Shown here: positions 1 to 64,000 of the stretch, in pieces
Layout of the letters: each line of letters starts with the position of its first letter
Numbering within the stretch: the first letter of the stretch is position 1
DNA from: Actinoalloteichus hymeniacidonis
Lineage (GTDB): Bacteria; Actinomycetota; Actinomycetes; Mycobacteriales; Pseudonocardiaceae
DNA length: 64,000 nucleotides
Direction: 5' to 3'
Assembly (NCBI RefSeq): GCF_014203365.1
Contig: NZ_JACHIS010000001.1
Location: 4,650,001 to 4,714,000, forward strand
Made by a program: the position numbers and the translations under genes
The notes under the pieces: model-generated
What the model was told of the DNA's origin: nothing
The model's database searches: none
What the model saw: only the letters and a program-made list of their open reading frames with translations

Positions 1-1196
1 AGCGGGAAACCGGCTCGGCGGATCACGGTCCGCACCTTGCGGGCGACCACGGGGATGTCGAGGACGTCTTCATGGAGCGCGGTGGTGGTGAACAGGCCGA
101 GGAAGCGGTGTTCGCCGTTGACCCGGCCCTCGTCGTCGAAGGTCTTGATTCCGACGTAATAGGGGTGCACCGGGCGGTGCACGGTGGACGGCGCGCTGCC
201 CTGGGTCAACACCAGCAGATTCGGGGCCAATGCCCGCGCCATGCCGTCCGGTACGTGGGCGAAGCCCTTCGTCTCCAGGCTGTCTCGACGCAGCACACCG
301 AGACCGGAGGCCAGCACGGTACGCAGCGCGGCCTCGTCGTGACCCGGATCGGTCTCGGTACCCGTCGAGGACTCGACGGCGGCGGAATCGGCGGCGGGTT
401 CGGCGATGAGTTCGTAGTGGCGATAGCCCAGGAAGGTGAAGTGGCCCGCAGCCAACCACCGCAGCAGCCGAGCACCGTCACGAACCTCGGTGACCGGCAC
501 CGGCAGCGTCGCCGACTCCAGTTCGTTGGCCAGTGATTGGGCCCGCTCCGCCATCCGGTCGGTGTCCTCGATCACCTCTCGGACGTCGTTGAGCACCGAA
601 TGCAGGCCTCGTTGCAATGCCTCCCTGGCCTCGAGGTCGCCGACCGGCGCGATCTCCAGATGCATCCAGGATTCCACGAGCGCGTCCGCGGGCGGGTCGC
701 TCGGGTCGGCCGAGTCCAGCACCTCGTGCATTTCACCCGCCAGGTCGCGTCGCACCACCACGATCGGATGCACGATGCGGATCACCGAGGCGTTCTGCCT
801 GCTCAGACCGGCAACGACCGATTCGACCAGGTACGGCATGTCGTCGGTGACGATCTGGACCACCGTGACGTCGCGGGTGACGCCCGCCTTCTCGTCCTCG
901 GGCGCGAAGACCCGGATCGCGGGTCTGCCCGCCACGCGGTGTTGGGCGAGTTCGACATGTGAGGACAGCATGGCGAGGAGTTGATCGGAATCATGCGCGA
1001 CGACCTCCTCGGCGGAGACGTCGCGGAAGTACAACCTGAGCAGGCGACCGAGCGAGGGTTGGGTGTCCGCAGCTCGGTCGAGCAACTCGTCGCGAGTGGA
1101 ATCGAGGGCGGCCGCCCGGTCCTGCCGGTGCTTCGGTGCCGCCTCGATGCCGTCGCCATTGACGCGCATCTCGGAACGTGCTCCTATCGAGGTCAT
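1..1196 (-). CDS. gdh: NAD-specific glutamate dehydrogenase (large, GDH2 type), N-terminal part
   Basis: Partial gene running off the left edge; about 398 N-terminal residues are present. In the family this roughly 180-kDa enzyme catalyses NAD-dependent oxidative deamination of glutamate to 2-oxoglutarate. Visible family signatures are LLRLYFRDVSAEEV near residue 50 and DDMPYLVESVVAGL near residue 120, then LRWLAAGHFTFLGYRHYE around residue 250, all in the regulatory N-terminal region. The catalytic domain is outside the window. Two in-frame ATGs are possible. The one at 1196 has GGAG nine bases upstream; the one at 1169 also has a GGAG at about 11 bases. I chose 1196. The gene is transcribed toward the left edge and follows the TPR/EttA block on the same strand after a 126-bp gap. 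Confidence 0.93.
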   Translation of the reverse strand, partial: MTSIGARSEMRVNGDGIEAAPKHRQDRAAALDSTRDELLDRAADTQPSLGRLLRLYFRDVSAEEVVAHDSDQLLAMLSSHVELAQHRVAGRPAIRVFAPEDEKAGVTRDVTVVQIVTDDMPYLVESVVAGLSRQNASVIRIVHPIVVVRRDLAGEMHEVLDSADPSDPPADALVESWMHLEIAPVGDLEAREALQRGLHSVLNDVREVIEDTDRMAERAQSLANELESATLPVPVTEVRDGARLLRWLAAGHFTFLGYRHYELIAEPAADSAAVESSTGTETDPGHDEAALRTVLASGLGVLRRDSLETKGFAHVPDGMARALAPNLLVLTQGSAPSTVHRPVHPYYVGIKTFDDEGRVNGEHRFLGLFTTTALHEDVLDIPVVARKVRTVIRRAGFP

Positions 1197-1322
1197 ATTC
1201 AACGACTCCACACTCACTGGATCTCGGATCTTCGAGACCGAACCACCATAGGTCTCGACCGCAGTCGGGTTGTGTCCGAGGGTGCCTGGAAAACGGCCGT
1301 CATGAGGGCTCTTTCACCCACC

Positions 1323-5960
<4,638 letters not shown>

Positions 5961-5967
5961 GCTCCGT

Positions 5968-7644
5968 TCAGTCGCGGGTCAGTTTGCGCTTGGTGACCCG
6001 GTGCGGACGCGCCGCGTCGGCTCCCAGACGCTCGACCTTGTTCTTCTCGTATCCCTCGAAGTTTCCTTCGAACCAGTACCAGTTTGCCGGGTTTTCGTCA
6101 GTTCCCTCCCACGCGAGGATGTGGGTGGCCACCCGGTCGAGGAACCAGCGATCGTGGGAGATCACGACGGCGCAGCCGGGGAACTGCTCCAGCGCGTTCT
6201 CCAGGGAGCTGAGAGTCTCGACGTCGAGGTCGTTGGTCGGTTCGTCGAGCAGGATCAGGTTTCCACCCTGCTTGAGCGTGAGTGCGAGGTTCAACCGGTT
6301 GCGCTCGCCACCGGATAGGACACCCGCAGGCTTCTGCTGATCGGGCCCCTTGAAGCCGAAGGCTCCGATGTAGGCGCGAGAGGGCATCTCGACGTTGCCG
6401 ACATGCATGTAGTCGAGTCCGTCGGAGACCACCTCCCATACGTTCTTCTCCGGGTCGATGCCGCCCCGGTTCTGGTCGACGTAGGACAGCTTCACGGTTT
6501 CGCCGATGCGCACGACACCGTCGTCGGCCTTCTCGAGCCCGACGATCGTCTTGAACAGCGTCGTCTTTCCGACGCCGTTGGGACCGACGACGCCGACGAT
6601 CCCGTTTCGAGGCAGGTCGAAGGAGAGTCCGTCGATCAAGACCCGATCGTCGAAGCCCTTCTTCAGCCCGTTGATCTCGACGACGACATTGCCCAGCCGC
6701 GGGCCCGGCGGGATCTGGATCTCCTCGAAGTCGAGCTTCCTGGTCTTGTCGGCTTCGGCGGCCATCTCCTCGTACCGAGCCAACCGGGAGCGAGACTTGG
6801 TCTGTCGTGCCTTGGCGTTGGACCGCACCCACGCGAGTTCGTCACGCAGCCGCTTCTGCAGCTTCTGGTCCCGCTTACCCGCGACGGCCAACCGCTCGGC
6901 CTTCTGCTCGAGGTAGGTCGAGTAGTTGCCCTCGTAGACGAAGGTGCGGCCCCGGTCGAGCTCGAGGATCCACGCCGCGACGTTGTCGAGGAAGTACCTA
7001 TCGTGCGTCACGGCGAGAACGGCGCCCGAGTAGTTCGCCAGGTGCTGTTCGAGCCACAGCACGCTCTCGGCGTCGAGGTGGTTGGTCGGCTCGTCGAGGA
7101 GCAACAGGTCGGGTTGGGAGAGCAACAGCTTGCACAGGGCGACCCGGCGGCGTTCACCACCGGAGAGGACCTTGACGTCGGCGTCCGGCGGCGGGCACCG
7201 CAGCGCGTCCATCGCCTGTTCCAGCTGCGAATCGAGGTCCCAGGCGTCTGCGTCGTCGAGTTCCTCCTGGAGGGCGCCCATCTCCTCCATCAACTCGTCG
7301 GAGTAGTCCGTGGCGAGCTGTGCCGCGATCGCGTTGAAGCGGTCGAGCTTCGTCTTGATCTCGCCCACGCCCTCCTCGACATTGCCGAGTACGGTCTTGT
7401 CCTCGTTGAGCGGCGGTTCCTGCTGCAGGATGCCGACCGTGAACCCGGGCGTCAGGTAGGCCTCGCCGTTGTTGGGCTGGTCGAGTCCCGCCATGATCTT
7501 CAGGACACTGGACTTACCGGCGCCGTTGGGACCGACGACGCCGATCTTGGCTCCGGGGTAGAACTGGATGGTCGCATCGTCGAGGATGACCTTGTCCCCG
7601 TGCGCCTTGCGGACCTTTTTCATGGTGTAGATGAACTCGGCCAT
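5968..7644 (-). CDS. ettA: Energy-dependent translational throttle protein EttA (ABC-F ATPase)
   Basis: A 558-aa ABC-F protein, the usual EttA length. It is soluble and binds the ribosomal E site; in the family it gates entry into the elongation cycle according to the ATP/ADP ratio. It has two ABC cassettes. The first has Walker A GPNGAGKSS (about residue 39) and signature LSGGERRRVALCKLLL; the second has GPNGVGKTT (about 355) and LSGGERNRLNLALTL. Each is followed by LLLDEPTN and a histidine switch (AVTHDRYF, VISHDRWF). The region between the cassettes carries the arm/linker segment (LAWVRSNAKARQTKSRSRL) typical of EttA. There are no transmembrane segments, which excludes a transporter. It is the first gene of a likely operon with the long TPR protein immediately downstream. 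Confidence 0.97.
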   Translation of the reverse strand: MAEFIYTMKKVRKAHGDKVILDDATIQFYPGAKIGVVGPNGAGKSSVLKIMAGLDQPNNGEAYLTPGFTVGILQQEPPLNEDKTVLGNVEEGVGEIKTKLDRFNAIAAQLATDYSDELMEEMGALQEELDDADAWDLDSQLEQAMDALRCPPPDADVKVLSGGERRRVALCKLLLSQPDLLLLDEPTNHLDAESVLWLEQHLANYSGAVLAVTHDRYFLDNVAAWILELDRGRTFVYEGNYSTYLEQKAERLAVAGKRDQKLQKRLRDELAWVRSNAKARQTKSRSRLARYEEMAAEADKTRKLDFEEIQIPPGPRLGNVVVEINGLKKGFDDRVLIDGLSFDLPRNGIVGVVGPNGVGKTTLFKTIVGLEKADDGVVRIGETVKLSYVDQNRGGIDPEKNVWEVVSDGLDYMHVGNVEMPSRAYIGAFGFKGPDQQKPAGVLSGGERNRLNLALTLKQGGNLILLDEPTNDLDVETLSSLENALEQFPGCAVVISHDRWFLDRVATHILAWEGTDENPANWYWFEGNFEGYEKNKVERLGADAARPHRVTKRKLTRD

Positions 7645-7809
7645 GCCGGCGATCGTAGAGCGACGCCGAGAGGCGAGATACCTCGGCAGTCACTCACCGG
7701 CATCCGCCGCCCGCCCGCCGGGCTCGCCGCGCCGGCAGGGAGCCGCGCCACCGGATCACCAGACCGGTGGGCACGCTCGACGAGTGGATCATTCGGTCTG
7801 ACGGAAAGC

Positions 7810-7844
7810 CAGGCTGGGAGCGGTCGGGGTCCGCCCCCAGCCTG
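7810..7844 (-). terminator. Hairpin terminator after the Ssb paralogue
   Basis: A 14-bp inverted repeat (CAGGCTGGGAGCGG against CCGCCCCCAGCCTG, one mismatch) with a 7-nt loop begins 5 nt after the ssb stop codon. No U-tract is needed for GC-rich actinomycete terminators. Confidence 0.65.
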
Positions 7845-7848
7845 ACGC

Positions 7849-8331
7849 TCAAGGGACGGCCACCAGATTTACGGCGGGCGCCGGAGTCGAACCGCCATAC
7901 TCGGTGTCGGTGCGCTCGCCGAGATCACCGACAAGGTCGCCGCCACCCGTCGGCGCCCGGGCGAGATCGGACCGACTCGGCCGCTCCAGGCTCGCACGGC
8001 ATCGGGCGAGGTCCGGGCCGATCGCCGAGGCGGTCAACTCGGTGCGCCGAAGCCGCTGACCACCGCTGTCGAAATCGCGGCTGCGTAGCCTGCCGTGCAC
8101 GATCACCGGATCGCCGCGCCGCAGCAGCGCCAACACGCGTTGGGCGAGCAGCCGGAAGCAGCGAACTATCACGAACAGTCGGTCGCCGGTCACCCACTGT
8201 CCGTTCCGGCGGTCGTAACGTCGTTCGATGCTGCCCAGCCGAAAGGTCGTCGTCGGAGTTCCCTCGGCACTGCGGCGGAACCGCAGCTCGCTGATCACCA
8301 CCCCGGTGATCGTGGTGCTTGTCTCGTTCAT
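7849..8331 (-). CDS. ssb: Single-stranded DNA-binding protein, short paralogue
   Basis: A 160-aa Ssb-type OB-fold protein. The first roughly 105 residues follow the family: VISELRFRRSAEGTPTTTFR, WVTGDRLFVIVRCFRLLAQR and GDPVIVHGRLRSRDF are recognisable beta strands of the fold. The C-terminal roughly 55 residues are Arg/Ala/Gly-rich. They lack the acidic DDDIPF-like tip that housekeeping Ssb uses to recruit partners. It therefore looks like the secondary Ssb that actinomycetes keep near ettA, perhaps linked to competence, sporulation or repair rather than general replication (inference). The start ATG at 8331 opens directly into the OB fold. It is a single-gene unit with its own terminator. 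Confidence 0.88.
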   Translation of the reverse strand: MNETSTTITGVVISELRFRRSAEGTPTTTFRLGSIERRYDRRNGQWVTGDRLFVIVRCFRLLAQRVLALLRRGDPVIVHGRLRSRDFDSGGQRLRRTELTASAIGPDLARCRASLERPSRSDLARAPTGGGDLVGDLGERTDTEYGGSTPAPAVNLVAVP

Positions 8332-8444
8332 CGATACGCCCCTGACGCTCTAGTCCGTTTCTCCGAGGTACCACTTCGAACTCCCTCGGCACTGGGACCA
8401 GGATCGTCACGATCACTACGAGCGGCAACGACGCCGTGACAAAC

Positions 8445-8471
8445 TGTGGATGGAGAACCGTATGTGGACAA
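8445..8471. other. Pair of DnaA-box-like 9-mers
   Basis: TGTGGACAA at 8463-8471 is the exact complement of the actinobacterial DnaA box TTGTCCACA. TGTGGATGG at 8445-8453 is a close relative in the same orientation, 18 bp away. They lie in the 190-bp gap between the ssb paralogue and the CopD/CtaG gene. Two boxes are too few for oriC; they may titrate DnaA or regulate a neighbour, or be chance. Confidence 0.35.
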
Positions 8472-8522
8472 CACGCCGAGGCGGGCTGCGTTCTCGGACG
8501 TGCTGCATCGGCCGGTGTGCTA

Positions 8523-10556
8523 TCAGGGACGTTCGGACAGCTTCTTGAGCATCTCGTTGTAGGCGGCGCGGTCGGCGTCGCCGTCGGTGTCGGCTCGTCG
8601 ATCCTCTCGCCGCGCGGTCCGATTCTCGCTGCGGGCCCACTGCACCAGCAGGGCGATCAGCACCACCAGCACCGGGATCTCGCCCGATGCCCAGGACAGC
8701 CCGCCCCCGAGTCGCTGGTCCTCCAAGAGATCGGTGGCCCACGGCAGGGCGAGATTGCGGTAGAAATCGCTGCCGATGACCGTGGTCGAACTCATCAGCG
8801 CGATACCGAAGAAGGCGTGGAAGGGCATCGAGGCGAACAGCAGCCCGAGCTTCCCCAACGGCGGGATGGTGCGCGGCGCCGGGTCCACCCCGATGACCAG
8901 CCAGTAGAAAAGGTATCCGGTGATGACGAAGTGGGCGTTCATCGCGATATGCGCCCAGTGCTCCTCCAGCGCGGCATCGAACAGCCCGGAGAAGTACAGG
9001 ACGTAGAAGGAACCGACGAACAGGGTGAAGGCGACCGCGGGATGCGTCAGGATCCGGGTGACGCGGGAGTGCATCGCGGCGAGAATCCATTCCCGGGGCC
9101 CGGGCGGCGCATTCCGACCAGCGACGGGCAGGGCCCGCAGTGCGAGCGTGATCGGGCCGCCGAGAGCGAGCAGGATCGGCACCAGCATCGCCAACAGCAT
9201 GTGGGCGCCCATATGCACGCTGAACATGGCGGGCGCATACCGGCCGATGCCCGATGACGTGGCGATCAACAGCGTGGCGCAGCCTGCCAACCAGGCGATG
9301 GTCCGACCGCGCTGCCAGGTGTCTCCGCGACGAGCAAGTCGGCGCACTCCGAGCAGGTAGAGCACCGCCAGCACGATGGCCGCCGTACCGAAGATCAGGT
9401 CGAAGCGCCAGTCCAGCGCGAGCGCGCCCAGGCTGGGTGGCCCGTCGAGGTTGTAGCCGAGAGCCAGCTCGGTGCGCGACAACTCCGTCGGGTTCAGTTC
9501 ACCGGGCGGCGGTGTCCGGCCCAGTGCCACGGAGACACCCAGGGTTCCGAGCATGAGCAAGACCTCGACGGAGGCCAGGCGCACCAGGGCTCGGCCGGAC
9601 CCGGTGGCGACGACGCTGGCAACACTGCGTTCCCGCTGGAAGTAGCCGACGACGCCAAGGGCGATCAGGGCGAAGATCTTGATCAACAGGAGCTGGCCGT
9701 ACAGCGTGGTGAACAAGTCACCCACGCTCACCCGCACCAGTCCGTTGATGGTGCCCGAACAGGCCATGACGATCCAGCAGACCAGGGCGATCCGGGAGAA
9801 CCGGGTGGTGGCCAATGCCAGGTGCGAGCCTCGCCGAATCCCATGGGCCAGTAGCGCGATCAGGCCACCGATCCAGAGGCACGCTGCGAACAGGTGGAAC
9901 AGCAGGCTGTTCGTCGCGACGTCGTGGGCTCCGCCCGTGGCCGAGTGTCCGGTCATCACCACGGGAAGCAACGCGGCCAATGCCAGCGCGAAGACCGCAA
10001 CCGTCCAACGCCAGGTCAGAACCAATCGGCACATGACGGCGACCACCAGGGCGAGCAGTGCGGTCAGCGCCCACGCTCCGCTCTGCTCGAGCCGGGGCAC
10101 CAGATTCATCATGCTCTCGAGATCGAGAACCTCCGAGACCGGACGACCGAGAGCCTCGGCGACCTGCAGCGGAACCAGCAGGATCGACCCGACAGCCCAG
10201 AACAGGCCCGCGATACCCGCGGTACGCGCAGCGGCGTATCCGTCGGCAGCGAGCATCCCCGTGGCCTGCGGCGGGACCAGGAACGCGGCGAAGAGCAACG
10301 ACCCGATGCAGACCATCGCGCCCAACTCGGCGACGACCCGCACCACCGGCAGCCCGAACTCGACCATCGCCCCTGGATCGGGCAGCCCCAACGCGGCGGT
10401 GAGCTCGTCCGAGGACAGACCGGTGAGCAATGCCGCGAGCACGATGGCGAATACGGCGCCGGGCAGCAGCAAGGCGGCCAACGCCGTCGCGCGCCGCCGA
10501 CGCGGTGCGGCATCGGACTCAGGAAGGTCGCTGGCCGGGGACGTCTCGGAAGGCAC
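8523..10556 (-). CDS. CopD/CtaG fusion: copper import and cytochrome c oxidase assembly membrane protein
   Basis: A 677-aa polytopic membrane protein with about 14-15 hydrophobic segments. Residues about 60-340 form a CopD-like domain (MTGHSATGGAHDVATNSLLF, with His residues). Residues about 375-640 form a CtaG_Cox11-like domain with SVHMGAHMLLAMLVPILLAL and AHFVITGYLFYWLVIGVDP. Family knowledge: CopD imports copper and CtaG (caa3_CtaG) delivers copper to the CuB centre of aa3-type oxidase, so the fusion probably moves copper across the membrane into the oxidase. The charged tail (SENRTARREDRRAD) is cytoplasmic. The start is GTG at 10556; its ribosome binding site is weak. It stands alone between the ssb paralogue and the tRNA gene. 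Confidence 0.9.
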   Translation of the reverse strand: MPSETSPASDLPESDAAPRRRRATALAALLLPGAVFAIVLAALLTGLSSDELTAALGLPDPGAMVEFGLPVVRVVAELGAMVCIGSLLFAAFLVPPQATGMLAADGYAAARTAGIAGLFWAVGSILLVPLQVAEALGRPVSEVLDLESMMNLVPRLEQSGAWALTALLALVVAVMCRLVLTWRWTVAVFALALAALLPVVMTGHSATGGAHDVATNSLLFHLFAACLWIGGLIALLAHGIRRGSHLALATTRFSRIALVCWIVMACSGTINGLVRVSVGDLFTTLYGQLLLIKIFALIALGVVGYFQRERSVASVVATGSGRALVRLASVEVLLMLGTLGVSVALGRTPPPGELNPTELSRTELALGYNLDGPPSLGALALDWRFDLIFGTAAIVLAVLYLLGVRRLARRGDTWQRGRTIAWLAGCATLLIATSSGIGRYAPAMFSVHMGAHMLLAMLVPILLALGGPITLALRALPVAGRNAPPGPREWILAAMHSRVTRILTHPAVAFTLFVGSFYVLYFSGLFDAALEEHWAHIAMNAHFVITGYLFYWLVIGVDPAPRTIPPLGKLGLLFASMPFHAFFGIALMSSTTVIGSDFYRNLALPWATDLLEDQRLGGGLSWASGEIPVLVVLIALLVQWARSENRTARREDRRADTDGDADRAAYNEMLKKLSERP

Positions 10557-10935
10557 CTGACGAGAGTAGGCACCGCGCGGTTGTGACCCAGCTCCGGTAT
10601 CGGGCCGCCCTCGCGAAACGCCACCGCACCCTGTTCGACTGTGATGTAGGCGATAACGGGTGAAGAGGTGTTGACCATCCCGCAGCCCGGCGAGGCCGAG
10701 GGTGGATACTTACTACCTGACCGAGAACACGCCGCAGGTGGGCGCCAAGCGGCAGGTCAGCGGACACCACTTTGAGCCAGGGAGGAAAACCACTGTCTGG
10801 ACCGGCGCGCGATCGGTGGGTAGTCAACGGTACAGCGATGCTGAATCGGTTGGATACCGGCTCGGCAACAAGCGCGCGCCAGAGCTGAACAAGGACTTCA
10901 CGCGGGTTACCCTGGCCGCGCGTCGAACACAGAAC
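10557..10935. other. Intergenic region before tRNA-Arg
   Basis: 379 bp between the CopD/CtaG start and the tRNA. Open frames here have poor codon use and one runs through the tRNA, so I call no gene. It should hold the divergent promoters for the two flanking genes, but I see no convincing -35/-10 pair. Confidence 0.6.
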
Positions 10936-11011
10936 GCCTCCGTAGCTCAGCGGATAGAGCGAGAGACTTCTAATCTCTTGGTCGCAGGTTCGAGTCCTGC
11001 CGGGGGCACCA
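10936..11011 (+). tRNA. tRNA-Arg (anticodon TCT)
   Basis: A complete cloverleaf. The acceptor GCCTCCG pairs with CGGGGGC (one G-U), there is a D-arm with TAGCTCAGCGGATAGAG, the anticodon stem AGAGA/TCTCT encloses loop CTTCTAA with anticodon TCT (reads AGA), and the T-arm is GCAGGTTCGAGTCCTGC. The CCA end is encoded at 11009-11011. AGA is a rare codon in high-GC actinomycetes, so this is the minor arginine tRNA. Confidence 0.97.
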
Positions 11012-11122
11012 CCGAAAGCCTGCGGTGACCAGCCTGAACGTCGCCAATGGCCGGTCACCTTGCAGCACGACTGCGAAGAATCTGCGTAGCACGCCTAGCG
11101 TGGGTGCGAGCGCAGCCGCGGT

Positions 11123-11239
11123 CTAGGGCGCGTACTCGTCCATGGGGGCAGCAGCGGCACCTCGATGTGCAAACGGGGACAGCACGGCTCCCGCGAGGAC
11201 CGCGATACCGAGCAGCACCATGAGTTCGAGCCCGTCCAC
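11123..11239 (-). CDS. Small single-pass membrane protein (38 aa)
   Basis: A 38-residue frame starting with GTG at 11239, preceded by AGGAAAGG at good spacing. Residues about 4-22 (LELMVLLGIAVLAGAVLSPF) form one hydrophobic membrane segment, followed by a short Ala-rich, acidic tail ending MDEYAP. I do not recognise the family. Its style resembles KdpF-like or other one-helix regulatory peptides, but no transporter gene is adjacent, so no function is assigned. Longer overlapping frames on either strand have poor codon use. Confidence 0.55.
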   Translation of the reverse strand: MDGLELMVLLGIAVLAGAVLSPFAHRGAAAAPMDEYAP

Positions 11240-11476
11240 CGCCTTTCCTCCTGCAGGCGCCGCCCGCGTACTCGGATGTCGACCACGTGCACGTCCGCAG
11301 CGCTGTCATTCGGCGGTGGCTCACCGCCGCATGCACCCGATTCGGAACCCGAACCTTCTACGTCGTCGACAGTGACGGATACCGCGACGTCATCCATGGC
11401 GTGGACGAGCTATGCCATCCGATCGGGTCGACCTGCCCGTCTAGTGGTGGGCGTGAGCCGTCTCGCAACAGCGTGT
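11240..11476. other. Intergenic region upstream of the small membrane gene
   Basis: Together with the terminator at 11477-11514 this fills the gap to the hydrolase at 11545. I see no convincing gene. Frames running through it have mixed third-position composition. Confidence 0.5.
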
Positions 11477-11514
11477 GTGAGGGGTGGGACGGCCATCGCC
11501 GTCCCACCCCTCAC
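11477..11514 (-). terminator. Strong 17-bp hairpin terminator
   Basis: A perfect inverted repeat GTGAGGGGTGGGACGGC / GCCGTCCCACCCCTCAC with a 4-nt CATC loop, about 30 nt past the stop codon of the hydrolase at 11545. It could also stop any transcript coming from the other side. Confidence 0.85.
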
Positions 11515-11544
11515 GGTGGTTCACCGCCTATCGCGGCTCGGTTC

Positions 11545-13065
11545 TCAGCCTGCCGCCTCGCAGGTCACGTCCTGCTCGGGCATCGTGCCGTCGACCAAGA
11601 AGCTCGTGGTGACGTTCAATGCGCAGGGGTTGGTACCGAGGACGTATCCGCCGTGCCCACTGCCGTCGATGCTCACCAGCCGGGAACGGTCGCCGAACTT
11701 CTCGTTGATCAGTTCGCCGCCACGCAGCGGGGTGACCGGGTCGCGCTGGTTCTGCACGACCAGAACGTTGGCCGGTCCGTCCGTGTTGATCTCCACCGGC
11801 GGCTCGAGCGGTTCCTGCCAGAAGGCACAGGGCGAGATGTTCGCGGAGGCGGCGCCGAAGAGCGGGTACTCCTCGCGGTCCTCGGCGACGGCCTGCTGGT
11901 AGGTCTCGACGTCCTCTGGCCATTCGACGTCGTTGCAGGTCACCGCGAGGAACACCGACCAGGTGTTGTCGGTGGGCGAGAGCTCGGAGTTGTCCGCCTC
12001 CGGGACGGACTCGACGGCCTGCCCGCCTGCGGCCTGGCCATCTGGGTCGAGCAACGACTGCCAGATTTGCGCCGTCTGGCCGTAGGACCGCTCGTTATAC
12101 AGGGCTGCGAAGATGCTCAACCGGAAGAGGTGACCGTTGAGGCCTGCCTGCGGGGTCTCATCGAGTCGCTCGGCGATGCTGAAATAGTTGTCGCGCACCT
12201 CTTCCGGTGTGCTGCCCAGTCCGTAGCTGTCGTGCCGGGCTGCGGCCCACTCGGCGAAGTCCGGGAAGGTCTCCTCCATGCCGTGGGCGTACCGGCGCAG
12301 CCCTTCCTGGTCTAGGTGGGTGTCGCCGATGTTGCTGTCGAGCACCACCTTGTCGGTGGTCTCGGGGAACATCGAGGCGTATGCGGCTCCGAGCGCGCTT
12401 CCGTAGGAGTACCCCAGGAAGCTGCCCTTCTCCTCGCCGAGTGCGGCCCGGATGCGGTCCAGGTCACGAGCCATGTTCGCCGTCGAGATGTGCCGCAGCC
12501 GTCCCTCGGTGTCGTTCGCCGCACACTGTTCGGCAATGCCCTCGGCGACCTTTGCCTGTTCGGCCACCGCCGCTTCGTCGACCGCGTACGGCGGGATGGC
12601 GCCGTAGTACTCCTGATCGTTGGTGAAACCGCAGCTCACCGGCGCCGAATGCCCGACGCCCCGCAGGTCCATGCCGATCAGGTCGTAGCTGTTCAGGACG
12701 CTGGCGGGTACACCCTGACTGACCATGAAATTGGGCTGGTCCAGCCCGGTCCCGCCCGGCCCACCCGGGTTCAGCATCAACACGCCGCGCCGCTGGTCCG
12801 GGTTACCGCTGGCCAGCTTCGAGATCATGAGGTCGATCTGCTCGCCATCGGGATCGCTGTAGTCCAGTGGCACCGGCACCGTGGCGCACTGCAACTGTGC
12901 GAGGGGGTCCGAAACGTCCTCAGGACACGCGTCCCACTGCATCTCCTGCCCTGTGGCTTCCTCCTCGCTCTGCCCCGACGCGAGCGGCAGCACGGCCAGC
13001 GTTCCGGCGAGGCCGAGCACGGCCACCAGAACCGCACCACCGCCAACGGTCCATTTTCGGTCCAT
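11545..13065 (-). CDS. Secreted alpha/beta hydrolase, tripeptidyl aminopeptidase (S33/TAP) family
   Basis: A 506-aa exported hydrolase related to Streptomyces tripeptidyl aminopeptidases (SlpD/SlpE/Tap). Residues 1-30 are a signal peptide (MDRKWT, then a hydrophobic VLVAVLGLAGTLAVL core). The catalytic serine is in the elbow GSFLGYSYGSALGAAYAS. The C-terminal TAP-like domain carries the Asp region NVLVVQNQRDPVTPLRGG and the catalytic His in DGSGHGGYVLG. Family members cleave N-terminal tripeptides or hydrophobic substrates outside the cell; the true substrate is not predictable. The ATG at 13065 has GGGGAG nine bases upstream and begins the signal peptide; an upstream in-frame extension lacks coding character. 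It is convergent on the small gene at 11123 and divergent from the kinase at 13359. Confidence 0.88.
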   Translation of the reverse strand: MDRKWTVGGGAVLVAVLGLAGTLAVLPLASGQSEEEATGQEMQWDACPEDVSDPLAQLQCATVPVPLDYSDPDGEQIDLMISKLASGNPDQRRGVLMLNPGGPGGTGLDQPNFMVSQGVPASVLNSYDLIGMDLRGVGHSAPVSCGFTNDQEYYGAIPPYAVDEAAVAEQAKVAEGIAEQCAANDTEGRLRHISTANMARDLDRIRAALGEEKGSFLGYSYGSALGAAYASMFPETTDKVVLDSNIGDTHLDQEGLRRYAHGMEETFPDFAEWAAARHDSYGLGSTPEEVRDNYFSIAERLDETPQAGLNGHLFRLSIFAALYNERSYGQTAQIWQSLLDPDGQAAGGQAVESVPEADNSELSPTDNTWSVFLAVTCNDVEWPEDVETYQQAVAEDREEYPLFGAASANISPCAFWQEPLEPPVEINTDGPANVLVVQNQRDPVTPLRGGELINEKFGDRSRLVSIDGSGHGGYVLGTNPCALNVTTSFLVDGTMPEQDVTCEAAG

Positions 13066-13358
13066 ACGTTCACACTCCCCGACGAGAACTCGCAGCCGAT
13101 CGTGTCGCCTGCTAAGAAGGCTGTGCTCGCCATTCCGACCATTTCGCAGGCCGGGACCGCCGCCCTCGTTCATCACGTTCTCGGTCTCTCGTGTCCGGTT
13201 GTCTACCGTGAACGAGTCTGTCCATTCGGCTCCGCAGCCACATCAGCCCGAGGACTCGAATCGTCTTCGACCTGAGACGAAGCGGCGGTTCGACTTTGGT
13301 CGAGGCGCCGAAGCCCCGGCTTGCCGCATCGCCAGGGCGGTGCCGCGATAATGACCGG

Positions 13359-14540
13359 GTGCACACGGACGTGGCGCCGAGCCTTCGCTGGTGGCAGCAG
13401 ACATGGCGCTTGGTGGCGGCGGCGGCGGTGGGCATACCGTTCTGGCTGGCCAGCGGCGTGCAGCTGCCGCCCGGATGCGTGGCCGATACCTGTTCCCGAT
13501 ACGTCACCATCGATCCGCTGATAGCTCTCGGTTGTTTGACCGCGTTGCTGTGGCGGCGACGGTTCCCGTTTACCGTCGCCCTAGCGGTCGCGATCGCGTC
13601 GCCCGTATCGGCACTCGCCACCGGCGCCGGATTGCTGGCGTTGTCCTCGATCTCCACTCGTCGCCGTCCGGTCGAAATCGGGGTTGTCGGGCTGGCCTAT
13701 GTGACCGCGTCGCAATTCGCCGGGGATCTCTACGCAGTTCAGCTCGCTGCCCCGGTGTGGATGCAGTTGGCTATCCCGCTTTTGAGCGCTGGCATCGCGG
13801 TGGCCATCGGCATGGCCGTCGGCGCACGACGCGTCGAGGTGCGGTCCCTACGCGACCGGGCGGAAAGCGCGGAACGGGAACAGTCCGCCCGAGCGGCGCA
13901 GGCACGAGCCCTGGAACGGAATCGGATCGCCCGCGAGATGCACGACGTGCTCGCGCACCGGATCTCGCTGGTCGCCATGCAGGCCGGTGTGCTGGACCAC
14001 CGCAGGGAGCTCACCACCGAGGAGAACGGCGTGCTGATTCGCGGCATCGCCGACGGCGCCCACCAATCGTTGGAGGAACTGCGAGACGTCCTCGGTGTGC
14101 TCCGCGCGGACCCAGACCGTCCGGAACCACCACAACCGTCCCTCGACGGCATTCCCGAACTCGTGGCCGATGCCCGGGCGTCCGGACTGGACGTCACACT
14201 CAGCACCACGGTGACCGAGAACCCATCCGACGTCGTCGGCCGAACCTGTTACCGGATCGTCCAGGAGGGGCTGACCAACGCCGCCAAGCACGCCCCCGGC
14301 GCACGCGTGCACATCGTCATCGAAGGAACGGCAGGTGCGGGCCTCCACGTCAGCGTCCGCAATGCGCCGACGACCATGACCACCACCCCGCTGCCGACAT
14401 CGGGGTTCGGTCTGCTCGGTCTCGCCGAACGGGTCAGTCTCGCGGGCGGAGAACTCGACCATCACCCGACGCTGGACAACGGATATCTCCTCAGCGCGCG
14501 ACTACCCTGGCCAAGCCACCACCACGAGAAAAGAGCATGA
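13359..14540 (+). CDS. NarL-family sensor histidine kinase
   Basis: A 393-aa membrane kinase. Four hydrophobic segments occupy residues about 15-150. A short coiled coil (VRSLRDRAESAEREQSARAA) leads to the HisKA_3 dimerisation domain with the phospho-acceptor His in REMHDVLAHRISLVAMQAG. The HATPase_c domain includes the N-box ITNAAKHAPGARVHIVIEG-type segment (LTNAAKHAPG) and GFGLLGLAERVSLAGGEL near the C-terminus. In the family this kinase phosphorylates a LuxR-type response regulator. Start GTG at 13359 is chosen because homology-like sequence (WWQQTWRLVAAAAVG) begins soon after; the ribosome binding site is weak. The regulator gene begins at the next base after its stop codon. Confidence 0.85.
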   Translation: MHTDVAPSLRWWQQTWRLVAAAAVGIPFWLASGVQLPPGCVADTCSRYVTIDPLIALGCLTALLWRRRFPFTVALAVAIASPVSALATGAGLLALSSISTRRRPVEIGVVGLAYVTASQFAGDLYAVQLAAPVWMQLAIPLLSAGIAVAIGMAVGARRVEVRSLRDRAESAEREQSARAAQARALERNRIAREMHDVLAHRISLVAMQAGVLDHRRELTTEENGVLIRGIADGAHQSLEELRDVLGVLRADPDRPEPPQPSLDGIPELVADARASGLDVTLSTTVTENPSDVVGRTCYRIVQEGLTNAAKHAPGARVHIVIEGTAGAGLHVSVRNAPTTMTTTPLPTSGFGLLGLAERVSLAGGELDHHPTLDNGYLLSARLPWPSHHHEKRA

Positions 14541-15218
14541 GTGGATAGCGAACCAGTACCGGTGCGTGTCGTCATCGTCGACGACGATCAGCTGGTGCGG
14601 ATGGCACTGCGGCTCATCATCGACGGTGAGCCGGATCTGACCGTCGTCGGAGAGGCGGCCGATGGGGACGCCGCGCTCGTCGTGGTGGCCGAGCAGCGAC
14701 CGGACGTCGTGTTGATGGACGTGCGGATGCCCGGCCGGGACGGATTGAGTACGGCCCGAGAGGTTCTCACCCGGCCCGCGCCGCCACGGGTTCTCATGCT
14801 GACCACTTTCGATTCCGATGATCTTGTGCTCGGCGCACTGCGAGCCGGAGCACTCGGATTCATCCTCAAGGACACCCCGCCGTCGCAGATCGCCGACGCG
14901 GTGCGCACCGTCGCGGCAGGCAATCCGATGCTGTCCCCGGTGGCCACGGCCCGGGTGATCGCTGCGGCCACCGGGCCGGATTCCGCGCAGGCGCGCAGCT
15001 CGTCCCGCGATGCCGCGCGGAAACGGCTGGCCGCATTGACCGAACGAGAACTCGATACCGCACGGGCCATCGCGGACGGGCTGGGTAATCCGGAGATCGC
15101 CAAGCGTCTGCACATCAGCATCGCAACGGTCAAAGCGCACACCGGCAACCTCTTCGCCAAACTGGCACTCGAGAATCGGGTACAGATCGCGCTGCTGGTC
15201 CGCGACGCGGAGCAATGA
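14541..15218 (+). CDS. LuxR/NarL-family response regulator
   Basis: A 225-aa regulator. The receiver domain (residues 1-125) starts VRVVIVDDDQLVRMALR, has the phospho-acceptor Asp in PDVVLMDVRMPGRDG, and the conserved Lys in GALGFILKDTPPSQIADAV. The C-terminal GerE/LuxR helix-turn-helix is LTERELDTARAIADGLGNPE followed by HISIATVKAHTGNLFAKL. It is the partner of the kinase immediately upstream; the GTG start abuts the kinase TGA (ATGAGTG). No target operon is evident; the nearest downstream DNA is a decayed hydrolase gene. Confidence 0.9.
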   Translation: MDSEPVPVRVVIVDDDQLVRMALRLIIDGEPDLTVVGEAADGDAALVVVAEQRPDVVLMDVRMPGRDGLSTAREVLTRPAPPRVLMLTTFDSDDLVLGALRAGALGFILKDTPPSQIADAVRTVAAGNPMLSPVATARVIAAATGPDSAQARSSSRDAARKRLAALTERELDTARAIADGLGNPEIAKRLHISIATVKAHTGNLFAKLALENRVQIALLVRDAEQ

Positions 15219-15295
15219 CCGACTCCGGGCCGACCGAGCAACACCGACGTCCGGCCCACCCGGAATGGGTGAGCCGAACGGCAGGACGGTCAGCT

Positions 15296-15947
15296 CTAGT
15301 CGGTCCGGCTTTCGGTGGTGTGCTGGACGCGTGCTTCCCTGGATTCCGCAGAGCTCGCGTCCGGTGCTTCGGCACCGTCTGCGGGCACCTCGGGCCGGGG
15401 CTGATCCGCGCAATCGGACTCGGCGGCGGGCAACTCGCCGTTGATCAGATAATCGTCGACCTTCGCGGTGACGCACTCGTTCATGCCGTATAACCCGTGC
15501 CAACCGTGTCGCGGACCAGATCAGCGGATTATCGAGCTACTCGGCCATCGCCGGACCACCCTCATACTGGGTCGCGGGGTCGCCATCGCCCTGGATCACC
15601 AGGCCGACGGGGTAACCGTCGCGCTCCAGCTCCACGAGATCCTCGATCGCGTCGAAGCTGCGGAACGTGCAGTTGGTCGGTGCGGCACCTCGGCGACGAC
15701 ATCCCGGTTCGGCCGTGTCATCGTGCCCATGCCCAGGAAGCGATCGACGGCGTCCCCGTCGGCGTTGGTCGGCCGGTGGTCGTACCAGTCCTCGGGCCGT
15801 TCGATGCCCAGTTCCACGGGCTCGATGGTCAGCTGGGCGGTGAGGGCCTCGGTGCTCTCCAACACCTCGTCCATCGTGGCGCCCAGGTGGTAGGTGTCAT
15901 CGCGTTCGGCGACCCAGCCCGCCCACTGCTCGACGTTGAATCGGACC
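15296..15947 (-). pseudogene. Decayed, truncated duplicate of the S33 hydrolase at 20085-21800
   Basis: The C-terminal third of a TAP-family hydrolase, nearly identical in places to the intact gene 4.8 kb to the right (for example MNECVTxKVDDYLINGELPA and VEPVELGIERPEDWY-type segments). A 232-bp internal deletion, relative to 20487-20718 of the intact copy, joins two CACC tetranucleotides and shifts the frame. Two further single-base losses lie near the catalytic His (15505-15530). Homology ends abruptly near 15947, so the N-terminus and active-site serine are missing. Homology also extends past the stop codon into a degraded copy of the parent terminator (about 15232-15260). The gene cannot make a functional enzyme. 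Confidence 0.85.
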
Positions 15948-15951
15948 CGGC

Positions 15952-16134
15952 GTCTTGGGCGAGCTGCTGCGCACCAGCGGCGACGCGATCCGCGACCAGG
16001 TCACCAACTCCGTGGTCGCCCGCGCGGACGCCACCGAGCTAGTGGTGGGCCAGGTCGCCGATCCCGTCCTGGTTGGCGGGGTGGAACTGGCGTTCGAGCC
16101 CTCCCTCGGCCAGCCGCAGGACCTCTCGCACTGA
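15952..16134 (+). pseudogene. Orphan C-terminal coding fragment, family unknown
   Basis: A 60-codon plus-strand frame ending in TGA at 16132-16134. It has strong actinomycete codon bias and reads VLGELLRTSGDAIRDQVTNS, then ATELVVGQVADPVLVGGVEL and AFEPSLGQPQDLSH. It has no start codon: it begins where the hydrolase pseudogene homology ends on the other strand. It looks like the tail of a gene whose 5' part was lost when the two decayed pieces were joined. I do not recognise the protein family. Confidence 0.45.
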
Positions 16135-16277
16135 CCGAGAAGCACCGTCGGCGGCGCAACGCCGGTGATCCCGGGTCCGTTCCCGCTGGGGTCGCCCTCA
16201 GGCGTGGCGTGCGACCGGTTCTGCCGAAGTGCGATCCGTTTCGTTCCCGACCGACCGACCCGACGGGCAGGTCCCGG

Positions 16278-16595
16278 TTATCGGTTCGCTTCCAGCCACG
16301 CCAGGACGGCGCGGTCCACGGGATCGGTGATGTCGGCGAATCCGTCGTGCTTGGCGAGGTAGCGAGCCACCGCCGGACATACCGCGACGATGCGTTTGCC
16401 TTCCTCACGAGTGCGGGTGAGGGCCTGTTCGATGAGCACGGTGCTCAAGCCCCTGCCCCGGAATGCCTCGGTGACCACGGTATGGAAGAAGACCCGTTGT
16501 GCGTCCCGGTCACGGAACTCGGCGAACGCGGCTGGCTCGCCGTCGATCCTCATCTCGTAGCGGTTGTCGGCTCGTTCGACGGCGGGGGATGTCAT
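16278..16595 (-). CDS. Small GNAT-fold N-acetyltransferase (YjdJ/GTN-type)
   Basis: A 105-aa minimal GNAT protein. It starts near RADNRYEMRIDGEPAAFAEF, then carries the acetyl-CoA binding loop in VTEAFRGRGLSTVLIEQAL (R-G-R-G-L) and the segment EGKRIVAVCPAVARYLAKH. This pattern marks the short acetyltransferases (Acetyltransf_CG) that lack a full N-terminal arm; substrates are unknown. The ATG at 16595 overlaps the pirin stop (ATGA) and has CGGAG upstream, so it is translationally coupled as the last gene of a four-gene operon. Confidence 0.85.
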   Translation of the reverse strand: MTSPAVERADNRYEMRIDGEPAAFAEFRDRDAQRVFFHTVVTEAFRGRGLSTVLIEQALTRTREEGKRIVAVCPAVARYLAKHDGFADITDPVDRAVLAWLEANR

Positions 16596-17563
16596 CTGCG
16601 ACTCCGAGGGTTGATTCGAGCGTTGGGCAGGGAAGGCGCGGGCAGGCGTTGCGGCGTGCCGGTGTAGCCGTCGACACGGCCGAACTGCTCGGATTCGCTC
16701 TGCCATGCCTCGCGGAAGGCGACGATCTCATCGTGACTGCGGCCGACGAAGTTCCACCACATCACGATGTCCTCGTCGAACGGGGCGCCGCCGAGTAGCA
16801 GCACCCGAGCCGGCTGATCGCCGGGGTTGGCCAGCTCCAGAGTCGCTGTGCCGGGCGCGAGATAGCCGAGCTCCGCCCGATCCAGACCGGTGCCGCCGAG
16901 CACGACAGTCCCGGTGTCGGCGAGGACACCGTGTTCGAAAGCGGGGTCGACGGCGAGCGTGATGCTGGTGTGCGCTTCGAGGACGATCTCCGCACCGAGC
17001 AACGGGCTGAAGGTCGGAACCGGGGACGTCTCGCCTGCAAGGCTACCCAGGAACACTCGGGCGGTGGCACCGCCGATGTCGATCGGGGCCGGTGTGTGGT
17101 GCTGGAAATCGCGTGCCGTGTGGCGGTGCGCGTCGGGTAGGGCGATCCAGAGCTGCACGCCGTGCAGGGTCGTGGCGCCTGCGGTGGACACCTCGGAGTG
17201 GCAGATGCCGTGTCCGCCCGTCATCAGGTTCAGCCTGCCGGGCCGCACGATCGCGTGAGTGCCGAGACTGTCGCGGTGCTCGACCTCCCCGGCGAACAGC
17301 CAGGTCGCGGTCTGCAAGCCGGTGTGCGGGTGTGGGGGCACGTCCATGGCCCCGGCACGATCGACGGCGGTGGGTCCGAAGTGGTCGACGAAACACCATG
17401 CGCCGATCAGCGATCGTTTGCGCTGCGGCAGCGTGCGCAGGACCGCCATCGCTCGTGGCCCACCGAGCGGCACCTCCCGTGCGGACAGGACCTCGACCTC
17501 GCCGGAGCCGGCTACGCCGCTTGGACAGGTGACTTCGGCGGGTGCTGTTTCCAAGTTGCTCAT
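16592..17563 (-). CDS. Pirin family cupin protein
   Basis: A 323-aa bicupin. The N-terminal cupin keeps the metal-binding histidines of pirins: [20 protein letters not shown] and [14 protein letters not shown]. The C-terminal cupin includes [19 protein letters not shown] and ends with [19 protein letters not shown]. Related proteins are quercetinases or redox-responsive regulators that bind Fe; function here is not fixed. The length is slightly above the usual 280-300 aa. Start and stop overlap both neighbours by 4 nt, placing it third in the LLM/F420-reductase/pirin/GNAT operon. Confidence 0.93.
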
Positions 17564-18270
17564 GTGGCGGTTCCTCGGGGGATGTCGTCGGACCCGGCCG
17601 AGCGGGCTCGCGCAACGGTACGGCCGTGCGGGGAGTCGGGGAAACGTTCGAGCATGGCGCGGACCTCGTCGGAGTCGACGTTGGCACCGAACAACTCGGC
17701 GCCGGGCTCGAAGCGGACCCCCTCGGCGAGCGGACCCGCGACGACGGGGTCGAAACCGAACGCATCGACGAGCCGGGCGACGACGGTGACGGCGTCGGCG
17801 TCATCGCCCGCGATCGCGAGCGCCTTACGCCCGGGCACGGTCGCGGGGCGGGCTTCCTCGGCGAGGTCGTGGTACCCCATGTGGTTGAACGCCTTGACCA
17901 CCCGGGCTTCCGACAGGAAGGTCTGCACGATCTCGCTGGAGGAGGTGCGCGGGTCGGTGAGGTCGTCGCGAATGCCGTCGGTCTCCCACCAGTAGTTCAT
18001 CGCGTCGACCACCAGCTTGCCGCGCAGCGCGTCGACCGGAATGGTGCGGTGCTTGCCCAGCGGTAGCGCGAGGACGACGATGTCGGCCTGCTCGACCGCC
18101 TCGACGGCGGTCACGGCCGTCGCGCCGGGGGTGACCACCTCGACGATGAGCGCGATCCTCGCCGGATCACCGGAGCCGGCGATGAGGACGCGGTGCCCTG
18201 CGGCGACGGCGAGCCGGGCGAGCACGGTGCCGACCTTGCCCGCGCCCAGGATCGCGATGGTGGGGTTCAT
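17560..18270 (-). CDS. NADPH-dependent F420 reductase-like oxidoreductase
   Basis: A 236-aa Rossmann protein of the NADP oxidoreductase (coenzyme F420-dependent) family. The N-terminus [20 protein letters not shown] carries the GxGxxG dinucleotide site. [11 protein letters not shown] and [10 protein letters not shown] follow, as in Fno/F420 reductases, and the C-terminal part contains [13 protein letters not shown]. In the family the enzyme moves hydride between NADPH and F420. It is second in the operon, directly after an LLM-type enzyme that uses FMN or F420, which fits a cofactor-supply role. The ATG at 18270 overlaps the upstream stop by 4 nt and begins exactly at the Rossmann strand; a longer in-frame extension is spurious. 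Confidence 0.87.
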
Positions 18271-19304
18271 GTCGTCTCGGCGAGGATGTCGCGGACCATG
18301 GGGATGACCTTGGTGCCGTAGAGCTCGACGGCCCGGAGTCGAGCACTCATCGGCTGCGATCCGGTGGCGTAGACCAGATCGAACCGGCCGACGTCGAGTG
18401 TGCGAACGGTGCGGGCGATCTTGCGGGCGACGGTCTCCGGAGAGCCGACGTACAGCGAGCCCTGGTCGAGATCGGCCTCGTACTCCTCCCGGCGCAGCGG
18501 CGGCCAGCCACGCAGGGCGCCGATGCGGTCGCGCATGATCTTGTAGCGGGGATAGTGGATCTCTTTGGCCTGTTCGTCGGTGTCGGCGATGAAGCCGGGC
18601 GAGTGCACGCCGATCGGCCATGCGGGGGTGGCGAGCTGGTCGGTGGCCCGGTGGTAGAGCTCGATGAGCGGGATGAACCGATCGGGCGGGCCGCCGATGA
18701 TGGCGAGCATGAGCGGCAGACCGTGGCCGGCGGTACGGACGATCGACTGCGGCGAACCACCCACCCCGACCCAGGTCGTCAGGCGTCCGGATTCGGTCTT
18801 GGGGTACACATCGGCGTTCTCGAGCGGGGCCCGCACGCTGCCGGTCCACGTGACCGGCTTCTCGTCCAGGAGTCGAACGAACAGGTCGAGTTTCTCCTCG
18901 AAGAGCACCTCGTAGTCGGCGAGGTCGTAGCCGAACAGGGGGAACGACTCGGTGAACGAGCCGCGCCCGAGGATCACCTCGGCGCGCCCCGAGGAGATCG
19001 CGTCGAGCGTGGCGAAGCGCTGGAAGACCCGCACGGGATCGTCGGAGCTCAACACGGTGACACCGGAGCCGAGGCGGAGCCGGGAGGTACGGGCGGCGAT
19101 GCCTGCGAGCACGGTCTCGGGGGTGGATATCGCGTAGTCGGGTCGGTGGTGCTCGCCGAGTGCGATGGCGTCGACGCCGATCTCGTCGGCGAGGGTTGCC
19201 TCGGCGACAACCTGGCGGATCGCCTCGGCGTGGGAGACGAGGGCGCCGGAATCGTCTTCGGGCACGTCACCGAAGTTGTCGAGGCCGAACACGAGGTCGC
19301 TCAT
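18267..19304 (-). CDS. LLM class flavin-dependent oxidoreductase
   Basis: A 345-aa luciferase-like (TIM-barrel) monooxygenase. Recognisable segments are [20 protein letters not shown] with [24 protein letters not shown] and [20 protein letters not shown], typical of the LLM family that uses FMNH2 or F420H2. The substrate is unknown. AGGAG seven bases before the ATG at 19304 supports the start. It is the first gene of the MarR-linked operon and is divergent from the MarR gene across 187 bp containing a long palindrome. Confidence 0.9.
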
Positions 19305-19424
19305 CGGGTTACTCCTGGATTCTTCGGTTTCGCATGTCGATCGGATGAGCGGGCACGGGACGAGGGGGCCTCGCCGCTGGGAACTGCGAGGCCAGCGGAG
19401 TGTTCTGACCGCAGGCTCGCGGTT

Positions 19425-19471
19425 TTGTTGACACGTCTACATCTACCGGAGTTTCGATGACGCGTCAACAA
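19425..19471. promoter_or_regulatory. MarR operator palindrome with divergent promoters
   Basis: An inverted repeat TTGTTGACACGTC (19425-19437) / GACGCGTCAACAA (19459-19471), one mismatch, 21-nt spacer, sits between the LLM operon and the MarR gene. Each arm contains a -35-like element: TTGACA on plus (19428-19433) and TTGACG on minus. A TAGATG -10 candidate for the minus promoter lies 17 bp away. Binding would block both promoters, as expected for MarR autoregulation. Confidence 0.65.
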
Positions 19472-19491
19472 AGGCTGTTAGGGTGGCACGT

Positions 19492-19956
19492 ATGGGGGAT
19501 GCTCGCTGGCTCGACGAGCGGGAGGCACATGCGTGGCGCGGGGTGATCGGCGTGCTGCATCGGCTGACCGCGGTGTTGGATCGTCAACTCGTCCAGGACG
19601 CCGGACTCTCGGCAGCGGAATACACCCTGTTGGTGCCGCTGTCGGAGGCACCGGACGGACTGTTGCGGGCACGTGACCTCGGTCGGACGGTCGGCTGGGA
19701 ACGCAGTCGGATCTCCCACCAGATCACCCGAATGGAGAAGCGCGGCCTGGTTGTCCGCGAGGAGTGCAACGAGGACGCACGCGGATCGATGGTTCGGCTC
19801 ACCGCTGCGGGCCGCGCCGCTATCACCGCCGCCGCTCCCGCACACGTCGCCGCCGTCCGGCAGCACTTCTTCAGCGCGCTCACCGAGAACGAACTCGACG
19901 TACTCGGCCCCGCACTCGAACGGGTCCTCGCCCGACTCCCCGACAACGACGGATGA
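19492..19956 (+). CDS. MarR family transcriptional regulator
   Basis: A 154-aa winged-helix regulator. Helices around QDAGLSAAEYTLLVPLSEAP lead to the recognition helix GWERSRISHQITRMEKRGLV, and the wing has EECNEDARGSMVRLTAAGRA. It probably represses itself and the divergent LLM operon through the palindrome just upstream, released by a small ligand or oxidant. An upstream in-frame GTG at 19483 would add three residues; I prefer the ATG at 19492. Confidence 0.9.
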   Translation: MGDARWLDEREAHAWRGVIGVLHRLTAVLDRQLVQDAGLSAAEYTLLVPLSEAPDGLLRARDLGRTVGWERSRISHQITRMEKRGLVVREECNEDARGSMVRLTAAGRAAITAAAPAHVAAVRQHFFSALTENELDVLGPALERVLARLPDNDG

Positions 19957-20017
19957 CCGGGCCGACGCCCTGAGCCCGGGTAACGGCCTCGACGCCCGGC
20001 TCGATACGGCCGAGCAG

Positions 20018-20065
20018 ACACCGACGTCCGGCCCGCCTGTAGGGGGCAGAGCCGGACGTCGGTGT
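20018..20065. terminator. 15-bp hairpin between convergent MarR and hydrolase genes
   Basis: A perfect repeat ACACCGACGTCCGGC / GCCGGACGTCGGTGT with an 18-nt loop, between the stop codons of the plus-strand MarR gene and the minus-strand hydrolase. It would terminate both. The left arm is preserved near 15241 beside the hydrolase pseudogene, showing the terminator was duplicated with it. Confidence 0.75.
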
Positions 20066-20084
20066 TCGTCGATCTCAGCGTGGC

Positions 20085-21800
20085 TTACCGCAGGCTGGTC
20101 TGGTGCTCGATGGCCGCCCGCACCCGGGCCTCCTTGGTCTCCTCGGACTTCGGGTCCGGTTCCTCGGCACCGTCCGCAGGGACCTCGGGGCGGGGCTGGT
20201 CCGCGCAATCGGACTCAGCGGCAGGCAGCTCGCCGTTGATCAGGTAGTCGTCGACCTTCTCGGTCACGCACTCGTTCATACCGTAGAACCCGTGTCCGCC
20301 GGTGTCGCGGACGGAGATCAGCGGATTGTCGAGCTGTTCGGCCATCGCGGGCCCGCCCTCGTACTGGGTGGCGGGGTCGCCATCGCCCTGGATCACCAGT
20401 CCGGTGGGGTAACCGTCGCGCTCCAGCTCCACGAGATCCTCGATCGGGTCGAAGCTGCGGAACGTGCAGTTGGTCGGTGCGGCACCGATGACGCCCGCGC
20501 CGTTGAAGTCCGCGTAGGGGTACTGCTCGCGGTAATGCCGCATGTCCTCGTAGTAGGTCTCGACGTCGGCGGGCCAGTCGGCCTCACAGGTGACCGTGTC
20601 GTAGACACCCGGGTCGATCTTGCGGGTGTCGTCGGCGGACAACAGCCCGATAACGGTGCCGGTGTCGGCGGACAGCTCGGTACCGCCTTCGGCCGCCTGC
20701 CGCAGCTCCACGATCACCTCGGCGACGACGTCCCAGGTCGGCCGGGTCATCGCGCCCATGCCCAGGAAGCGGTCGATCGCGGTTCCGTCGGCCTCGGTCG
20801 GCCAGTAGTTGTACCAGTCCTCCGGCCGTTCGATACCCAGTTCAACCGGCTCGACGGCCAGCGCAGCGGTGAGCGCCTCGGTGGTCTCCAGTACCTCCGC
20901 CATCGTGGTGCCCAGGTGATAGGTGTCGTCGCGTTCGGCGACCCAGCCCGCCCACTGCTCGACGTTGAACCGGACGCCCACAGCCTGTTGTTTGAATTGC
21001 TCCCGCCACAACCAGTCGGGGTGGATAGAGGAGTCCAATACGCTGCGGTTCAGGTGCTCCGGGAAGAGGCTGCCGTAGACCGCGCCGAGGTACGTCCCGT
21101 AGGAGTACCCGAGATAGTTGATCTTCTCCTCGTCCAGCACTGCCCGCATGACGTCCATGTCCCGTGCCGTGTTGGCGGTGTTGATGAACGGTCGGATATC
21201 ACCGCTCTCCCGTTCGCAGGCGGCTTCCTTCTCCTGCGCGTACTCGGTGAAGGCAGCGAACTGCTCGTCGGTCGGGCGGGTGACCCTGGGCGGGAGATCC
21301 GTCACCCGTTCACAGAAGAGTCGGTCCGCGTAGCTCACGCCTCGGGGGTTGAAGCCGATCAGATCGAAATGCGCGGCGACCTCGAACTCGCGGGCTCCCA
21401 GCGGCATCGACAACCCGCCTCCGCCGGGCCCACCGGGATTGAACAGCAGCACGCCTTTTCGACTGTCCGGATCGGTCGCCTTGATTCTACTGAGGTCGAG
21501 TTCGAGGGTGTCACCATCGGGGTTCTGGTAATCCAACGGAACGCTCACCGTGGTGCATTCCATGTATTTCCATTGACCCTTCCAAGGGTCGACGATGATG
21601 CTGTCCTCGTGTTCCTCCTCGGGAAGCGGCGGCGGAGGCTCCTCGCATTGCTGCCAATCGGCCTCCTGGTTGTAGAACTCGTCCAACTCGGTGGCCGCCG
21701 CGACCGGGGTGGCCACCGTACCTAACCCGAGGGTTACTCCGACCACGAGACCCATGCCGGAAATGGCACCACGCCGGCCTCGGCTGGTTCTGATCGCCAT
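20085..21800 (-). CDS. Secreted alpha/beta hydrolase, tripeptidyl aminopeptidase (S33/TAP) family
   Basis: A 571-aa exported hydrolase, paralogous to the one at 11545. The signal peptide spans residues about 1-36 (RTSRGRRG, then GLVVGVTLGLGTVATPVAAA). The nucleophile elbow is INYLGYSYGTYLGAVYGS. The catalytic His lies in VRDTGGHGFYGMNECV, and GLVIQGDGDPATQY marks the Asp region. The last roughly 45 residues are acidic and Pro/Glu/Lys-rich (PRPEVPADGAEEPDPKSE). ATG at 21800 has AGGA seven bases upstream. The gene was partly duplicated, and the copy at 15296-15947 has decayed. It is divergent from the OmpR-type regulator at 21953, which may control it (inference from position only). Confidence 0.9.
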   Translation of the reverse strand: MAIRTSRGRRGAISGMGLVVGVTLGLGTVATPVAAATELDEFYNQEADWQQCEEPPPPLPEEEHEDSIIVDPWKGQWKYMECTTVSVPLDYQNPDGDTLELDLSRIKATDPDSRKGVLLFNPGGPGGGGLSMPLGAREFEVAAHFDLIGFNPRGVSYADRLFCERVTDLPPRVTRPTDEQFAAFTEYAQEKEAACERESGDIRPFINTANTARDMDVMRAVLDEEKINYLGYSYGTYLGAVYGSLFPEHLNRSVLDSSIHPDWLWREQFKQQAVGVRFNVEQWAGWVAERDDTYHLGTTMAEVLETTEALTAALAVEPVELGIERPEDWYNYWPTEADGTAIDRFLGMGAMTRPTWDVVAEVIVELRQAAEGGTELSADTGTVIGLLSADDTRKIDPGVYDTVTCEADWPADVETYYEDMRHYREQYPYADFNGAGVIGAAPTNCTFRSFDPIEDLVELERDGYPTGLVIQGDGDPATQYEGGPAMAEQLDNPLISVRDTGGHGFYGMNECVTEKVDDYLINGELPAAESDCADQPRPEVPADGAEEPDPKSEETKEARVRAAIEHQTSLR

Positions 21801-21952
21801 TCGTGTTCCTCCGTTCTGAGCAGTGCAGCGCACAACGTAGGGACCGCGATGTTTCACCGGCATTTCACCCTGAAATGGGCCGGATAGTGCTTATGTCGTC
21901 ACAACATCCACCGCATTACCGTCCCATGAGGTAGCCATATCCAGGAGCGGAG

Positions 21953-22627
21953 ATGACGATGCGCGTGCTGGTCGCGGAGGACGAGAAGACCCTTGCCGAA
22001 TATGTCGCGATGGGGTTGCGCGACCAATCGATATCGGTTGATCTGGCCTTCGACGGCGACACCGCGCTCGATAAACTCACGACCGGCGCTTACGACGTCG
22101 TGGTGTTGGACCGGGATCTCCCCGGCACCCATGGCGATGACATCTGCCGGTATCTCATCGAGAACGACGGCCGGACTCGTGTGTTGATGCTCACTGCGAT
22201 GGCCGACGTCGGCGACCGGATCGCCGGTCTTCGACTCGGTGCCGACGATTATCTCGGCAAGCCCTTCGACTTCGACGAACTCGTCGCCCGGCTCGACGCA
22301 CTCGGCCGCAGAGCAGGGCCCGCCGTGCCGCCGATGCTGCGTTGGCACGGCATCGTCCTCGACTCGTCTCGGCGCTCGGTCACTCGCAATGGCAGGCCTA
22401 TCGCCCTGTCCCGCAAGGAGTTCGGATTGCTGTCCGTGCTCATGGCCGCCGCCGGGCGGATCGTCAGCGCCGAGGAGCTACTACGGGTGGTGTGGGACGA
22501 GCACGCTGATCCCTTCACCAATGCGGTGCGGGTCACCATGTGTCGATTGCGGGCCAAGATCGGCGCGGTCGGCGCCATCGAGACGGTGCCCGGCGCCGGA
22601 TATCGGATGGGTGGCAGCGGGTGCTGA
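21953..22627 (+). CDS. OmpR-family response regulator
   Basis: A 224-aa regulator. The receiver domain has the acidic pair in RVLVAEDEKTLAEYV, phospho-acceptor Asp in YDVVVLDRDLPGTHGDD, and the conserved Lys in GADDYLGKPFDFDEL. The C-terminal winged helix includes LSRKEFGLLSVLMAAAGR and NAVRVTMCRLRAKIG. AGGAG precedes the first ATG (21953); a second ATG at 21959 is a minor alternative. The kinase gene overlaps its end by 7 nt (GTGCTGA), so the pair is translationally coupled. Confidence 0.93.
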   Translation: MTMRVLVAEDEKTLAEYVAMGLRDQSISVDLAFDGDTALDKLTTGAYDVVVLDRDLPGTHGDDICRYLIENDGRTRVLMLTAMADVGDRIAGLRLGADDYLGKPFDFDELVARLDALGRRAGPAVPPMLRWHGIVLDSSRRSVTRNGRPIALSRKEFGLLSVLMAAAGRIVSAEELLRVVWDEHADPFTNAVRVTMCRLRAKIGAVGAIETVPGAGYRMGGSGC

Positions 22628-23784
22628 GCAGGCTCACCCTGCGATGGCGGCTCACCCTGCTGAACACCGCGCTGTTCCTGGTCGTCACGGCAGTGGTGCT
22701 CACCATGGTCTATTTCCAGAATCGCCTCATCATCATGCGCATCGGGGCACCCGATGCCGAGGACCGCCCGATATCGGCTGTTCACGGGGAAACCGGTCGC
22801 TCCCCCGAGGATGTGACCGAGCTGGCCGATGGGATCGCGATCCAGCGCAACGAGGCGTTGGCAAACCTGCTCGGGCAATGGTTCCTCGCGCTGATCGCGA
22901 TGACCGCGCTCGCGGGTCTGTTGGCGTGGTGGGCCATCGGGCGGGTGCTCCGGCGGGTCCACCGGATGACCTCGCAGGCACGGCGGCTGTCCATGGCGAA
23001 CCTGCATGAGCGGCTCGCGCTGACGGGTCCGGATGACGAGATCAAGGAACTCTCCGACACCTTCGACGCGCTGCTCGCCCGTTTGGAGAACTCGTTCGCC
23101 GCCCGGGCCCGATTCATCGCCAATGCATCGCACGAACTGCGCACCCCGCTCGCGGTGGCCCGGACGATGCTGCAGGTCGGGCTTTCCACCAGGGATCCGG
23201 GCCGGATCGACCGGGTCCGCGAGGATCTACTGCGGAACAACGACCGGTGCATCGCGTTGATCAACGGGCTGCTGACATTGGCCAGGGGAGAACACGATCA
23301 GCATCGGCGGGAGCCCGTGGAACTCGCCGCCGTGGTCGACGAGGTGACCGACGAACTGGGCGCCGGTGTCCCCGCCGACGGGCCCCGACTCCATGTCGAC
23401 CTTCCCGAACGATGTGTCGTGCTGGGCGAGCCGGTGCTACTCGCCCAGCTGGTCCACAATCTCGTCGCCAATGCCCTGCGGTACAACATCATGGGCGGCG
23501 AGGTGCGGGTGGAACTCGACTCACAGGGTGTTCTGAGGATCGCCAACACCGGGCCGCCGATCGACGCCGACGAGGTCGATCGGCTGTTCGAGCCCTTCTA
23601 TCGCGGTGCGGTTCGCGCCGGGCAGGCCGATGGCGCCGGGCTGGGCCTGTCGATCGTGCACACCATCGCCCAGTCCTGTGGCGGCCGGGTCACCGCACGG
23701 CCACGGCACGGCGGTGGTCTGGTCGTGGAGGTCCGTATCCCATCGGCCAGGACGGCCGCCGACGCCCGGCTGGTTCCGATCTGA
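22621..23784 (+). CDS. HAMP-containing sensor histidine kinase
   Basis: A 387-aa kinase partner of the regulator just upstream. There are two membrane segments (WRLTLLNTALFLVVTAVVL near residue 10 and LALIAMTALAGLLAWWAIGR near 95) with about 65 extracellular residues between them. A HAMP linker follows. The H-box is ANASHELRTPLAVARTMLQV, the N-box is LVHNLVANALRYNIMGGE and the G-box is GAGLGLSIVHTIAQSCGG. GTG at 22621 is chosen for its overlap with the regulator stop and the immediate run into the first membrane helix. Confidence 0.92.
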   Translation: MLSRLTLRWRLTLLNTALFLVVTAVVLTMVYFQNRLIIMRIGAPDAEDRPISAVHGETGRSPEDVTELADGIAIQRNEALANLLGQWFLALIAMTALAGLLAWWAIGRVLRRVHRMTSQARRLSMANLHERLALTGPDDEIKELSDTFDALLARLENSFAARARFIANASHELRTPLAVARTMLQVGLSTRDPGRIDRVREDLLRNNDRCIALINGLLTLARGEHDQHRREPVELAAVVDEVTDELGAGVPADGPRLHVDLPERCVVLGEPVLLAQLVHNLVANALRYNIMGGEVRVELDSQGVLRIANTGPPIDADEVDRLFEPFYRGAVRAGQADGAGLGLSIVHTIAQSCGGRVTARPRHGGGLVVEVRIPSARTAADARLVPI

Positions 23785-23805
23785 TCCGGCCGCGCGAGAT
23801 CTGAT

Positions 23806-24168
23806 TCACCGGTCCGGCTGCAGTCGTCGACGGAGTTCGTCGCGGTCGGCCACGAACCAGATATGCCGCCCTCGATTGGCCTCTCGGACGTAACCCGCGA
23901 AGGCCGAGCTCCGCTCGATGTGCTCGGACACGTCGCCGAGGATGGCCAGCCGGAAGCCGTAATTCACCAGCTTCTGGGTGAAATCACCGGCCAATCTGGT
24001 CTCCAGACGGAAGAAGCCGTCGACGAACCGCTGCACCGGGATGACGACCAGTTCCGGCTTGAGCTCCCAGAGTTCGCCGATGAGGTCGGTCGCATCGCGT
24101 TCGGTTCCGATCGCGACGCCCTCGGCGTCGAGGGTGTAGGCCCGGACACCCCAGGCGGTGTCGATCAC
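23806..24168 (-). CDS. DUF4180 domain-containing protein
   Basis: A 120-aa protein matching the DUF4180 pattern: RDATDLIGELWELKPELVVI, then FTQKLVNYGFRLAILGDVSE and REANRGRHIWFVADRDEL. The family has no assigned biochemical function and often sits beside HTH regulators and hydrolases. GTG at 24168 overlaps the hydrolase stop (GTGA) and has AGGGAGG upstream. It is the last gene of a three-gene operon (HTH, hydrolase, DUF4180). Confidence 0.87.
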   Translation of the reverse strand: MIDTAWGVRAYTLDAEGVAIGTERDATDLIGELWELKPELVVIPVQRFVDGFFRLETRLAGDFTQKLVNYGFRLAILGDVSEHIERSSAFAGYVREANRGRHIWFVADRDELRRRLQPDR

Positions 24169-25040
24169 GATGCCTCCCTTGGCTCGGAATGCAACAGAAA
24201 GTCGAGTTCGATTCGCCCTTGGTCGCCGATGAGATGTCCGGTGTTCGGCAGCACACGGACGGTGGCGTGTGGCACGTTGCGCGCGAGTCGACGCTGGGTC
24301 TGCGCGGAATCCACCATGACGTCCGCACTGCCTACCAGAACGTGCATCGGCATGGTGAGGCTGCGCAAGGACGAATCGTCGAACACCGGCAGCGAATCGC
24401 TCCGAAACCGGTAGTTCGCCGAGATCAACAGAATCTGTTCGATGACGGCGTCCGCGTGCTCCGGATCCATGGTCGCGAGGACCGGGCCGAGGGTCCTGGC
24501 CACGTTGCGACGTCTGCCGCGCTCGCCGAGCGAGTTCGATACCAGTGCGGAGAACAGGAAGCCCGGGCGTTGTCTGCCGATGCCGATCGGGCAGGACAGG
24601 GCCAGCCGGGTGACCCGATCCGGATGCCGAGTGGCGTAATCCAGCGCCAGCCAGCCGCCGAGTGAGATCGCCATGATCGACGTCTGCGCGATGCCAAGCG
24701 AGTGGAGGACGGCGTCGAGCCACTCGGTATACCGGCTCGACTTCCAAGGCGGCCGAGCCGGTGCGCTGAACCCCGGCTCGCCGATCACGTCGACCGCGTA
24801 CACCCTGAAATGCGCGGCGAGTTCGGCGATGCGACCCATCCACTGGGTGCTGTTGCTCCCGGATCCATGCAGCAGAAGCAGCGGCGGCGCAACCTCCGGA
24901 CCTGCGGAGATAACGAAGGTAGCCCCTTCGGGGGTCGGCACGTGCTGTCGTTCATGGGGAATCGGCCAGTGCTCCAGTGTTGCCGCATACTTCTCCCGTA
25001 GCAGTCGGGCTCCCGCCTCGGAGCGGTAGATCGCGTTCAT
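24165..25040 (-). CDS. Alpha/beta hydrolase, cytoplasmic
   Basis: A 291-aa alpha/beta-hydrolase fold protein with no signal peptide. The oxyanion segment is LLLLHGSGSNSTQWMGRI. The nucleophile elbow is MAISLGGWLALDYATRHPD, with Ala replacing the first Gly of GxSxG. The Asp region is MPMHVLVGSADVMVDS and the His is in PNTGHLIGDQGRIELD. The substrate is unknown. The gene overlaps both neighbours by 4 nt in an HTH/hydrolase/DUF4180 operon. Confidence 0.88.
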   Translation of the reverse strand: MNAIYRSEAGARLLREKYAATLEHWPIPHERQHVPTPEGATFVISAGPEVAPPLLLLHGSGSNSTQWMGRIAELAAHFRVYAVDVIGEPGFSAPARPPWKSSRYTEWLDAVLHSLGIAQTSIMAISLGGWLALDYATRHPDRVTRLALSCPIGIGRQRPGFLFSALVSNSLGERGRRRNVARTLGPVLATMDPEHADAVIEQILLISANYRFRSDSLPVFDDSSLRSLTMPMHVLVGSADVMVDSAQTQRRLARNVPHATVRVLPNTGHLIGDQGRIELDFLLHSEPREAS

Positions 25041-25480
25041 TCGTCGCCCTCCTCGACCAGCGCACTGATGAGTCCCAGCAGATGCGCATTGGTCGTCAGG
25101 CTGCCGAGCATGACGACCTTCAGTCGGGCTCGACGGGCGTCGTGCACCGTGTCGATGCGCAGGTGGTCGTCGCCCGGACGACGGTGGGCGGTCGCGGCGC
25201 TCAACAGCGTGGTGATCCGGTCGGCCATGGCGCGGTCGATGGCGTCGATCTCGACGATGCTCGACACGGCGGCATGCCGCTCCCCCGCCGACGGCGGCGT
25301 TTCGTCGCGGAGCTCCGGGGCCGTGCCGAGGAACTCCGCGAGATCGGCGCCGGTGATGCGGTACTGCTTGCCGATGCGGACCGCGGGCAGTCTGCCGTCG
25401 CGGATGTAGTTGCGCACGGTCCGCACGTGCAGTCCCAGCCGGGCGGCGACCTCGTCCGCTGTGAGCAGCTCCTCGGACAT
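25037..25480 (-). CDS. Helix-turn-helix (MerR/excisionase-type) DNA-binding protein
   Basis: A 147-aa protein. The N-terminal excisionase-family HTH reads LLTADEVAARLGLHVRTVRN, then YIRDGRLPAVRIGKQYRITG. The C-terminal roughly 90 residues are not recognised and include DARRARLKVVMLGSLTTNAH. It probably regulates its own operon, in which it is first. No integrase is nearby, so an excisionase role is unlikely. Confidence 0.85.
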   Translation of the reverse strand: MSEELLTADEVAARLGLHVRTVRNYIRDGRLPAVRIGKQYRITGADLAEFLGTAPELRDETPPSAGERHAAVSSIVEIDAIDRAMADRITTLLSAATAHRRPGDDHLRIDTVHDARRARLKVVMLGSLTTNAHLLGLISALVEEGDE

Positions 25481-25597
25481 GCGAACTACCGTATCACTCC
25501 CTAAACTTCCCTCTCCTGCCCTATTAGAGGTGATGAAGCGACCTGTTGCACCCCGTTATGCCCTGCGTTGGACTGCCGCAGTGACGAAGCGCCGGGG

Positions 25598-26371
25598 TCA
25601 ATCGGTGGGATAGGGGAAGCTGCGGAAGGACCGGTCCAGCTCCGCCGGGGAGCGCGGCAACCAGCTGCCCGCCAAGCCTCGAACGGTCTCGCGGGGCAGC
25701 GGCGGGTTGATCGCATTGGAATCGGGCAGGGCCAGCGATTGCAGAGCCCAGGCGTATCCGATCAATGGATCGAGGCGGGCCCACCGAGCCCGATCGATGT
25801 CGAGCATCATCATCGCGCGCAGGAAGATGTGCCAGAGGTGGTAGCTCATCGTCTCCTCGCCATCCATCATGTGCACCTGCGGTCCTACCCCGGCCCGGCG
25901 AGGGTCGAACAGGATGCCCTGGCCGAAAGACCCGAAGGCCGTCACCAAGCGGGGGTCGTTCGGCAGGTAGTAGAGATCGAGGATCTCCAGCTGCACCCGG
26001 GAGAATGCCTGCAGCGCAGCACGGATCGGGGTGACGAACTCGGTGAACTCGGTCTCGTAGTCCGGCGTGCCGCTCAACCGACTCCAAGTGTCGAAGAGCA
26101 ACTGCATGAAGCCGTCACCGAAGACCTCGTAAAGCTCCGCATACGCCTGTTCGACCTCGGGAGTCCGATTGAACAGGGTGACCTCGTCCAGGTGATACCA
26201 CATCTCGTTGGCGCGCCGATCGCCTCGCATTCCTGGCACGGGCGGGAAATCGCCATCGAGTTGCGCCTGCGGCTGCGCATACGATCGACCTGCGGTGAGT
26301 CCCGTGAGTGCGGCGGCCCCCAACGCGGTCACCGATTGCAGCAGTAGTCGCCGATCCAGCTGGTGTGTCAT
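25598..26371 (-). CDS. Exported protein of unknown function (Tat-like signal)
   Basis: A 257-aa protein. A twin-arginine-like signal (LDRRLLLQSVTALGAAALTG) ends near residue 30 at GRSYAQ. The mature part is helical and aromatic-rich with segments such as WYHLDEVTLFNRTPEVEQAY, PNDPRLVTAFGSFGQGILFD and EETMSYHLWHIFLRAMMMLD. I do not recognise the family. The ATG at 26371 is preceded by AGGGGAA at good spacing. It faces away from the LLM gene at 26629; 257 bp of intergenic DNA hold both promoters. Confidence 0.75.
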   Translation of the reverse strand: MTHQLDRRLLLQSVTALGAAALTGLTAGRSYAQPQAQLDGDFPPVPGMRGDRRANEMWYHLDEVTLFNRTPEVEQAYAELYEVFGDGFMQLLFDTWSRLSGTPDYETEFTEFVTPIRAALQAFSRVQLEILDLYYLPNDPRLVTAFGSFGQGILFDPRRAGVGPQVHMMDGEETMSYHLWHIFLRAMMMLDIDRARWARLDPLIGYAWALQSLALPDSNAINPPLPRETVRGLAGSWLPRSPAELDRSFRSFPYPTD

Positions 26372-26628
26372 CGCGTCAATTCCCCTGTTCGCGTTCCGCC
26401 GCGCTGTTCTGGGACAGCGCCTTGTGTCGCGGGTGGAATACGACGCTAACCAGCAGATCTTGCCCGTGGCTTGTTCGACGCTTGCCCGGCGTGTCCCGGA
26501 AACGTCCAGGCAGCGTGACTGAAGCAGGAAACCGGCAAGTCTGCGGCAAGAAACGCGCAAGCAGGCCGCCGTAGCGTTGCGGAGTTCTCTGGTATCCGGC
26601 CCCAACCGCTCCCGGCGAAAGGGAATTC

Positions 26629-27654
26629 ATGGCTTCGGCGTCCGTACCGCTGTCCGTACTCGATCTCGCTCCGATCGGCGCCGGTTCGACGGCGGCCGAT
26701 GCGTTACGCGGCAGCGTCCGGCTGGCTCGGGAGGCCGAGCAGCTCGGTTATGACCGCTATTGGTTCGCCGAGCATCATGATGTCGCCAGCGTTGCCAGCT
26801 GCTCCCCCTCGGTACTGGTCGCCGCCGTCGCCGCGGTCACCGAGCGGATCCGCGTGGGTTCCGGCGGTGTGATGCTGCCCAATCACCAGCCATTGGTGGT
26901 CGCCGAACAATTCGGCACCCTCGAAGCGCTGCATCCGCAACGGATCGATCTGGGGGTGGGCCGGGCCCCCGCCGCCGATCAGGCGGTCGCGGCGGCGTTG
27001 CGCTGCACCGATGCGGCCGAGTTCCCCGGGCAGCTCGGTGAGCTGGTCCGCTTCTTCGGTGCGCCCCAGCAGAACCAGGGGGCAGGTACCCCGGTGTCGG
27101 CCATTCCCGCCGTCGGACACCGACCGGAGTTGTGGCTGCTCGGGGTCGGTCCCCGCAGCGCCCAGCTGGCCGGGATGCTCGGGCTGTCCTTCGCCTACGC
27201 GCACCACATCGCTCCGGAGAACGTCGGCTCGACATTGGCGGCATACCGATCGGCGTTCCGCCCCAGTGGGCTGTCCTCCGTCCCGCACACGATGATCGCG
27301 GTGGGCGCGGTGTGCGCGGAATCGGATGCCCAGGCGCAACGACTGGCCGCACCTGCCGCGCTGTTGTACGTCCGGCTCCGCACCGGCGACCGGCATCGAC
27401 CGCTGCCCTCGATCAGCGAGGCGGCCGAGTACTCCTACACCGACCAGGAACGCGCGCTGGTGGCCAAACAGACTGCGGGCCGGTTCGTCGGTACTCCCGA
27501 GGCCGTTCGGGCCGGTATCGATCGGGTCGTCGCCGAATCGGGCGCCGACGAGGTGATGGTCACGACGCAGGTCGCCGGCTTCGAGGACCGCCGTCGGTCC
27601 TACGCGTTGCTCGCCGAGGCCTACGCGCTGGACCGGGCCGCCGTCGCGGTGTGA
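26629..27654 (+). CDS. LLM class flavin-dependent oxidoreductase (MsnO8-like group)
   Basis: A 341-aa luciferase-like protein. The N-terminus SVLDLAPIGAGSTAADALRG, then YDRYWFAEHHDVASVASCSP, VGSGGVMLPNHQPLVVAEQF and RIDLGVGRAPAAD are hallmarks of the single-component-like MsnO8/LLM subgroup. It probably uses FMNH2; the substrate is unknown. AAAGGGA precedes the ATG. It is monocistronic and converges on the lasso-cluster ABC permease. Confidence 0.92.
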   Translation: MASASVPLSVLDLAPIGAGSTAADALRGSVRLAREAEQLGYDRYWFAEHHDVASVASCSPSVLVAAVAAVTERIRVGSGGVMLPNHQPLVVAEQFGTLEALHPQRIDLGVGRAPAADQAVAAALRCTDAAEFPGQLGELVRFFGAPQQNQGAGTPVSAIPAVGHRPELWLLGVGPRSAQLAGMLGLSFAYAHHIAPENVGSTLAAYRSAFRPSGLSSVPHTMIAVGAVCAESDAQAQRLAAPAALLYVRLRTGDRHRPLPSISEAAEYSYTDQERALVAKQTAGRFVGTPEAVRAGIDRVVAESGADEVMVTTQVAGFEDRRRSYALLAEAYALDRAAVAV

Positions 27655-27693
27655 GAACACCGTGGGCGGATTCGAGCTCCCGCCGCTGCGCCG

Positions 27694-28557
27694 CTAGATC
27701 GGGCGGCGGAATGCTCGGACGGCGAACACCCCGGCCACGCCACCGACCAGCAGGCTCATCCCGATGGCGGTGATCACCGCAGCGCCCACCGGCTGGCCGA
27801 GCACCAGCGCGCGGGCCGCGTCGATGCCGTAGGACATCGGGTTGACCTCGGCGACGGCCCGCAGCCAGCCGGGCAGGCCCGCCAGGGGCATGAAGGCGGT
27901 GGAGCAGAACATCAGCGGGAACATCAGCAGGGTCGCGGCGCCCTGCATCAACTCGGCCTCGCGGATCCTGCAGGCCGCCGCGATGAAGATCCAACCGAGG
28001 CCGGTGCCGACGATCAGGGCCAACGCCCAGGCTGCGAGCGTCCCGGTCACCCCACCCGGCGGGCGGAAACCGAGCAGGGCCGTGGCCAACACCAGGATCA
28101 GCAGTAACTGGATGGCACTGCGCACCAGATCGGCGAAGCTGCGCGCCAGCAGGATCGAACCGGGCCAGACCGGTAGGCAGCGCAGCCGCGCGACGATCCC
28201 CGAGGTCATGTCGCTCGTCAAGGCGAACGCGCTGCTCACCGCAGCCTGCAGGGTGGTGTTGATCAGGATCGCGGGTACCAGGAAGTCGATGTAGGCGGTG
28301 CCCGCCGGAAAGCCGGGAGTCTGCGCGACGCTACCGAAGATCTGGCTGAAGACCACCAGCATGAGCAAGGGGGCCAACAGGTTGGTCAGGATCAACCTCG
28401 GATCGCGCAGCACCGCACGCAACGACCGTCCGGTGAGGACGAGCACCTGATCCGGCAGCGTCGTTCCCCGCCGTTCCCGCGCGGCAGGCGGGTCGACGAC
28501 GGCGGCCGTCGCCTCCCGCATCGCCGATCCGACACGTCCCTGCGGGTCCACGGCCAT
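27694..28557 (-). CDS. ABC-2 type exporter permease of the lasso cluster
   Basis: A 287-aa permease with six hydrophobic segments, DrrB/ABC2_membrane type (LVLTGRSLRAVLRDPRLILT at the N-terminus; MFCSTAFMPLAGLPGWLRAV near the C-terminus). It pairs with the ATPase immediately upstream to form an exporter, most likely for the mature lasso peptide and thereby self-immunity. ATG at 28557 has AGGAGG eight bases upstream. It is the last gene of the lasso operon and converges with the LLM gene. Confidence 0.9.
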   Translation of the reverse strand: MAVDPQGRVGSAMREATAAVVDPPAARERRGTTLPDQVLVLTGRSLRAVLRDPRLILTNLLAPLLMLVVFSQIFGSVAQTPGFPAGTAYIDFLVPAILINTTLQAAVSSAFALTSDMTSGIVARLRCLPVWPGSILLARSFADLVRSAIQLLLILVLATALLGFRPPGGVTGTLAAWALALIVGTGLGWIFIAAACRIREAELMQGAATLLMFPLMFCSTAFMPLAGLPGWLRAVAEVNPMSYGIDAARALVLGQPVGAAVITAIGMSLLVGGVAGVFAVRAFRRPI

Positions 28558-28611
28558 CAAGCCGGCCTCCTGTTCTGCGTCGCGCCGACCGTGTCGGTCC
28601 GAGCCGACCCG

Positions 28612-29583
28612 CTAGCGGGCATCGGCAACGGCGTTGTCCATGACGAAGAGATAGACCTCGTCCAGGCCCGGCTCGGTGATCCCGAGCTCGGCCGCCTCGA
28701 TGCCCACCTCGTCCAGCGCACGGACCACCGAGGTGATCTCCCGGGACTGTCCGACCGCGATGGTCAACTCGGTGTCCCGACTATCGGACCGCACCGGTTG
28801 CAGCCCTGCCCGGCGCAGCGCCGGTACGGCCGAGGACACCTCGTCGCGGGCGAGCCGCACGGTGACGGCCCGCCTGCCCACCCGGGCCTTGAGTTCCGTC
28901 GGGGTTCCGGACAGGACGACGCGGCCGCCGGAGAGCAGCGTGATCGAGTCGGCCAGCCGGTCGGCTTCCTCCAGGTGCTGGGTGGTGAGCAGGGCGGTGC
29001 TGCCCTGCCGCACCATCTCCCGCACGGTCTGCCAGAGGTCCAGCCTGCTCGTCGGGTCCATTCCAGTCGTCGGCTCGTCGAGAATGATGACCTCCGGGTG
29101 GCCGACCAGACCGATCGCGAGATCGAGCCTGCGCCGCATCCCGCCCGAGTAGGTCTTGGCCAGCCGGTGGGCCACGGCGGTGAGCCCGAACAACTCCAGG
29201 AGTTCGTCGGCCCGCCGCCGCGCATCGCGGCGCGACGCACCGAGCAGTCTGCCGACCAGTACCAGGTTGTCCCGGCCCGTGATGCGTTCGTCGAGCGCGG
29301 CGAACTGGCCGGTCAGCCCGATCCGGCTACGCACCTGCGAGGCCTGCCGCACCACGTCGTACCCGGCGACCCGGACCGTTCCCGAACTCGGCCGGGCCAG
29401 GGTTCCGACGATGTTGACCAGCGTCGTCTTGCCCGCGCCGTTGTGCCCGAGCAGACCGAGCACCGTCCCTCTCGGCACCGCCACATCGACATCGGTCAGT
29501 GCGGCCACCTCGCCGAACCGCTTCCCGAGGCCGATGGCCTCGATCATCAGGTCCGGCGAGCCGGTTCGCGGGGCGCCGGTCAC
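28612..29583 (-). CDS. ABC exporter ATP-binding protein (DrrA type) of the lasso cluster
   Basis: A 323-aa ATPase with Walker A GLLGHNGAGKTTLVN, Q-loop IGLTGQFAALDE, signature YSGGMRRRLDLAIGL, Walker B VIILDEPTTGMDP and the switch TTQHLEEAD. The C-terminal extension (about residues 235-323) is typical of daunorubicin-resistance-like ATPases. It energises the permease at 27694. The GTG start overlaps the MauE-like gene stop by 4 nt (GTGA), so export is translationally coupled to the biosynthetic operon. This is the D function of actinobacterial lasso clusters. Confidence 0.93.
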   Translation of the reverse strand: MTGAPRTGSPDLMIEAIGLGKRFGEVAALTDVDVAVPRGTVLGLLGHNGAGKTTLVNIVGTLARPSSGTVRVAGYDVVRQASQVRSRIGLTGQFAALDERITGRDNLVLVGRLLGASRRDARRRADELLELFGLTAVAHRLAKTYSGGMRRRLDLAIGLVGHPEVIILDEPTTGMDPTSRLDLWQTVREMVRQGSTALLTTQHLEEADRLADSITLLSGGRVVLSGTPTELKARVGRRAVTVRLARDEVSSAVPALRRAGLQPVRSDSRDTELTIAVGQSREITSVVRALDEVGIEAAELGITEPGLDEVYLFVMDNAVADAR

Positions 29584-30122
29584 GCCTCGACCTGCGGAGC
29601 CAGCCGACCGAGCACCACGCGTACCAGCGCGTCGTAATAGCGAATGAAGAACGCCGCACCCGCCAGACCGACGAGCGCCGCCACCGCGGCGTAGCCGAGG
29701 TCCCCGATCGGTTCACCCGGGCTCAAGACGAGTCCGATCACGGCGACAGCAATGATCAACAGATTGCGCAGGATCATCGCGCTGGTCATCACCGAGCCAC
29801 GGCCGAAGCAGCGGCACTCGACCAGCACACCCGCCTGAATGGCCCTGGCCACCACGCCGATGAACAACACCAGCAGCCCGATCGCCAGGGTGAACCCCCA
29901 ACCGGTGGTGCCAGGCAACACCAGCAGGGCCACCGTCGCCGCCTCGCCGAGGACGATGAACGCGGCGATGCCCGTCACCACGGGTTCGGGGAATCTCGTC
30001 AGCTGCCGCACCGTCGCCGCGAACTGCCGGAAGGCCGTCGCACCCGCGATCTTGCCGATGAATGCGACGCCGAAGACGACGGCGATCAGGAATCGATCCG
30101 CCAGCAGCACGTAACTCGTCAT
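29580..30122 (-). CDS. MauE/DoxX-like membrane protein with a CxC motif
   Basis: A 180-aa protein with about four to five membrane helices. The N-terminal helix LLADRFLIAVVFGVAFIGK, then TRFPEPVVTGIAAFIVLGEA and a CRCFG motif (Cys103, Cys105) match the MauE family. In methylamine-utilisation loci MauE works with the thioredoxin-like MauD to form disulfides in an exported protein. Here it sits between B2 and the exporter of a lasso peptide whose core has two cysteines. A role in making or protecting that disulfide, or in transport, is my inference. ATG at 30122 is 40 nt after the B2 stop. Confidence 0.85.
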   Translation of the reverse strand: MTSYVLLADRFLIAVVFGVAFIGKIAGATAFRQFAATVRQLTRFPEPVVTGIAAFIVLGEAATVALLVLPGTTGWGFTLAIGLLVLFIGVVARAIQAGVLVECRCFGRGSVMTSAMILRNLLIIAVAVIGLVLSPGEPIGDLGYAAVAALVGLAGAAFFIRYYDALVRVVLGRLAPQVEA

Positions 30123-30162
30123 GGATCCGGTGTCCTCTCCTCGCGGATGACCGCCGCCCTGA

Positions 30163-30576
30163 TCAGCGACAACGCACGGCCAGCATGGTCCGATAGCCTG
30201 CGACGTCGTCGCGTTCACCGATCGGAACGCCGTCGACCTCGACCCAGGCATGGGCGCGGAACGGCTCGATGCAGACACCGGTGCACCAGTCCGCCCAACG
30301 ACCGCCGAGCCGGGCCAGCAGCACCGTGGCGACCGACCGTTGCAGACAGCCCTGGCCCGCACAGCGCACGCTCACCGCCACCACCGCATTCCTGGCCATC
30401 GTGATCTGCCGGGCGCTGGCGGGTCGGGCACCACGTCGCAACACTTCGAGGACCCGTCGGAGCCTGCGGGGTGAGAGGCGGATCAACAGCCAGGACGCCG
30501 CCACAGCGACCCGGGCGGCTGCTCGACGTCGCATGCCGACGTCGACCGATGGTTCGAGCATCACCGGCATCGTCAT
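30163..30576 (-). CDS. Lasso peptide biosynthesis B2 protein (leader peptidase)
   Basis: A 137-aa transglutaminase-like cysteine protease (Transglut_core3), usual B2 length. The catalytic Cys77 is in GQGCLQRSVATVLLARLGG, and His109 with Asp115 in FRAHAWVEVDG. In the pathway it cuts the leader from the precursor after B1 delivers it, immediately before cyclisation. The ATG overlaps the B1 stop by 4 nt. The order C-B1-B2 is the standard split-B arrangement of actinobacteria. Confidence 0.95.
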   Translation of the reverse strand: MTMPVMLEPSVDVGMRRRAAARVAVAASWLLIRLSPRRLRRVLEVLRRGARPASARQITMARNAVVAVSVRCAGQGCLQRSVATVLLARLGGRWADWCTGVCIEPFRAHAWVEVDGVPIGERDDVAGYRTMLAVRCR

Positions 30577-30830
30577 CGGGTGACCACCTTCGCAGCACGC
30601 AACGCCTCGATGATGGCTTCGACATCCGATGCCACTCGATCCGCGGCGGCGGGATGCCGCTCGCTCAACGTCTCGACGATCTCGGCGACCTGGGCGCCCG
30701 CCAACAGTCGACGCAACACCATCGCCCCGGTCGCGTTGAGCTGCCAGTAGCGGCCGCCTTTCTCGTCCAGCAGCACCATCGAGTCGCCGACGTCGGTCAG
30801 CGACACGTCCGGCGCGAGAGTGAAGGTCAT
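30573..30830 (-). CDS. Lasso peptide biosynthesis B1 protein (PqqD-like leader-binding RRE)
   Basis: An 85-aa PqqD-like RiPP recognition element. LAPDVSLTDVGDSMVLLDEK and GGRYWQLNATGAMVLRRLLA are the beta-hairpin and helix that hold the leader peptide in this family. It would bind the YxxPxLxxxGxxxxxT leader motif of the precursor at 33495. The ATG at 30830 overlaps the cyclase stop by 4 nt. A long upstream in-frame extension on the same strand is only a shadow of the cyclase gene. Confidence 0.95.
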   Translation of the reverse strand: MTFTLAPDVSLTDVGDSMVLLDEKGGRYWQLNATGAMVLRRLLAGAQVAEIVETLSERHPAAADRVASDVEAIIEALRAAKVVTR

Positions 30831-32653
30831 CGTGCTCCTCCTGTCAGGACAGCGGTGGGCGCGAACGCGGCCACCGACCGCAGCCACACCTCGCAGGCCA
30901 AGGTCGCGACCACCAGACTCAACCCTGCGGACGAGGTGTGTTGACCAAGTAGCGTCGTGCGGAACCGGTCGGCGTCGACGAGGCCGCGCTGGGCCAGGAG
31001 CATGTCGTCGCAGAGTTCGGCCAGTTCTCCTCGGCAGGACCGCAGCCCGGCGTACACATCGGCGCTGTACTCGGATTTGGTGCCGCGCCCCAGTACCTCG
31101 GTGGGCACCGTGCCCCGCATCGACTCCACCAGCACCGGCTTGTACCGGTGCGGCGAGGCGGAATCGGCGAAGCGGATCGATAGCGCCGCCTCGACCACCT
31201 GGTCGTCGACGAAGGGCGCCTGCCAGTCGACGCCGTGCCGCGCGGTGAGCCTGCCGACCCGGCGAATCGACTCGCCGCACTTGCGGATGTCCTGGATGGT
31301 GGCGTGTTGCGCGCGAATCGGGCTCAGCGGCTCGGGGGTCTTCGCGGCGGCATCGGCCAGTAGCTCCCGGACCGAGTCGACGCCTGTCCGAGTCACCCAC
31401 GGCGGGGTGCGGAACTGGCCCCACCACCCGAAGTTCGGCGTCCGATTGACCCCCCGGACCGAGTCGGTCAGGGTCGCTGCGGAACCGGCGAGCCAGCCGG
31501 GGAAGCTCTGGTCGGCCGCGATCCCACGCAGGGTGTCGGGCAGGGCCCACCGATAGATCGAGCGGAATCCGCGCAGGTATTTGATGGCTGTCCATGGTTG
31601 GCTGCGCAGCAGGGCGTGCAGCTGCAGTGGAGTAGGGAAGAACAGCTCGTCGCCGCCGTGCCCGGTCAGGTGCATCGTGGAGCCGAGTTCGGCCAGCCGC
31701 CCGGCCTGGAACGCGAGGCGTTCGCGGGTCCGGATCCAGGCGAAGGGCGCCTCGATGTCGGGATCGCCGGCCAGCAGGCCCGCGAAGTTCATCGGGATGC
31801 CCTGGCGTTCGAGCACGATGTGCGCGGCGTTGGGAATCGAGGCGGCGGCGCGCTGGGCCCAGTTCTGGTCCTCGTCGTCCACATTCGTCGCCTGCCAACG
31901 GGTGGTGACGAATCGATCGACCTGTCCGGCGGCGAGGAAGGCGAGGCTGGTGGAGTCCATTCCGCCGGAGAGATCGGTGCTCAACGGCCGTTCGGTCGCG
32001 ACGCGGGCGGCAACCGCGTCGTGCAAGGCGGCGCGCACCCGCTCGGCGCCCTCGGTGAGCGGCACCTCGGGAGCCGGGGGTCGCCACCAGCGCACCTCTC
32101 GGCCGGAGCCGTCCCGATCCAGCTCGAGTCGGTGCCCTGCGGACAGCGCTTCGACCCGGCGCCATGGGTTGTAGTCGCTCAGCGGCCAGGGTGCATAGGG
32201 CGAGATCAGCTGCAGGGCGAGGAATTCCTCGTTGAGGCAGGCCCCGGACAGCGCCGCGAGGCTCTGCGGCCGGTCGGCGGCCACCACCACACCCGCGATC
32301 CTGGTGTGGAAGATCTGCCGTGCCGTCGACAGAGTGCCCAGCGCCCCGACCCGGCCGTTCATCGAGGCGACCAGGTGATAACTGCCTGGCAGCGCGCTGC
32401 GGATGCGATCCAGTTCGCCGAGGTCGCGGATCCGTCCCAGCCGGGCGGCGAGGTCCTCGGCCGTAGTCGCGGCGATTCCCAGGGCCACGATTCGGTGCCT
32501 GCCCGCCGAGGCCGCGACGATCTCGCCCGGCGACCAGCGTCCGACGATCCACGGCCTGCCCGACGGGTGCTCGACCACCGTTGTTCCGGCTCCGCCGATC
32601 GATTCCGCGACGGAGGTGCCCTGTGGACAGTCCGGCAGGATCACAAACTCCAC
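30827..32653 (-). CDS. Lasso peptide isopeptide-bond-forming cyclase (asparagine synthetase-like C protein)
   Basis: A 608-aa AsnB-like enzyme. It adenylates the ring-closing acidic side chain (Glu8 of the predicted core) with ATP and joins it to the Gly1 amine. The PP-loop is TDLSGGMDSTSLAFLAA (residues about 226-242), and later segments such as STMHLTGHGGDELFF and VDWQAPFVDDQVVEAALSIR match lasso cyclases. The N-terminal glutaminase-like domain lacks a catalytic Cys at position 2, as in lasso C proteins. It starts at GTG 32653 with GGGAG five bases upstream. It lies 55 nt downstream of the flavin reductase and overlaps B1. Confidence 0.95.
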   Translation of the reverse strand: MEFVILPDCPQGTSVAESIGGAGTTVVEHPSGRPWIVGRWSPGEIVAASAGRHRIVALGIAATTAEDLAARLGRIRDLGELDRIRSALPGSYHLVASMNGRVGALGTLSTARQIFHTRIAGVVVAADRPQSLAALSGACLNEEFLALQLISPYAPWPLSDYNPWRRVEALSAGHRLELDRDGSGREVRWWRPPAPEVPLTEGAERVRAALHDAVAARVATERPLSTDLSGGMDSTSLAFLAAGQVDRFVTTRWQATNVDDEDQNWAQRAAASIPNAAHIVLERQGIPMNFAGLLAGDPDIEAPFAWIRTRERLAFQAGRLAELGSTMHLTGHGGDELFFPTPLQLHALLRSQPWTAIKYLRGFRSIYRWALPDTLRGIAADQSFPGWLAGSAATLTDSVRGVNRTPNFGWWGQFRTPPWVTRTGVDSVRELLADAAAKTPEPLSPIRAQHATIQDIRKCGESIRRVGRLTARHGVDWQAPFVDDQVVEAALSIRFADSASPHRYKPVLVESMRGTVPTEVLGRGTKSEYSADVYAGLRSCRGELAELCDDMLLAQRGLVDADRFRTTLLGQHTSSAGLSLVVATLACEVWLRSVAAFAPTAVLTGGAR

Positions 32654-32708
32654 TTCTGCTCCCGTTCTCGGGGATCGATGACCGCGATGGCAGCGCCTTC
32701 GATCGGTT

Positions 32709-33299
32709 TCAGCCTGCGGGCCAGCCCGCGTACCGCCGCCGCCCGTACATCAGCGGACTGCGGATCTCCGCGTAGTGCCGGATGTGGGTGACCTCGCCGA
32801 AGACCACCCGGTGATCGCCGACGAGTTTGCTGTCGACGACCCGGCATCGCGCCACGGCGTGCACGTCGTCGAACAACACCGGGACTCCCCAGGAAGGCTC
32901 GATCCGCCAACGCACCCGATCGAAACGGTCGGGTGCTCCGGAGCCGAACAGCTCAGCGACGGGTTGCGCCGCCTCATGCAGCAGGTTCACCGCGAAGACC
33001 CGGCGGCGTCGGATCGCCGCCAGAGTCGGACTACCCGCGCGCAGACAGGCCAACAGCGTCGGCGGGCCCAGGCTCACGCTGCACAGCGCGGAACAGGTCA
33101 TGCCCATCGGAGCCTGGCCGCGACCGAGGGTGCTGATCACCGTGACCCCGGTCGGGAATCCGGCCATCAGCAGCCGAAACCGCACATCGTCGGCCGCGTC
33201 CTGCGGCTCTGGGCCGTCGAGATCGGTGCCCCGTTCGGGCTGGACGTCCGAGCTGTCCCGATCGGTCTCGATCTCGGTGGCGACATCGTTGGTGACCAC
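32709..33299 (-). CDS. Flavin reductase family protein inside the lasso cluster
   Basis: A 196-aa FMN-binding split-barrel protein (flavin_reduct family). The family pattern starts at RFRLLMAGFPTGVTVISTLG and MGMTCSALCSVSLGPPTLLA, with VFAVNLLHEAAQPVAELFG and the C-terminal VVFGEVTHIRHY. Such proteins supply reduced flavin to a monooxygenase or act as oxidoreductases. No monooxygenase is in the cluster. I place the start at GTG 33299 (ACGGAG upstream); a frame extension to 33446 has no ribosome site. It lies between the precursor and cyclase genes, so it is transcribed with them. Its role in lasso maturation is unknown. Confidence 0.85.
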   Translation of the reverse strand: MVTNDVATEIETDRDSSDVQPERGTDLDGPEPQDAADDVRFRLLMAGFPTGVTVISTLGRGQAPMGMTCSALCSVSLGPPTLLACLRAGSPTLAAIRRRRVFAVNLLHEAAQPVAELFGSGAPDRFDRVRWRIEPSWGVPVLFDDVHAVARCRVVDSKLVGDHRVVFGEVTHIRHYAEIRSPLMYGRRRYAGWPAG

Positions 33300-33419
33300 G
33301 GTGACTCCGTTCCACGTCGAGGAAGCGCCGTGTTCTGAGACTCGGTCGATCGTCGCCCTGTCGATGGGCACGAGTCGGCCCAGCCGCGCGGACCTGCGGA
33401 CTTCGGTGGTTACCCGGCA

Positions 33420-33459
33420 CGGCCGCACCGAGGCGCGGGGACACACATCGGCACGGCCG
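33420..33459 (-). promoter_or_regulatory. Stem-loop between precursor and downstream lasso genes
   Basis: In the minus-strand transcript CGGCCGUGCCG pairs with CGGUGCGGCCG (11 bp, two G-U) around an 18-nt loop, 36 nt after the precursor stop. It could be a partial terminator or 3' stabiliser that gives more precursor than enzyme mRNA. Confidence 0.5.
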
Positions 33460-33494
33460 TACTCACGCGGTCATTCGGTGCTTATTCGCCCGAA

Positions 33495-33623
33495 TCAGCA
33501 CAACATGACGCAGGTCCAGTCGGCTTCGAAGCCCCAGCCCGGGCGGCCGAGCGTCACCTCGTCGAAGACACCGACCTCTTCCAGTGCGGGGGGTTCGTAC
33601 GCCACCACGGACTCACCATTCAT
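33495..33623 (-). CDS. Lasso peptide precursor, LP2006-like (class IV)
   Basis: A 42-aa precursor. The 25-aa leader contains YEPPALEEVGVFDEVT, a perfect YxxPxLxxxGxxxxxT recognition motif with Thr at -2. The predicted 17-aa core is GRPGWGFEADWTCVMLC. Gly1 and Glu8 can form the 8-residue macrolactam ring, and Cys13 and Cys17 can form a tail disulfide. From memory, LP2006 of Nocardiopsis (class IV lasso peptide) is GRPNWGFENDWSCVRVC; 12 of 17 positions are identical, including ring and cysteine residues. GGAGG lies eight bases before the ATG. It is the first gene of the biosynthetic operon: precursor, flavin reductase, C, B1, B2, MauE-like, ABC ATPase, permease. Confidence 0.95.
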   Translation of the reverse strand: MNGESVVAYEPPALEEVGVFDEVTLGRPGWGFEADWTCVMLC

Positions 33624-33750
33624 GATGATCTCCTCCAGACAGGATCGATACACTCGACATCCCGCGAGATTCGCCAGACCACATCACTCCGGGATGCGAT
33701 ATCAGGCTAAATACTCTCGCTTGTGTCGCCCTTGTCTCCGTCTTGCCCGG

Positions 33751-34569
33751 CTATGAACGGTGCCCTGATCTGCTGGTCACCCGCCAGTAGTCGCCGCCGA
33801 TCACGAAGTCGTTCTGTTGCAACACCGGATCGTTGCGCAATATCGAGGTCTCCAACCAGGCCAATCGGTCAGGAGGCTCCAAACCGAAATCCCGGTCCAT
33901 GGATTCGCGAAGTCGCCGGAATACCTCGAGTGCGTCCGCGGTGCGACCCGCCCGGTGCAGCAAGATCATCAACTGCGCGGCGAATCTCGGCCTGCCGGGA
34001 AACCTGGTCAGTAGTTCGGTCAGCTTGGCTACCAACTCCAGCCAATGACCCAGTCCGATTTCGAGATCGATCTGCGCGGTGAGGATATCGAGGCGCCGTT
34101 CCTCCAGGGGAACGCACAATTCGAGGCGGGCCCGCTCGTTGGTGATGTCGGACAGCGGCTCCCCGTGCCAGAGGTCGAGCGCCTGCCCGTAGAGCCGCGC
34201 CGCGTCCGGCGCAGACGCCGCCTTGGCCTGTCCTACCAGTGCCTCGAAGCGGTGTGCGTCGATGCATTCCGGTTCCATCGACATCAGGTAGCCGGGGCCG
34301 ACGGTCCGCAGGCTCATCCCCTCGGCCATCGCCTTGCCGCCCGCGATGCCCAGCGCCGACCGGAGTCGCGACACATGGGCATGCAATGAGCCGGTCGCCG
34401 ATCGGGGTAGCGGATCGCCCCACAGCAACTCGAACAGTCGTTCCCGATGGACCGACTCATTGGCGTTCAACAGCAGGACTGCGAGCAGGAGGCGACGTTG
34501 TTGTGGACCGATTTCGCATACTCGGCCCTGCCGCCAGAATCGAACTTCGCCTAACAGCTGGAAATACAT
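33751..34569 (-). CDS. SARP-family transcriptional regulator (OmpR-type HTH plus BTAD)
   Basis: A 272-aa Streptomyces antibiotic regulatory protein-like activator. The N-terminal winged helix reads MYFQLLGEVRFWRQGRVCEI to GSLHAHVSRLRSALGIAGG. The bacterial transcriptional activation domain follows from ECIDAHRFEALVGQAKAA to RAGRTADALEVFRRLRESMD. SARPs bind direct repeats near the -35 of cluster promoters and activate secondary metabolism. It lies 127 bp upstream of the lasso precursor on the same strand, so it is the likely pathway-specific activator. GGAGA precedes the ATG at 34569. Confidence 0.9.
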   Translation of the reverse strand: MYFQLLGEVRFWRQGRVCEIGPQQRRLLLAVLLLNANESVHRERLFELLWGDPLPRSATGSLHAHVSRLRSALGIAGGKAMAEGMSLRTVGPGYLMSMEPECIDAHRFEALVGQAKAASAPDAARLYGQALDLWHGEPLSDITNERARLELCVPLEERRLDILTAQIDLEIGLGHWLELVAKLTELLTRFPGRPRFAAQLMILLHRAGRTADALEVFRRLRESMDRDFGLEPPDRLAWLETSILRNDPVLQQNDFVIGGDYWRVTSRSGHRS

Positions 34570-34714
34570 CGCTCTCCGATCGCGGCGCCGCACTTCCTAC
34601 CGGGCCCGATCGGCCGGCGGCAGCACCCCCATCTGGCCGCGTTCGTCCTCTTCAGGTTCTCTACAAGATGAATGATCACCGTCATGACGCTCCCCGCTTG
34701 ATGAACCTTCACCA

Positions 34715-34864
34715 TTACAATATTCCGCCCAGGTTAACGCGACATTCCGCTCCCGCTTCAAGATCGACGACGGAGGCGGCACGCCGACGTAACGCGCCGA
34801 CCAGAGTAACACCATGATCTGTCACCAAAGGGTGAAGCAATTCATGCGATAGCACCGGATCCAT
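34715..34864 (-). CDS. Putative small protein upstream of the SARP gene (49 aa)
   Basis: A 49-residue frame beginning MDPVLSHELLHPLVTDHGVT, continuing LVGALRRRAASVVDLEAGAE and ending CRVNLGGIL. AAGGGA sits six bases before the ATG at 34864. The surrounding DNA has lower GC than the rest of the window, and codon use is relaxed but plausible. No family is recognised. Its position upstream of the SARP on the same strand suggests a small accessory factor, or it may not be real. It shows no lasso-type leader motif, so it is not a second precursor of this type. Confidence 0.4.
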   Translation of the reverse strand: MDPVLSHELLHPLVTDHGVTLVGALRRRAASVVDLEAGAECRVNLGGIL

Positions 34865-34986
34865 GTTGATTCCCTTGGCGGTCCGGCGATCGCCATCGAG
34901 TCATTCACGGCCGTCGCCACCGGCATCCGGGTGCCCCCACCGAACTTCGGCGGCTACCGGTCCGGCGGGGGTCGGATGCTGCTCGA

Positions 34987-35958
34987 TCAGGCGAGCATGT
35001 CCACCACGTATTCGGTGGCCGCCGCCAAGAGCGCATTGTCGTACCGGGCATCGCGTTCGTCCTTGCTGGACATGATGGCGATGGCGATCGGTTCGGCATC
35101 CGGCGGCCAGACGATGCCGATGTCGTTGGCGGTGCCGTAATCGCCGGTCCCCGTCTTGTCGGCCACCGTCCAGCCTGCGGGGAGCCCGGCCCGGATCCGC
35201 TGCTCGCCTGCCAGGGTGGCGTTGCGCTCCAACAGGTCGCGCAGGAAGTCCCGCTTCTCGGCGGGCAGGGCGGCGCCGAGCACGATGTCGTGATAGTCGG
35301 TGCCGATGGCACGCGGTGAGGTCGTGTCGCGAGGATCGCCCGGGGTGGCCTCGACGATCGTCGGTTCGTAGCGATCCATCCGAGTCACCGTGTCACCGAG
35401 GCTGCGGGTATAGGCCGTCAGTTCGGCCGGTCCGCCGATGTCGCGGAGTAAGAGGTTGCCCGCCGTTCCGTCGCTGAATCGGACTGCGGCGTCGCACAGC
35501 GCGCCGATCGTCATCCCGGTGGCCACGTGCTGCTCGGTGATGGCGGAGCTGGCCATGAGATCGGCCTCGGTATAGGTGACGACCGTGTCGAGATAGGACA
35601 TCGGATGCCGGTGCAGCACGGCTGCGGCGGCCAATCCCTTGAACGCGGAGCAGAAGGCGAAGCGCTCGTCCGCGCGGTGGGAGACCGTGTTGCCGGTGCC
35701 GACCGCGATGGCATAGACACCGAGCCGCGCATCGAACTCCCGCTCGAGTTCGAGGAGCCGATCGTGCCGCCTGCTCACCTCGGTCGGAGCGGGGGCGCTG
35801 CTCGGAGTCGAAGGGTCGGGCTCGCCCGGCGGGTCTCCCGGGCTCGAGGATGTCACGGCACCGATCAGCTCGTCGCCCCCACAGCCCGCGAGCGAGAACA
35901 GCGCGGCCGCACCGAGCACCGCGCGGCGGGTCACCGCCCCTACCGGTTTCGTCGTCAT
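34987..35958 (-). CDS. Class A beta-lactamase, lipoprotein
   Basis: A 323-aa serine beta-lactamase, exported as a lipoprotein. A twin-arginine region TRRAVLGAAALFSLAGC ends in a lipobox with Cys26, followed by a Pro/Ser-rich linker. Active-site motifs are S70-x-x-K in FCSAFKGLAAAAV, the SDG triad in RFSDGTAGNLLL (as in M. tuberculosis BlaC rather than SDN), and KTG in VADKTGTGDYG. The omega loop reads DRYEPTIVEATPGD: Glu166 is present, but the usual Asn170 is Val. GGAGG five bases before the ATG at 35958 fixes the start. It is probably monocistronic and hydrolyses penicillins or cephalosporins at the cell surface. Confidence 0.93.
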   Translation of the reverse strand: MTTKPVGAVTRRAVLGAAALFSLAGCGGDELIGAVTSSSPGDPPGEPDPSTPSSAPAPTEVSRRHDRLLELEREFDARLGVYAIAVGTGNTVSHRADERFAFCSAFKGLAAAAVLHRHPMSYLDTVVTYTEADLMASSAITEQHVATGMTIGALCDAAVRFSDGTAGNLLLRDIGGPAELTAYTRSLGDTVTRMDRYEPTIVEATPGDPRDTTSPRAIGTDYHDIVLGAALPAEKRDFLRDLLERNATLAGEQRIRAGLPAGWTVADKTGTGDYGTANDIGIVWPPDAEPIAIAIMSSKDERDARYDNALLAAATEYVVDMLA

Positions 35959-36109
35959 CCTGGCCTCCGAGGCGCCGTTGGAACGGATTACCACGGCGCA
36001 GAACCCAGCCGTAGCCCGCTGCCGGGCGGGATCCGTATCGCCAAGAGCAATCCTGGTCTACCTGGTGATCCCGCCCGACAGCGGTGCGGTGGAACTTCGA
36101 GTTATCCGA

Positions 36110-37018
36110 TCAGGCGGGCAGCCCGGCGAGCAGTGCCGCCATCTCCCGCGCTCGATAGACGAAACCCGCGTGCGAGCTGTCCACGGTGTGCACGTCGTAA
36201 CGATTGTCCGGGGTCAGCGCGTCGGCCTCCGCGATCAGCCGGTCCTGCATGGCCACCGGCAACGACCGGTCCTGCAGCAGCCGGACGTAGCTGCGCGCCA
36301 CGGTGCCCCAGGTCTCGGCGTGCACCGTGGCGTCTCCCGCCATCACCTGCAGCGACTCGTCCGGTTGCAGGATGTTGAGGAAGGTCAGGAACTGCGCATC
36401 GGTGGCATCGGCCATCACGGCAGCCTTGAGCGCAGGCAGCAGGGTCGGGTCGGCCGTGCGGTAATTGGCCCGCCCCACCCCGAGCCGCGCGGGATCCCCG
36501 ACGTTGAGGGCCGCCAGCGGAGCCAGCAGGTTCTCGCCGAACTCCGGTTCCGCCATGTACTCGAGTGGATTGCGCAACCGCACGCAGCTCCACGCGGAGA
36601 TGTAGACCAGTCGAGCCACCGCTTCCGGTGCACGATCGGCGACGCCGCTGATGGTCAGGCCACCGAGGCTGGCACCGACGAGCACGACCGGGCCGTGTGC
36701 CCCCACGGTGCGCACGACGTCGAGCACCGCCTCGACGTTGTCGACGAGGGTGACCTCGGCCAGCTTCGACGGTTCGTTCGCCCAGGCCTGGAGATCCTGG
36801 GGTGCCTGGTAGGACGCCGAGTACTCCGCGTCGAGCCCGTGTCCCGGGAGATCGACGGCGTGACTGCGGTGACCGAGCAGCGCCAGTTCACGTTGGATCG
36901 ACGCCCACATGAAGGAGTTGGAACCGGACCCGTGGACGAACACATAGGTCGGCGCGCCGTCGATCCGCCTGGTGCGGTCTGCCGAGTGACCGGCGGCCTG
37001 GTTGGAGAGCTGTGCCAT
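36110..37018 (-). CDS. Alpha/beta hydrolase (esterase, methylesterase-like)
   Basis: A 302-aa alpha/beta-hydrolase without a signal peptide. The oxyanion-hole segment is APTYVFVHGSGSNSFMWASI, followed by SHAVDLPGHGLDAEY. The nucleophile is in VVLVGASLGGLTISGVADRA and the His is in DSSHAGFVYRAREMAAL. It resembles plant-type hydroxynitrile lyase/methylesterase-like hydrolases; the substrate is unknown. ATG at 37018 begins just before the fold; AGG-type ribosome binding is weak. Downstream DNA to the beta-lactamase start is 151 bp. Confidence 0.85.
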   Translation of the reverse strand: MAQLSNQAAGHSADRTRRIDGAPTYVFVHGSGSNSFMWASIQRELALLGHRSHAVDLPGHGLDAEYSASYQAPQDLQAWANEPSKLAEVTLVDNVEAVLDVVRTVGAHGPVVLVGASLGGLTISGVADRAPEAVARLVYISAWSCVRLRNPLEYMAEPEFGENLLAPLAALNVGDPARLGVGRANYRTADPTLLPALKAAVMADATDAQFLTFLNILQPDESLQVMAGDATVHAETWGTVARSYVRLLQDRSLPVAMQDRLIAEADALTPDNRYDVHTVDSSHAGFVYRAREMAALLAGLPA

Positions 37019-37371
37019 GAGATGGACCTGTCTTCCCCCGGGGCATGCGTGGACGCCCCGATGCAGCGAAATATGAGCAAGAGCTGCTGATCGCAGGCGG
37101 GCTCGCCGACGAAGCCGACTACCACGATGGGTGGAACGGCCATCGAGCATCCAGCGCCGGGTGAGGGCGAGCTGGAGCGGCCGTGCGGGTATGGCTCGGC
37201 CGGCGGCCTACCTACGGCTCGGTGTCGAGCGCGCCGAGCGACGGCGCGCCTCGGTACCGGCGAAGGTCAGGCGGCGCGAAGCCTGCAGAAGGAATGCATG
37301 AGGACCACGCGCACACCCTACCCCGCTGCTTTGCTCAGACGACACCGATTTTCTCGACGACGTCCGCGCTG
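37019..37371. other. Intergenic region
   Basis: 353 bp between a hydrolase start and the end of the flavoprotein gene. Frames here have arginine-heavy, shadow-like translations. I see no gene, clear terminator or operator. Confidence 0.55.
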
Positions 37372-38586
37372 CTAGACCTCGGCCATGGCGTCGGCCCATT
37401 CGACACCGGTGTCCAGAGCGGTCCGCCACCGCCGCAGCCCCCGGAAGTCGCCGACACCGAGCACCCCGGCCACCCGGCTGCCCTTCCGGTAGAGCGCGAT
37501 GAAGCGTCGCTGTTCGAACGAGCCGGAGACCAACCGCACCTCGTCGTGGTCGCGCAGCAGGCCGTGCGACTGGATCTTGACGTCGAACTGGTCGGACCAG
37601 AAGTAGGGAATAGGGGCGAACGGGACCGGTTCGGCGGCGAACATCGCGTTGGCGACGTGTCTGGCCTGTTCGGCGGCATTGGTGCGGTGCTCGATGCGCA
37701 TCTCGACGTCGTAGCGCGGGTTGAACCAGCGTGCGACGTCGCCGGCGGCGTATACCCCCGAGCCCGCCGAACAGGTGGGATCGCAGTGCACGCCGTCCTC
37801 GCAGTGCAGGCCGCTGCCCGCCAACCAGTCGACCGATGGCCGCGAACCGATGGCCACGACCACGGCGTCGGCGGGCACGATGTCGCCCTCGGCGAGTTCG
37901 ACCCCGGCCACCGCGCCATCGACCACCTGCAGCGAGCGCACCGCGGCGGCAGGCCCGGTCCGCAGATCCACCCCGCGCTCCCGGTGCAGCTGCGCCACGA
38001 AACCACCGACCTCGGCGCCCACCACGGCCGCCAACGGAGTCGGTGCCGGGTCCACCAGGCATACCTGCGCGCCCAGCCGACGGGCCGAGGCGGCGACCTC
38101 GGTGCCGAGGAAGCCCGCGCCCACCACCACCAGCCGAGCATCCGGGCGCATCTCGGTGCGCAGCGCGATGACGTCGTCGACCGTGCGCACGGTGTGCACC
38201 CCTCGAACGCCGTGGGTGTCGGGAAGTCGACGCGGGGCGACCCCGGTGGCGACGACGAGCCGGTCGTAGTCGGCCACGCCGCCATCGGCCAGTGTCACCC
38301 GACGTCGCGCCAGGTCGAGACCAATCGCGGCGATGCCGAGGCGGAGGTCGACGTCGAGGTCGTGCAGCTCCGATTCGGAGCGCAACCGAACCCGTTCCGG
38401 GTCCCAGTCGCCCGCGAGAACCTGTTTCGATAACGGCGGTCGGTCGTAGGGAAGGTGGACCTCGTCGCCGATCAGCGTCACCGCCCCGTCGAAGCCGTTG
38501 CGGCGCACGGTGTCGACGACGGTCAACCCGGCCACCGACGATCCGACGACCACGATTCGACGCGGGGTATCCCCGAGTGCAGTCAT
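37372..38586 (-). CDS. FAD-dependent ferredoxin reductase-like oxidoreductase
   Basis: A 404-aa flavoprotein of the rhodocoxin/putidaredoxin reductase type. The FAD site is RIVVVGSSVAGLTVVDTVRR, DRPPLSKQVLAGDW is a family signature, and the NAD site is RLVVVGAGFLGTEVAASARR. The second FAD segment is GVYAAGDVARWFNPRY. The C-terminal domain has FWSDQFDVKIQSHGLL. In the family it passes electrons from NAD(P)H to a small ferredoxin for a P450 or dioxygenase, neither of which is adjacent. A LysR gene lies 58 bp upstream on the same strand. Confidence 0.93.
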   Translation of the reverse strand: MTALGDTPRRIVVVGSSVAGLTVVDTVRRNGFDGAVTLIGDEVHLPYDRPPLSKQVLAGDWDPERVRLRSESELHDLDVDLRLGIAAIGLDLARRRVTLADGGVADYDRLVVATGVAPRRLPDTHGVRGVHTVRTVDDVIALRTEMRPDARLVVVGAGFLGTEVAASARRLGAQVCLVDPAPTPLAAVVGAEVGGFVAQLHRERGVDLRTGPAAAVRSLQVVDGAVAGVELAEGDIVPADAVVVAIGSRPSVDWLAGSGLHCEDGVHCDPTCSAGSGVYAAGDVARWFNPRYDVEMRIEHRTNAAEQARHVANAMFAAEPVPFAPIPYFWSDQFDVKIQSHGLLRDHDEVRLVSGSFEQRRFIALYRKGSRVAGVLGVGDFRGLRRWRTALDTGVEWADAMAEV

Positions 38587-38644
38587 GTCGACGACGGTAT
38601 CCGGGTTGCCGCGCCACGGGCAGTGCTTCGATCTTGGTCCGTGT

Positions 38645-39733
38645 TCAACCCGCGTCCTCGGAGCCGGTGTCGGTGTCGGTACGCCTGCGCTTGTACTGGA
38701 TGTCCTGGCGGGCGAACGCGGACCACATCAGATTCAGCGGATGGTCGTCGGGATAGGCGGCTCGCTCGTCCCGGCGGGCGAACAGTCCGGCCAGCACCTG
38801 CAGGCCGGGTGCCACGTCGTCGACGAGCTCGATGGTCCGCAAATTGTCGCCCTCCGGCAGCCTGCCCTGCGCGGCGGCCTCGCCGATCCCCTGGGTGACC
38901 AGCATGCAACCCCGGGTCAGCTGCGAACGAAGCAGCTCGAAACCGTAGTGCACGGTGTCGATCTCGGCGGCGATCTCCAGGCGGAGCAGGTATTCGGGAC
39001 CGAACCAGCCCCGGAGGAAGTCGGTGATCAAGCCGTAGCTGGGCACCACCAGCGGCAGCATCGGCAGGTCACTGGTCCGGATCGGCTCGTCGGGCAGGAT
39101 CTCCGGCGGCAGGTTGGTGACCAGCGACAGACCGCTGCGCCGCCAGGCCATCACATCGAGGTCGGCCAGCTCGTCGACGTCGTCGGTCCTGGTGACCAGG
39201 CTGCCACAGACGAGGTCGACCTGTTTGGCCCGCAGCCTGCCGAACAGATCGCCGGAGCGGACGTGCACCACCTTCAGCTCGATGCCCCGGCTCTCGAACT
39301 CCGCCGCGACGAAGCGGCCCGCGTCGGCGAGGTATCGCAGGGTGAATCGGGTGGTGGCCACCGTCAGGATGCCGCCGAGACTGCGTCGACATTCGTCGAT
39401 CTCGTCGAGCCAGCCCGCCAGCGTGCGCCGCGCCATCTCGACCAGGGACTCACCGGTCCCGGTGAACAGCATGTCCTTGCCTCGGCCCTGTTTGAGCACC
39501 AGCGGTTCGCCGCAGAGCACGCTGAAGTTGCGGTTCATCGTGTCCAGCTGCTTCTGAACGCTGGACTGCTCACGCCCCAGCATCCGCGCGGCGCCGAGGG
39601 CGGTGCCCACCTCGCGCACCGCAAGCAGGGTTCGAAGCTGATCCAACGTGGTGTCGAGTAACGGCGGCGGGGACTGCAGAAGCCGACTCCTGCCACTCGC
39701 CGAGGGGAACCTCAATGGATTGAACTCGGACAT
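38645..39733 (-). CDS. LysR family transcriptional regulator
   Basis: A 362-aa LysR-type regulator, longer than the usual roughly 300 aa. The HTH is near residue 30 (LDQLRTLLAVREVGTALGAA, then REQSSVQKQLDTMNRNFSVL). The effector domain begins near GGILTVATTRFTLRYLADAG. Extra length lies at both ends, including a charged C-terminal tail (KRRRTDTDTGSEDAG). AGGAAG precedes the ATG. It probably regulates the flavoprotein downstream, and possibly the divergent membrane protein. Confidence 0.88.
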   Translation of the reverse strand: MSEFNPLRFPSASGRSRLLQSPPPLLDTTLDQLRTLLAVREVGTALGAARMLGREQSSVQKQLDTMNRNFSVLCGEPLVLKQGRGKDMLFTGTGESLVEMARRTLAGWLDEIDECRRSLGGILTVATTRFTLRYLADAGRFVAAEFESRGIELKVVHVRSGDLFGRLRAKQVDLVCGSLVTRTDDVDELADLDVMAWRRSGLSLVTNLPPEILPDEPIRTSDLPMLPLVVPSYGLITDFLRGWFGPEYLLRLEIAAEIDTVHYGFELLRSQLTRGCMLVTQGIGEAAAQGRLPEGDNLRTIELVDDVAPGLQVLAGLFARRDERAAYPDDHPLNLMWSAFARQDIQYKRRRTDTDTGSEDAG

Positions 39734-40210
39734 TCTTCCTTCTTGCGGTCGCGGTCATTCGGTCGCGAGCGTAGACGATAGTGCAGCAAACTAATCTCCA
39801 ATCGATGACAAGTTTTCTTTAGATCAGGTCCCGGATTCGACGTCGATTCGTTGATCTCTGGGTAACATCTGTCCCGCTTCATCGGCCGTGATCGACACTC
39901 GATCTCCCGCTCCCGAACAAAACGGGCGGCGGCATCGCTGATGCCCGGCCAGCCGCACCGACCGGCGGACCCCAGGAAGGAATCCGAACACAAACCAGAC
40001 GTAACAGGTCCGAATCACAACGCGGGATAACCGCCATCCGGAATTCCGCGCCTGCGACGCGGGACATCGAATAGTGCATCCCGCCCTGCGCCAGAGGACT
40101 ACCCGAGAACCCATCTCGGCTACGGCGGCGTGCCCGGACTTCGACAGCGGTCGCAGTGCTGCCTGCCCTGCACGACGCTCCTCCACAACCCAGAGAGAGA
40201 TCCAACCCCC
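39734..40210. other. Divergent intergenic region
   Basis: 477 bp between the LysR start and the membrane protein start. The LysR-proximal part (39770-39830) is comparatively AT-rich and probably holds the LysR promoter. I find no convincing open frame, RNA or palindrome. Confidence 0.55.
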
Positions 40211-40798
40211 ATGAACCAACCCCGGAACGCTCCGCCCAGCGACGAACAGCTCGCCGTGCCCTCGACGCCGCCCCGTAAGCCGCCCGTCGTGATCGGGCTG
40301 CTCATCCTCGTGCTCGTCGCCGTGTTGACCTCGGCGATCGGCTCGGTACTGGTCTACAGCGGCGGTGCGACCATGGCCGAGGAGAACCTCATCGCGGCGA
40401 TCGACGAATCCCCGGAGGGCCGGGAGATCTCCCGGGGAATGTCTTCCACCGAATTACAGGAGATGATGGGGCCCGAGTTCTGGGACACGATGGTCGCCGA
40501 ACGGCAGGACACCATGAGTGCCCGCGCCTCGATGGCGATCTTCCTCTCGACATTACTCCTGGTTTTCGGGCTACTCGCGCTCAATTCGGCGCTGTGGGCC
40601 AGGATTCTCATCACCATCGTCATCCCGTTCGCCGTCTTCCCGCATATGTTGATTACCGAGGACTATCCGCCTGCCATGTTGGAAACCTTGAGCATGATCT
40701 CGGTGTGGACCGCATTGCTGGCGATCGCATTCTGCTGGCTGCCCGGCCACGGAAAGCACTCTCGCGCTGTCAAGCAGGCGCGTTCCAGCACCGCCTGA
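40211..40798 (+). CDS. Membrane protein of unknown function
   Basis: A 195-aa protein with a Pro-rich cytoplasmic N-terminus, a first helix (VIGLLILVLVAVLTSAIGSV, about residues 27-46), an acidic extracellular-looking loop (residues about 55-100) and about three further helices (MAIFLSTLLLVFGLLALNSA to TALLAIAFCWLPG). It ends in a short basic tail. I do not recognise the family. ATG at 40211 opens the Pro-rich N-terminus; the upstream AGAGAGAGA is only a weak ribosome site. It is followed by a strong terminator. Confidence 0.75.
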   Translation: MNQPRNAPPSDEQLAVPSTPPRKPPVVIGLLILVLVAVLTSAIGSVLVYSGGATMAEENLIAAIDESPEGREISRGMSSTELQEMMGPEFWDTMVAERQDTMSARASMAIFLSTLLLVFGLLALNSALWARILITIVIPFAVFPHMLITEDYPPAMLETLSMISVWTALLAIAFCWLPGHGKHSRAVKQARSSTA

Positions 40799-40824
40799 CC
40801 CGCCTTTTCTGCCACGCATAGTCA

Positions 40825-40863
40825 CCACTGGCCGCCCGGTGCCTCGGCACGGGCGGCCAGTGG
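40825..40863 (+). terminator. 14-bp hairpin terminator
   Basis: CCACTGGCCGCCCG pairs perfectly with CGGGCGGCCAGTGG around an 11-nt loop, 27 nt after the membrane-protein stop codon. Confidence 0.85.
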
Positions 40864-41072
40864 TCGTCGGACGAAGATCGATCGGCAGCGGTACCCGGCC
40901 TCACACAGCGTCAGGAGTCACGGCGACCTCGCGCACACTTGACTGACGGCGGTGACCGCCGGTCCTGTCCCGGCTCTGCGTTAACCTGCAGAGGTCGGCG
41001 GTGGTGACGACCCTTGGCGCGAAACGATCGGACGTCTCCTCACAGAGGTTGGACGGGTGAAGGAGCTGCCTC

Positions 41073-42497
41073 ATGACCCTCGCTCTGCGCTTCACGGCTC
41101 GCAGTGACCGAGGACTGGTCCGGTCGAATAACGAGGACTCGGTGTATGCGGGACCTCGACTACTCGCCGTGGCCGACGGGATGGGCGGCCATGTCGGGGG
41201 CGAGATCGCCAGCAGGCTGGTCATCACCGCGGTGACACCGCTCGACGACGCCGACCTAGGCGGCGACCTGACGCGGATGCTCCAGGACGCGACCGTCGAC
41301 GGGAACAGCGCCATCGCCGCGACCGTCGAGGAGGATCCCGAACTCGCGGGCATGGGGACGACCCTGACGGCGCTGCTGTTCGCCGACGACAGGGTGGGTC
41401 TGCTCAACGTCGGTGACTCCCGCGCGTATCTGCTGCGCGATGACCAGCTTCACCAGATCACCCACGACGACACCTTCGTGCAGTCGCTCGTCGACGCGGG
41501 ACGTATCACCGTCGCCGAGGCGGAGGTGCATCCCAAGCGTTCGCTGGTGCTTCGGGCGTTGACCGGTGAGAAGGCCGTCGAGGCGACGACCGAGATCCGG
41601 GAGGTTCGCGCAGGCGACCGCTACCTGCTGTGCTCGGACGGACTCACCGACGTCCTCAACCATGCGGCGCTGACCATCGCGTTGCGAGGGGGCGACCACG
41701 AGGCCTGCGCCGACAAGCTCGTCGAGGCCGCGCTCGCGGGCGGCGGACCGGACAACGTGACGGTGATCGTCGCGGACGTCGTCGAGGTTCCCGCCGAGCA
41801 GCCCGCAGCCGATGAACCCGCCGATTCCGCCCAGGCGGGCACGCCGACCGAGGCGCAGAGCTCCGCGCCTGCGGCGGCCGCACCGACGGCCTCGGAAACC
41901 GAGTCCGCGCCCGCTGCTCCGGAGCAGCCTGGGCATCAATCGGCTTCGACCCAGGACCACCCCGACTCGCCCACGATGCCCGACGAGCCCGTCGGATCGG
42001 ATGCGGCCGATGAGTCGGATGTCGACGATGACGACGACCATGGCTGGAACGCGGCAGGGAACCGATCCGCGACCGGAGTCCCGCTCCAGCGGCCGATGCC
42101 CGGCCGGGTCCAAGACGTCCAGGACGTCCAGGACGGCGATCTGGACGCCGGGGAAGCCGCTCCGTCGGGCTCCCCGGCTGCCGCCGAGGTTGCGGAGACC
42201 GCCGAGGATCGCACGGACGACCGGGCTCCGGACGATGCCACTGCGGCGATTCGACGTGCCGTCTGGGATTCGGTGGAGCGGGATCTCTCGGAGACCGCGA
42301 CAACGCATCGAGACGTCCCCGATGAATCGGCGATCGATTCGCCGGCCACGCCCGCACACGATGCTTCCCGGGCCGACGCCACGTCGACGCTGGGACCGCA
42401 GCCCGGCCCGCGACGTCGGTCGAAGCGCTCGCTGCTGATGGGTGCCGCGGTGCTCGGTGCCGTGGCCACGATCGCGATCCGTCGTTTTCGCCGTTGA
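41073..42497 (+). CDS. PP2C-family serine/threonine phosphatase with C-terminal membrane anchor
   Basis: A 474-aa protein. Residues 1-240 are a PP2C catalytic domain with the metal-binding motifs RSDRGLVRSNNEDSVY, VADGMGGHVGGEIAS, GDSRAYLLRDD, LCSDGLTDVL and GGPDNVTVIVADV. Residues about 240-445 are an Ala/Pro/Asp/Glu-rich, probably disordered stretch containing a VQDVQDVQD repeat. A single hydrophobic segment (LLMGAAVLGAVATIAI) lies at residues about 453-468, followed by RRFRR. It is therefore a tail-anchored phosphatase with its active site in the cytoplasm, unlike PstP with its large extracellular domain. AAGGAG precedes the ATG. The partner kinase is not in the window. Confidence 0.92.
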   Translation: MTLALRFTARSDRGLVRSNNEDSVYAGPRLLAVADGMGGHVGGEIASRLVITAVTPLDDADLGGDLTRMLQDATVDGNSAIAATVEEDPELAGMGTTLTALLFADDRVGLLNVGDSRAYLLRDDQLHQITHDDTFVQSLVDAGRITVAEAEVHPKRSLVLRALTGEKAVEATTEIREVRAGDRYLLCSDGLTDVLNHAALTIALRGGDHEACADKLVEAALAGGGPDNVTVIVADVVEVPAEQPAADEPADSAQAGTPTEAQSSAPAAAAPTASETESAPAAPEQPGHQSASTQDHPDSPTMPDEPVGSDAADESDVDDDDDHGWNAAGNRSATGVPLQRPMPGRVQDVQDVQDGDLDAGEAAPSGSPAAAEVAETAEDRTDDRAPDDATAAIRRAVWDSVERDLSETATTHRDVPDESAIDSPATPAHDASRADATSTLGPQPGPRRRSKRSLLMGAAVLGAVATIAIRRFRR

Positions 42498-42512
42498 CCG
42501 GCCGCTGAGAAG

Positions 42513-42542
42513 CCGTCGGCCCGCAGCTCGGGCGGCCGACGG
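42513..42542. terminator. Hairpin between convergent phosphatase and MazG-like genes
   Basis: CCGTCGGCC / GGCCGACGG, a perfect 9-bp stem with a 12-nt loop that can pair further internally. It lies between two stop codons and can serve both strands. Confidence 0.7.
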
Positions 42543-42550
42543 ATTCCGCG

Positions 42551-42901
42551 TCAGGGGTCGATCCGGGTGATCGAACCGTTCTGCAACTCGACGGGAAACC
42601 GACGCTCGTTGCGATCGATCTTGGCGTTGGCCTCCGCGAGTAGGTCGATCCCGCAGGAATTGGCGAATTGGAGCAGGTAGAGCAGAACATCGGCCGCTTC
42701 GTCCGCCAACCTGTCGCGCAACGGCCCCTCGGCCAGCGCGGCGGGGATCTCCTCCGGTGCCGACCACTGCAGTTCCGAGGCCAGCTCGCCCGCCTCGCCG
42801 CTCAAGGCCATCGCCAGGTTCTTCGGTGTGTGGAACTCCTGCCAACCACGGGCGGCCACGAACGCCGCCTGCCTTGCCCGCACCGCTTCGAACTCGCTCA
42901 T
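42551..42901 (-). CDS. MazG-like nucleotide pyrophosphohydrolase (dCTPase/RS21-C6 type)
   Basis: A 116-aa all-alpha NTP-PPase. The sequence WQEFHTPKNLAMALSGEAGE, then LASELQW, LADEAADVLLYLLQFANSCG and NAKIDRNERRFPVE matches XTP3-transactivated protein A-like dCTP pyrophosphatases. The ExxE and ExxD metal-binding pairs are in GEAGELASE and DEAAD. It cleans non-canonical or excess dNTPs. ATG at 42901 is chosen from family start position; an in-frame GTG at 42910 has a better GGGGAA site nearby. Confidence 0.88.
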   Translation of the reverse strand: MSEFEAVRARQAAFVAARGWQEFHTPKNLAMALSGEAGELASELQWSAPEEIPAALAEGPLRDRLADEAADVLLYLLQFANSCGIDLLAEANAKIDRNERRFPVELQNGSITRIDP

Positions 42902-42985
42902 GCGGTGCACGCTATTCCCCGACCGAACACGAGCGGGCGGCTCGGCATCGACCGAGCCGCCCGCCACCGTGTGGTCCGGTTGGGA

Positions 42986-44605
42986 TCAGGCGATGGTGGA
43001 CCAGAATTCGAGCCGGTGCTCGGCCGCGAAGTCCACCGGGGCGATCCCGTCCGGGCCCGGGGCCAGCGACAGAACGTGGTCCTCGGTGCCGAAGGGCTCC
43101 CAGGTCGGCAGGTCCGCACCGTTGGGGTCACCGGTGCGGGCGAAGTTGGTCCAGTACCGGATCATCTGGTCGGACAGGGCCAGTTGCGATTCGTCGAGCT
43201 GCGCCTCGAACTCCTCGCTCCGGAACAGGTAGCTGGTCTCCGCGCTGTGGAAGGCTCCCGGCGGGAAGTCCTCGGGGAACGGGATCTCGGTGGGGGCCTC
43301 GGTGTCGGCGAACTCGAAGGCGTAGGTCGGCACCGCTTCGGCGAACATCCGGTTGTGGCGCAGCGTCGACATGGCCCACATCCGGTCGGTCAGCACCGCC
43401 GCCCAGGCCAGGCTCGGGGTGTCGTAGTCCGCCAACGGGTATTCGGCCTCGACGGCTGCGGCGTGCTCACCGAAGGCCTCGGCCAGCAGGGTCGGGTACT
43501 CCTCGGCGGTTACCGGTTGACCGATGAGGTCGCGGAAGGTGCCGACGAAGGTGCGGTGTTCGTCCTTGGTCGACCCGGAGAGCACCGGGACGTCCGCGAA
43601 CTCGCCTGCCGCAAGAAGATCCGCCGGGAGTCCGGGCAGCACCTCGTTGCCGTAGGTCATGGCCTGGAACAGGTTCGTCGCCTGCGGGTGTTCCAGCAGG
43701 GTCTCGACGGGCAGTTCGCGTAGACACGCCAGCGCCGATTCCGGGTCCGGGCAACCGAGTTCCTCGGCCACCATGCTTCCGACGGCCTGCGTCTGCTCGG
43801 TGGGCGTCCACCCGAAGGATTCCAGCGCCGGGACGCCCGGGAAGAGTGCACCTGCGGGCGCGTCCATCAGTGGGAAGGCGCTCTGCAGGATCGCGCGATG
43901 GAACAGCCCCTGCGAGCCGGGGGATATCAGATGCGCGGTCGTCGCGGTGGCGCCGTAGGACACCCCGAAGAGGGTGACGTTGTCCGGGTCGCCACCGAAG
44001 GCCGCGGCGTTGCGCTGTACCCATTCCAGGGCAGCCCGCTGATCGAGCATCCCGAAGGTTCCCGACCCCTCCAAGCCCGGCAGCCCGAAGCCGCCGAAGG
44101 TGCCGAGCCGGTAGTTCACCGTGACGACGACGACGTCACCCTGGGCGGCGAGCCGCCGCGCCTCGAACAGGTCGCCCGATCCCACGGCGCCGTCGCCGTG
44201 CAACCACACCATCACCGGCTTGGGCTCGGCATCGGCATCGGCTGCGGGAGTGGTCACGTTGAGGAACAGGCAGTCCTCGTCGGTGCTGTTGATGTCGGCA
44301 TAGGAGGCGCCGACCTGGGGGCAGGGCGAACCGGGCTCGGTGGCCTCGCGAACATCCGTCCACGATTCGGCCGGCTGCGGAGCGGCCCAGCGGAGTTCGC
44401 CGGTGGGCGGTGCGGCGTAGGGAATCCCCTGGAAGCTGCGGTGATCCGCAGCGACCACGCCACGCACCTCTCCGTTGTCGGTGGCGACGACGTCATCGCT
44501 CATCGCGGACTCCCGAGGTCGCTGGGCTGGTTGGGCGGTGGCGCAGGCGGTCGTCAGCAGGCCGATGGCCAGGGCCATGCCCACCACCGCGCGCGAGCGC
44601 TTCAC
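42986..44605 (-). CDS. Type B carboxylesterase family lipoprotein
   Basis: A 539-aa exported esterase. The signal ends in a lipobox LLTTAC with Cys21. The family pattern is clear: GVVAADHRSFQGIPYAAPPT, EDCLFLNVTTPA, KPVMVWLHGDGAVGSGDLFE and DPDNVTLFGVSYGATATTAH. The nucleophile elbow is GVSYG instead of the usual GESAG, but Ser is retained. It probably hydrolyses hydrophobic esters at the cell surface. GTG at 44605 overlaps the TetR stop (GTGA), so regulator and esterase are coupled. Confidence 0.9.
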   Translation of the reverse strand: MKRSRAVVGMALAIGLLTTACATAQPAQRPRESAMSDDVVATDNGEVRGVVAADHRSFQGIPYAAPPTGELRWAAPQPAESWTDVREATEPGSPCPQVGASYADINSTDEDCLFLNVTTPAADADAEPKPVMVWLHGDGAVGSGDLFEARRLAAQGDVVVVTVNYRLGTFGGFGLPGLEGSGTFGMLDQRAALEWVQRNAAAFGGDPDNVTLFGVSYGATATTAHLISPGSQGLFHRAILQSAFPLMDAPAGALFPGVPALESFGWTPTEQTQAVGSMVAEELGCPDPESALACLRELPVETLLEHPQATNLFQAMTYGNEVLPGLPADLLAAGEFADVPVLSGSTKDEHRTFVGTFRDLIGQPVTAEEYPTLLAEAFGEHAAAVEAEYPLADYDTPSLAWAAVLTDRMWAMSTLRHNRMFAEAVPTYAFEFADTEAPTEIPFPEDFPPGAFHSAETSYLFRSEEFEAQLDESQLALSDQMIRYWTNFARTGDPNGADLPTWEPFGTEDHVLSLAPGPDGIAPVDFAAEHRLEFWSTIA

Positions 44606-45222
44606 CGTTGGCTCCTGGTCGCGTTGTCGATCATGGTGGTGAGTTCCTCTCGTACGGTGTCGAGTTCGGCGGGCGCGGCATCGCGGAGTCGGCTCAGCAC
44701 GCCGTCTCGCAAGGCGAAGACGAAGAGCGCCATCGCCTCGGGATCGAACTCCCGGAAATCGCCGAGTCGGATGCCCTCCCGCAGCAGCTCGGCCAGCGCG
44801 GCGTGATCGCTCTCGACCAACCTGGCGTAGGCGGTGGCCTCGCTCGCGGCGATCTCGGCCTCGCCCTGGATGCCGAGCAGGGTCAACATGTCGGCCCGGT
44901 GCAGGCGCAGGAAGTCGAGTTGGGCGCCGATGAAAGCCCGCAGCTGCGCTGGAACGGTGGTGTGCGCGTCCACCCGCTCGACGACGAAGGCGGCGAATCG
45001 CCCGAGCACATCGCGCACGACCTCGGTGATCAGCTCACTTCTGTTCTGGAAGTGATAGGAGATCAGGCCGGAGCTACTCAGCCCCGCCCGTGCGGCTATC
45101 TGCCGATAAGAGGCTTTCGGATAACCGACGTCGGCGATCGTCTCGATCGCGGCCGCCACGATCTGTGCCCGCCGCGCCCGCTCCGTCACAGTCAGCTCAC
45201 CTGAGCCAGACTTTGCTTGCAT
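44602..45222 (-). CDS. TetR/AcrR family transcriptional regulator
   Basis: A 206-aa TetR regulator. The N-terminal HTH reads AQIVAAAIETIADVGYPKAS, then YRQIAARAGLSSSGLISYHF. The C-terminal ligand domain (residues about 75-200) is divergent, as usual. It is the first gene of the regulator/esterase operon and probably represses it; the esterase substrate or product may be the ligand. Confidence 0.92.
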   Translation of the reverse strand: MQAKSGSGELTVTERARRAQIVAAAIETIADVGYPKASYRQIAARAGLSSSGLISYHFQNRSELITEVVRDVLGRFAAFVVERVDAHTTVPAQLRAFIGAQLDFLRLHRADMLTLLGIQGEAEIAASEATAYARLVESDHAALAELLREGIRLGDFREFDPEAMALFVFALRDGVLSRLRDAAPAELDTVREELTTMIDNATRSQR

Positions 45223-45231
45223 GAGTCAAAG

Positions 45232-45249
45232 TTAGCACAGCTGAGCAAA
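45232..45249. promoter_or_regulatory. Candidate TetR operator
   Basis: An imperfect palindrome TTAGCACAGCTGAGCAAA centred on CAGCTG, about 10 nt upstream of the tetR start codon; seven of nine positions pair. The location fits autorepression. Confidence 0.35.
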
Positions 45250-45414
45250 CTGATGATCGAGCCTTCTCGAACCGGTATGACCAGCGAAAACGTCGTTCCA
45301 GGCCGGAACTTCACCCATGAGCCCTCGCGACTCCGGGCCGAAATCAGTCGGCTCGACGCGGAAACGCCGGTAGGTTTCCGCCGACCGCCTCGCAGCATCC
45401 GAGAGGGGACGACC

Positions 45415-45765
45415 ATGTCAGCCGTACGAACCACAACCCTCTGGCGCCCGACCGGACCGATCGAGCTGGAACTGCTTCGCGAGGCACGCTTCCGCGCCTG
45501 GCCGCCCAGGCTCCCCGAACAGCCGATCTTCTATCCGGTGCTCAACGAGGACTATGCGATCCGCATCGCTCGAGATTGGAACGTCAAGCACGACGGCGCG
45601 GGTTTCGTGACGCGTTTCGAGGTGGAGACCGAGTTCCTCAGCCGTTACCCCGTTCGGCAGGCGGGCGGGGCGACCATCCTCGAACTGTGGGTGCCCGCCG
45701 AGGAGCTCGACGAGTTCAACGCCCACCTCGTCGGCGAGATCCAGGTCGTCCACGAGTTCCGTTGA
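45415..45765 (+). CDS. Small conserved protein (annotated elsewhere as ADP-ribosylation/crystallin J1)
   Basis: A 116-aa conserved protein. WRPTGPIELELLREARFRAW, PPRLPEQPIFYPVLNEDYAI, RIARDWNVKHDGAGFVTRFE and LWVPAEELDEFNAHLVGEIQ are characteristic. The family is often labelled ADP-ribosylation/crystallin J1 but has no demonstrated activity. AGGGGAC lies just upstream of the ATG at 45415; an in-frame extension upstream overlaps the TetR promoter and is rejected. Confidence 0.85.
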   Translation: MSAVRTTTLWRPTGPIELELLREARFRAWPPRLPEQPIFYPVLNEDYAIRIARDWNVKHDGAGFVTRFEVETEFLSRYPVRQAGGATILELWVPAEELDEFNAHLVGEIQVVHEFR

Positions 45766-45815
45766 GCGGCGTGCGATCGACGGTGCCCCGGCGGGCCAGC
45801 GCCGCTTGCCAAATG

Positions 45816-45833
45816 TGTAAGCCTTTGCTTACA
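45816..45833 (+). promoter_or_regulatory. Perfect palindromic ArsR-type operator
   Basis: TGTAAGC-CTTT-GCTTACA, an exact 7-bp inverted repeat with a 4-nt spacer, ends 7 nt before the GTG start of the ArsR-family gene. Binding there would cover the transcription start. Confidence 0.8.
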
Positions 45834-45840
45834 TATCCGC

Positions 45841-46167
45841 GTGGATCGATTCGAGGCGCTCGGCGAGCCCCATCGACGACGCATCGTCGAACTCGTCGCC
45901 GAGCGAGCACGCAACGCGGGTGAACTCGCCGCCCATTTCTCGATCAGCCGACCCGCTGTCTCCCAACACCTCCGGGTGTTGACCGAGGCCGGGGTGCTGA
46001 CCGTGACGGCACAGGGCAGGCAACGGCTCTACTCGCTCGATCCGACCACCCTCGACGAGGTCGAGAACTGGCTGGACGCCCAACGAGAACGGTGGGCGCG
46101 GGCCCTCGACTCGCTGGAAGCCGCCATGGCCACCGAACCCCGAACTCCAGGAGAGCCCAACCCATGA
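45841..46167 (+). CDS. ArsR-family winged-helix regulator (SRPBCC-linked type)
   Basis: A 108-aa ArsR/SmtB-fold repressor. MDRFEALGEPHRRRIVELVA, then FSISRPAVSQHLRVLTEAGV and QGRQRLYSLDPTTLDEVENW are the winged helix. The metal-binding cysteines of classical ArsR are absent, as in the subgroup fused to or paired with AHSA1/SRPBCC proteins. GTG at 45841 has no ribosome site and lies 7 nt after a perfect palindrome, so the mRNA is probably leaderless. The next gene overlaps by 4 nt. Confidence 0.9.
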   Translation: MDRFEALGEPHRRRIVELVAERARNAGELAAHFSISRPAVSQHLRVLTEAGVLTVTAQGRQRLYSLDPTTLDEVENWLDAQRERWARALDSLEAAMATEPRTPGEPNP

Positions 46168-46667
46168 CCACTCGCCACGCTGCCCGACGCGGCACCCTCG
46201 GCGTCGACAAGGCCGGGGTGTTCCGCATCCAGCTGCAACGACAGTTTCCGTACTCCCCTGCCCAGGTCTGGCAGTGGATCGTCGACCCGGACCGGCTCGC
46301 CCGCTGGCTTCCGGGCTGTCGCATCGACACCGAGGTCGGCGGCGAGGTGTGCTTCGACTTCGGTGAGGAGGGTACGGCGACCGGCGCGGTCCTTGCGGTC
46401 ACCCCGCCGGGGGCTCGGGGAGCGCTCACCCATACCTGGGTGTGGGAGGGCGTGCCGGAGTCGACGGTGCGATGGACGGTCACGGGCACCGCCGAGGGAA
46501 GCGAGCTGACCCTGGTGCACTCCGAGTTGGTCCGCGAACCCGCCGCCGACTTCGCCACAGGCTGGCACGTCATGCTGGATTCACTGGAACTCGACCTCGC
46601 GGGCGAGCCCACCGACCCGGCATGGCAGGACCTCCCGGCGATCGCCGAGCTCTATCAGCAGTCCTGA
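46164..46667 (+). CDS. SRPBCC (AHSA1/START-like) domain protein
   Basis: A 167-aa ligand-binding fold protein. FRIQLQRQFPYSPAQVWQWI, then DPDRLARWLPGCRIDTEVGG and EGSELTLVHSELVREPAADF fit the AHSA1-like family. It is translationally coupled to the ArsR-family regulator (ATGA) with CAGGAGAG upstream. Such pairs are common in actinomycetes; the ligand is unknown. Confidence 0.9.
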   Translation: MTTRHAARRGTLGVDKAGVFRIQLQRQFPYSPAQVWQWIVDPDRLARWLPGCRIDTEVGGEVCFDFGEEGTATGAVLAVTPPGARGALTHTWVWEGVPESTVRWTVTGTAEGSELTLVHSELVREPAADFATGWHVMLDSLELDLAGEPTDPAWQDLPAIAELYQQS

Positions 46668-46687
46668 GCTGCCGAAGCCCAGTCGCC

Positions 46688-48679
46688 TTACTCCATCAGC
46701 GCCAAGACCGCGAAGGCCCCCAGTTCGGTGAGCCCGGAATGCGGCTGTCCGCCCAGCAGATCCACCCGGGCAGCCGCATCGAGCTGCACCGAGACGGCGT
46801 CCGAACGGTTATTGATCACGAAGAGCACTCGCCCCCGGCGGACCGCTGTCACTCCGACGGGCAGTTCCGGCAGCACCCCGGCCACCCCGGCGTCCACACA
46901 CACCTTGCGCAGCAGTTCCGCGAGTGCCCTCGGATCGGGTTCGGTGGCCAGATACCAGGCTGCGCCCGCGCCGAAGCCGTTGCGCAGCATTACCGGCCTG
47001 CCCGCCCGGTGTCCGTCGGCGACGGTGGCCAGCACCTCCGCGCCCTCGGGCCGCAGGTCCTCCAGCCAGTCGCGGGCCTCGAAGTCGCCGATCGACTCCG
47101 AGGAACACCGCACCGTCTCCCCCTCGGCCAGCGGGTCGAACTCCTCGATTCGCAAGCCCAACACCTTCCGGAGCCGCGCTGGATAGCCACCGAGGCCGAT
47201 GTGGTCGTGTTCGTCGACGATGCCGGAGAAGGAGCCGAGGACCAGCGTGCCGCCGCGCTCGACGAAGGCCGTCAGGTTCGCCGCCGCTCCCTCGGTGACC
47301 AAATACAGATTCGGCGCTATCACCAGCCGATAACCGGACAGGTCGGCGTCCGGACCCACCACGTCGACCGTGATGCCCTGCCGGGCCAAGGCGGTGTGGA
47401 AGGCGCGCAGTCTGCCGAGCACGTCGATATCGGCCGTGGGGTGGGCGTCCAGTCGCACCGCCCACCAGCTCTCCCAGTCCAGTACCAGTGCCACCGCGCA
47501 GTCGATCCCGGCATCGGCCAATTCGTCCAGCCGCCGTAGTTCGGCACCCAGCGAGCAGACCTCCCGGAACACCCGGGTGTCGGGCCCGGCATGCGGCAGC
47601 ATCGCCGAGTGGTACTTCTCCGCCCCGGCGCGGGAGGCCCGCCATTGGAAGAAGCACACCGCACTGGCGCCCCTGGCCACCGCATGCCACGACTCGGCAC
47701 GCAGTTGACCGGGGCGTTTCGCGGCGTTGCGCCGCCGCCAGTTGACCGCGCTGGTCGCGCCCTCCATCAGGAACCATGGGCCGCCCGCCATGGTGCGCAT
47801 CAGATCGAAACCCAGTCCGGCCAGTTCGTGGGCGGCCGGATCGGCCGGGTCGGGGTACCAGTCGTGGGAGACGACGTCCTCGCGCCGGGCGAGCGCCCGA
47901 TAGTCCAGCGGCGCGTCCAGACCAAGGAAGTTACTGGTGATCGGCATCGTCGGCGTCGCGGCGCGCAGCACGTCGCGCTGCACCTCGAAACACTCCAGCA
48001 GCGCGGCCGAACCGAATCGTCGGAAGTCCAACTGGTGTCCCGGATTGATCAGGTAGGGCGCGCGCCGGGGCGGCCTGATCTCCGCCCAGTCCGAATAGCG
48101 CTGGCTCCAGAACACCGTGTGCCAGGCCTCGTTGAGCGCGTCGAGGTCGTCGGCATAGCGCTGCCGCAGCCAACGCCGGAAATGCGCGGCGCTGACGTCG
48201 CAGTAGCAGACCTCGCACAGCTCGTTGTCCACATGCCACATCGCCAACGCGGGATGGTCGCCGTACCGCTCGGCGAGGTCGGCCACCAGCGACAGGGCAT
48301 GCTCGCGGTAGATCGGCGAGGACGGGCAGAAGTGGTTGCGGGAGCCGTACAGCAGCCGTCGCCCGTCGGCGTCCACCGGCAGGGTCTCGGGATAGCGATG
48401 GCCCAGCCAGGGCGGCGGACTGGCGGTGGGCGTGGCCAGGTCCACGGCGATCCCGCCCGCGTGCAGCAGGTCGAGGACCTCGTCGAGCCAGCCGAAATCC
48501 CGCGCGCCCGGTGTCGGTTCCAGCCGCGCCCAGGTGAAGACGCCCACCGTCACCAGCGTGACCCCGGCTTCGCGCATCAGCTCGACGTCCTGCCGCCAGA
48601 CCCGCGCAGTCCACTGTTCCGGGTTGTAGTCGCCGCCGAACACGATGCGGCCGCGTGTCACGTCCGAGATCCCCGCCAC
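46688..48679 (-). CDS. Beta-galactosidase, glycoside hydrolase family 42
   Basis: A 663-aa cytoplasmic GH42 enzyme. The barrel starts RIVFGGDYNPEQW, acid/base Glu153 is in WHVDNELCEVCYC, and nucleophile Glu306 is in GGPWFLMEGATSAVNWR. Cys118 and Cys155/158/160 form the zinc cluster of the family. The trimerisation domain (from about residue 395) and small C-terminal domain follow. It removes terminal beta-galactosyl residues from imported oligosaccharides. GTG at 48679 has AAGGA just upstream. It is the last gene of the GH31/SBP/permease/permease/GH42 operon, which fits removal of galactose from xyloglucan side chains. Confidence 0.95.
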   Translation of the reverse strand: MAGISDVTRGRIVFGGDYNPEQWTARVWRQDVELMREAGVTLVTVGVFTWARLEPTPGARDFGWLDEVLDLLHAGGIAVDLATPTASPPPWLGHRYPETLPVDADGRRLLYGSRNHFCPSSPIYREHALSLVADLAERYGDHPALAMWHVDNELCEVCYCDVSAAHFRRWLRQRYADDLDALNEAWHTVFWSQRYSDWAEIRPPRRAPYLINPGHQLDFRRFGSAALLECFEVQRDVLRAATPTMPITSNFLGLDAPLDYRALARREDVVSHDWYPDPADPAAHELAGLGFDLMRTMAGGPWFLMEGATSAVNWRRRNAAKRPGQLRAESWHAVARGASAVCFFQWRASRAGAEKYHSAMLPHAGPDTRVFREVCSLGAELRRLDELADAGIDCAVALVLDWESWWAVRLDAHPTADIDVLGRLRAFHTALARQGITVDVVGPDADLSGYRLVIAPNLYLVTEGAAANLTAFVERGGTLVLGSFSGIVDEHDHIGLGGYPARLRKVLGLRIEEFDPLAEGETVRCSSESIGDFEARDWLEDLRPEGAEVLATVADGHRAGRPVMLRNGFGAGAAWYLATEPDPRALAELLRKVCVDAGVAGVLPELPVGVTAVRRGRVLFVINNRSDAVSVQLDAAARVDLLGGQPHSGLTELGAFAVLALME

Positions 48680-48712
48680 GATGTCCTTCCCACTGCAGTG
48701 GAGTCGGTCGCC

Positions 48713-49651
48713 TCAGCCCTTGACCGCACCGACGATGACGCCCTTGGTGAAGTGCCGTTGCACGAAGGGGTACACGAACAAGACCGGCAGCACGGCCAAC
48801 ACCACGACCGCCATCTTCACCGCCAGGGTCGGCAACGGCCCGCCGGCCACCGAGTCGATCGGCCCCGCTCCCGGGATCGGAATGCCCTCCAGCGCGTAGG
48901 TGCGGAGCACCAGTTGCAGCGGCCACTTGTCGTTGTCGCTGAGGTAGAGGAAGGCATTGAAGAACGCATTCCAGTAGCCGACCCCGTAGAACAGGGCGAT
49001 CACCGCCGTCACCGCCTTGGACAGCGGCAACACCAGCGAGGTCAGGATGCGGAACTCGCCCGCCCCGTCGATGCGGGCGCTGTCGGTGAGTTCCTGCGGG
49101 ATGCTCATGAAGAAGGAACGCATCACGACCAGGTTGAAGGCGGCGACCGCGGTAGGCAGCACCAGTGAGGCGTAGGTGTCCAGCAGCCCGAAGGTCTGCA
49201 CCGTCAGGTAGGTGGGGATCAACCCCGGCCCGAACAGGAAGGTCAGCAGCACCGCGAACAACAGGGGCCGGTGCGCGAAGGAGCCCCGCCGCGACAGGCC
49301 ATAGGCGGCCAGCACCGTCAGCGTGGTGCTGAACAGGGTGCCGAACAGGGTGAGCCCGGTACTCACCAGCACCGAGCGGGTCACGACTCCCCCGGACAGG
49401 ATCTCCTCGTAGGCGGCGAGGCTGAATCCGTCCGGGACCGTCACCAGGCCGCCGGCCCTGGTGATCGCCTCCTGGGGAGAGAGACTGGTCAGCACGACGA
49501 CGTACAGCGGGAACGCCACCGCCAGCACCACCAGCGCGAGCACCACTGCCTTGGCCGCCCGCCCGAGCGGCGTCGGTTCCTCCTCCCAGGCGGGCCGCAG
49601 CGGATGTCGACGGCGCCGAGGCGCCTGAGGTCGTTCGGCGATCGTGGTCAT
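48713..49651 (-). CDS. Carbohydrate ABC transporter permease, MalG/LplC type
   Basis: A 312-aa permease with six membrane helices. The inner-membrane EAA loop reads MSIPQELTDSARIDGAGEFR, the contact for the ATPase. The N-terminus is basic and Pro-rich (QAPRRRRHPLRPAWEEE). It overlaps the MalF-type gene by 4 nt. It forms the membrane channel with that protein. The operon contains no ATP-binding protein, so a shared MsiK-like ATPase elsewhere is needed (family knowledge). Confidence 0.94.
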   Translation of the reverse strand: MTTIAERPQAPRRRRHPLRPAWEEEPTPLGRAAKAVVLALVVLAVAFPLYVVVLTSLSPQEAITRAGGLVTVPDGFSLAAYEEILSGGVVTRSVLVSTGLTLFGTLFSTTLTVLAAYGLSRRGSFAHRPLLFAVLLTFLFGPGLIPTYLTVQTFGLLDTYASLVLPTAVAAFNLVVMRSFFMSIPQELTDSARIDGAGEFRILTSLVLPLSKAVTAVIALFYGVGYWNAFFNAFLYLSDNDKWPLQLVLRTYALEGIPIPGAGPIDSVAGGPLPTLAVKMAVVVLAVLPVLFVYPFVQRHFTKGVIVGAVKG

Positions 49652-50652
49652 GAGCGCGAATACACCCCCGGTTGACCGAGCAGGTGCGCGACCTTGTTCG
49701 CCCCGAGGACCAACAGCAGGCCGACCACCCCCTTGAACAGGCCTGCGGCGCCCGCGTAGGCGAAGTCGCCGTTGACCACACCCTCGTAGTAGACGTAGGT
49801 GTCCAGAACCTCCGAGGCGTTCACCCCGACGGCGCCGCGTTGCAGCAGGAACTGCTCGAATCCGACGGACAGTGCGTCGCCCAGCCGCATGATCAGCAGC
49901 AGCACGATCACCGGCACCAGCGCGGGCAGCGTGACGTGCCAGAGCCTGCGCCAGCGGCTGGCTCCGTCCACCGCCGCCGCCTCGTAGAGATCGGCGTTGA
50001 CCGTGCTCAGCGCGGCCAGGAAGATGATCATTCCCCAGCCTGCGTCCTTCCAGATTCCCTCGGCGGTGACCAGCAGGATGAAGGTGTCCGGGTTGGTCAT
50101 CACGTCGAAGGCGCCGAGGTCGTTCTGACGCAGGAAGTTGTTCACCACGCCCGCGCCGCCGAGCATCTGCTGGAACAGCGTGATGACCAGCACCCAGGAG
50201 AAGAAGTGCGGTAGGTACACCACGCTCTGGATGAACAACTTCAGCCGGGCGCTGAGCAGACTGTTGATCAGCAGCGCCAACACGATCGGCACCGGGAAGT
50301 AGAAGACCAGCTGGAACGCGGTGATCCCCAGCGTGTTTCCGGTGGCACGCCAGAAGTCGGGGTCACCGAAGAGGCGTTCGAAGTTCGCCAGCCCGATGAT
50401 CGGGCTCTCCAGGATGCCCACGAACGGCGAGTAGTCCTGGAAGGCGATCACGTTGCCCAGCAGCGGAAGGTAGTGGAACGCGGCCAGCACGAGGATGGTC
50501 GGCGCCACCATCACCAGCAGCGGCCAGTCACGGCGGAATCGGCGACGTCGATCGGCGCGGCGCAGTGCCGCCCGAGACGGCGGCGGGACCGGTTCGCGCG
50601 GTCCCACCACCTGCCCCGATTCGGCCCGAGGTTCGTCAGCGTGGATGGTCAT
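49648..50652 (-). CDS. Carbohydrate ABC transporter permease, MalF/LplB type
   Basis: A 334-aa permease with six membrane helices. The EAA motif is in NADLYEAAAVDGASRWRRLW. A long N-terminal cytoplasmic segment precedes the first helix (LLVMVAPTILVLAAFHYLPL). It belongs to the LplB-like group that works with large solute-binding lipoproteins such as the one 15 bp upstream. Confidence 0.94.
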   Translation of the reverse strand: MTIHADEPRAESGQVVGPREPVPPPSRAALRRADRRRRFRRDWPLLVMVAPTILVLAAFHYLPLLGNVIAFQDYSPFVGILESPIIGLANFERLFGDPDFWRATGNTLGITAFQLVFYFPVPIVLALLINSLLSARLKLFIQSVVYLPHFFSWVLVITLFQQMLGGAGVVNNFLRQNDLGAFDVMTNPDTFILLVTAEGIWKDAGWGMIIFLAALSTVNADLYEAAAVDGASRWRRLWHVTLPALVPVIVLLLIMRLGDALSVGFEQFLLQRGAVGVNASEVLDTYVYYEGVVNGDFAYAGAAGLFKGVVGLLLVLGANKVAHLLGQPGVYSRS

Positions 50653-50667
50653 CGTCGTGGAGCCGAC

Positions 50668-52326
50668 TCAGCGTCCGGCCTCGTCGAGCGACTCGGCGTA
50701 GAACTCGCGGAGCTCGTCACCGCCGTCCCGACGCCAGCCGTCGACGACCGAGGGCAGTTCGTCCACCGAAGTACGACCGCGCAGGAGATCCTGCAACCGG
50801 TCGTCGAGTTGTTGAGCGAGCCCGGTCAGGCGCGGCGGCTCCTCGATGCGCAACCCGTCGGTGAGCTTGTCCACCTGGAACGGGGCGACCTCGGCCTCCC
50901 AGGCGTGCATGGCCTCGACGTAGCCGGGGTACTGCGACTGGTCGACGATGTAGGGCGGCTTGGCCAGGAATCCGTAGGTGATGGTGATCTCGCGCGAACC
51001 GAGGTCGGTGAGCGCCGGGGCGCCGTTCGCGTCGCGCTCACTGTGCTGGCCCTCGACCCCGTAGTTGATCAGGTAGTTCTCCTCCGAGCCGATCGGCGCG
51101 GCACAGAAGTCCAGGATGCGCAGCAGCTCCTCGACCCGTTCCCCCGGCAGGTCGGAGGAGATGAAGGTCATCAGGTTCGCGGCCTCCTGCGTGTAGTAGA
51201 CGGGGTCGCTGCCGTCGTGGGAGAACGCCGGAATGGGCCGCATGTCGAAGTCCGGATTGGACGGCAGCTGCCGTGCCAGAGCCTCCTGCCACGCACCGAG
51301 GCCGTCGCTGAACAGCCACAGCGCACCGCTCTCGAACAGCTCCTTCTCCTGGCCGGTGGTGCTGCCCGCGACGGTGGGATGCACCAGGCCCTCGCGGAAG
51401 AGCCGGGCCATGAACTCGACCGCCTCGGTGAAGGCCTCGGTCTCGGATTCGTGGATGAGGTTGCCCGCCGAGTCCCGACTCCATTCGGCCGGGACGCTGA
51501 ACATCCGCTTGACCTCCAGGAAGATGTTCCCGCAAGCCCAACGCCCGGCATCGGGGTCGGTGATGTCGGTGCACAGGCGGTAGAGGTCGTCGGCGCTCTG
51601 CGGCGGCACGAAACCCGCTTCCTGGAACAGGTCGTGCCGGTAGTAGAGGGCCAGCGGGAACAGCCCGGCCGGCGTGGGCACCGCGCGAAGCCCGTCGTTC
51701 CACACGCAGTACGCCCACGCCCGGGTGGGGATGTTGGCCAACCGGGGATACGCCGCGACCGCATCACCCTGCAGGTACTCGGTGAGATCGGTGAAGGATC
51801 CGCCGACCGCCTCGCCGAAGCGGGCAGGCACATCCCAGTCCGGGATCACGGTCAGTTCGGGCAGCTCGCCACCCGCGAGCTGGGCGTTGAGTCGGGCCGC
51901 GTAGTCGCTGCCGTTGACGACGCTGAAGTTCACCTCGGCGCCCAACCGCTCGTTGACCGCCCGGTGGTAGGCGTTGTCCGAGGGGGCCAACGGCCAGTAG
52001 GCCGGGGTCATCGCGGTGACCTCGCCGCCGGTCCCCGGTGTCTCGGTGACGGCCCGGACCAGCTCGGCGGGATAGCTGGTGTAGCCGGGAACCGAGCCGT
52101 GCACACCGGGGAGGTCGGGGGCGGCGTACTCGATCGGCGTGTAGGAGGGCAGCAGCCCGGCCAGCCGGTCCTCGCTGGTGACCGATCCACCGGACGTCGA
52201 ACCGCCGCCGGAGGAGGAACAGCCGCTCAACAGCGGGCTGGCTGCGGCGACGGCGGCCCCGGCGCCGAGGGCCGATAACAGGGTTCTTCGGTTGATCCTG
52301 GCTTCGCCGAACATGCTCACGGGCAT
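50668..52326 (-). CDS. Extracellular solute-binding lipoprotein of the sugar ABC transporter
   Basis: A 552-aa LplA-like binding protein, large for the family. The signal carries twin arginines (INRRTLLSALGAGAAVAAAS) and a lipobox LLSGC with Cys36, then a Gly/Ser linker. The mature region has WDVPARFGEAVGGSFTDLTE and other segments of family 1/LplA sugar binders. It captures oligosaccharides outside the cell. It lies between GH31 and the permeases in one operon, so its ligand should be the substrate of GH31, probably xyloglucan oligosaccharides (inference). GAGAGAG precedes the ATG at 52326. Confidence 0.92.
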   Translation of the reverse strand: MPVSMFGEARINRRTLLSALGAGAAVAAASPLLSGCSSSGGGSTSGGSVTSEDRLAGLLPSYTPIEYAAPDLPGVHGSVPGYTSYPAELVRAVTETPGTGGEVTAMTPAYWPLAPSDNAYHRAVNERLGAEVNFSVVNGSDYAARLNAQLAGGELPELTVIPDWDVPARFGEAVGGSFTDLTEYLQGDAVAAYPRLANIPTRAWAYCVWNDGLRAVPTPAGLFPLALYYRHDLFQEAGFVPPQSADDLYRLCTDITDPDAGRWACGNIFLEVKRMFSVPAEWSRDSAGNLIHESETEAFTEAVEFMARLFREGLVHPTVAGSTTGQEKELFESGALWLFSDGLGAWQEALARQLPSNPDFDMRPIPAFSHDGSDPVYYTQEAANLMTFISSDLPGERVEELLRILDFCAAPIGSEENYLINYGVEGQHSERDANGAPALTDLGSREITITYGFLAKPPYIVDQSQYPGYVEAMHAWEAEVAPFQVDKLTDGLRIEEPPRLTGLAQQLDDRLQDLLRGRTSVDELPSVVDGWRRDGGDELREFYAESLDEAGR

Positions 52327-52388
52327 CTCTCTCTCGAATGGCAGGGAGGGCGCCGGGAGCGGGTCCGCTCGACGCCGGTGACGCCGGG

Positions 52389-54374
52389 TCAGGCCTTGAT
52401 CGGTACCTGGGCGTCCGCACGCAGGTAGACGGGGATCCGGTCCAGCGGTGCGTCGGCCGTGATGGTCCGACCGCCTTCGTGCGTCTCGCCGGTCCAGGCA
52501 TCGGTCCAGGTCTGGCCCGCCGGGAGATAGACCGACCTGGCGCGCTCGCCGAGCGCATAGACCGGTGCCACCAGCACATCGGGGCCGAAGAGGAACTGGT
52601 CGTCCACCGACCAGGTCTCGGGATCGTCGGGGAAGTCGACGAACACCGGCCGCATCGGCGGCAGTCCGGTCTCGTGGGTGACGCGCATCTGCTCGCTCAC
52701 ATACGGGCGCAGCCGCTCACGCAGGTCGAGCGAGCCCTTGATGAGTTCGTAGGCCTCGTCGCCGAAGCTCCAGATCTCGTTGGGACCACCGCTCATCTTC
52801 GGGCCGAGTCCCATCCGCGGCGCCCGATCGCCGTGCAGGCGGAACAACGGGCAGAAGACGCCGTATTGGAACCAGCGGACCACCAGCTCCCGGAAGTACT
52901 CCGTGTCGGGGTCGCCGCCGTGGAAGCCGCCGATGTCGGTGGTCCACCACGGGATGCCGCTCACCGCCACGTTGAGCCCGGCGCGGATCTGCTCGCCGAG
53001 GGACTCGAAGGTCGCCGCGATGTCACCCGACCACAGGGCGGCGCCGTACCGTTGGCTGCCTGCCCACGCCGACCGGCACAGCGAGACGATCTCGGTCTCG
53101 CCCTCGCCGCGCATGCCCTCGTAGAAGGCCCTGGCGTTCTCGGTCGGATAGCTGTTGAGCACCTCGAGCCCGGGTCCCGCGTGCAGTCGTAGATTGCCGG
53201 GGGTGCCCGGTTTGATCTCCGGTTCGCAGGCGTCCAACCACCAGACCTTGATCCCGTGCCGGTAGTAGTTCTCCCGCACCCGGTTCCAGACGTATTCGCG
53301 GGCCTCGGGGTTCGTGGAGTCGTAGAAGGACACCCCGATGCCGACGGGCGATTCCACGCCCTTGTCCGGCCAATCGGCATGCACCGGCGGGCCCTGGTCG
53401 GTGTCGATGAACAGGCCCTTGTCGAGCATCTCCGGGTAGTTCTCCGCCAAGGGGCTCACCGACGGCCAGATGGAGACCATGAGTTTGACGCCGAGTTCGG
53501 TCAGTTCGCGGACCGCCTCGGCCGGGTCGGGCCACTCCTGCGGGTCGAACCGCCATTCGCCGAGGTGCGTCCAGTGGAAGAAGTCGCAGACGATCACCGA
53601 CAGCGGCAGGCCACGGGTGTGGTACTCCCTGGCCACCGTCAGCAGTTCCTCCTGGCTGCGGTAACGCAGTTTGCTCTGCCAGAAGCCGGTGGCCCAGTCC
53701 GGCAGCATCGGCGCCTTGCCGGTGGCCTCCGCATAGTTGCGCAGCACATCGGCGGGCCCCGAACCCGAGGTGATCCAGTAGTCGATCTGCCGCGCGGAGT
53801 CGGCCACCCACCGGGTGCCGGTGACGCCGAGTTCGACGCGACCCACGGCCGGGTTGTTCCACAACAACCCGTAACCTCGGCTCGACAGCACGAACGGGAT
53901 GGTGACCTCGGAGTTGCGTTGGATCAGCTCGACGACCGCGCCCTTCTGATCCAACAGACCGTGTTGATGCTGGCCGAGACCGAAGAGCCGCTCCCCCGCG
54001 TAGGCACGGAAGTTCTGCTCGATGCGGTGGTATCCGTTGCCGTTGCCTGCGAACAGTCGCGGGCCCGGCCACCAGAAGTGGATCGGTTCCTCGGCGAGCA
54101 GCTCCTCGCCGGTGTCGGTACGCAGGAATCGCAGGCGGCCTTTGAGATCGATCTCGACGCGAATACCGCCGTTGACCAGGCTGGCACCCTCCGGGCCCAC
54201 CGTGATCTCGGCGCCGGCATCGGGCCGTTCGCCCAGTGCGCCGGGTAGATCGGTGCGCAGGACGGTCTTGCCGACCCGGACCCGCACACTGTCCTGGCCC
54301 CACGGCTCGATCCGTACCACCTGGTGGCCCCCACGCCACTCAAGGCCATCCGGGATCTCGCGAAACTCGGTCAC
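52389..54374 (-). CDS. Glycoside hydrolase family 31, alpha-xylosidase-like
   Basis: A 661-aa cytoplasmic GH31 enzyme. The N-terminal beta-sandwich is followed by the barrel: DFFHWTHLGEWRFDPQEWPD, nucleophile Asp381 in KVWWLDACEPE, and acid/base Asp451 in AALWSGDIAATFESL. The WLDxxEP nucleophile signature occurs in alpha-xylosidases and some alpha-glucosidases. The xylosidase reading is preferred because beta-galactosidase, beta-glucosidase and GH9 cellulase genes surround it. GTG at 54374 has AGGAGAG upstream. It is the first gene of a five-gene operon behind the palindrome at 54408. Confidence 0.88.
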   Translation of the reverse strand: MTEFREIPDGLEWRGGHQVVRIEPWGQDSVRVRVGKTVLRTDLPGALGERPDAGAEITVGPEGASLVNGGIRVEIDLKGRLRFLRTDTGEELLAEEPIHFWWPGPRLFAGNGNGYHRIEQNFRAYAGERLFGLGQHQHGLLDQKGAVVELIQRNSEVTIPFVLSSRGYGLLWNNPAVGRVELGVTGTRWVADSARQIDYWITSGSGPADVLRNYAEATGKAPMLPDWATGFWQSKLRYRSQEELLTVAREYHTRGLPLSVIVCDFFHWTHLGEWRFDPQEWPDPAEAVRELTELGVKLMVSIWPSVSPLAENYPEMLDKGLFIDTDQGPPVHADWPDKGVESPVGIGVSFYDSTNPEAREYVWNRVRENYYRHGIKVWWLDACEPEIKPGTPGNLRLHAGPGLEVLNSYPTENARAFYEGMRGEGETEIVSLCRSAWAGSQRYGAALWSGDIAATFESLGEQIRAGLNVAVSGIPWWTTDIGGFHGGDPDTEYFRELVVRWFQYGVFCPLFRLHGDRAPRMGLGPKMSGGPNEIWSFGDEAYELIKGSLDLRERLRPYVSEQMRVTHETGLPPMRPVFVDFPDDPETWSVDDQFLFGPDVLVAPVYALGERARSVYLPAGQTWTDAWTGETHEGGRTITADAPLDRIPVYLRADAQVPIKA

Positions 54375-54407
54375 GCGGCTCTCCTGTTCGGTTCAGGGGT
54401 GGTCGTC

Positions 54408-54423
54408 GTCGAATCGATTCGAC
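54408..54423. promoter_or_regulatory. 16-bp perfect palindrome upstream of the GH31 operon
   Basis: GTCGAATCGATTCGAC lies 34-49 bp before the GH31 start codon, between it and the LacI gene. The size and CG-centred symmetry suit a LacI/GalR-family operator. A 14/16 match occurs at 58846 before GH3. Confidence 0.75.
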
Positions 54424-54514
54424 TGCGGAACGCACGACGAGATGGCCCGGTGGCGACCACTGGTTCGTCGGCGTTGGAGGGTTCTCGTCGGCCGTGCTGG
54501 GATCTCCAGCGCGG

Positions 54515-55525
54515 TCAGGCGGTGCGGGGGCTGCCGGTGCTGCGCCGCTCGGTGAGTCGAGGCGGCAGCAGGGTGACGGCGGGAGCACGCTCGCCCGAGG
54601 TCTTGGTCATCAGCAGTTCGACGGCGTGCCGTCCGACGTCGGCGGAGGGAATCTGCACCGAGGTCAGCGGCGGTGAGGACAACTCGGCGACCTCGTCCGG
54701 GCAGATGGCCACCACCGACACGTCCTCGGGCACTCGCTTGCCCAGCCGGTGCAGCACGTTGAGCAACGGGCCGAGCGCGGATTCGTTGTGCACGACCAGG
54801 CCGGTCAGTCCCGGCTGTTCGGCGAACAGTTCGCCGACCGTGGCGGCAACCGAGTCGTGATCGAATTCGCAGGAGCGCGTGGTGCAGGCGACACCCCGAC
54901 GCAGGGCCGCGCTGGTGAATCCCGCCATGGTGCGGTGGGCGTAGCCGGTGTCCCGTTCGTAGACCACCTTCGGCGCCCCCAATAACGCGACCTCGGTGTG
55001 GCCCAGGTCGGTGAGGTGGTCGACGCACAACGCACCCGCGGCGACGAAGTCGAGGTCCACACAGGTCAGTCCGGTCGAATCGGCCGGGAACCCGATGAGC
55101 ACCGAGGGTTGGGACAACTCCCGCAGCAGCGGGACGCGTTCGTCGTGCATCTCGACGTCCATCACGACCAGCGCGTCGGCCATGGCGCTGCCCGCGACCC
55201 GGCTGATGCCGCCCACCCCCTGATCGGAGGTCACCAGCAGCACGTCCTGATCGTGCTCGCGTGCCGAGGTCACCACCGATAGCACGAACTGCATGGCGAC
55301 CGGAACATTCACCCCGGTACGCAGTGGCAGCACGAGTGCGATCACGTTCGTTCGGTTGCTCGCCAACGCTCTGGCCCCCGCGTGGGGGTGGTAGCCGAGC
55401 AGTTTGATGCTGTCCTGGACCCTGGACCGGGTACCCGCCGAAATGGCTCGCCGCCCGGTCAGGACGTAGGACACCGTGCTGGGCGCCACTCCTGCGTGGC
55501 GGGCGACATCAGCGATGGTGACCAC
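54515..55525 (-). CDS. LacI-family transcriptional regulator
   Basis: A 336-aa LacI/GalR regulator. The HTH and hinge read VTIADVARHAGVAPSTVSYV, then LTGRRAISAGTRSRVQDSIK and LLGYHPHAGARALASNRTNV. A periplasmic-binding-protein-like effector domain follows. It probably binds the palindrome before the GH31 operon and its relative before GH3, and releases on an imported oligosaccharide. GTG at 55525 opens directly into the HTH. Confidence 0.94.
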   Translation of the reverse strand: MVTIADVARHAGVAPSTVSYVLTGRRAISAGTRSRVQDSIKLLGYHPHAGARALASNRTNVIALVLPLRTGVNVPVAMQFVLSVVTSAREHDQDVLLVTSDQGVGGISRVAGSAMADALVVMDVEMHDERVPLLRELSQPSVLIGFPADSTGLTCVDLDFVAAGALCVDHLTDLGHTEVALLGAPKVVYERDTGYAHRTMAGFTSAALRRGVACTTRSCEFDHDSVAATVGELFAEQPGLTGLVVHNESALGPLLNVLHRLGKRVPEDVSVVAICPDEVAELSSPPLTSVQIPSADVGRHAVELLMTKTSGERAPAVTLLPPRLTERRSTGSPRTA

Positions 55526-55672
55526 AGTGCACCCCTGACTCTCCAGTGAGCTAAGTCACGTCAAACGGTTCGATTGCCAGGACGTTACGCCCGGGAGTCG
55601 ACGGGCGGCAATACGCCGTTCAGCCGCAGATAATCCACCGTCAAACCGCCTCTGACCTGGCATAACGCAGCA

Positions 55673-55707
55673 CCTCAACCGGGCGGTCGTTTCCCGCCCG
55701 GTTGAGG
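55673..55707 (-). terminator. 13-bp hairpin terminator after GH3
   Basis: CCTCAACCGGGCG / CGCCCGGTTGAGG, a perfect stem with a 9-nt loop, starts about 20 nt past the GH3 stop codon. Confidence 0.85.
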
Positions 55708-55726
55708 TCTGCCGTTGCCGTCTCCG

Positions 55727-58700
55727 TCAGCTGATAGGTGGCTCCCCGCAGTCGATTCGGATGTCGCGCACCGTGGTGTGCGCGTCGGGGAAGACGAGGT
55801 ACAGATCGACGGGTTCCGGGCGCGCGACCGCTGCGGTGGACTCGGATTGCCGACCCGCTCCGGCGAGATCGGTGTCGATCGGCCGCCACTGTGTTTCGGC
55901 GAGGACGTCGTGGAAACGGCGTCGATCGCCCGCCCCGGTCACCGTGAGCTCGGCCAGCAACGGCCCGGATGTCGGATCGCCGACCCGCAGTTGCACCCGA
56001 CCCGAGTTCGGATCGGCCCGGGACGCCGACAGCGTGCAGTGCAACGGGCCGCTGGGCAGCACCACGCGGTGGAAGGCGAGCCAGGAACCCGGTTCGGCGG
56101 CCTCCACCGCAGTGCCCCGGGTCCTGGTCTCGTCGACCAGCCTGCCGCCCTGGATCGCATCGAAGTCCACGGCTCGCACTCGCCTGCCCGCCAGGATCAC
56201 CGGGGCGATCTCGGTACCGAGTACGTCCAGATCGGCGTGGCTGCGCAGATCGGCGGAGGAAGCGCCGACCGACAGCCGGTGTCGCGAGCTCTCCACCACG
56301 GGTTTCGAGCTGGTGACGTCGAACAACGCCAGCTCTCGGATCGGGAGGTCGAACTCGACCGTCGTGCTCGCGCCCGCCGCGAGGTTGACCCGGCGGAACC
56401 CGCGCAGGGCGTGCAGCGGCTGGGTGGCCCGCGACCGTTCCTGGTGGGAGTACAACTGGACCACCTCGTCGCCCGGGCGCTCGCCGACGTTGGTCACCTG
56501 TACCCGGGCGGTGATCGTGTCCTCGGGTCCGGCCTCGTGGGCGTCGAGTTCCAGCGGTCCGTAGTGGAACTCGGTGTAGCTCAGGCCATGTCCGAACGGA
56601 TAGAGCGGGCTGCCCCGGTAGTACAGGTAGGTACTGCCCGAGGTGATGATGTCGTAGTCGAGCAGGTCGGGTAGTTCGTCGGTGGACCGATACCAGGTCT
56701 GCGGCAATCTTCCTGCGGGCGAGTAGTCGCCGAAGAGGACCTCCGCCAGCGCCGAACCGGCCTCCTGTCCGCCGTGCGCCGTCCAGACCACCGCAGGCAG
56801 ATTGCGGTCCGCCCACGGCACCGCGATGGGGTAGCTGCTGACCAGCACGAGGATCGTGCGTGGATTGGCGGCCCCGACCCGCCGCACCAGTTCCTCGTGT
56901 GCGGCTGGCAGTTCCAGCCGTTTGCGGTCCTCGGTCTCCCGACCGTTGATGTGCGGATCGTTGCCGATCACGAGCACCGCGACGTCGGCGGCGGAGGCGG
57001 CCTCGATCGCGGTCTCCAGGCCGGGTCGATCGACCCGCAGCGTGAAGGGAGTCGCCTCGGCGGGGTCGGACCGATCGGCGCGCAACACCCCGTCGGCGTC
57101 GACCCGTACCCACTTGGCGAGCGCCTGGTTGAACAGTCCGTGCTGCTCGTCGCCGATGGGGGTGAGTTCGAAGGTCTCGTGCACGACCCATTCGCCGGGC
57201 ATCGCCCGGTCGTTGACCAGGCTTCCGTCGGAGCGCGCCGAGACGTAGCGACCGTTGGCCGCCGCCCGCAGCGTGCGTACGCCCTCGCCCCAGTCGAACA
57301 GATCGAAGCCGCAGTCCGCACCCGATGCCGCACCCGCCGCCGCGAGGCGCAGCACCGCCCCGTCCTCGGCCGCGCCCGCACGGACCACCTCGCCGTCGGG
57401 CGTGACGAGGGCGATGCGGTCGACGCCCTCCACGACGACGACCTCGGCCTCGGAGAGGTCGGCCAGGCCGCCGGCCGGGGTCACCTGGTACGGCAGGGTT
57501 CCGCTGTACCAATCCTCGTAGAGGGTGTCGGCGTGAGTGCCGATCACGGCGATTCGGCGGCATTCGGATCGGCGCAGCGGCAGCAGGTCCCGCTCGTTGC
57601 GCAACAGCACGATCGCCTCGCGCGCGGCCTGCCTGGCCAGTTCGCGGTGGGCCTGCGCGCCGATCGCGTCCTCGGTGATGGCGGCGAAGGGGTTGTCCGC
57701 CGTGGGGCCAGTCGCCGCTGTCTCGGTGCCGGTCGGCGGGTCGAACTCGCCGAGTCGCAGCCGGAGCAGCAGCAGCCGGCGTACCGCTCGGTCCACATCG
57801 GCCTCGGTGATCAGCCCACGTTGCAGGGCCGTGCGCAGGTGGCCTGCGGTGAACTCGGAATCGGTGTCGTGGTCGGTGAAGCTGTCCACACCGGCGAGCA
57901 GCGCTGCGGCCTGCCCTGCGGGTTGGTCGGGGTAGTACTGCTGGATGCCCGCGATGTTCGAGGGCGCGTGGGCGTCGCTGAACACCACGACCTCGCCGTC
58001 CGCCCAACCACGCAGGGTGTCGAGCAGGGCGCCGTCCAGATGGGCGGGCCTGCCGTTGACCAGGTTGTAGGAGGGCATCACGCCCACCGCGACTCCGGCC
58101 TGGATCGCCGCGCGGAACGCGGGCAACTCGTACTCGTGCAGCACGCGCGGTCGGAGGCCGGAGGAGGTGGTGTCGCGGTCGGTCTCGTTGTTGTAGCCCA
58201 GGAAGTGCTTGAGCGTCGGCGCCGTCTTGAGATAGACCGGATGGTCACCGCGCAGGCCGCCCGCGTAGGCCACCGAGAGGATCCCGGTGAGCAGTGGGTC
58301 CTCGGCATAGCCCTCCTCGTTGCGCCCCCAGCGCGGGTCGCGCAGCAGGTTCACCACCGGCGCCCATACGTTGAGTCCGCCTCGGATCGGGTCTCGGCGG
58401 TGAAATCCTCGGACCTCGTCGCCGACCACCGAACCGATTCGTCGCAGCAGTGCGGGGTTCCAGGTCGCGCCCAGGCCGACCGCCTGGGGGAAGACCGTCG
58501 CCGGGCCGAGCCAGGCCAGCCCGTGTAGTGCTTCCAGACCGGTGTGGAAGGAGGCCAGCCCCGCCGCTGGCACGGCAGGCTGGAATTGGTGCAACATCAA
58601 CAATCGGGTGTCGAGATCCAGCAGTGCGAGCAAGGCCGCCACCCGACGTGCGGGTGGCAGGGCTGGATCCAGGTGGGGTGGGGTGTCGGGTCGGCCTTCG

Positions 58701-58729
58701 ATCGAATCATCGGGCTGATCCGGGCTCAC
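55727..58729 (-). CDS. Multidomain glycoside hydrolase family 3 (beta-glucosidase type)
   Basis: A 1000-aa GH3 enzyme without a signal peptide. The N-terminal barrel contains RDPRWGRNEEGYAEDPLLTG, KHFLGYNN and the nucleophile Asp252 in EVVVFSDAHAPSNI. The second domain begins near IVLLRNERDLLPL. Within it, about residues 475-590 form an inserted beta-trefoil/fascin-like segment (GFDLFDWGEGVRTLRAAANG, then RYVSARSDGSLVNDRAMPGE). The fibronectin III-like domain (YPFGHGLSYTEFHYG) and a C-terminal beta-rich segment resembling CBM6 follow. It would cut glucose from the backbone of imported oligosaccharides. GTG at 58729 has GGAGG seven bases upstream; further upstream extension is spurious. Confidence 0.9.
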   Translation of the reverse strand: MSPDQPDDSIEGRPDTPPHLDPALPPARRVAALLALLDLDTRLLMLHQFQPAVPAAGLASFHTGLEALHGLAWLGPATVFPQAVGLGATWNPALLRRIGSVVGDEVRGFHRRDPIRGGLNVWAPVVNLLRDPRWGRNEEGYAEDPLLTGILSVAYAGGLRGDHPVYLKTAPTLKHFLGYNNETDRDTTSSGLRPRVLHEYELPAFRAAIQAGVAVGVMPSYNLVNGRPAHLDGALLDTLRGWADGEVVVFSDAHAPSNIAGIQQYYPDQPAGQAAALLAGVDSFTDHDTDSEFTAGHLRTALQRGLITEADVDRAVRRLLLLRLRLGEFDPPTGTETAATGPTADNPFAAITEDAIGAQAHRELARQAAREAIVLLRNERDLLPLRRSECRRIAVIGTHADTLYEDWYSGTLPYQVTPAGGLADLSEAEVVVVEGVDRIALVTPDGEVVRAGAAEDGAVLRLAAAGAASGADCGFDLFDWGEGVRTLRAAANGRYVSARSDGSLVNDRAMPGEWVVHETFELTPIGDEQHGLFNQALAKWVRVDADGVLRADRSDPAEATPFTLRVDRPGLETAIEAASAADVAVLVIGNDPHINGRETEDRKRLELPAAHEELVRRVGAANPRTILVLVSSYPIAVPWADRNLPAVVWTAHGGQEAGSALAEVLFGDYSPAGRLPQTWYRSTDELPDLLDYDIITSGSTYLYYRGSPLYPFGHGLSYTEFHYGPLELDAHEAGPEDTITARVQVTNVGERPGDEVVQLYSHQERSRATQPLHALRGFRRVNLAAGASTTVEFDLPIRELALFDVTSSKPVVESSRHRLSVGASSADLRSHADLDVLGTEIAPVILAGRRVRAVDFDAIQGGRLVDETRTRGTAVEAAEPGSWLAFHRVVLPSGPLHCTLSASRADPNSGRVQLRVGDPTSGPLLAELTVTGAGDRRRFHDVLAETQWRPIDTDLAGAGRQSESTAAVARPEPVDLYLVFPDAHTTVRDIRIDCGEPPIS

Positions 58730-58777
58730 GGACGGACCTCCTGGTGAACGGATGACGAAGAACGTGACATATCGGGG

Positions 58778-58913
58778 TATTCGACGATCCATCGATTCGT
58801 ATTCGATATTCCGTCGAATCAAGCCGAGAATTCATCGAATGAGTAGTCGAATCGCTTCGATCGAAGCGTTCCAGCAGGCTGCGTTCGACATCATTGCCTG
58901 CTATTCGACGATC
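58778..58913. promoter_or_regulatory. TCGAAT-rich promoter region of GH3 with operator-like repeats
   Basis: This comparatively AT-rich stretch carries many ATTCGA/TCGAAT units. GTCGAATCGCTTCGAT at 58846-58861 matches 14 of 16 bases of the GH31 operator. TATTCGACGATC occurs twice in direct orientation, at 58778-58789 and 58902-58913. It is the likely promoter/operator of GH3 and the site of LacI-family binding. Confidence 0.55.
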
Positions 58914-58988
58914 GGGGGAGGAGATTCGCTGCATATCGAATCCCCGCCGTCGAAGGTGTGGCAGAGGTCAGGTTGCCGGTACGGCCGT

Positions 58989-59906
58989 TCAGTCCAGGTG
59001 GGACGGTGCGGCAGCCGCCGCTTGCGCCGCACCGTCCCGGTCCAGGTGCCCGTCGGCGACCACGATCAGCAGCCTGCGGGCCACCGAGTGACCGGGGGCG
59101 AGTCGAATCGGCGTGTCGACGGCCAGTGAGGATCCGATCCCGGGGTAGTCGGCCACGCGCACGAACCACGGGTTGGCGGCGGTCTGGGGATCGGCTCCCC
59201 GGAAGACCAGCGTGTACGCACCGCCTGCCGAATCCTGGCCGCGAACGGCCAACCACGGGCTGACCGATTCGTGCACGGCCGCCTCCCCGGTGGAATCGGC
59301 GGTGAAGACCGTCGGCTCGGTGGTTGCGGACGGCAGCCGCCAGAAGAAGCCGCCGTAGCCGCCGCCGACCTTGCCGTTGGTGGCCGGGCTACCTAGTTCG
59401 ATCTCGCGTTCAGTGGCGTTGACCAGCTCGAAGGCGAAATCCAGGACCCAGGCGTCGTCGGGTTCGGCGGGTTGACGCAGGACGATCCGGCGCTGCTCGC
59501 GGATCAGCAACTCGTTGGCCGGACTCCGCCAGTGCAGTTCCTCGACCAGCCGCGACGGCGTCGTCCGCGCAGCATCGGATTCGGAGATCGCGGGCTGCCG
59601 TTCGATACGACCGTGGTCGTCCAGCCAGGTCGGCCCGCCGTCTCGCAGGAAGGTTCGGCCACCCCAGAAGTTGGTCTTCTCGACATCCTGCAACGCCACC
59701 GAGACGCCGAGGTGCCAGGGGTGATCGTCCGGTGCCGCCTCGGTCACCACGGTGCCCCGGCTGGTGCGCACCGGGTGCAGATACGGGCGCGGGCCCTGTG
59801 TCGCGATCAGTGTCGGATCGGCCACCACGTACTCGACCACCGGATCTGCGGCGATGTGCAGCTTGATCACGGTGCTCGCCCCGGTGGGCGTAGCTGGCGT
59901 GGGCAT
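58989..59906 (-). CDS. PmoA-family (DUF6807) protein
   Basis: A 305-aa protein of the family automatically labelled methane oxygenase PmoA, unrelated to particulate methane monooxygenase. It typically occurs in plant-polysaccharide clusters. Characteristic segments are GPRPYLHPVRTSRGTVVTEA, DDHPWHLGVSVALQDVEKTN and NFWGGRTFLRDGGPTW, then GSPATNGKVGGGYGGFFWRL. The biochemical role is unknown. There is no signal peptide. ATG at 59906 is preceded by GGTGAGG. It lies upstream of GH3 and divergent from GH9. Confidence 0.85.
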   Translation of the reverse strand: MPTPATPTGASTVIKLHIAADPVVEYVVADPTLIATQGPRPYLHPVRTSRGTVVTEAAPDDHPWHLGVSVALQDVEKTNFWGGRTFLRDGGPTWLDDHGRIERQPAISESDAARTTPSRLVEELHWRSPANELLIREQRRIVLRQPAEPDDAWVLDFAFELVNATEREIELGSPATNGKVGGGYGGFFWRLPSATTEPTVFTADSTGEAAVHESVSPWLAVRGQDSAGGAYTLVFRGADPQTAANPWFVRVADYPGIGSSLAVDTPIRLAPGHSVARRLLIVVADGHLDRDGAAQAAAAAPSHLD

Positions 59907-59953
59907 CTTCGACCTCACCTCGACAGAACGGGCGGCGCCCACCCTCCCCCTCC

Positions 59954-59967
59954 GGAAAGCGCTTGCC
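59954..59967. promoter_or_regulatory. LacI/GalR-type operator before the PmoA-family gene
   Basis: GGAAAGCGCTTGCC, a nearly symmetrical sequence with an AAGCGCTT core, lies 48 bp upstream of the start at 59906. It matches the general LacI/GalR operator style (CG centre). Confidence 0.6.
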
Positions 59968-60165
59968 GAAGGTAGGAGAGGACGCGCCGCATTGTCAAAC
60001 ACGACGATCTTGCCGATCGGTGCGCGGATCACGGCATCTCCTCGACCACCATCAGCGCGCCCACTCCCGATGTGGTCGAACAATCGAAACGCATCGACCC
60101 GGATCGCCCGATGGATCCGCTCCGGCACGGAACGAACCCGGGGGTGAATACCGGTCCCACTGTTC

Positions 60166-60177
60166 GGGAGCGCTCCC
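60166..60177. promoter_or_regulatory. CebR-type box 1
   Basis: GGGAGCGCTCCC, the core of the Streptomyces CebR operator TGGGAGCGCTCCCA (13 of 14 when flanks are counted). Confidence 0.7.
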
Positions 60178-60378
60178 AAGGTAACACCTTTCTTGAGTTT
60201 CGACTGCGCCGATCGATTGCAGATCCGCGAACGCCCTCGCGCTCCCCTTGCTACTCGAATCGACATCGAACGGCTTCCACCAGCCAGTACCGCAGCGGAG
60301 TACGTCCGTTCTCAGAATTCGTTATTGACATCGCGGCAATCCGGGCGCAACCATCTTCGTCATCGAGACGTTTCCGCA

Positions 60379-60392
60379 TGGGAGCGCTCCCG
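60379..60392 (+). promoter_or_regulatory. CebR-type box 2
   Basis: TGGGAGCGCTCCCG, 13 of 14 matches to the CebR consensus, about 85 bp before the GH9 start codon. Its location fits a repressor site over the cellulase promoter. Confidence 0.75.
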
Positions 60393-60477
60393 GACTATCG
60401 GTCACCGCAGATCGAAGCCTGGCGAGGACCGAGTGCGTCACCGAATCCCTCACTGACGCGATGGAAGGAACGAGCCA

Positions 60478-63060
60478 GTGCGCCGATCATCCCGCCGTCG
60501 ATCCGTCCCGCTTCTCGCCGCCGCCGTAGCCCTGCCGATCTTCGGGATACTGCCGCCCGCCACGGCGCAGGAGGACACCGAACAGATCGACAACGGCCAC
60601 TTCACCGACAGCACCGACCCCTGGTGGTGGACCGCCACCGCGCCCGCCGAGCTCACCGATGGCCGGCTCTGCGCCGCCGTGGACGGCGATACCGCCAATC
60701 CGTGGGACGCCATCGTCGGTCACCACGACATCCGACTCGAGACCGACGAGTCCTATGCGCTCTCCTTCGTGGCCAGCGCATCGATCCCCACCGTCATGGG
60801 GACCAATGTGCAGCTCGCCGAGGAGCCCTACACCAAGGAGCTCGCCGAGCGCACCGTGCTGACCACCGAGCCCACCGAGTTCTCCTATGCCTTCACCTCG
60901 GGCGCCGATATCGAGGCCGCCCAACTCAGTTTCGAGCTCGGCGGCTCCACCGAATCGTGGACCTTCTGCCTGGACGACGTGTCCCTGCGCGGCGGTGAGC
61001 CGCCACCGCCCTACGAACCCGACACCGGTCCCCGGGTCCGGGTGAACCAGGTCGGATACCTGCCCGCCGGACCCAAGAACGCCACGCTGGTCACCGACGT
61101 GACCGAGGCGCTGCCGTGGCAGTTGACCGGCGCGGACGGCACCGTGGTCGCGGAGGGTCAGACCACGCCGCAGGGCATCGACCCCAGTTCCGACCAGGCC
61201 ACCCACGGGATCGACTTCGGCGTCGTCACCACCGCGCACACCGGTCTCACCCTGACCGCCGACGGCGAGACCAGTCATCCTTTCGACATCGACGCCGATC
61301 TCTACGACACGCTGCGCACCGACGCGCTCGCTTTCTTCTATCACCAACGCAGCGGCATCGAGATCGACGCGGAGTACGTCGGCGAGGACTACGCACGCCC
61401 CGCCGGACACCTGGGCGTCGCCCCCAACCTCGGCGACCTGGAAGTGCCCTGCCAGCCCGGGGTGTGCGACTACACCTTGGACGTCAGCGGCGGCTGGTAC
61501 GACGCGGGCGATCACGGCAAGTACGTGGTCAACGGCGGCATCTCGGCGGCCCAGGTGATGAGCATCTACGAGCGGGCGCTGACGCTGGGAGACACCGCCG
61601 CCGTCGCAGATGGGACCTCGGCGATCCCCGAGCAGGCCAACGGCGTCCCCGATGTGCTCGACGAGGCACGCTGGCAGCTCGAGTTCCTGCTCTCCATGCA
61701 GGTTCCGCAGGGCGAGGAGCTGGCAGGACTGGTCCACCACAAGATCCACGACGACGCGTGGACCGGGCTGCCGCTGGCGCCGCATCGCGATCCGCAGACC
61801 CGTGAGCTGCACCCGGTGTCGACCGCCGCGACGCTGAACCTGGCCGCGGCGGGCGCGCAGTGCGCCCGATTGTTCGCCGAGTACGACGCGGAGTTCGCCG
61901 ATCGGTGCCGCACCGCTGCCGAGACGGCATGGGAGGCCGCACACGCCCATCCGATCCACTACGCCGACCCGGAGGACGGTATCGGCGGCGGCGCCTACAG
62001 CGACAACGACGTGACCGATGAGTTCTACTGGGCGGCGGCCGAGTTGTTCCTGGCCACCGGTTCGGCCGAATACCTCGACGCCGTGACCTCCTCGGAACAC
62101 CACGGCGAGCAGGCCTTCACCGATGGCGGCTTCAGCTGGGGCAGCACCGCACCGCTGGGCCTGCTCAACCTCGCCACCGTGCCCAGCGACCTGCCCGAAG
62201 CCGAACTCGCCCTCGTCCGCGACGCGGTCGTCCAGGGGGCGCAGCGCTACGCCGACACCGCGAGCGACGAGGTCTACGGGCTGCCCTACGCCCCGGCGGA
62301 GCACGCCTACGTCTGGGGCTCCAACAGCCAGGTGCTCAACAACATGGTCGTGCTGGGCACCGCCTACGACCTGACCGGCGAGCCGGAGTTCCGGGACGCG
62401 GTTCTGACGGGTTGGGACTACCTGCTCGGGGCGAACCCGCTCAACATCTCCTACGTGACCGGGTACGGCGAGTACGACGCACGCAACCAACATCACCGGT
62501 TCTGGGCCAACCAGCTCGACCCGTCCCTGCCCAATCCGCCTGCCGGTTCGGTCGCGGGCGGCCCGAATGTGAGCCTGGACGACCCGGTGGCCGCCGACGC
62601 ACTCGCGGGCTGCGCCCCCGCCTTCTGCTACATCGACGACATCGAGTCGTGGTCCACCAACGAGGTCACCATCAACTGGAACGCTCCGCTGGCCTGGGCG
62701 GCCGCGTTCACCGCCGATGTGGCCGACCCGGTGGGCACGCCGGAGCCGTCCTGCACGGTCTCCTACCTGGTGGACAGCCAGTGGGACGACGGCTTCACCG
62801 CCCGAGTCCGGATCACCAATACCGGCGAGGAGCCGTTGACCGGCTGGACGTTGAGTTGGAACTTCGACGGCGATCAGCAGGTGACCCACGCCTGGAACAC
62901 CCGACTCGTCCAGCGCTCGGCCGAGATCACGGCCACCGACATCGGGTGGAACGGCGCGATCGAGGTCGGTGGGTCCGAGTCCTTCGGCTTCAACGGGTCG
63001 TTCAGCGGTACCAATGCGAGCCCGAGGGCGTTCGCCCTCAACGGAGCCGCCTGCCGATGA
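60478..63060 (+). CDS. Secreted GH9 cellulase with CBM4 and CBM2 modules
   Basis: An 860-aa extracellular endoglucanase. The signal peptide (RRSSRRRSVPLLAAAVALPI) ends near residue 30. In order follow a CBM4/9-like module (about 35-175), an Ig-like CelD_N domain (about 182-275, from PRVRVNQVGYLPAGPKNATL), the GH9 catalytic domain (about 280-750) and a C-terminal CBM2 (about 757-860, from CTVSYLVDSQWDDGFTARVR). Catalytic Asp342/Asp345 lie in SGGWYDAGDHGKY and the proton donor Glu729 in STNEVTINWNAPL. It would attack cellulose or xyloglucan outside the cell and feed oligosaccharides to the ABC system. The GTG start is preceded by GGAAGGA. Two CebR-like boxes lie upstream. Confidence 0.95.
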   Translation: MRRSSRRRSVPLLAAAVALPIFGILPPATAQEDTEQIDNGHFTDSTDPWWWTATAPAELTDGRLCAAVDGDTANPWDAIVGHHDIRLETDESYALSFVASASIPTVMGTNVQLAEEPYTKELAERTVLTTEPTEFSYAFTSGADIEAAQLSFELGGSTESWTFCLDDVSLRGGEPPPPYEPDTGPRVRVNQVGYLPAGPKNATLVTDVTEALPWQLTGADGTVVAEGQTTPQGIDPSSDQATHGIDFGVVTTAHTGLTLTADGETSHPFDIDADLYDTLRTDALAFFYHQRSGIEIDAEYVGEDYARPAGHLGVAPNLGDLEVPCQPGVCDYTLDVSGGWYDAGDHGKYVVNGGISAAQVMSIYERALTLGDTAAVADGTSAIPEQANGVPDVLDEARWQLEFLLSMQVPQGEELAGLVHHKIHDDAWTGLPLAPHRDPQTRELHPVSTAATLNLAAAGAQCARLFAEYDAEFADRCRTAAETAWEAAHAHPIHYADPEDGIGGGAYSDNDVTDEFYWAAAELFLATGSAEYLDAVTSSEHHGEQAFTDGGFSWGSTAPLGLLNLATVPSDLPEAELALVRDAVVQGAQRYADTASDEVYGLPYAPAEHAYVWGSNSQVLNNMVVLGTAYDLTGEPEFRDAVLTGWDYLLGANPLNISYVTGYGEYDARNQHHRFWANQLDPSLPNPPAGSVAGGPNVSLDDPVAADALAGCAPAFCYIDDIESWSTNEVTINWNAPLAWAAAFTADVADPVGTPEPSCTVSYLVDSQWDDGFTARVRITNTGEEPLTGWTLSWNFDGDQQVTHAWNTRLVQRSAEITATDIGWNGAIEVGGSESFGFNGSFSGTNASPRAFALNGAACR

Positions 63061-63079
63061 GGTCGGCGGGCCGATGACG

Positions 63080-63112
63080 GCGGGACCCGGCGTGCCAGGC
63101 GCCGGGTCCCGC
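63080..63112 (+). terminator. 13-bp hairpin terminator after GH9
   Basis: GCGGGACCCGGCG / CGCCGGGTCCCGC, a perfect stem with a 7-nt loop followed by TTT, 20 nt after the GH9 stop. Confidence 0.9.
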
Positions 63113-63163
63113 TTTCACCTGTAGGTCGTGCGGGTCTGCCAGCCCGTCGGGCAGGGCGAGCCG

Positions 63164-63559
63164 TCAGTCGAGCAGTCCTTGTTCGCGGAAATGGTCGAAG
63201 GCGATCTTGTCCACCGCCGAGACCCGGTCCCGGTCGGCATAGGAGAGCAGCGCGATCTCCTCGATCTCCATGGAGGCGATGGGCGTGCCGACGACGTCCG
63301 CCGTGTAGCAGGTGATGCGCACGAGATCGCCGATCGGCCTGTTGTGGGCCTGGGCCTCGAAGGTGCCGACATGCACCGCGGTCGCGGGCTCGACGTCGAC
63401 CGACAGTTCCTCTCGGACCTCCCGGATCAGGGTGTCCAGGTCGCTCTCGCCGGGTTCGCGTTTGCCGCCGGGGAAGTAGAAGGTGTCCCGCCCCCTCGTA
63501 CGGGCGCTGAGGACCCGTCCGTTCTCGAACCTGATCCAGGCGATCTTGTCGATCATCAT
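63164..63559 (-). CDS. NUDIX hydrolase
   Basis: A 131-aa NUDIX protein. The Nudix box is GGKREPGESDLDTLIREVRE followed by ELSVDV; the final Gly of the consensus is Ser, and the catalytic REVREEL is intact. The N-terminus IDKIAWIRFENGRVLSARTR is typical. The substrate (oxidised nucleotide or other) is not predictable. Tandem ATGs at 63559 and 63556 are both possible starts. It converges on GH9 and is divergent from the copper chaperone gene. Confidence 0.92.
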   Translation of the reverse strand: MMIDKIAWIRFENGRVLSARTRGRDTFYFPGGKREPGESDLDTLIREVREELSVDVEPATAVHVGTFEAQAHNRPIGDLVRITCYTADVVGTPIASMEIEEIALLSYADRDRVSAVDKIAFDHFREQGLLD

Positions 63560-63883
63560 CTTCGAACCATCCTGGGAATCGCACGCGCCGCTGCCTGCGC
63601 CCATCCTGCCCGGCGGCGGGGCGAGCGGTTCATCTCACCCGCCGTCGCGCGGTGCGTGACGAGGTCCCGTCGAGGGGTCGAGCCGGCCGATATCGCCTGA
63701 TCGTGGAGATACCCCCTGGGCCTACGCTGCACAATCGCGGCGTGGCGTGCGGTGTCGCGATCATGAGACGCGGTTGCCATCCATACCCCTCGGGGGTAGG
63801 GTTTTTCGGGGATGGGCGAGCGCATCGAACGGCATCGCCGTCGATCGGCGCCCGAGGACACCGGGCACATCGAGGAGAACGAC
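63560..63883. other. Intergenic region with copper-responsive promoter
   Basis: 324 bp between the NUDIX and copper chaperone genes. No gene is seen. It contains the CsoR-like palindrome at 63784 and a second weaker run ATACCCCCTGGGCCTA near 63709. Confidence 0.6.
63784..63798 (+). promoter_or_regulatory. CsoR-like operator
   Basis: TACCCCTCGGGGGTA, a near-perfect palindrome of the TACCCC-N-GGGGTA type used by copper-sensing CsoR repressors, 86 bp before the chaperone start codon. Confidence 0.7.
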
Positions 63884-64000
63884 ATGACCACCAGCACCTA
63901 CACCGTCACCGGCATGACCTGCGGGCACTGCGCGTCCTCGGTGAAGGAGGAGGTCGGCGAACTCGCGGGCGTCACCGGCATCGAGGTCGACGTCGCGACC
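63884..64000 (+). CDS. Heavy-metal-associated domain protein (copper chaperone CopZ-like), N-terminal part
   Basis: Partial; 39 residues are visible before the window ends. MTTSTYTVTGMTCGHCASSV contains the GMTCxHC copper-binding motif at the start of an HMA ferredoxin-like fold. It may be a free chaperone or the first domain of a CopA-type ATPase. GAGGAG lies six bases before the ATG. The CsoR-like site upstream supports copper induction. Confidence 0.9.
   Translation, partial: MTTSTYTVTGMTCGHCASSVKEEVGELAGVTGIEVDVAT

Follow-up and report, generated by a model that had tools for sequence, protein, structure and literature searches.

What does the open reading frame of 42 amino acids between a SARP regulator gene and a flavin reductase gene of the marine actinomycete Actinoalloteichus hymeniacidonis encode, and which of its neighbours act on the product? 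In this work, we have analysed this frame in its setting, the window (the whole stretch of 64,000 nucleotides), and compared it with related loci. The first-pass annotation of this DNA had called the frame a new and distinct precursor of an LP2006-like class IV lasso peptide belonging to a very small class; its finding mentions neither the monooxygenase nor the MauE gene of the locus. Our results indicate that the window very probably holds a complete cluster for a 17-residue LP2006-type lasso peptide with a disulfide in its tail (class IV), known here from its genes, their conservation and the promoter architecture (Table 1). The part worth following is the conserved monooxygenase.

Table 1. 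Features of the lasso peptide locus, in window positions
Feature	Position	Strand	Basis and remarks
SARP regulator	33751..34593	minus	BTAD, Trans_reg_C; start probably 34569
Predicted SARP operator, three CAAG repeats, 11-bp period	33720..33748	minus	shuffle scoring, conservation
Precursor gene A, 42 aa and stop	33495..33623	minus	NF033521 above cut-off, conservation, codon-change pattern
Leader part of gene A	33549-33623	minus	
Core GRPGWGFEADWTCVMLC of gene A	33498-33548	minus	
Strong hairpin, attenuator/terminator-like	33417..33462	minus	46 nt, starts about 30 nt past the A stop codon
Flavin reductase ORF between A and C	32709..33446	minus	PF01613, residues 94-242
C, asparagine-synthase-like macrolactam cyclase	30827..32653	minus	PF00733 above cut-off
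B1, PqqD-like leader-binding protein (RRE)	30573..30830	minus	NF033530 90 bits, cut-off 70
B2, transglutaminase-like leader peptidase	30163..30576	minus	NF033537 112.9 bits, cut-off 33
MauE-family membrane protein with ECRCFG motif, candidate thiol oxidant	29580..30122	minus	PF07291 73.6 bits, cut-off 27
ABC exporter ATPase, DrrA type	28612..29583	minus	Pfam and NCBIfam
ABC exporter permease, DrrB-like	27694..28560	minus	Pfam and NCBIfam; DrrB models under their cut-offs
MsnO8-family luciferase-like monooxygenase, candidate tailoring enzyme	26629..27654	plus	TIGR03558 396.6 bits, cut-off 167

Comparison of loci

At an E value of 0.001 the window precursor matched 8 of 390 genomes of the family, the three Actinoalloteichus genomes included and one match (G225, 6.5e-4) being weak, and a species-wide contig scan with the same query gave 18 loci, seven of which (L013-L019) have a GRPxWGFExDW core. 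With a model built from 11 precursors, matches were obtained in 32 of 394 class-drawn genomes at 0.001 (27 of the 32 weaker than 1e-7) and, at 1e-6, in 30 of the 341 genomes of the family of G742. Genome G859 encodes the exact LP2006 core, at locus L084. Altogether 49 loci were compared (the window, L013-L034 and L084-L109), and two tail cysteines are encoded in 34 of them, a proportion that should not be read as a frequency for lasso clusters in general, because all the loci came by precursor similarity. The neighbourhood is readable in 33 of the 34; in L018 the contig ends. The first evidence for the occurrence of MauE and of the monooxygenase was tblastn, and the profile models used afterwards were built from the 26 MauE loci and the 12 monooxygenase loci, which match them by construction. 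The MauE tblastn query had some non-MauE residues at its start, which produced a short match of 38 bits in L021, not borne out by the profile.

The precursor gene and its core

Gene A is read on the minus strand, which the first-pass annotation had left unnamed; its ends, its length, its position between two neighbours that Pfam recognises and the exact fit of its leader to YxxPxLxxxGxxxxxT are all as annotated. From 33623 to 33495 it translates to MNGESVVAYEPPALEEVGVFDEVTL-GRPGWGFEADWTCVMLC (leader-core), and an AGGAG lies a few bases upstream of the ATG. The NCBIfam lasso leader model NF033521 matches the product at 31.2 bits (cut-off 19), and a Pfam search of the product gave no match. The gene was found in all three Actinoalloteichus genomes. 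Over the 35 codons from Tyr9 to the stop, the window and an A. fjordicus-like genome show 11 synonymous and four non-synonymous codon differences, with 13 of the 19 base changes at third positions. By this codon-change pattern gene A is under coding selection, and the pattern, together with conservation, rules out a chance ORF. The plus strand over the same bases translates to an unrelated sequence, and we discarded a plus-strand gene there (32827-33756) as a purely mechanical entry of the ORF list.

The core has two cysteines, Cys13 and Cys17, both in the tail, and the ring is taken to close at Glu8 from the alignment with LP2006. It fits GRPxWGFExDWxCVxxC, a pattern that we compiled in the present analysis from 13 loci; Gly1, Glu8, Cys13 and Cys17 are present in all 13 loci with a GRPxWGFExDW core. 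The annotated identity with LP2006, 12 of 17 residues, and the five differing positions are correct when set against the core GRPNWGFENDWSCVRVC printed in PMC12427821, and there is good support for an intact lasso cluster with an LP2006-like precursor. Distinctness did not survive the comparison: Ala9, Met15 and Leu16 all occur in relatives, the core of Actinomadura nitritigenes (L013) is identical at 15 of 17 positions, and among the 13 loci it is LP2006, with Arg15, that stands alone and not the window core. The very small class is a fair description of characterised peptides only (a 2022 review names LP2006, the felipeptins and pandonodin in class IV), and at the gene level the 34 two-cysteine tails among the gathered loci speak against it.

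Biosynthesis, export and the proposed pathway

The order on the minus strand is SARP, A, flavin reductase, C, B1, B2, MauE, ABC ATPase and ABC permease, so that a precursor with a lasso leader has B1, B2 and C beside it. The best NCBIfam model for C is NF033561, at 268.7 bits under its cut-off of 300. A motif similar to the ECRCFG of MauE is also found in the MauE sequences of relatives. The reading frames of A, C, B1, B2, MauE and the two exporter genes are uninterrupted in the window, and each of these genes has a match in both sister species. We also considered, and rejected, a further lasso cluster elsewhere in the genome, since the B2 model NF033537 has a single genome-wide match.

We propose that SARP would bind the repeat box upstream of A and switch on the gene, and that the hairpin after A would limit read-through, so that the precursor would outnumber the enzymes. 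Judging from the gene families, B1 would bind the leader, B2 would cut after Leu25, and C would join the amine of Gly1 to the side chain of Glu8 around the tail. The thiols of Cys13 and Cys17 would then form a disulfide, most likely helped by MauE, a step to which we attach moderate confidence, and the DrrAB-like pump would export the peptide and protect the producer. The MsnO8-type monooxygenase may add a further oxidation, with reduced flavin supplied by the flavin reductase, and this last step we consider rather unlikely.

Promoter and hairpin

SARP sites are marked by 11-bp direct repeats upstream of the target gene, and such a promoter feature is present upstream of A, with a predicted role as operator. 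The CAAG repeats lie in the 127-bp gap between SARP and A, and their equal spacing is kept in both sister species; three of 300 shuffles of the window sequence scored as well. All 12 loci with a C-V-M-x-C tail have a SARP homolog, and in 10 of the 12 the 11-bp repeat score was reached by at most 9 of 300 dinucleotide shuffles, a convincing box being absent in L013 and L018 (53 and 50 of 300 shuffles as good). Other periods scored at least as high as 11 bp in four of these loci: the window (9 bp, with an equal score), L013 (13), L018 (12 and 13) and L019 (10). As controls, 10 of the 22 other class IV loci were tried; a SARP homolog is likewise present in the stretch retrieved for three of them (L023, L094 and L095), and a repeat box was found in one of the 10, L095. 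The SARP of the A. fjordicus-like genome is an ortholog 74% identical to that of the window, and the A. fjordicus SARP has been reported to raise the A promoter about 5-fold (PMC5974421). According to the same source, it was not yet possible to recognise a consensus for SARP promoters in silico, above all in Actinoalloteichus, and for this reason the predicted repeat box is a useful proposal, which opens direct testing of the promoter.

The hairpin stands out in folding: a 101-nt stretch gives -52.2 kcal/mol (z -5.0, none of 200 shuffles as low), G-U pairs included, although a repeat finder returned no inverted pair in the A-C gap of the window. Inverted repeats that separate a lasso A gene from the gene after it have been described (PMC5974421).

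Just upstream of SARP lies a class A beta-lactamase-like gene (34987-35994, minus strand), for which the 20 kb surrounding A in either sister species gave no match. A gene 72% identical to it is located about 3 kb before the precursor in a Pseudonocardia lasso locus (L030).

The monooxygenase and the flavin reductase

Do the two putative redox genes belong to the pathway? We give an even chance to the view that they are unrelated neighbours and that the cluster yields a plain lasso of the LP2006 type, with a single disulfide, as LP2006 itself is listed in PMC12427821. Strong matches to the window monooxygenase (>500 bits) were obtained in 12 of the 49 loci (the window, L013-L019, L031, L032, L086 and L091), and these are the 12 loci with the core GRPxWGFExDWxCVMxC. 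This recurrence of an MsnO8-type monooxygenase in loci with a C-V-M-x-C tail is new here. It argues against unrelated neighbours, the more so as the gene takes two different positions relative to A: in Actinoalloteichus it is located downstream of the exporter and converges with it, and in the other loci it occupies the opposite strand in the gap between SARP and A. No match was found in the 17 kb of L084, the LP2006-core locus, nor in the near relative L085, which agrees with a plain product for LP2006. The edge position and other strand of the Actinoalloteichus gene likewise suit an unrelated neighbour, as do the paralogs, 54-55% identical, that all three Actinoalloteichus species keep elsewhere. 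More widely, paralogs 51-56% identical to the window monooxygenase are found elsewhere in 13 of 16 genomes tested, among them three (G742, G137 and G055) with no lasso-linked copy. The solved structure closest to the enzyme by sequence is 4us5 (E 5.4e-62).

The flavin reductase weighs on both sides. Its ORF start overlaps the hairpin, and therefore the true start probably lies further in. We rejected it as a conserved cluster gene: the 20 kb surrounding A gave no match in either of the two sister species, whose genomes hold only 32-38% matches elsewhere, and of the loci compared only that of the window's species has a flavin reductase between A and C, as would be expected of a chance neighbour. 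L017 and L019, for their part, carry a different flavin reductase adjoining the monooxygenase (32-35% identical to that of the window and 74% to each other), which speaks for a functional link. A supplier of reduced flavin beside a luciferase-like enzyme would make a natural pair. In an Actinophytocola lasso locus (L028, 18166-18640, minus strand), a flavin reductase 57% identical to that of the window lies about 8 kb from the precursor.

A single origin of the lasso-linked monooxygenase was considered; the tree groups the copies as one with a support of 45/84, and hence does not show it. Either one old association or two recruitments would be compatible with it. Similarly, Met stands between the tail cysteines in 12 of 12 monooxygenase loci versus one of 22 other two-tail-cysteine loci (L100, CAMWNC), and this co-occurrence was not accepted as pointing to Met15 as the oxidation site, since shared descent of the core could explain it.

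A dedicated MsnO8-type monooxygenase might oxidise the LP2006-like lassos that have a C-V-M-x-C tail, the candidate site being Met15 or a Trp, which would make them an oxygenated class IV subclass; to this speculative proposal we assign even less weight than to the oxidation step in the window. If true, it could help to explain why the A. fjordicus peptide A127-LP was not detected, provided that the search covered the unoxidised mass only or that the cloned piece lacked the enzyme. The predicted product of the window has a monoisotopic mass of 1906.795 ([M+2H]2+ 954.405), and of 1922.790 with one oxygen; since the monooxygenase is conserved and the product may be oxidised, the mass to seek includes +16 Da.

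Predicted formation of the tail disulfide

By profile search, 26 of the 33 readable two-tail-cysteine loci have MauE, seven have a luciferase-like gene right after B2, and none has both. In the other 15 loci neither MauE nor a luciferase-like gene was strongly matched; one of them, L105, gave a 36-bit hit to the MauE model and its precursor has the four cysteines of class I, and two, L030 and L090, have two cysteines with one in the presumed ring. A cyclase tree of 48 rows places the MauE loci in a single group (SH-aLRT 87), next to which stand the FilE loci, and two label changes are needed. The link between MauE and the cysteines therefore counts as about one evolutionary event, and is thus not in itself proof of disulfide formation by MauE. 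For the maturation of methylamine dehydrogenase it has been speculated that MauE forms disulfides (PMC7794033), and according to the 2022 review the class IV disulfide may also form spontaneously, without an enzyme.

Could luciferase-like enzymes form the disulfide instead, the MsnO8 type here and the FilE type in felipeptin clusters? FilE, which the same review describes as a flavin-dependent oxidoreductase, has been speculated to do so, and the seven two-tail-cysteine loci that have no MauE are those with a luciferase-like gene after B2. They include both loci with felipeptin A1/A2 cores, L033 (luciferase-like gene at 7028-8071, minus strand) and L034, and such a gene is also seen in L020, L021, L026 and L089; in felipeptin-type loci it is probably FilE. 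We nevertheless find this explanation improbable: LP2006 has a disulfide, yet the 17-kb LP2006-core locus gave no such gene, the type in the window is found together with MauE, and the types are distant from each other, with 26-29% identity where the match spans most of the length. The L033 protein belongs to PF00296 and falls under the MsnO8-family cut-off (119.6 versus 167 bits). Thus two luciferase-like subfamilies appear to be linked to tail-disulfide lasso clusters. Felipeptin clusters resemble the window in their two tail cysteines, related leader and cyclase and nearby SARP homolog, and differ from it in that they have two precursors and a luciferase-like gene after B2, no MauE was found in them, and their exporter ATPase is no more than 26-30% similar. 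The window, with MauE after B2 and the MsnO8-type gene elsewhere, is not of the felipeptin type, and help from MauE remains our preferred reading.

In Streptomyces huasconensis (L025, 12716-13842), the FilE-like gene is split into two overlapping frames, from a broken gene or a sequencing error.

Relation to published clusters and peptides

How new is this precursor? The exact core GRPGWGFEADWTCVMLC was not found in the literature main texts that were searched, and an identical entry in supplements or RiPP databases is possible; the sole match to core pieces was PMC5974421, through WGFEADW. The annotated novelty holds to that extent for the peptide, and not for the cluster. Table 5 of PMC5168871 (2016) gives cluster 6 of A. 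hymeniacidonis HPA 177 as "Lassopeptide", with a dash where presence in another bacterium would be entered, and Table 5 of PMC5676828 (2017) records the lasso cluster of A. fjordicus in A. hymeniacidonis and A. hoggarensis as well, but as absent in two further species. The A. fjordicus precursor, A127-LP, was printed in 2018 and classed as type III, a naming that also put LP2006 in type III (PMC5974421). The precursor of the A. fjordicus-like genome equals the published A127-LP from TES onward, and the published Met falls on a GTG. This orthologous cluster shares with the window the neighbourhood, the upstream SARP, the transporter genes and 14 of 17 core residues; it has Ser, Ser and Val at core positions 4, 12 and 16 where the window has Gly, Thr and Leu, and no flavin reductase was found within 20 kb around A in the matching genome. 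The window precursor thus adds a new sequence to a known family; a sister cluster has been published, and its product went undetected.

The antibiotic LP2006 of Nocardiopsis alba, a class IV peptide (PMC12427821), shares with the window core its length, besides the residues given above, and L084 has the same A-C-B1-B2-MauE-ABC-ABC order. They differ in Arg15 versus Met15 and in the 17 kb of L084, which gave no match to SARP or to the flavin reductase, nor, as noted, to the monooxygenase.

A127-LP was undetected in S. coelicolor or S. lividans despite confirmed transcription (PMC5974421), as a silent or decayed cluster with no product would have it, and this we regard as very improbable for the window, given open biosynthesis and exporter genes matched in both sisters, coding selection on gene A and conserved promoter repeats. 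The complete cluster that we favour is a fully sequenced type-strain locus in which to probe the role of MauE in the disulfide, the addition of oxygen by the monooxygenase and the non-detection of the A. fjordicus peptide.

Some relatives depart from the window core. The two-tail-cysteine precursors of L093, L095 and L099 (one genus) and of L025 and L026 (Streptomyces) have cores starting with Lys, Arg or Asp and not Gly, if the leader is assumed to end one residue after the conserved Thr, as in TL-RQGTWGWDDYDQCWILC. Actinomadura kijaniata (L018, 9694-10410) encodes three different LP2006-like precursors in tandem, among them one that carries Asp8 and another whose tail is of the form Cys-x-x-Cys.
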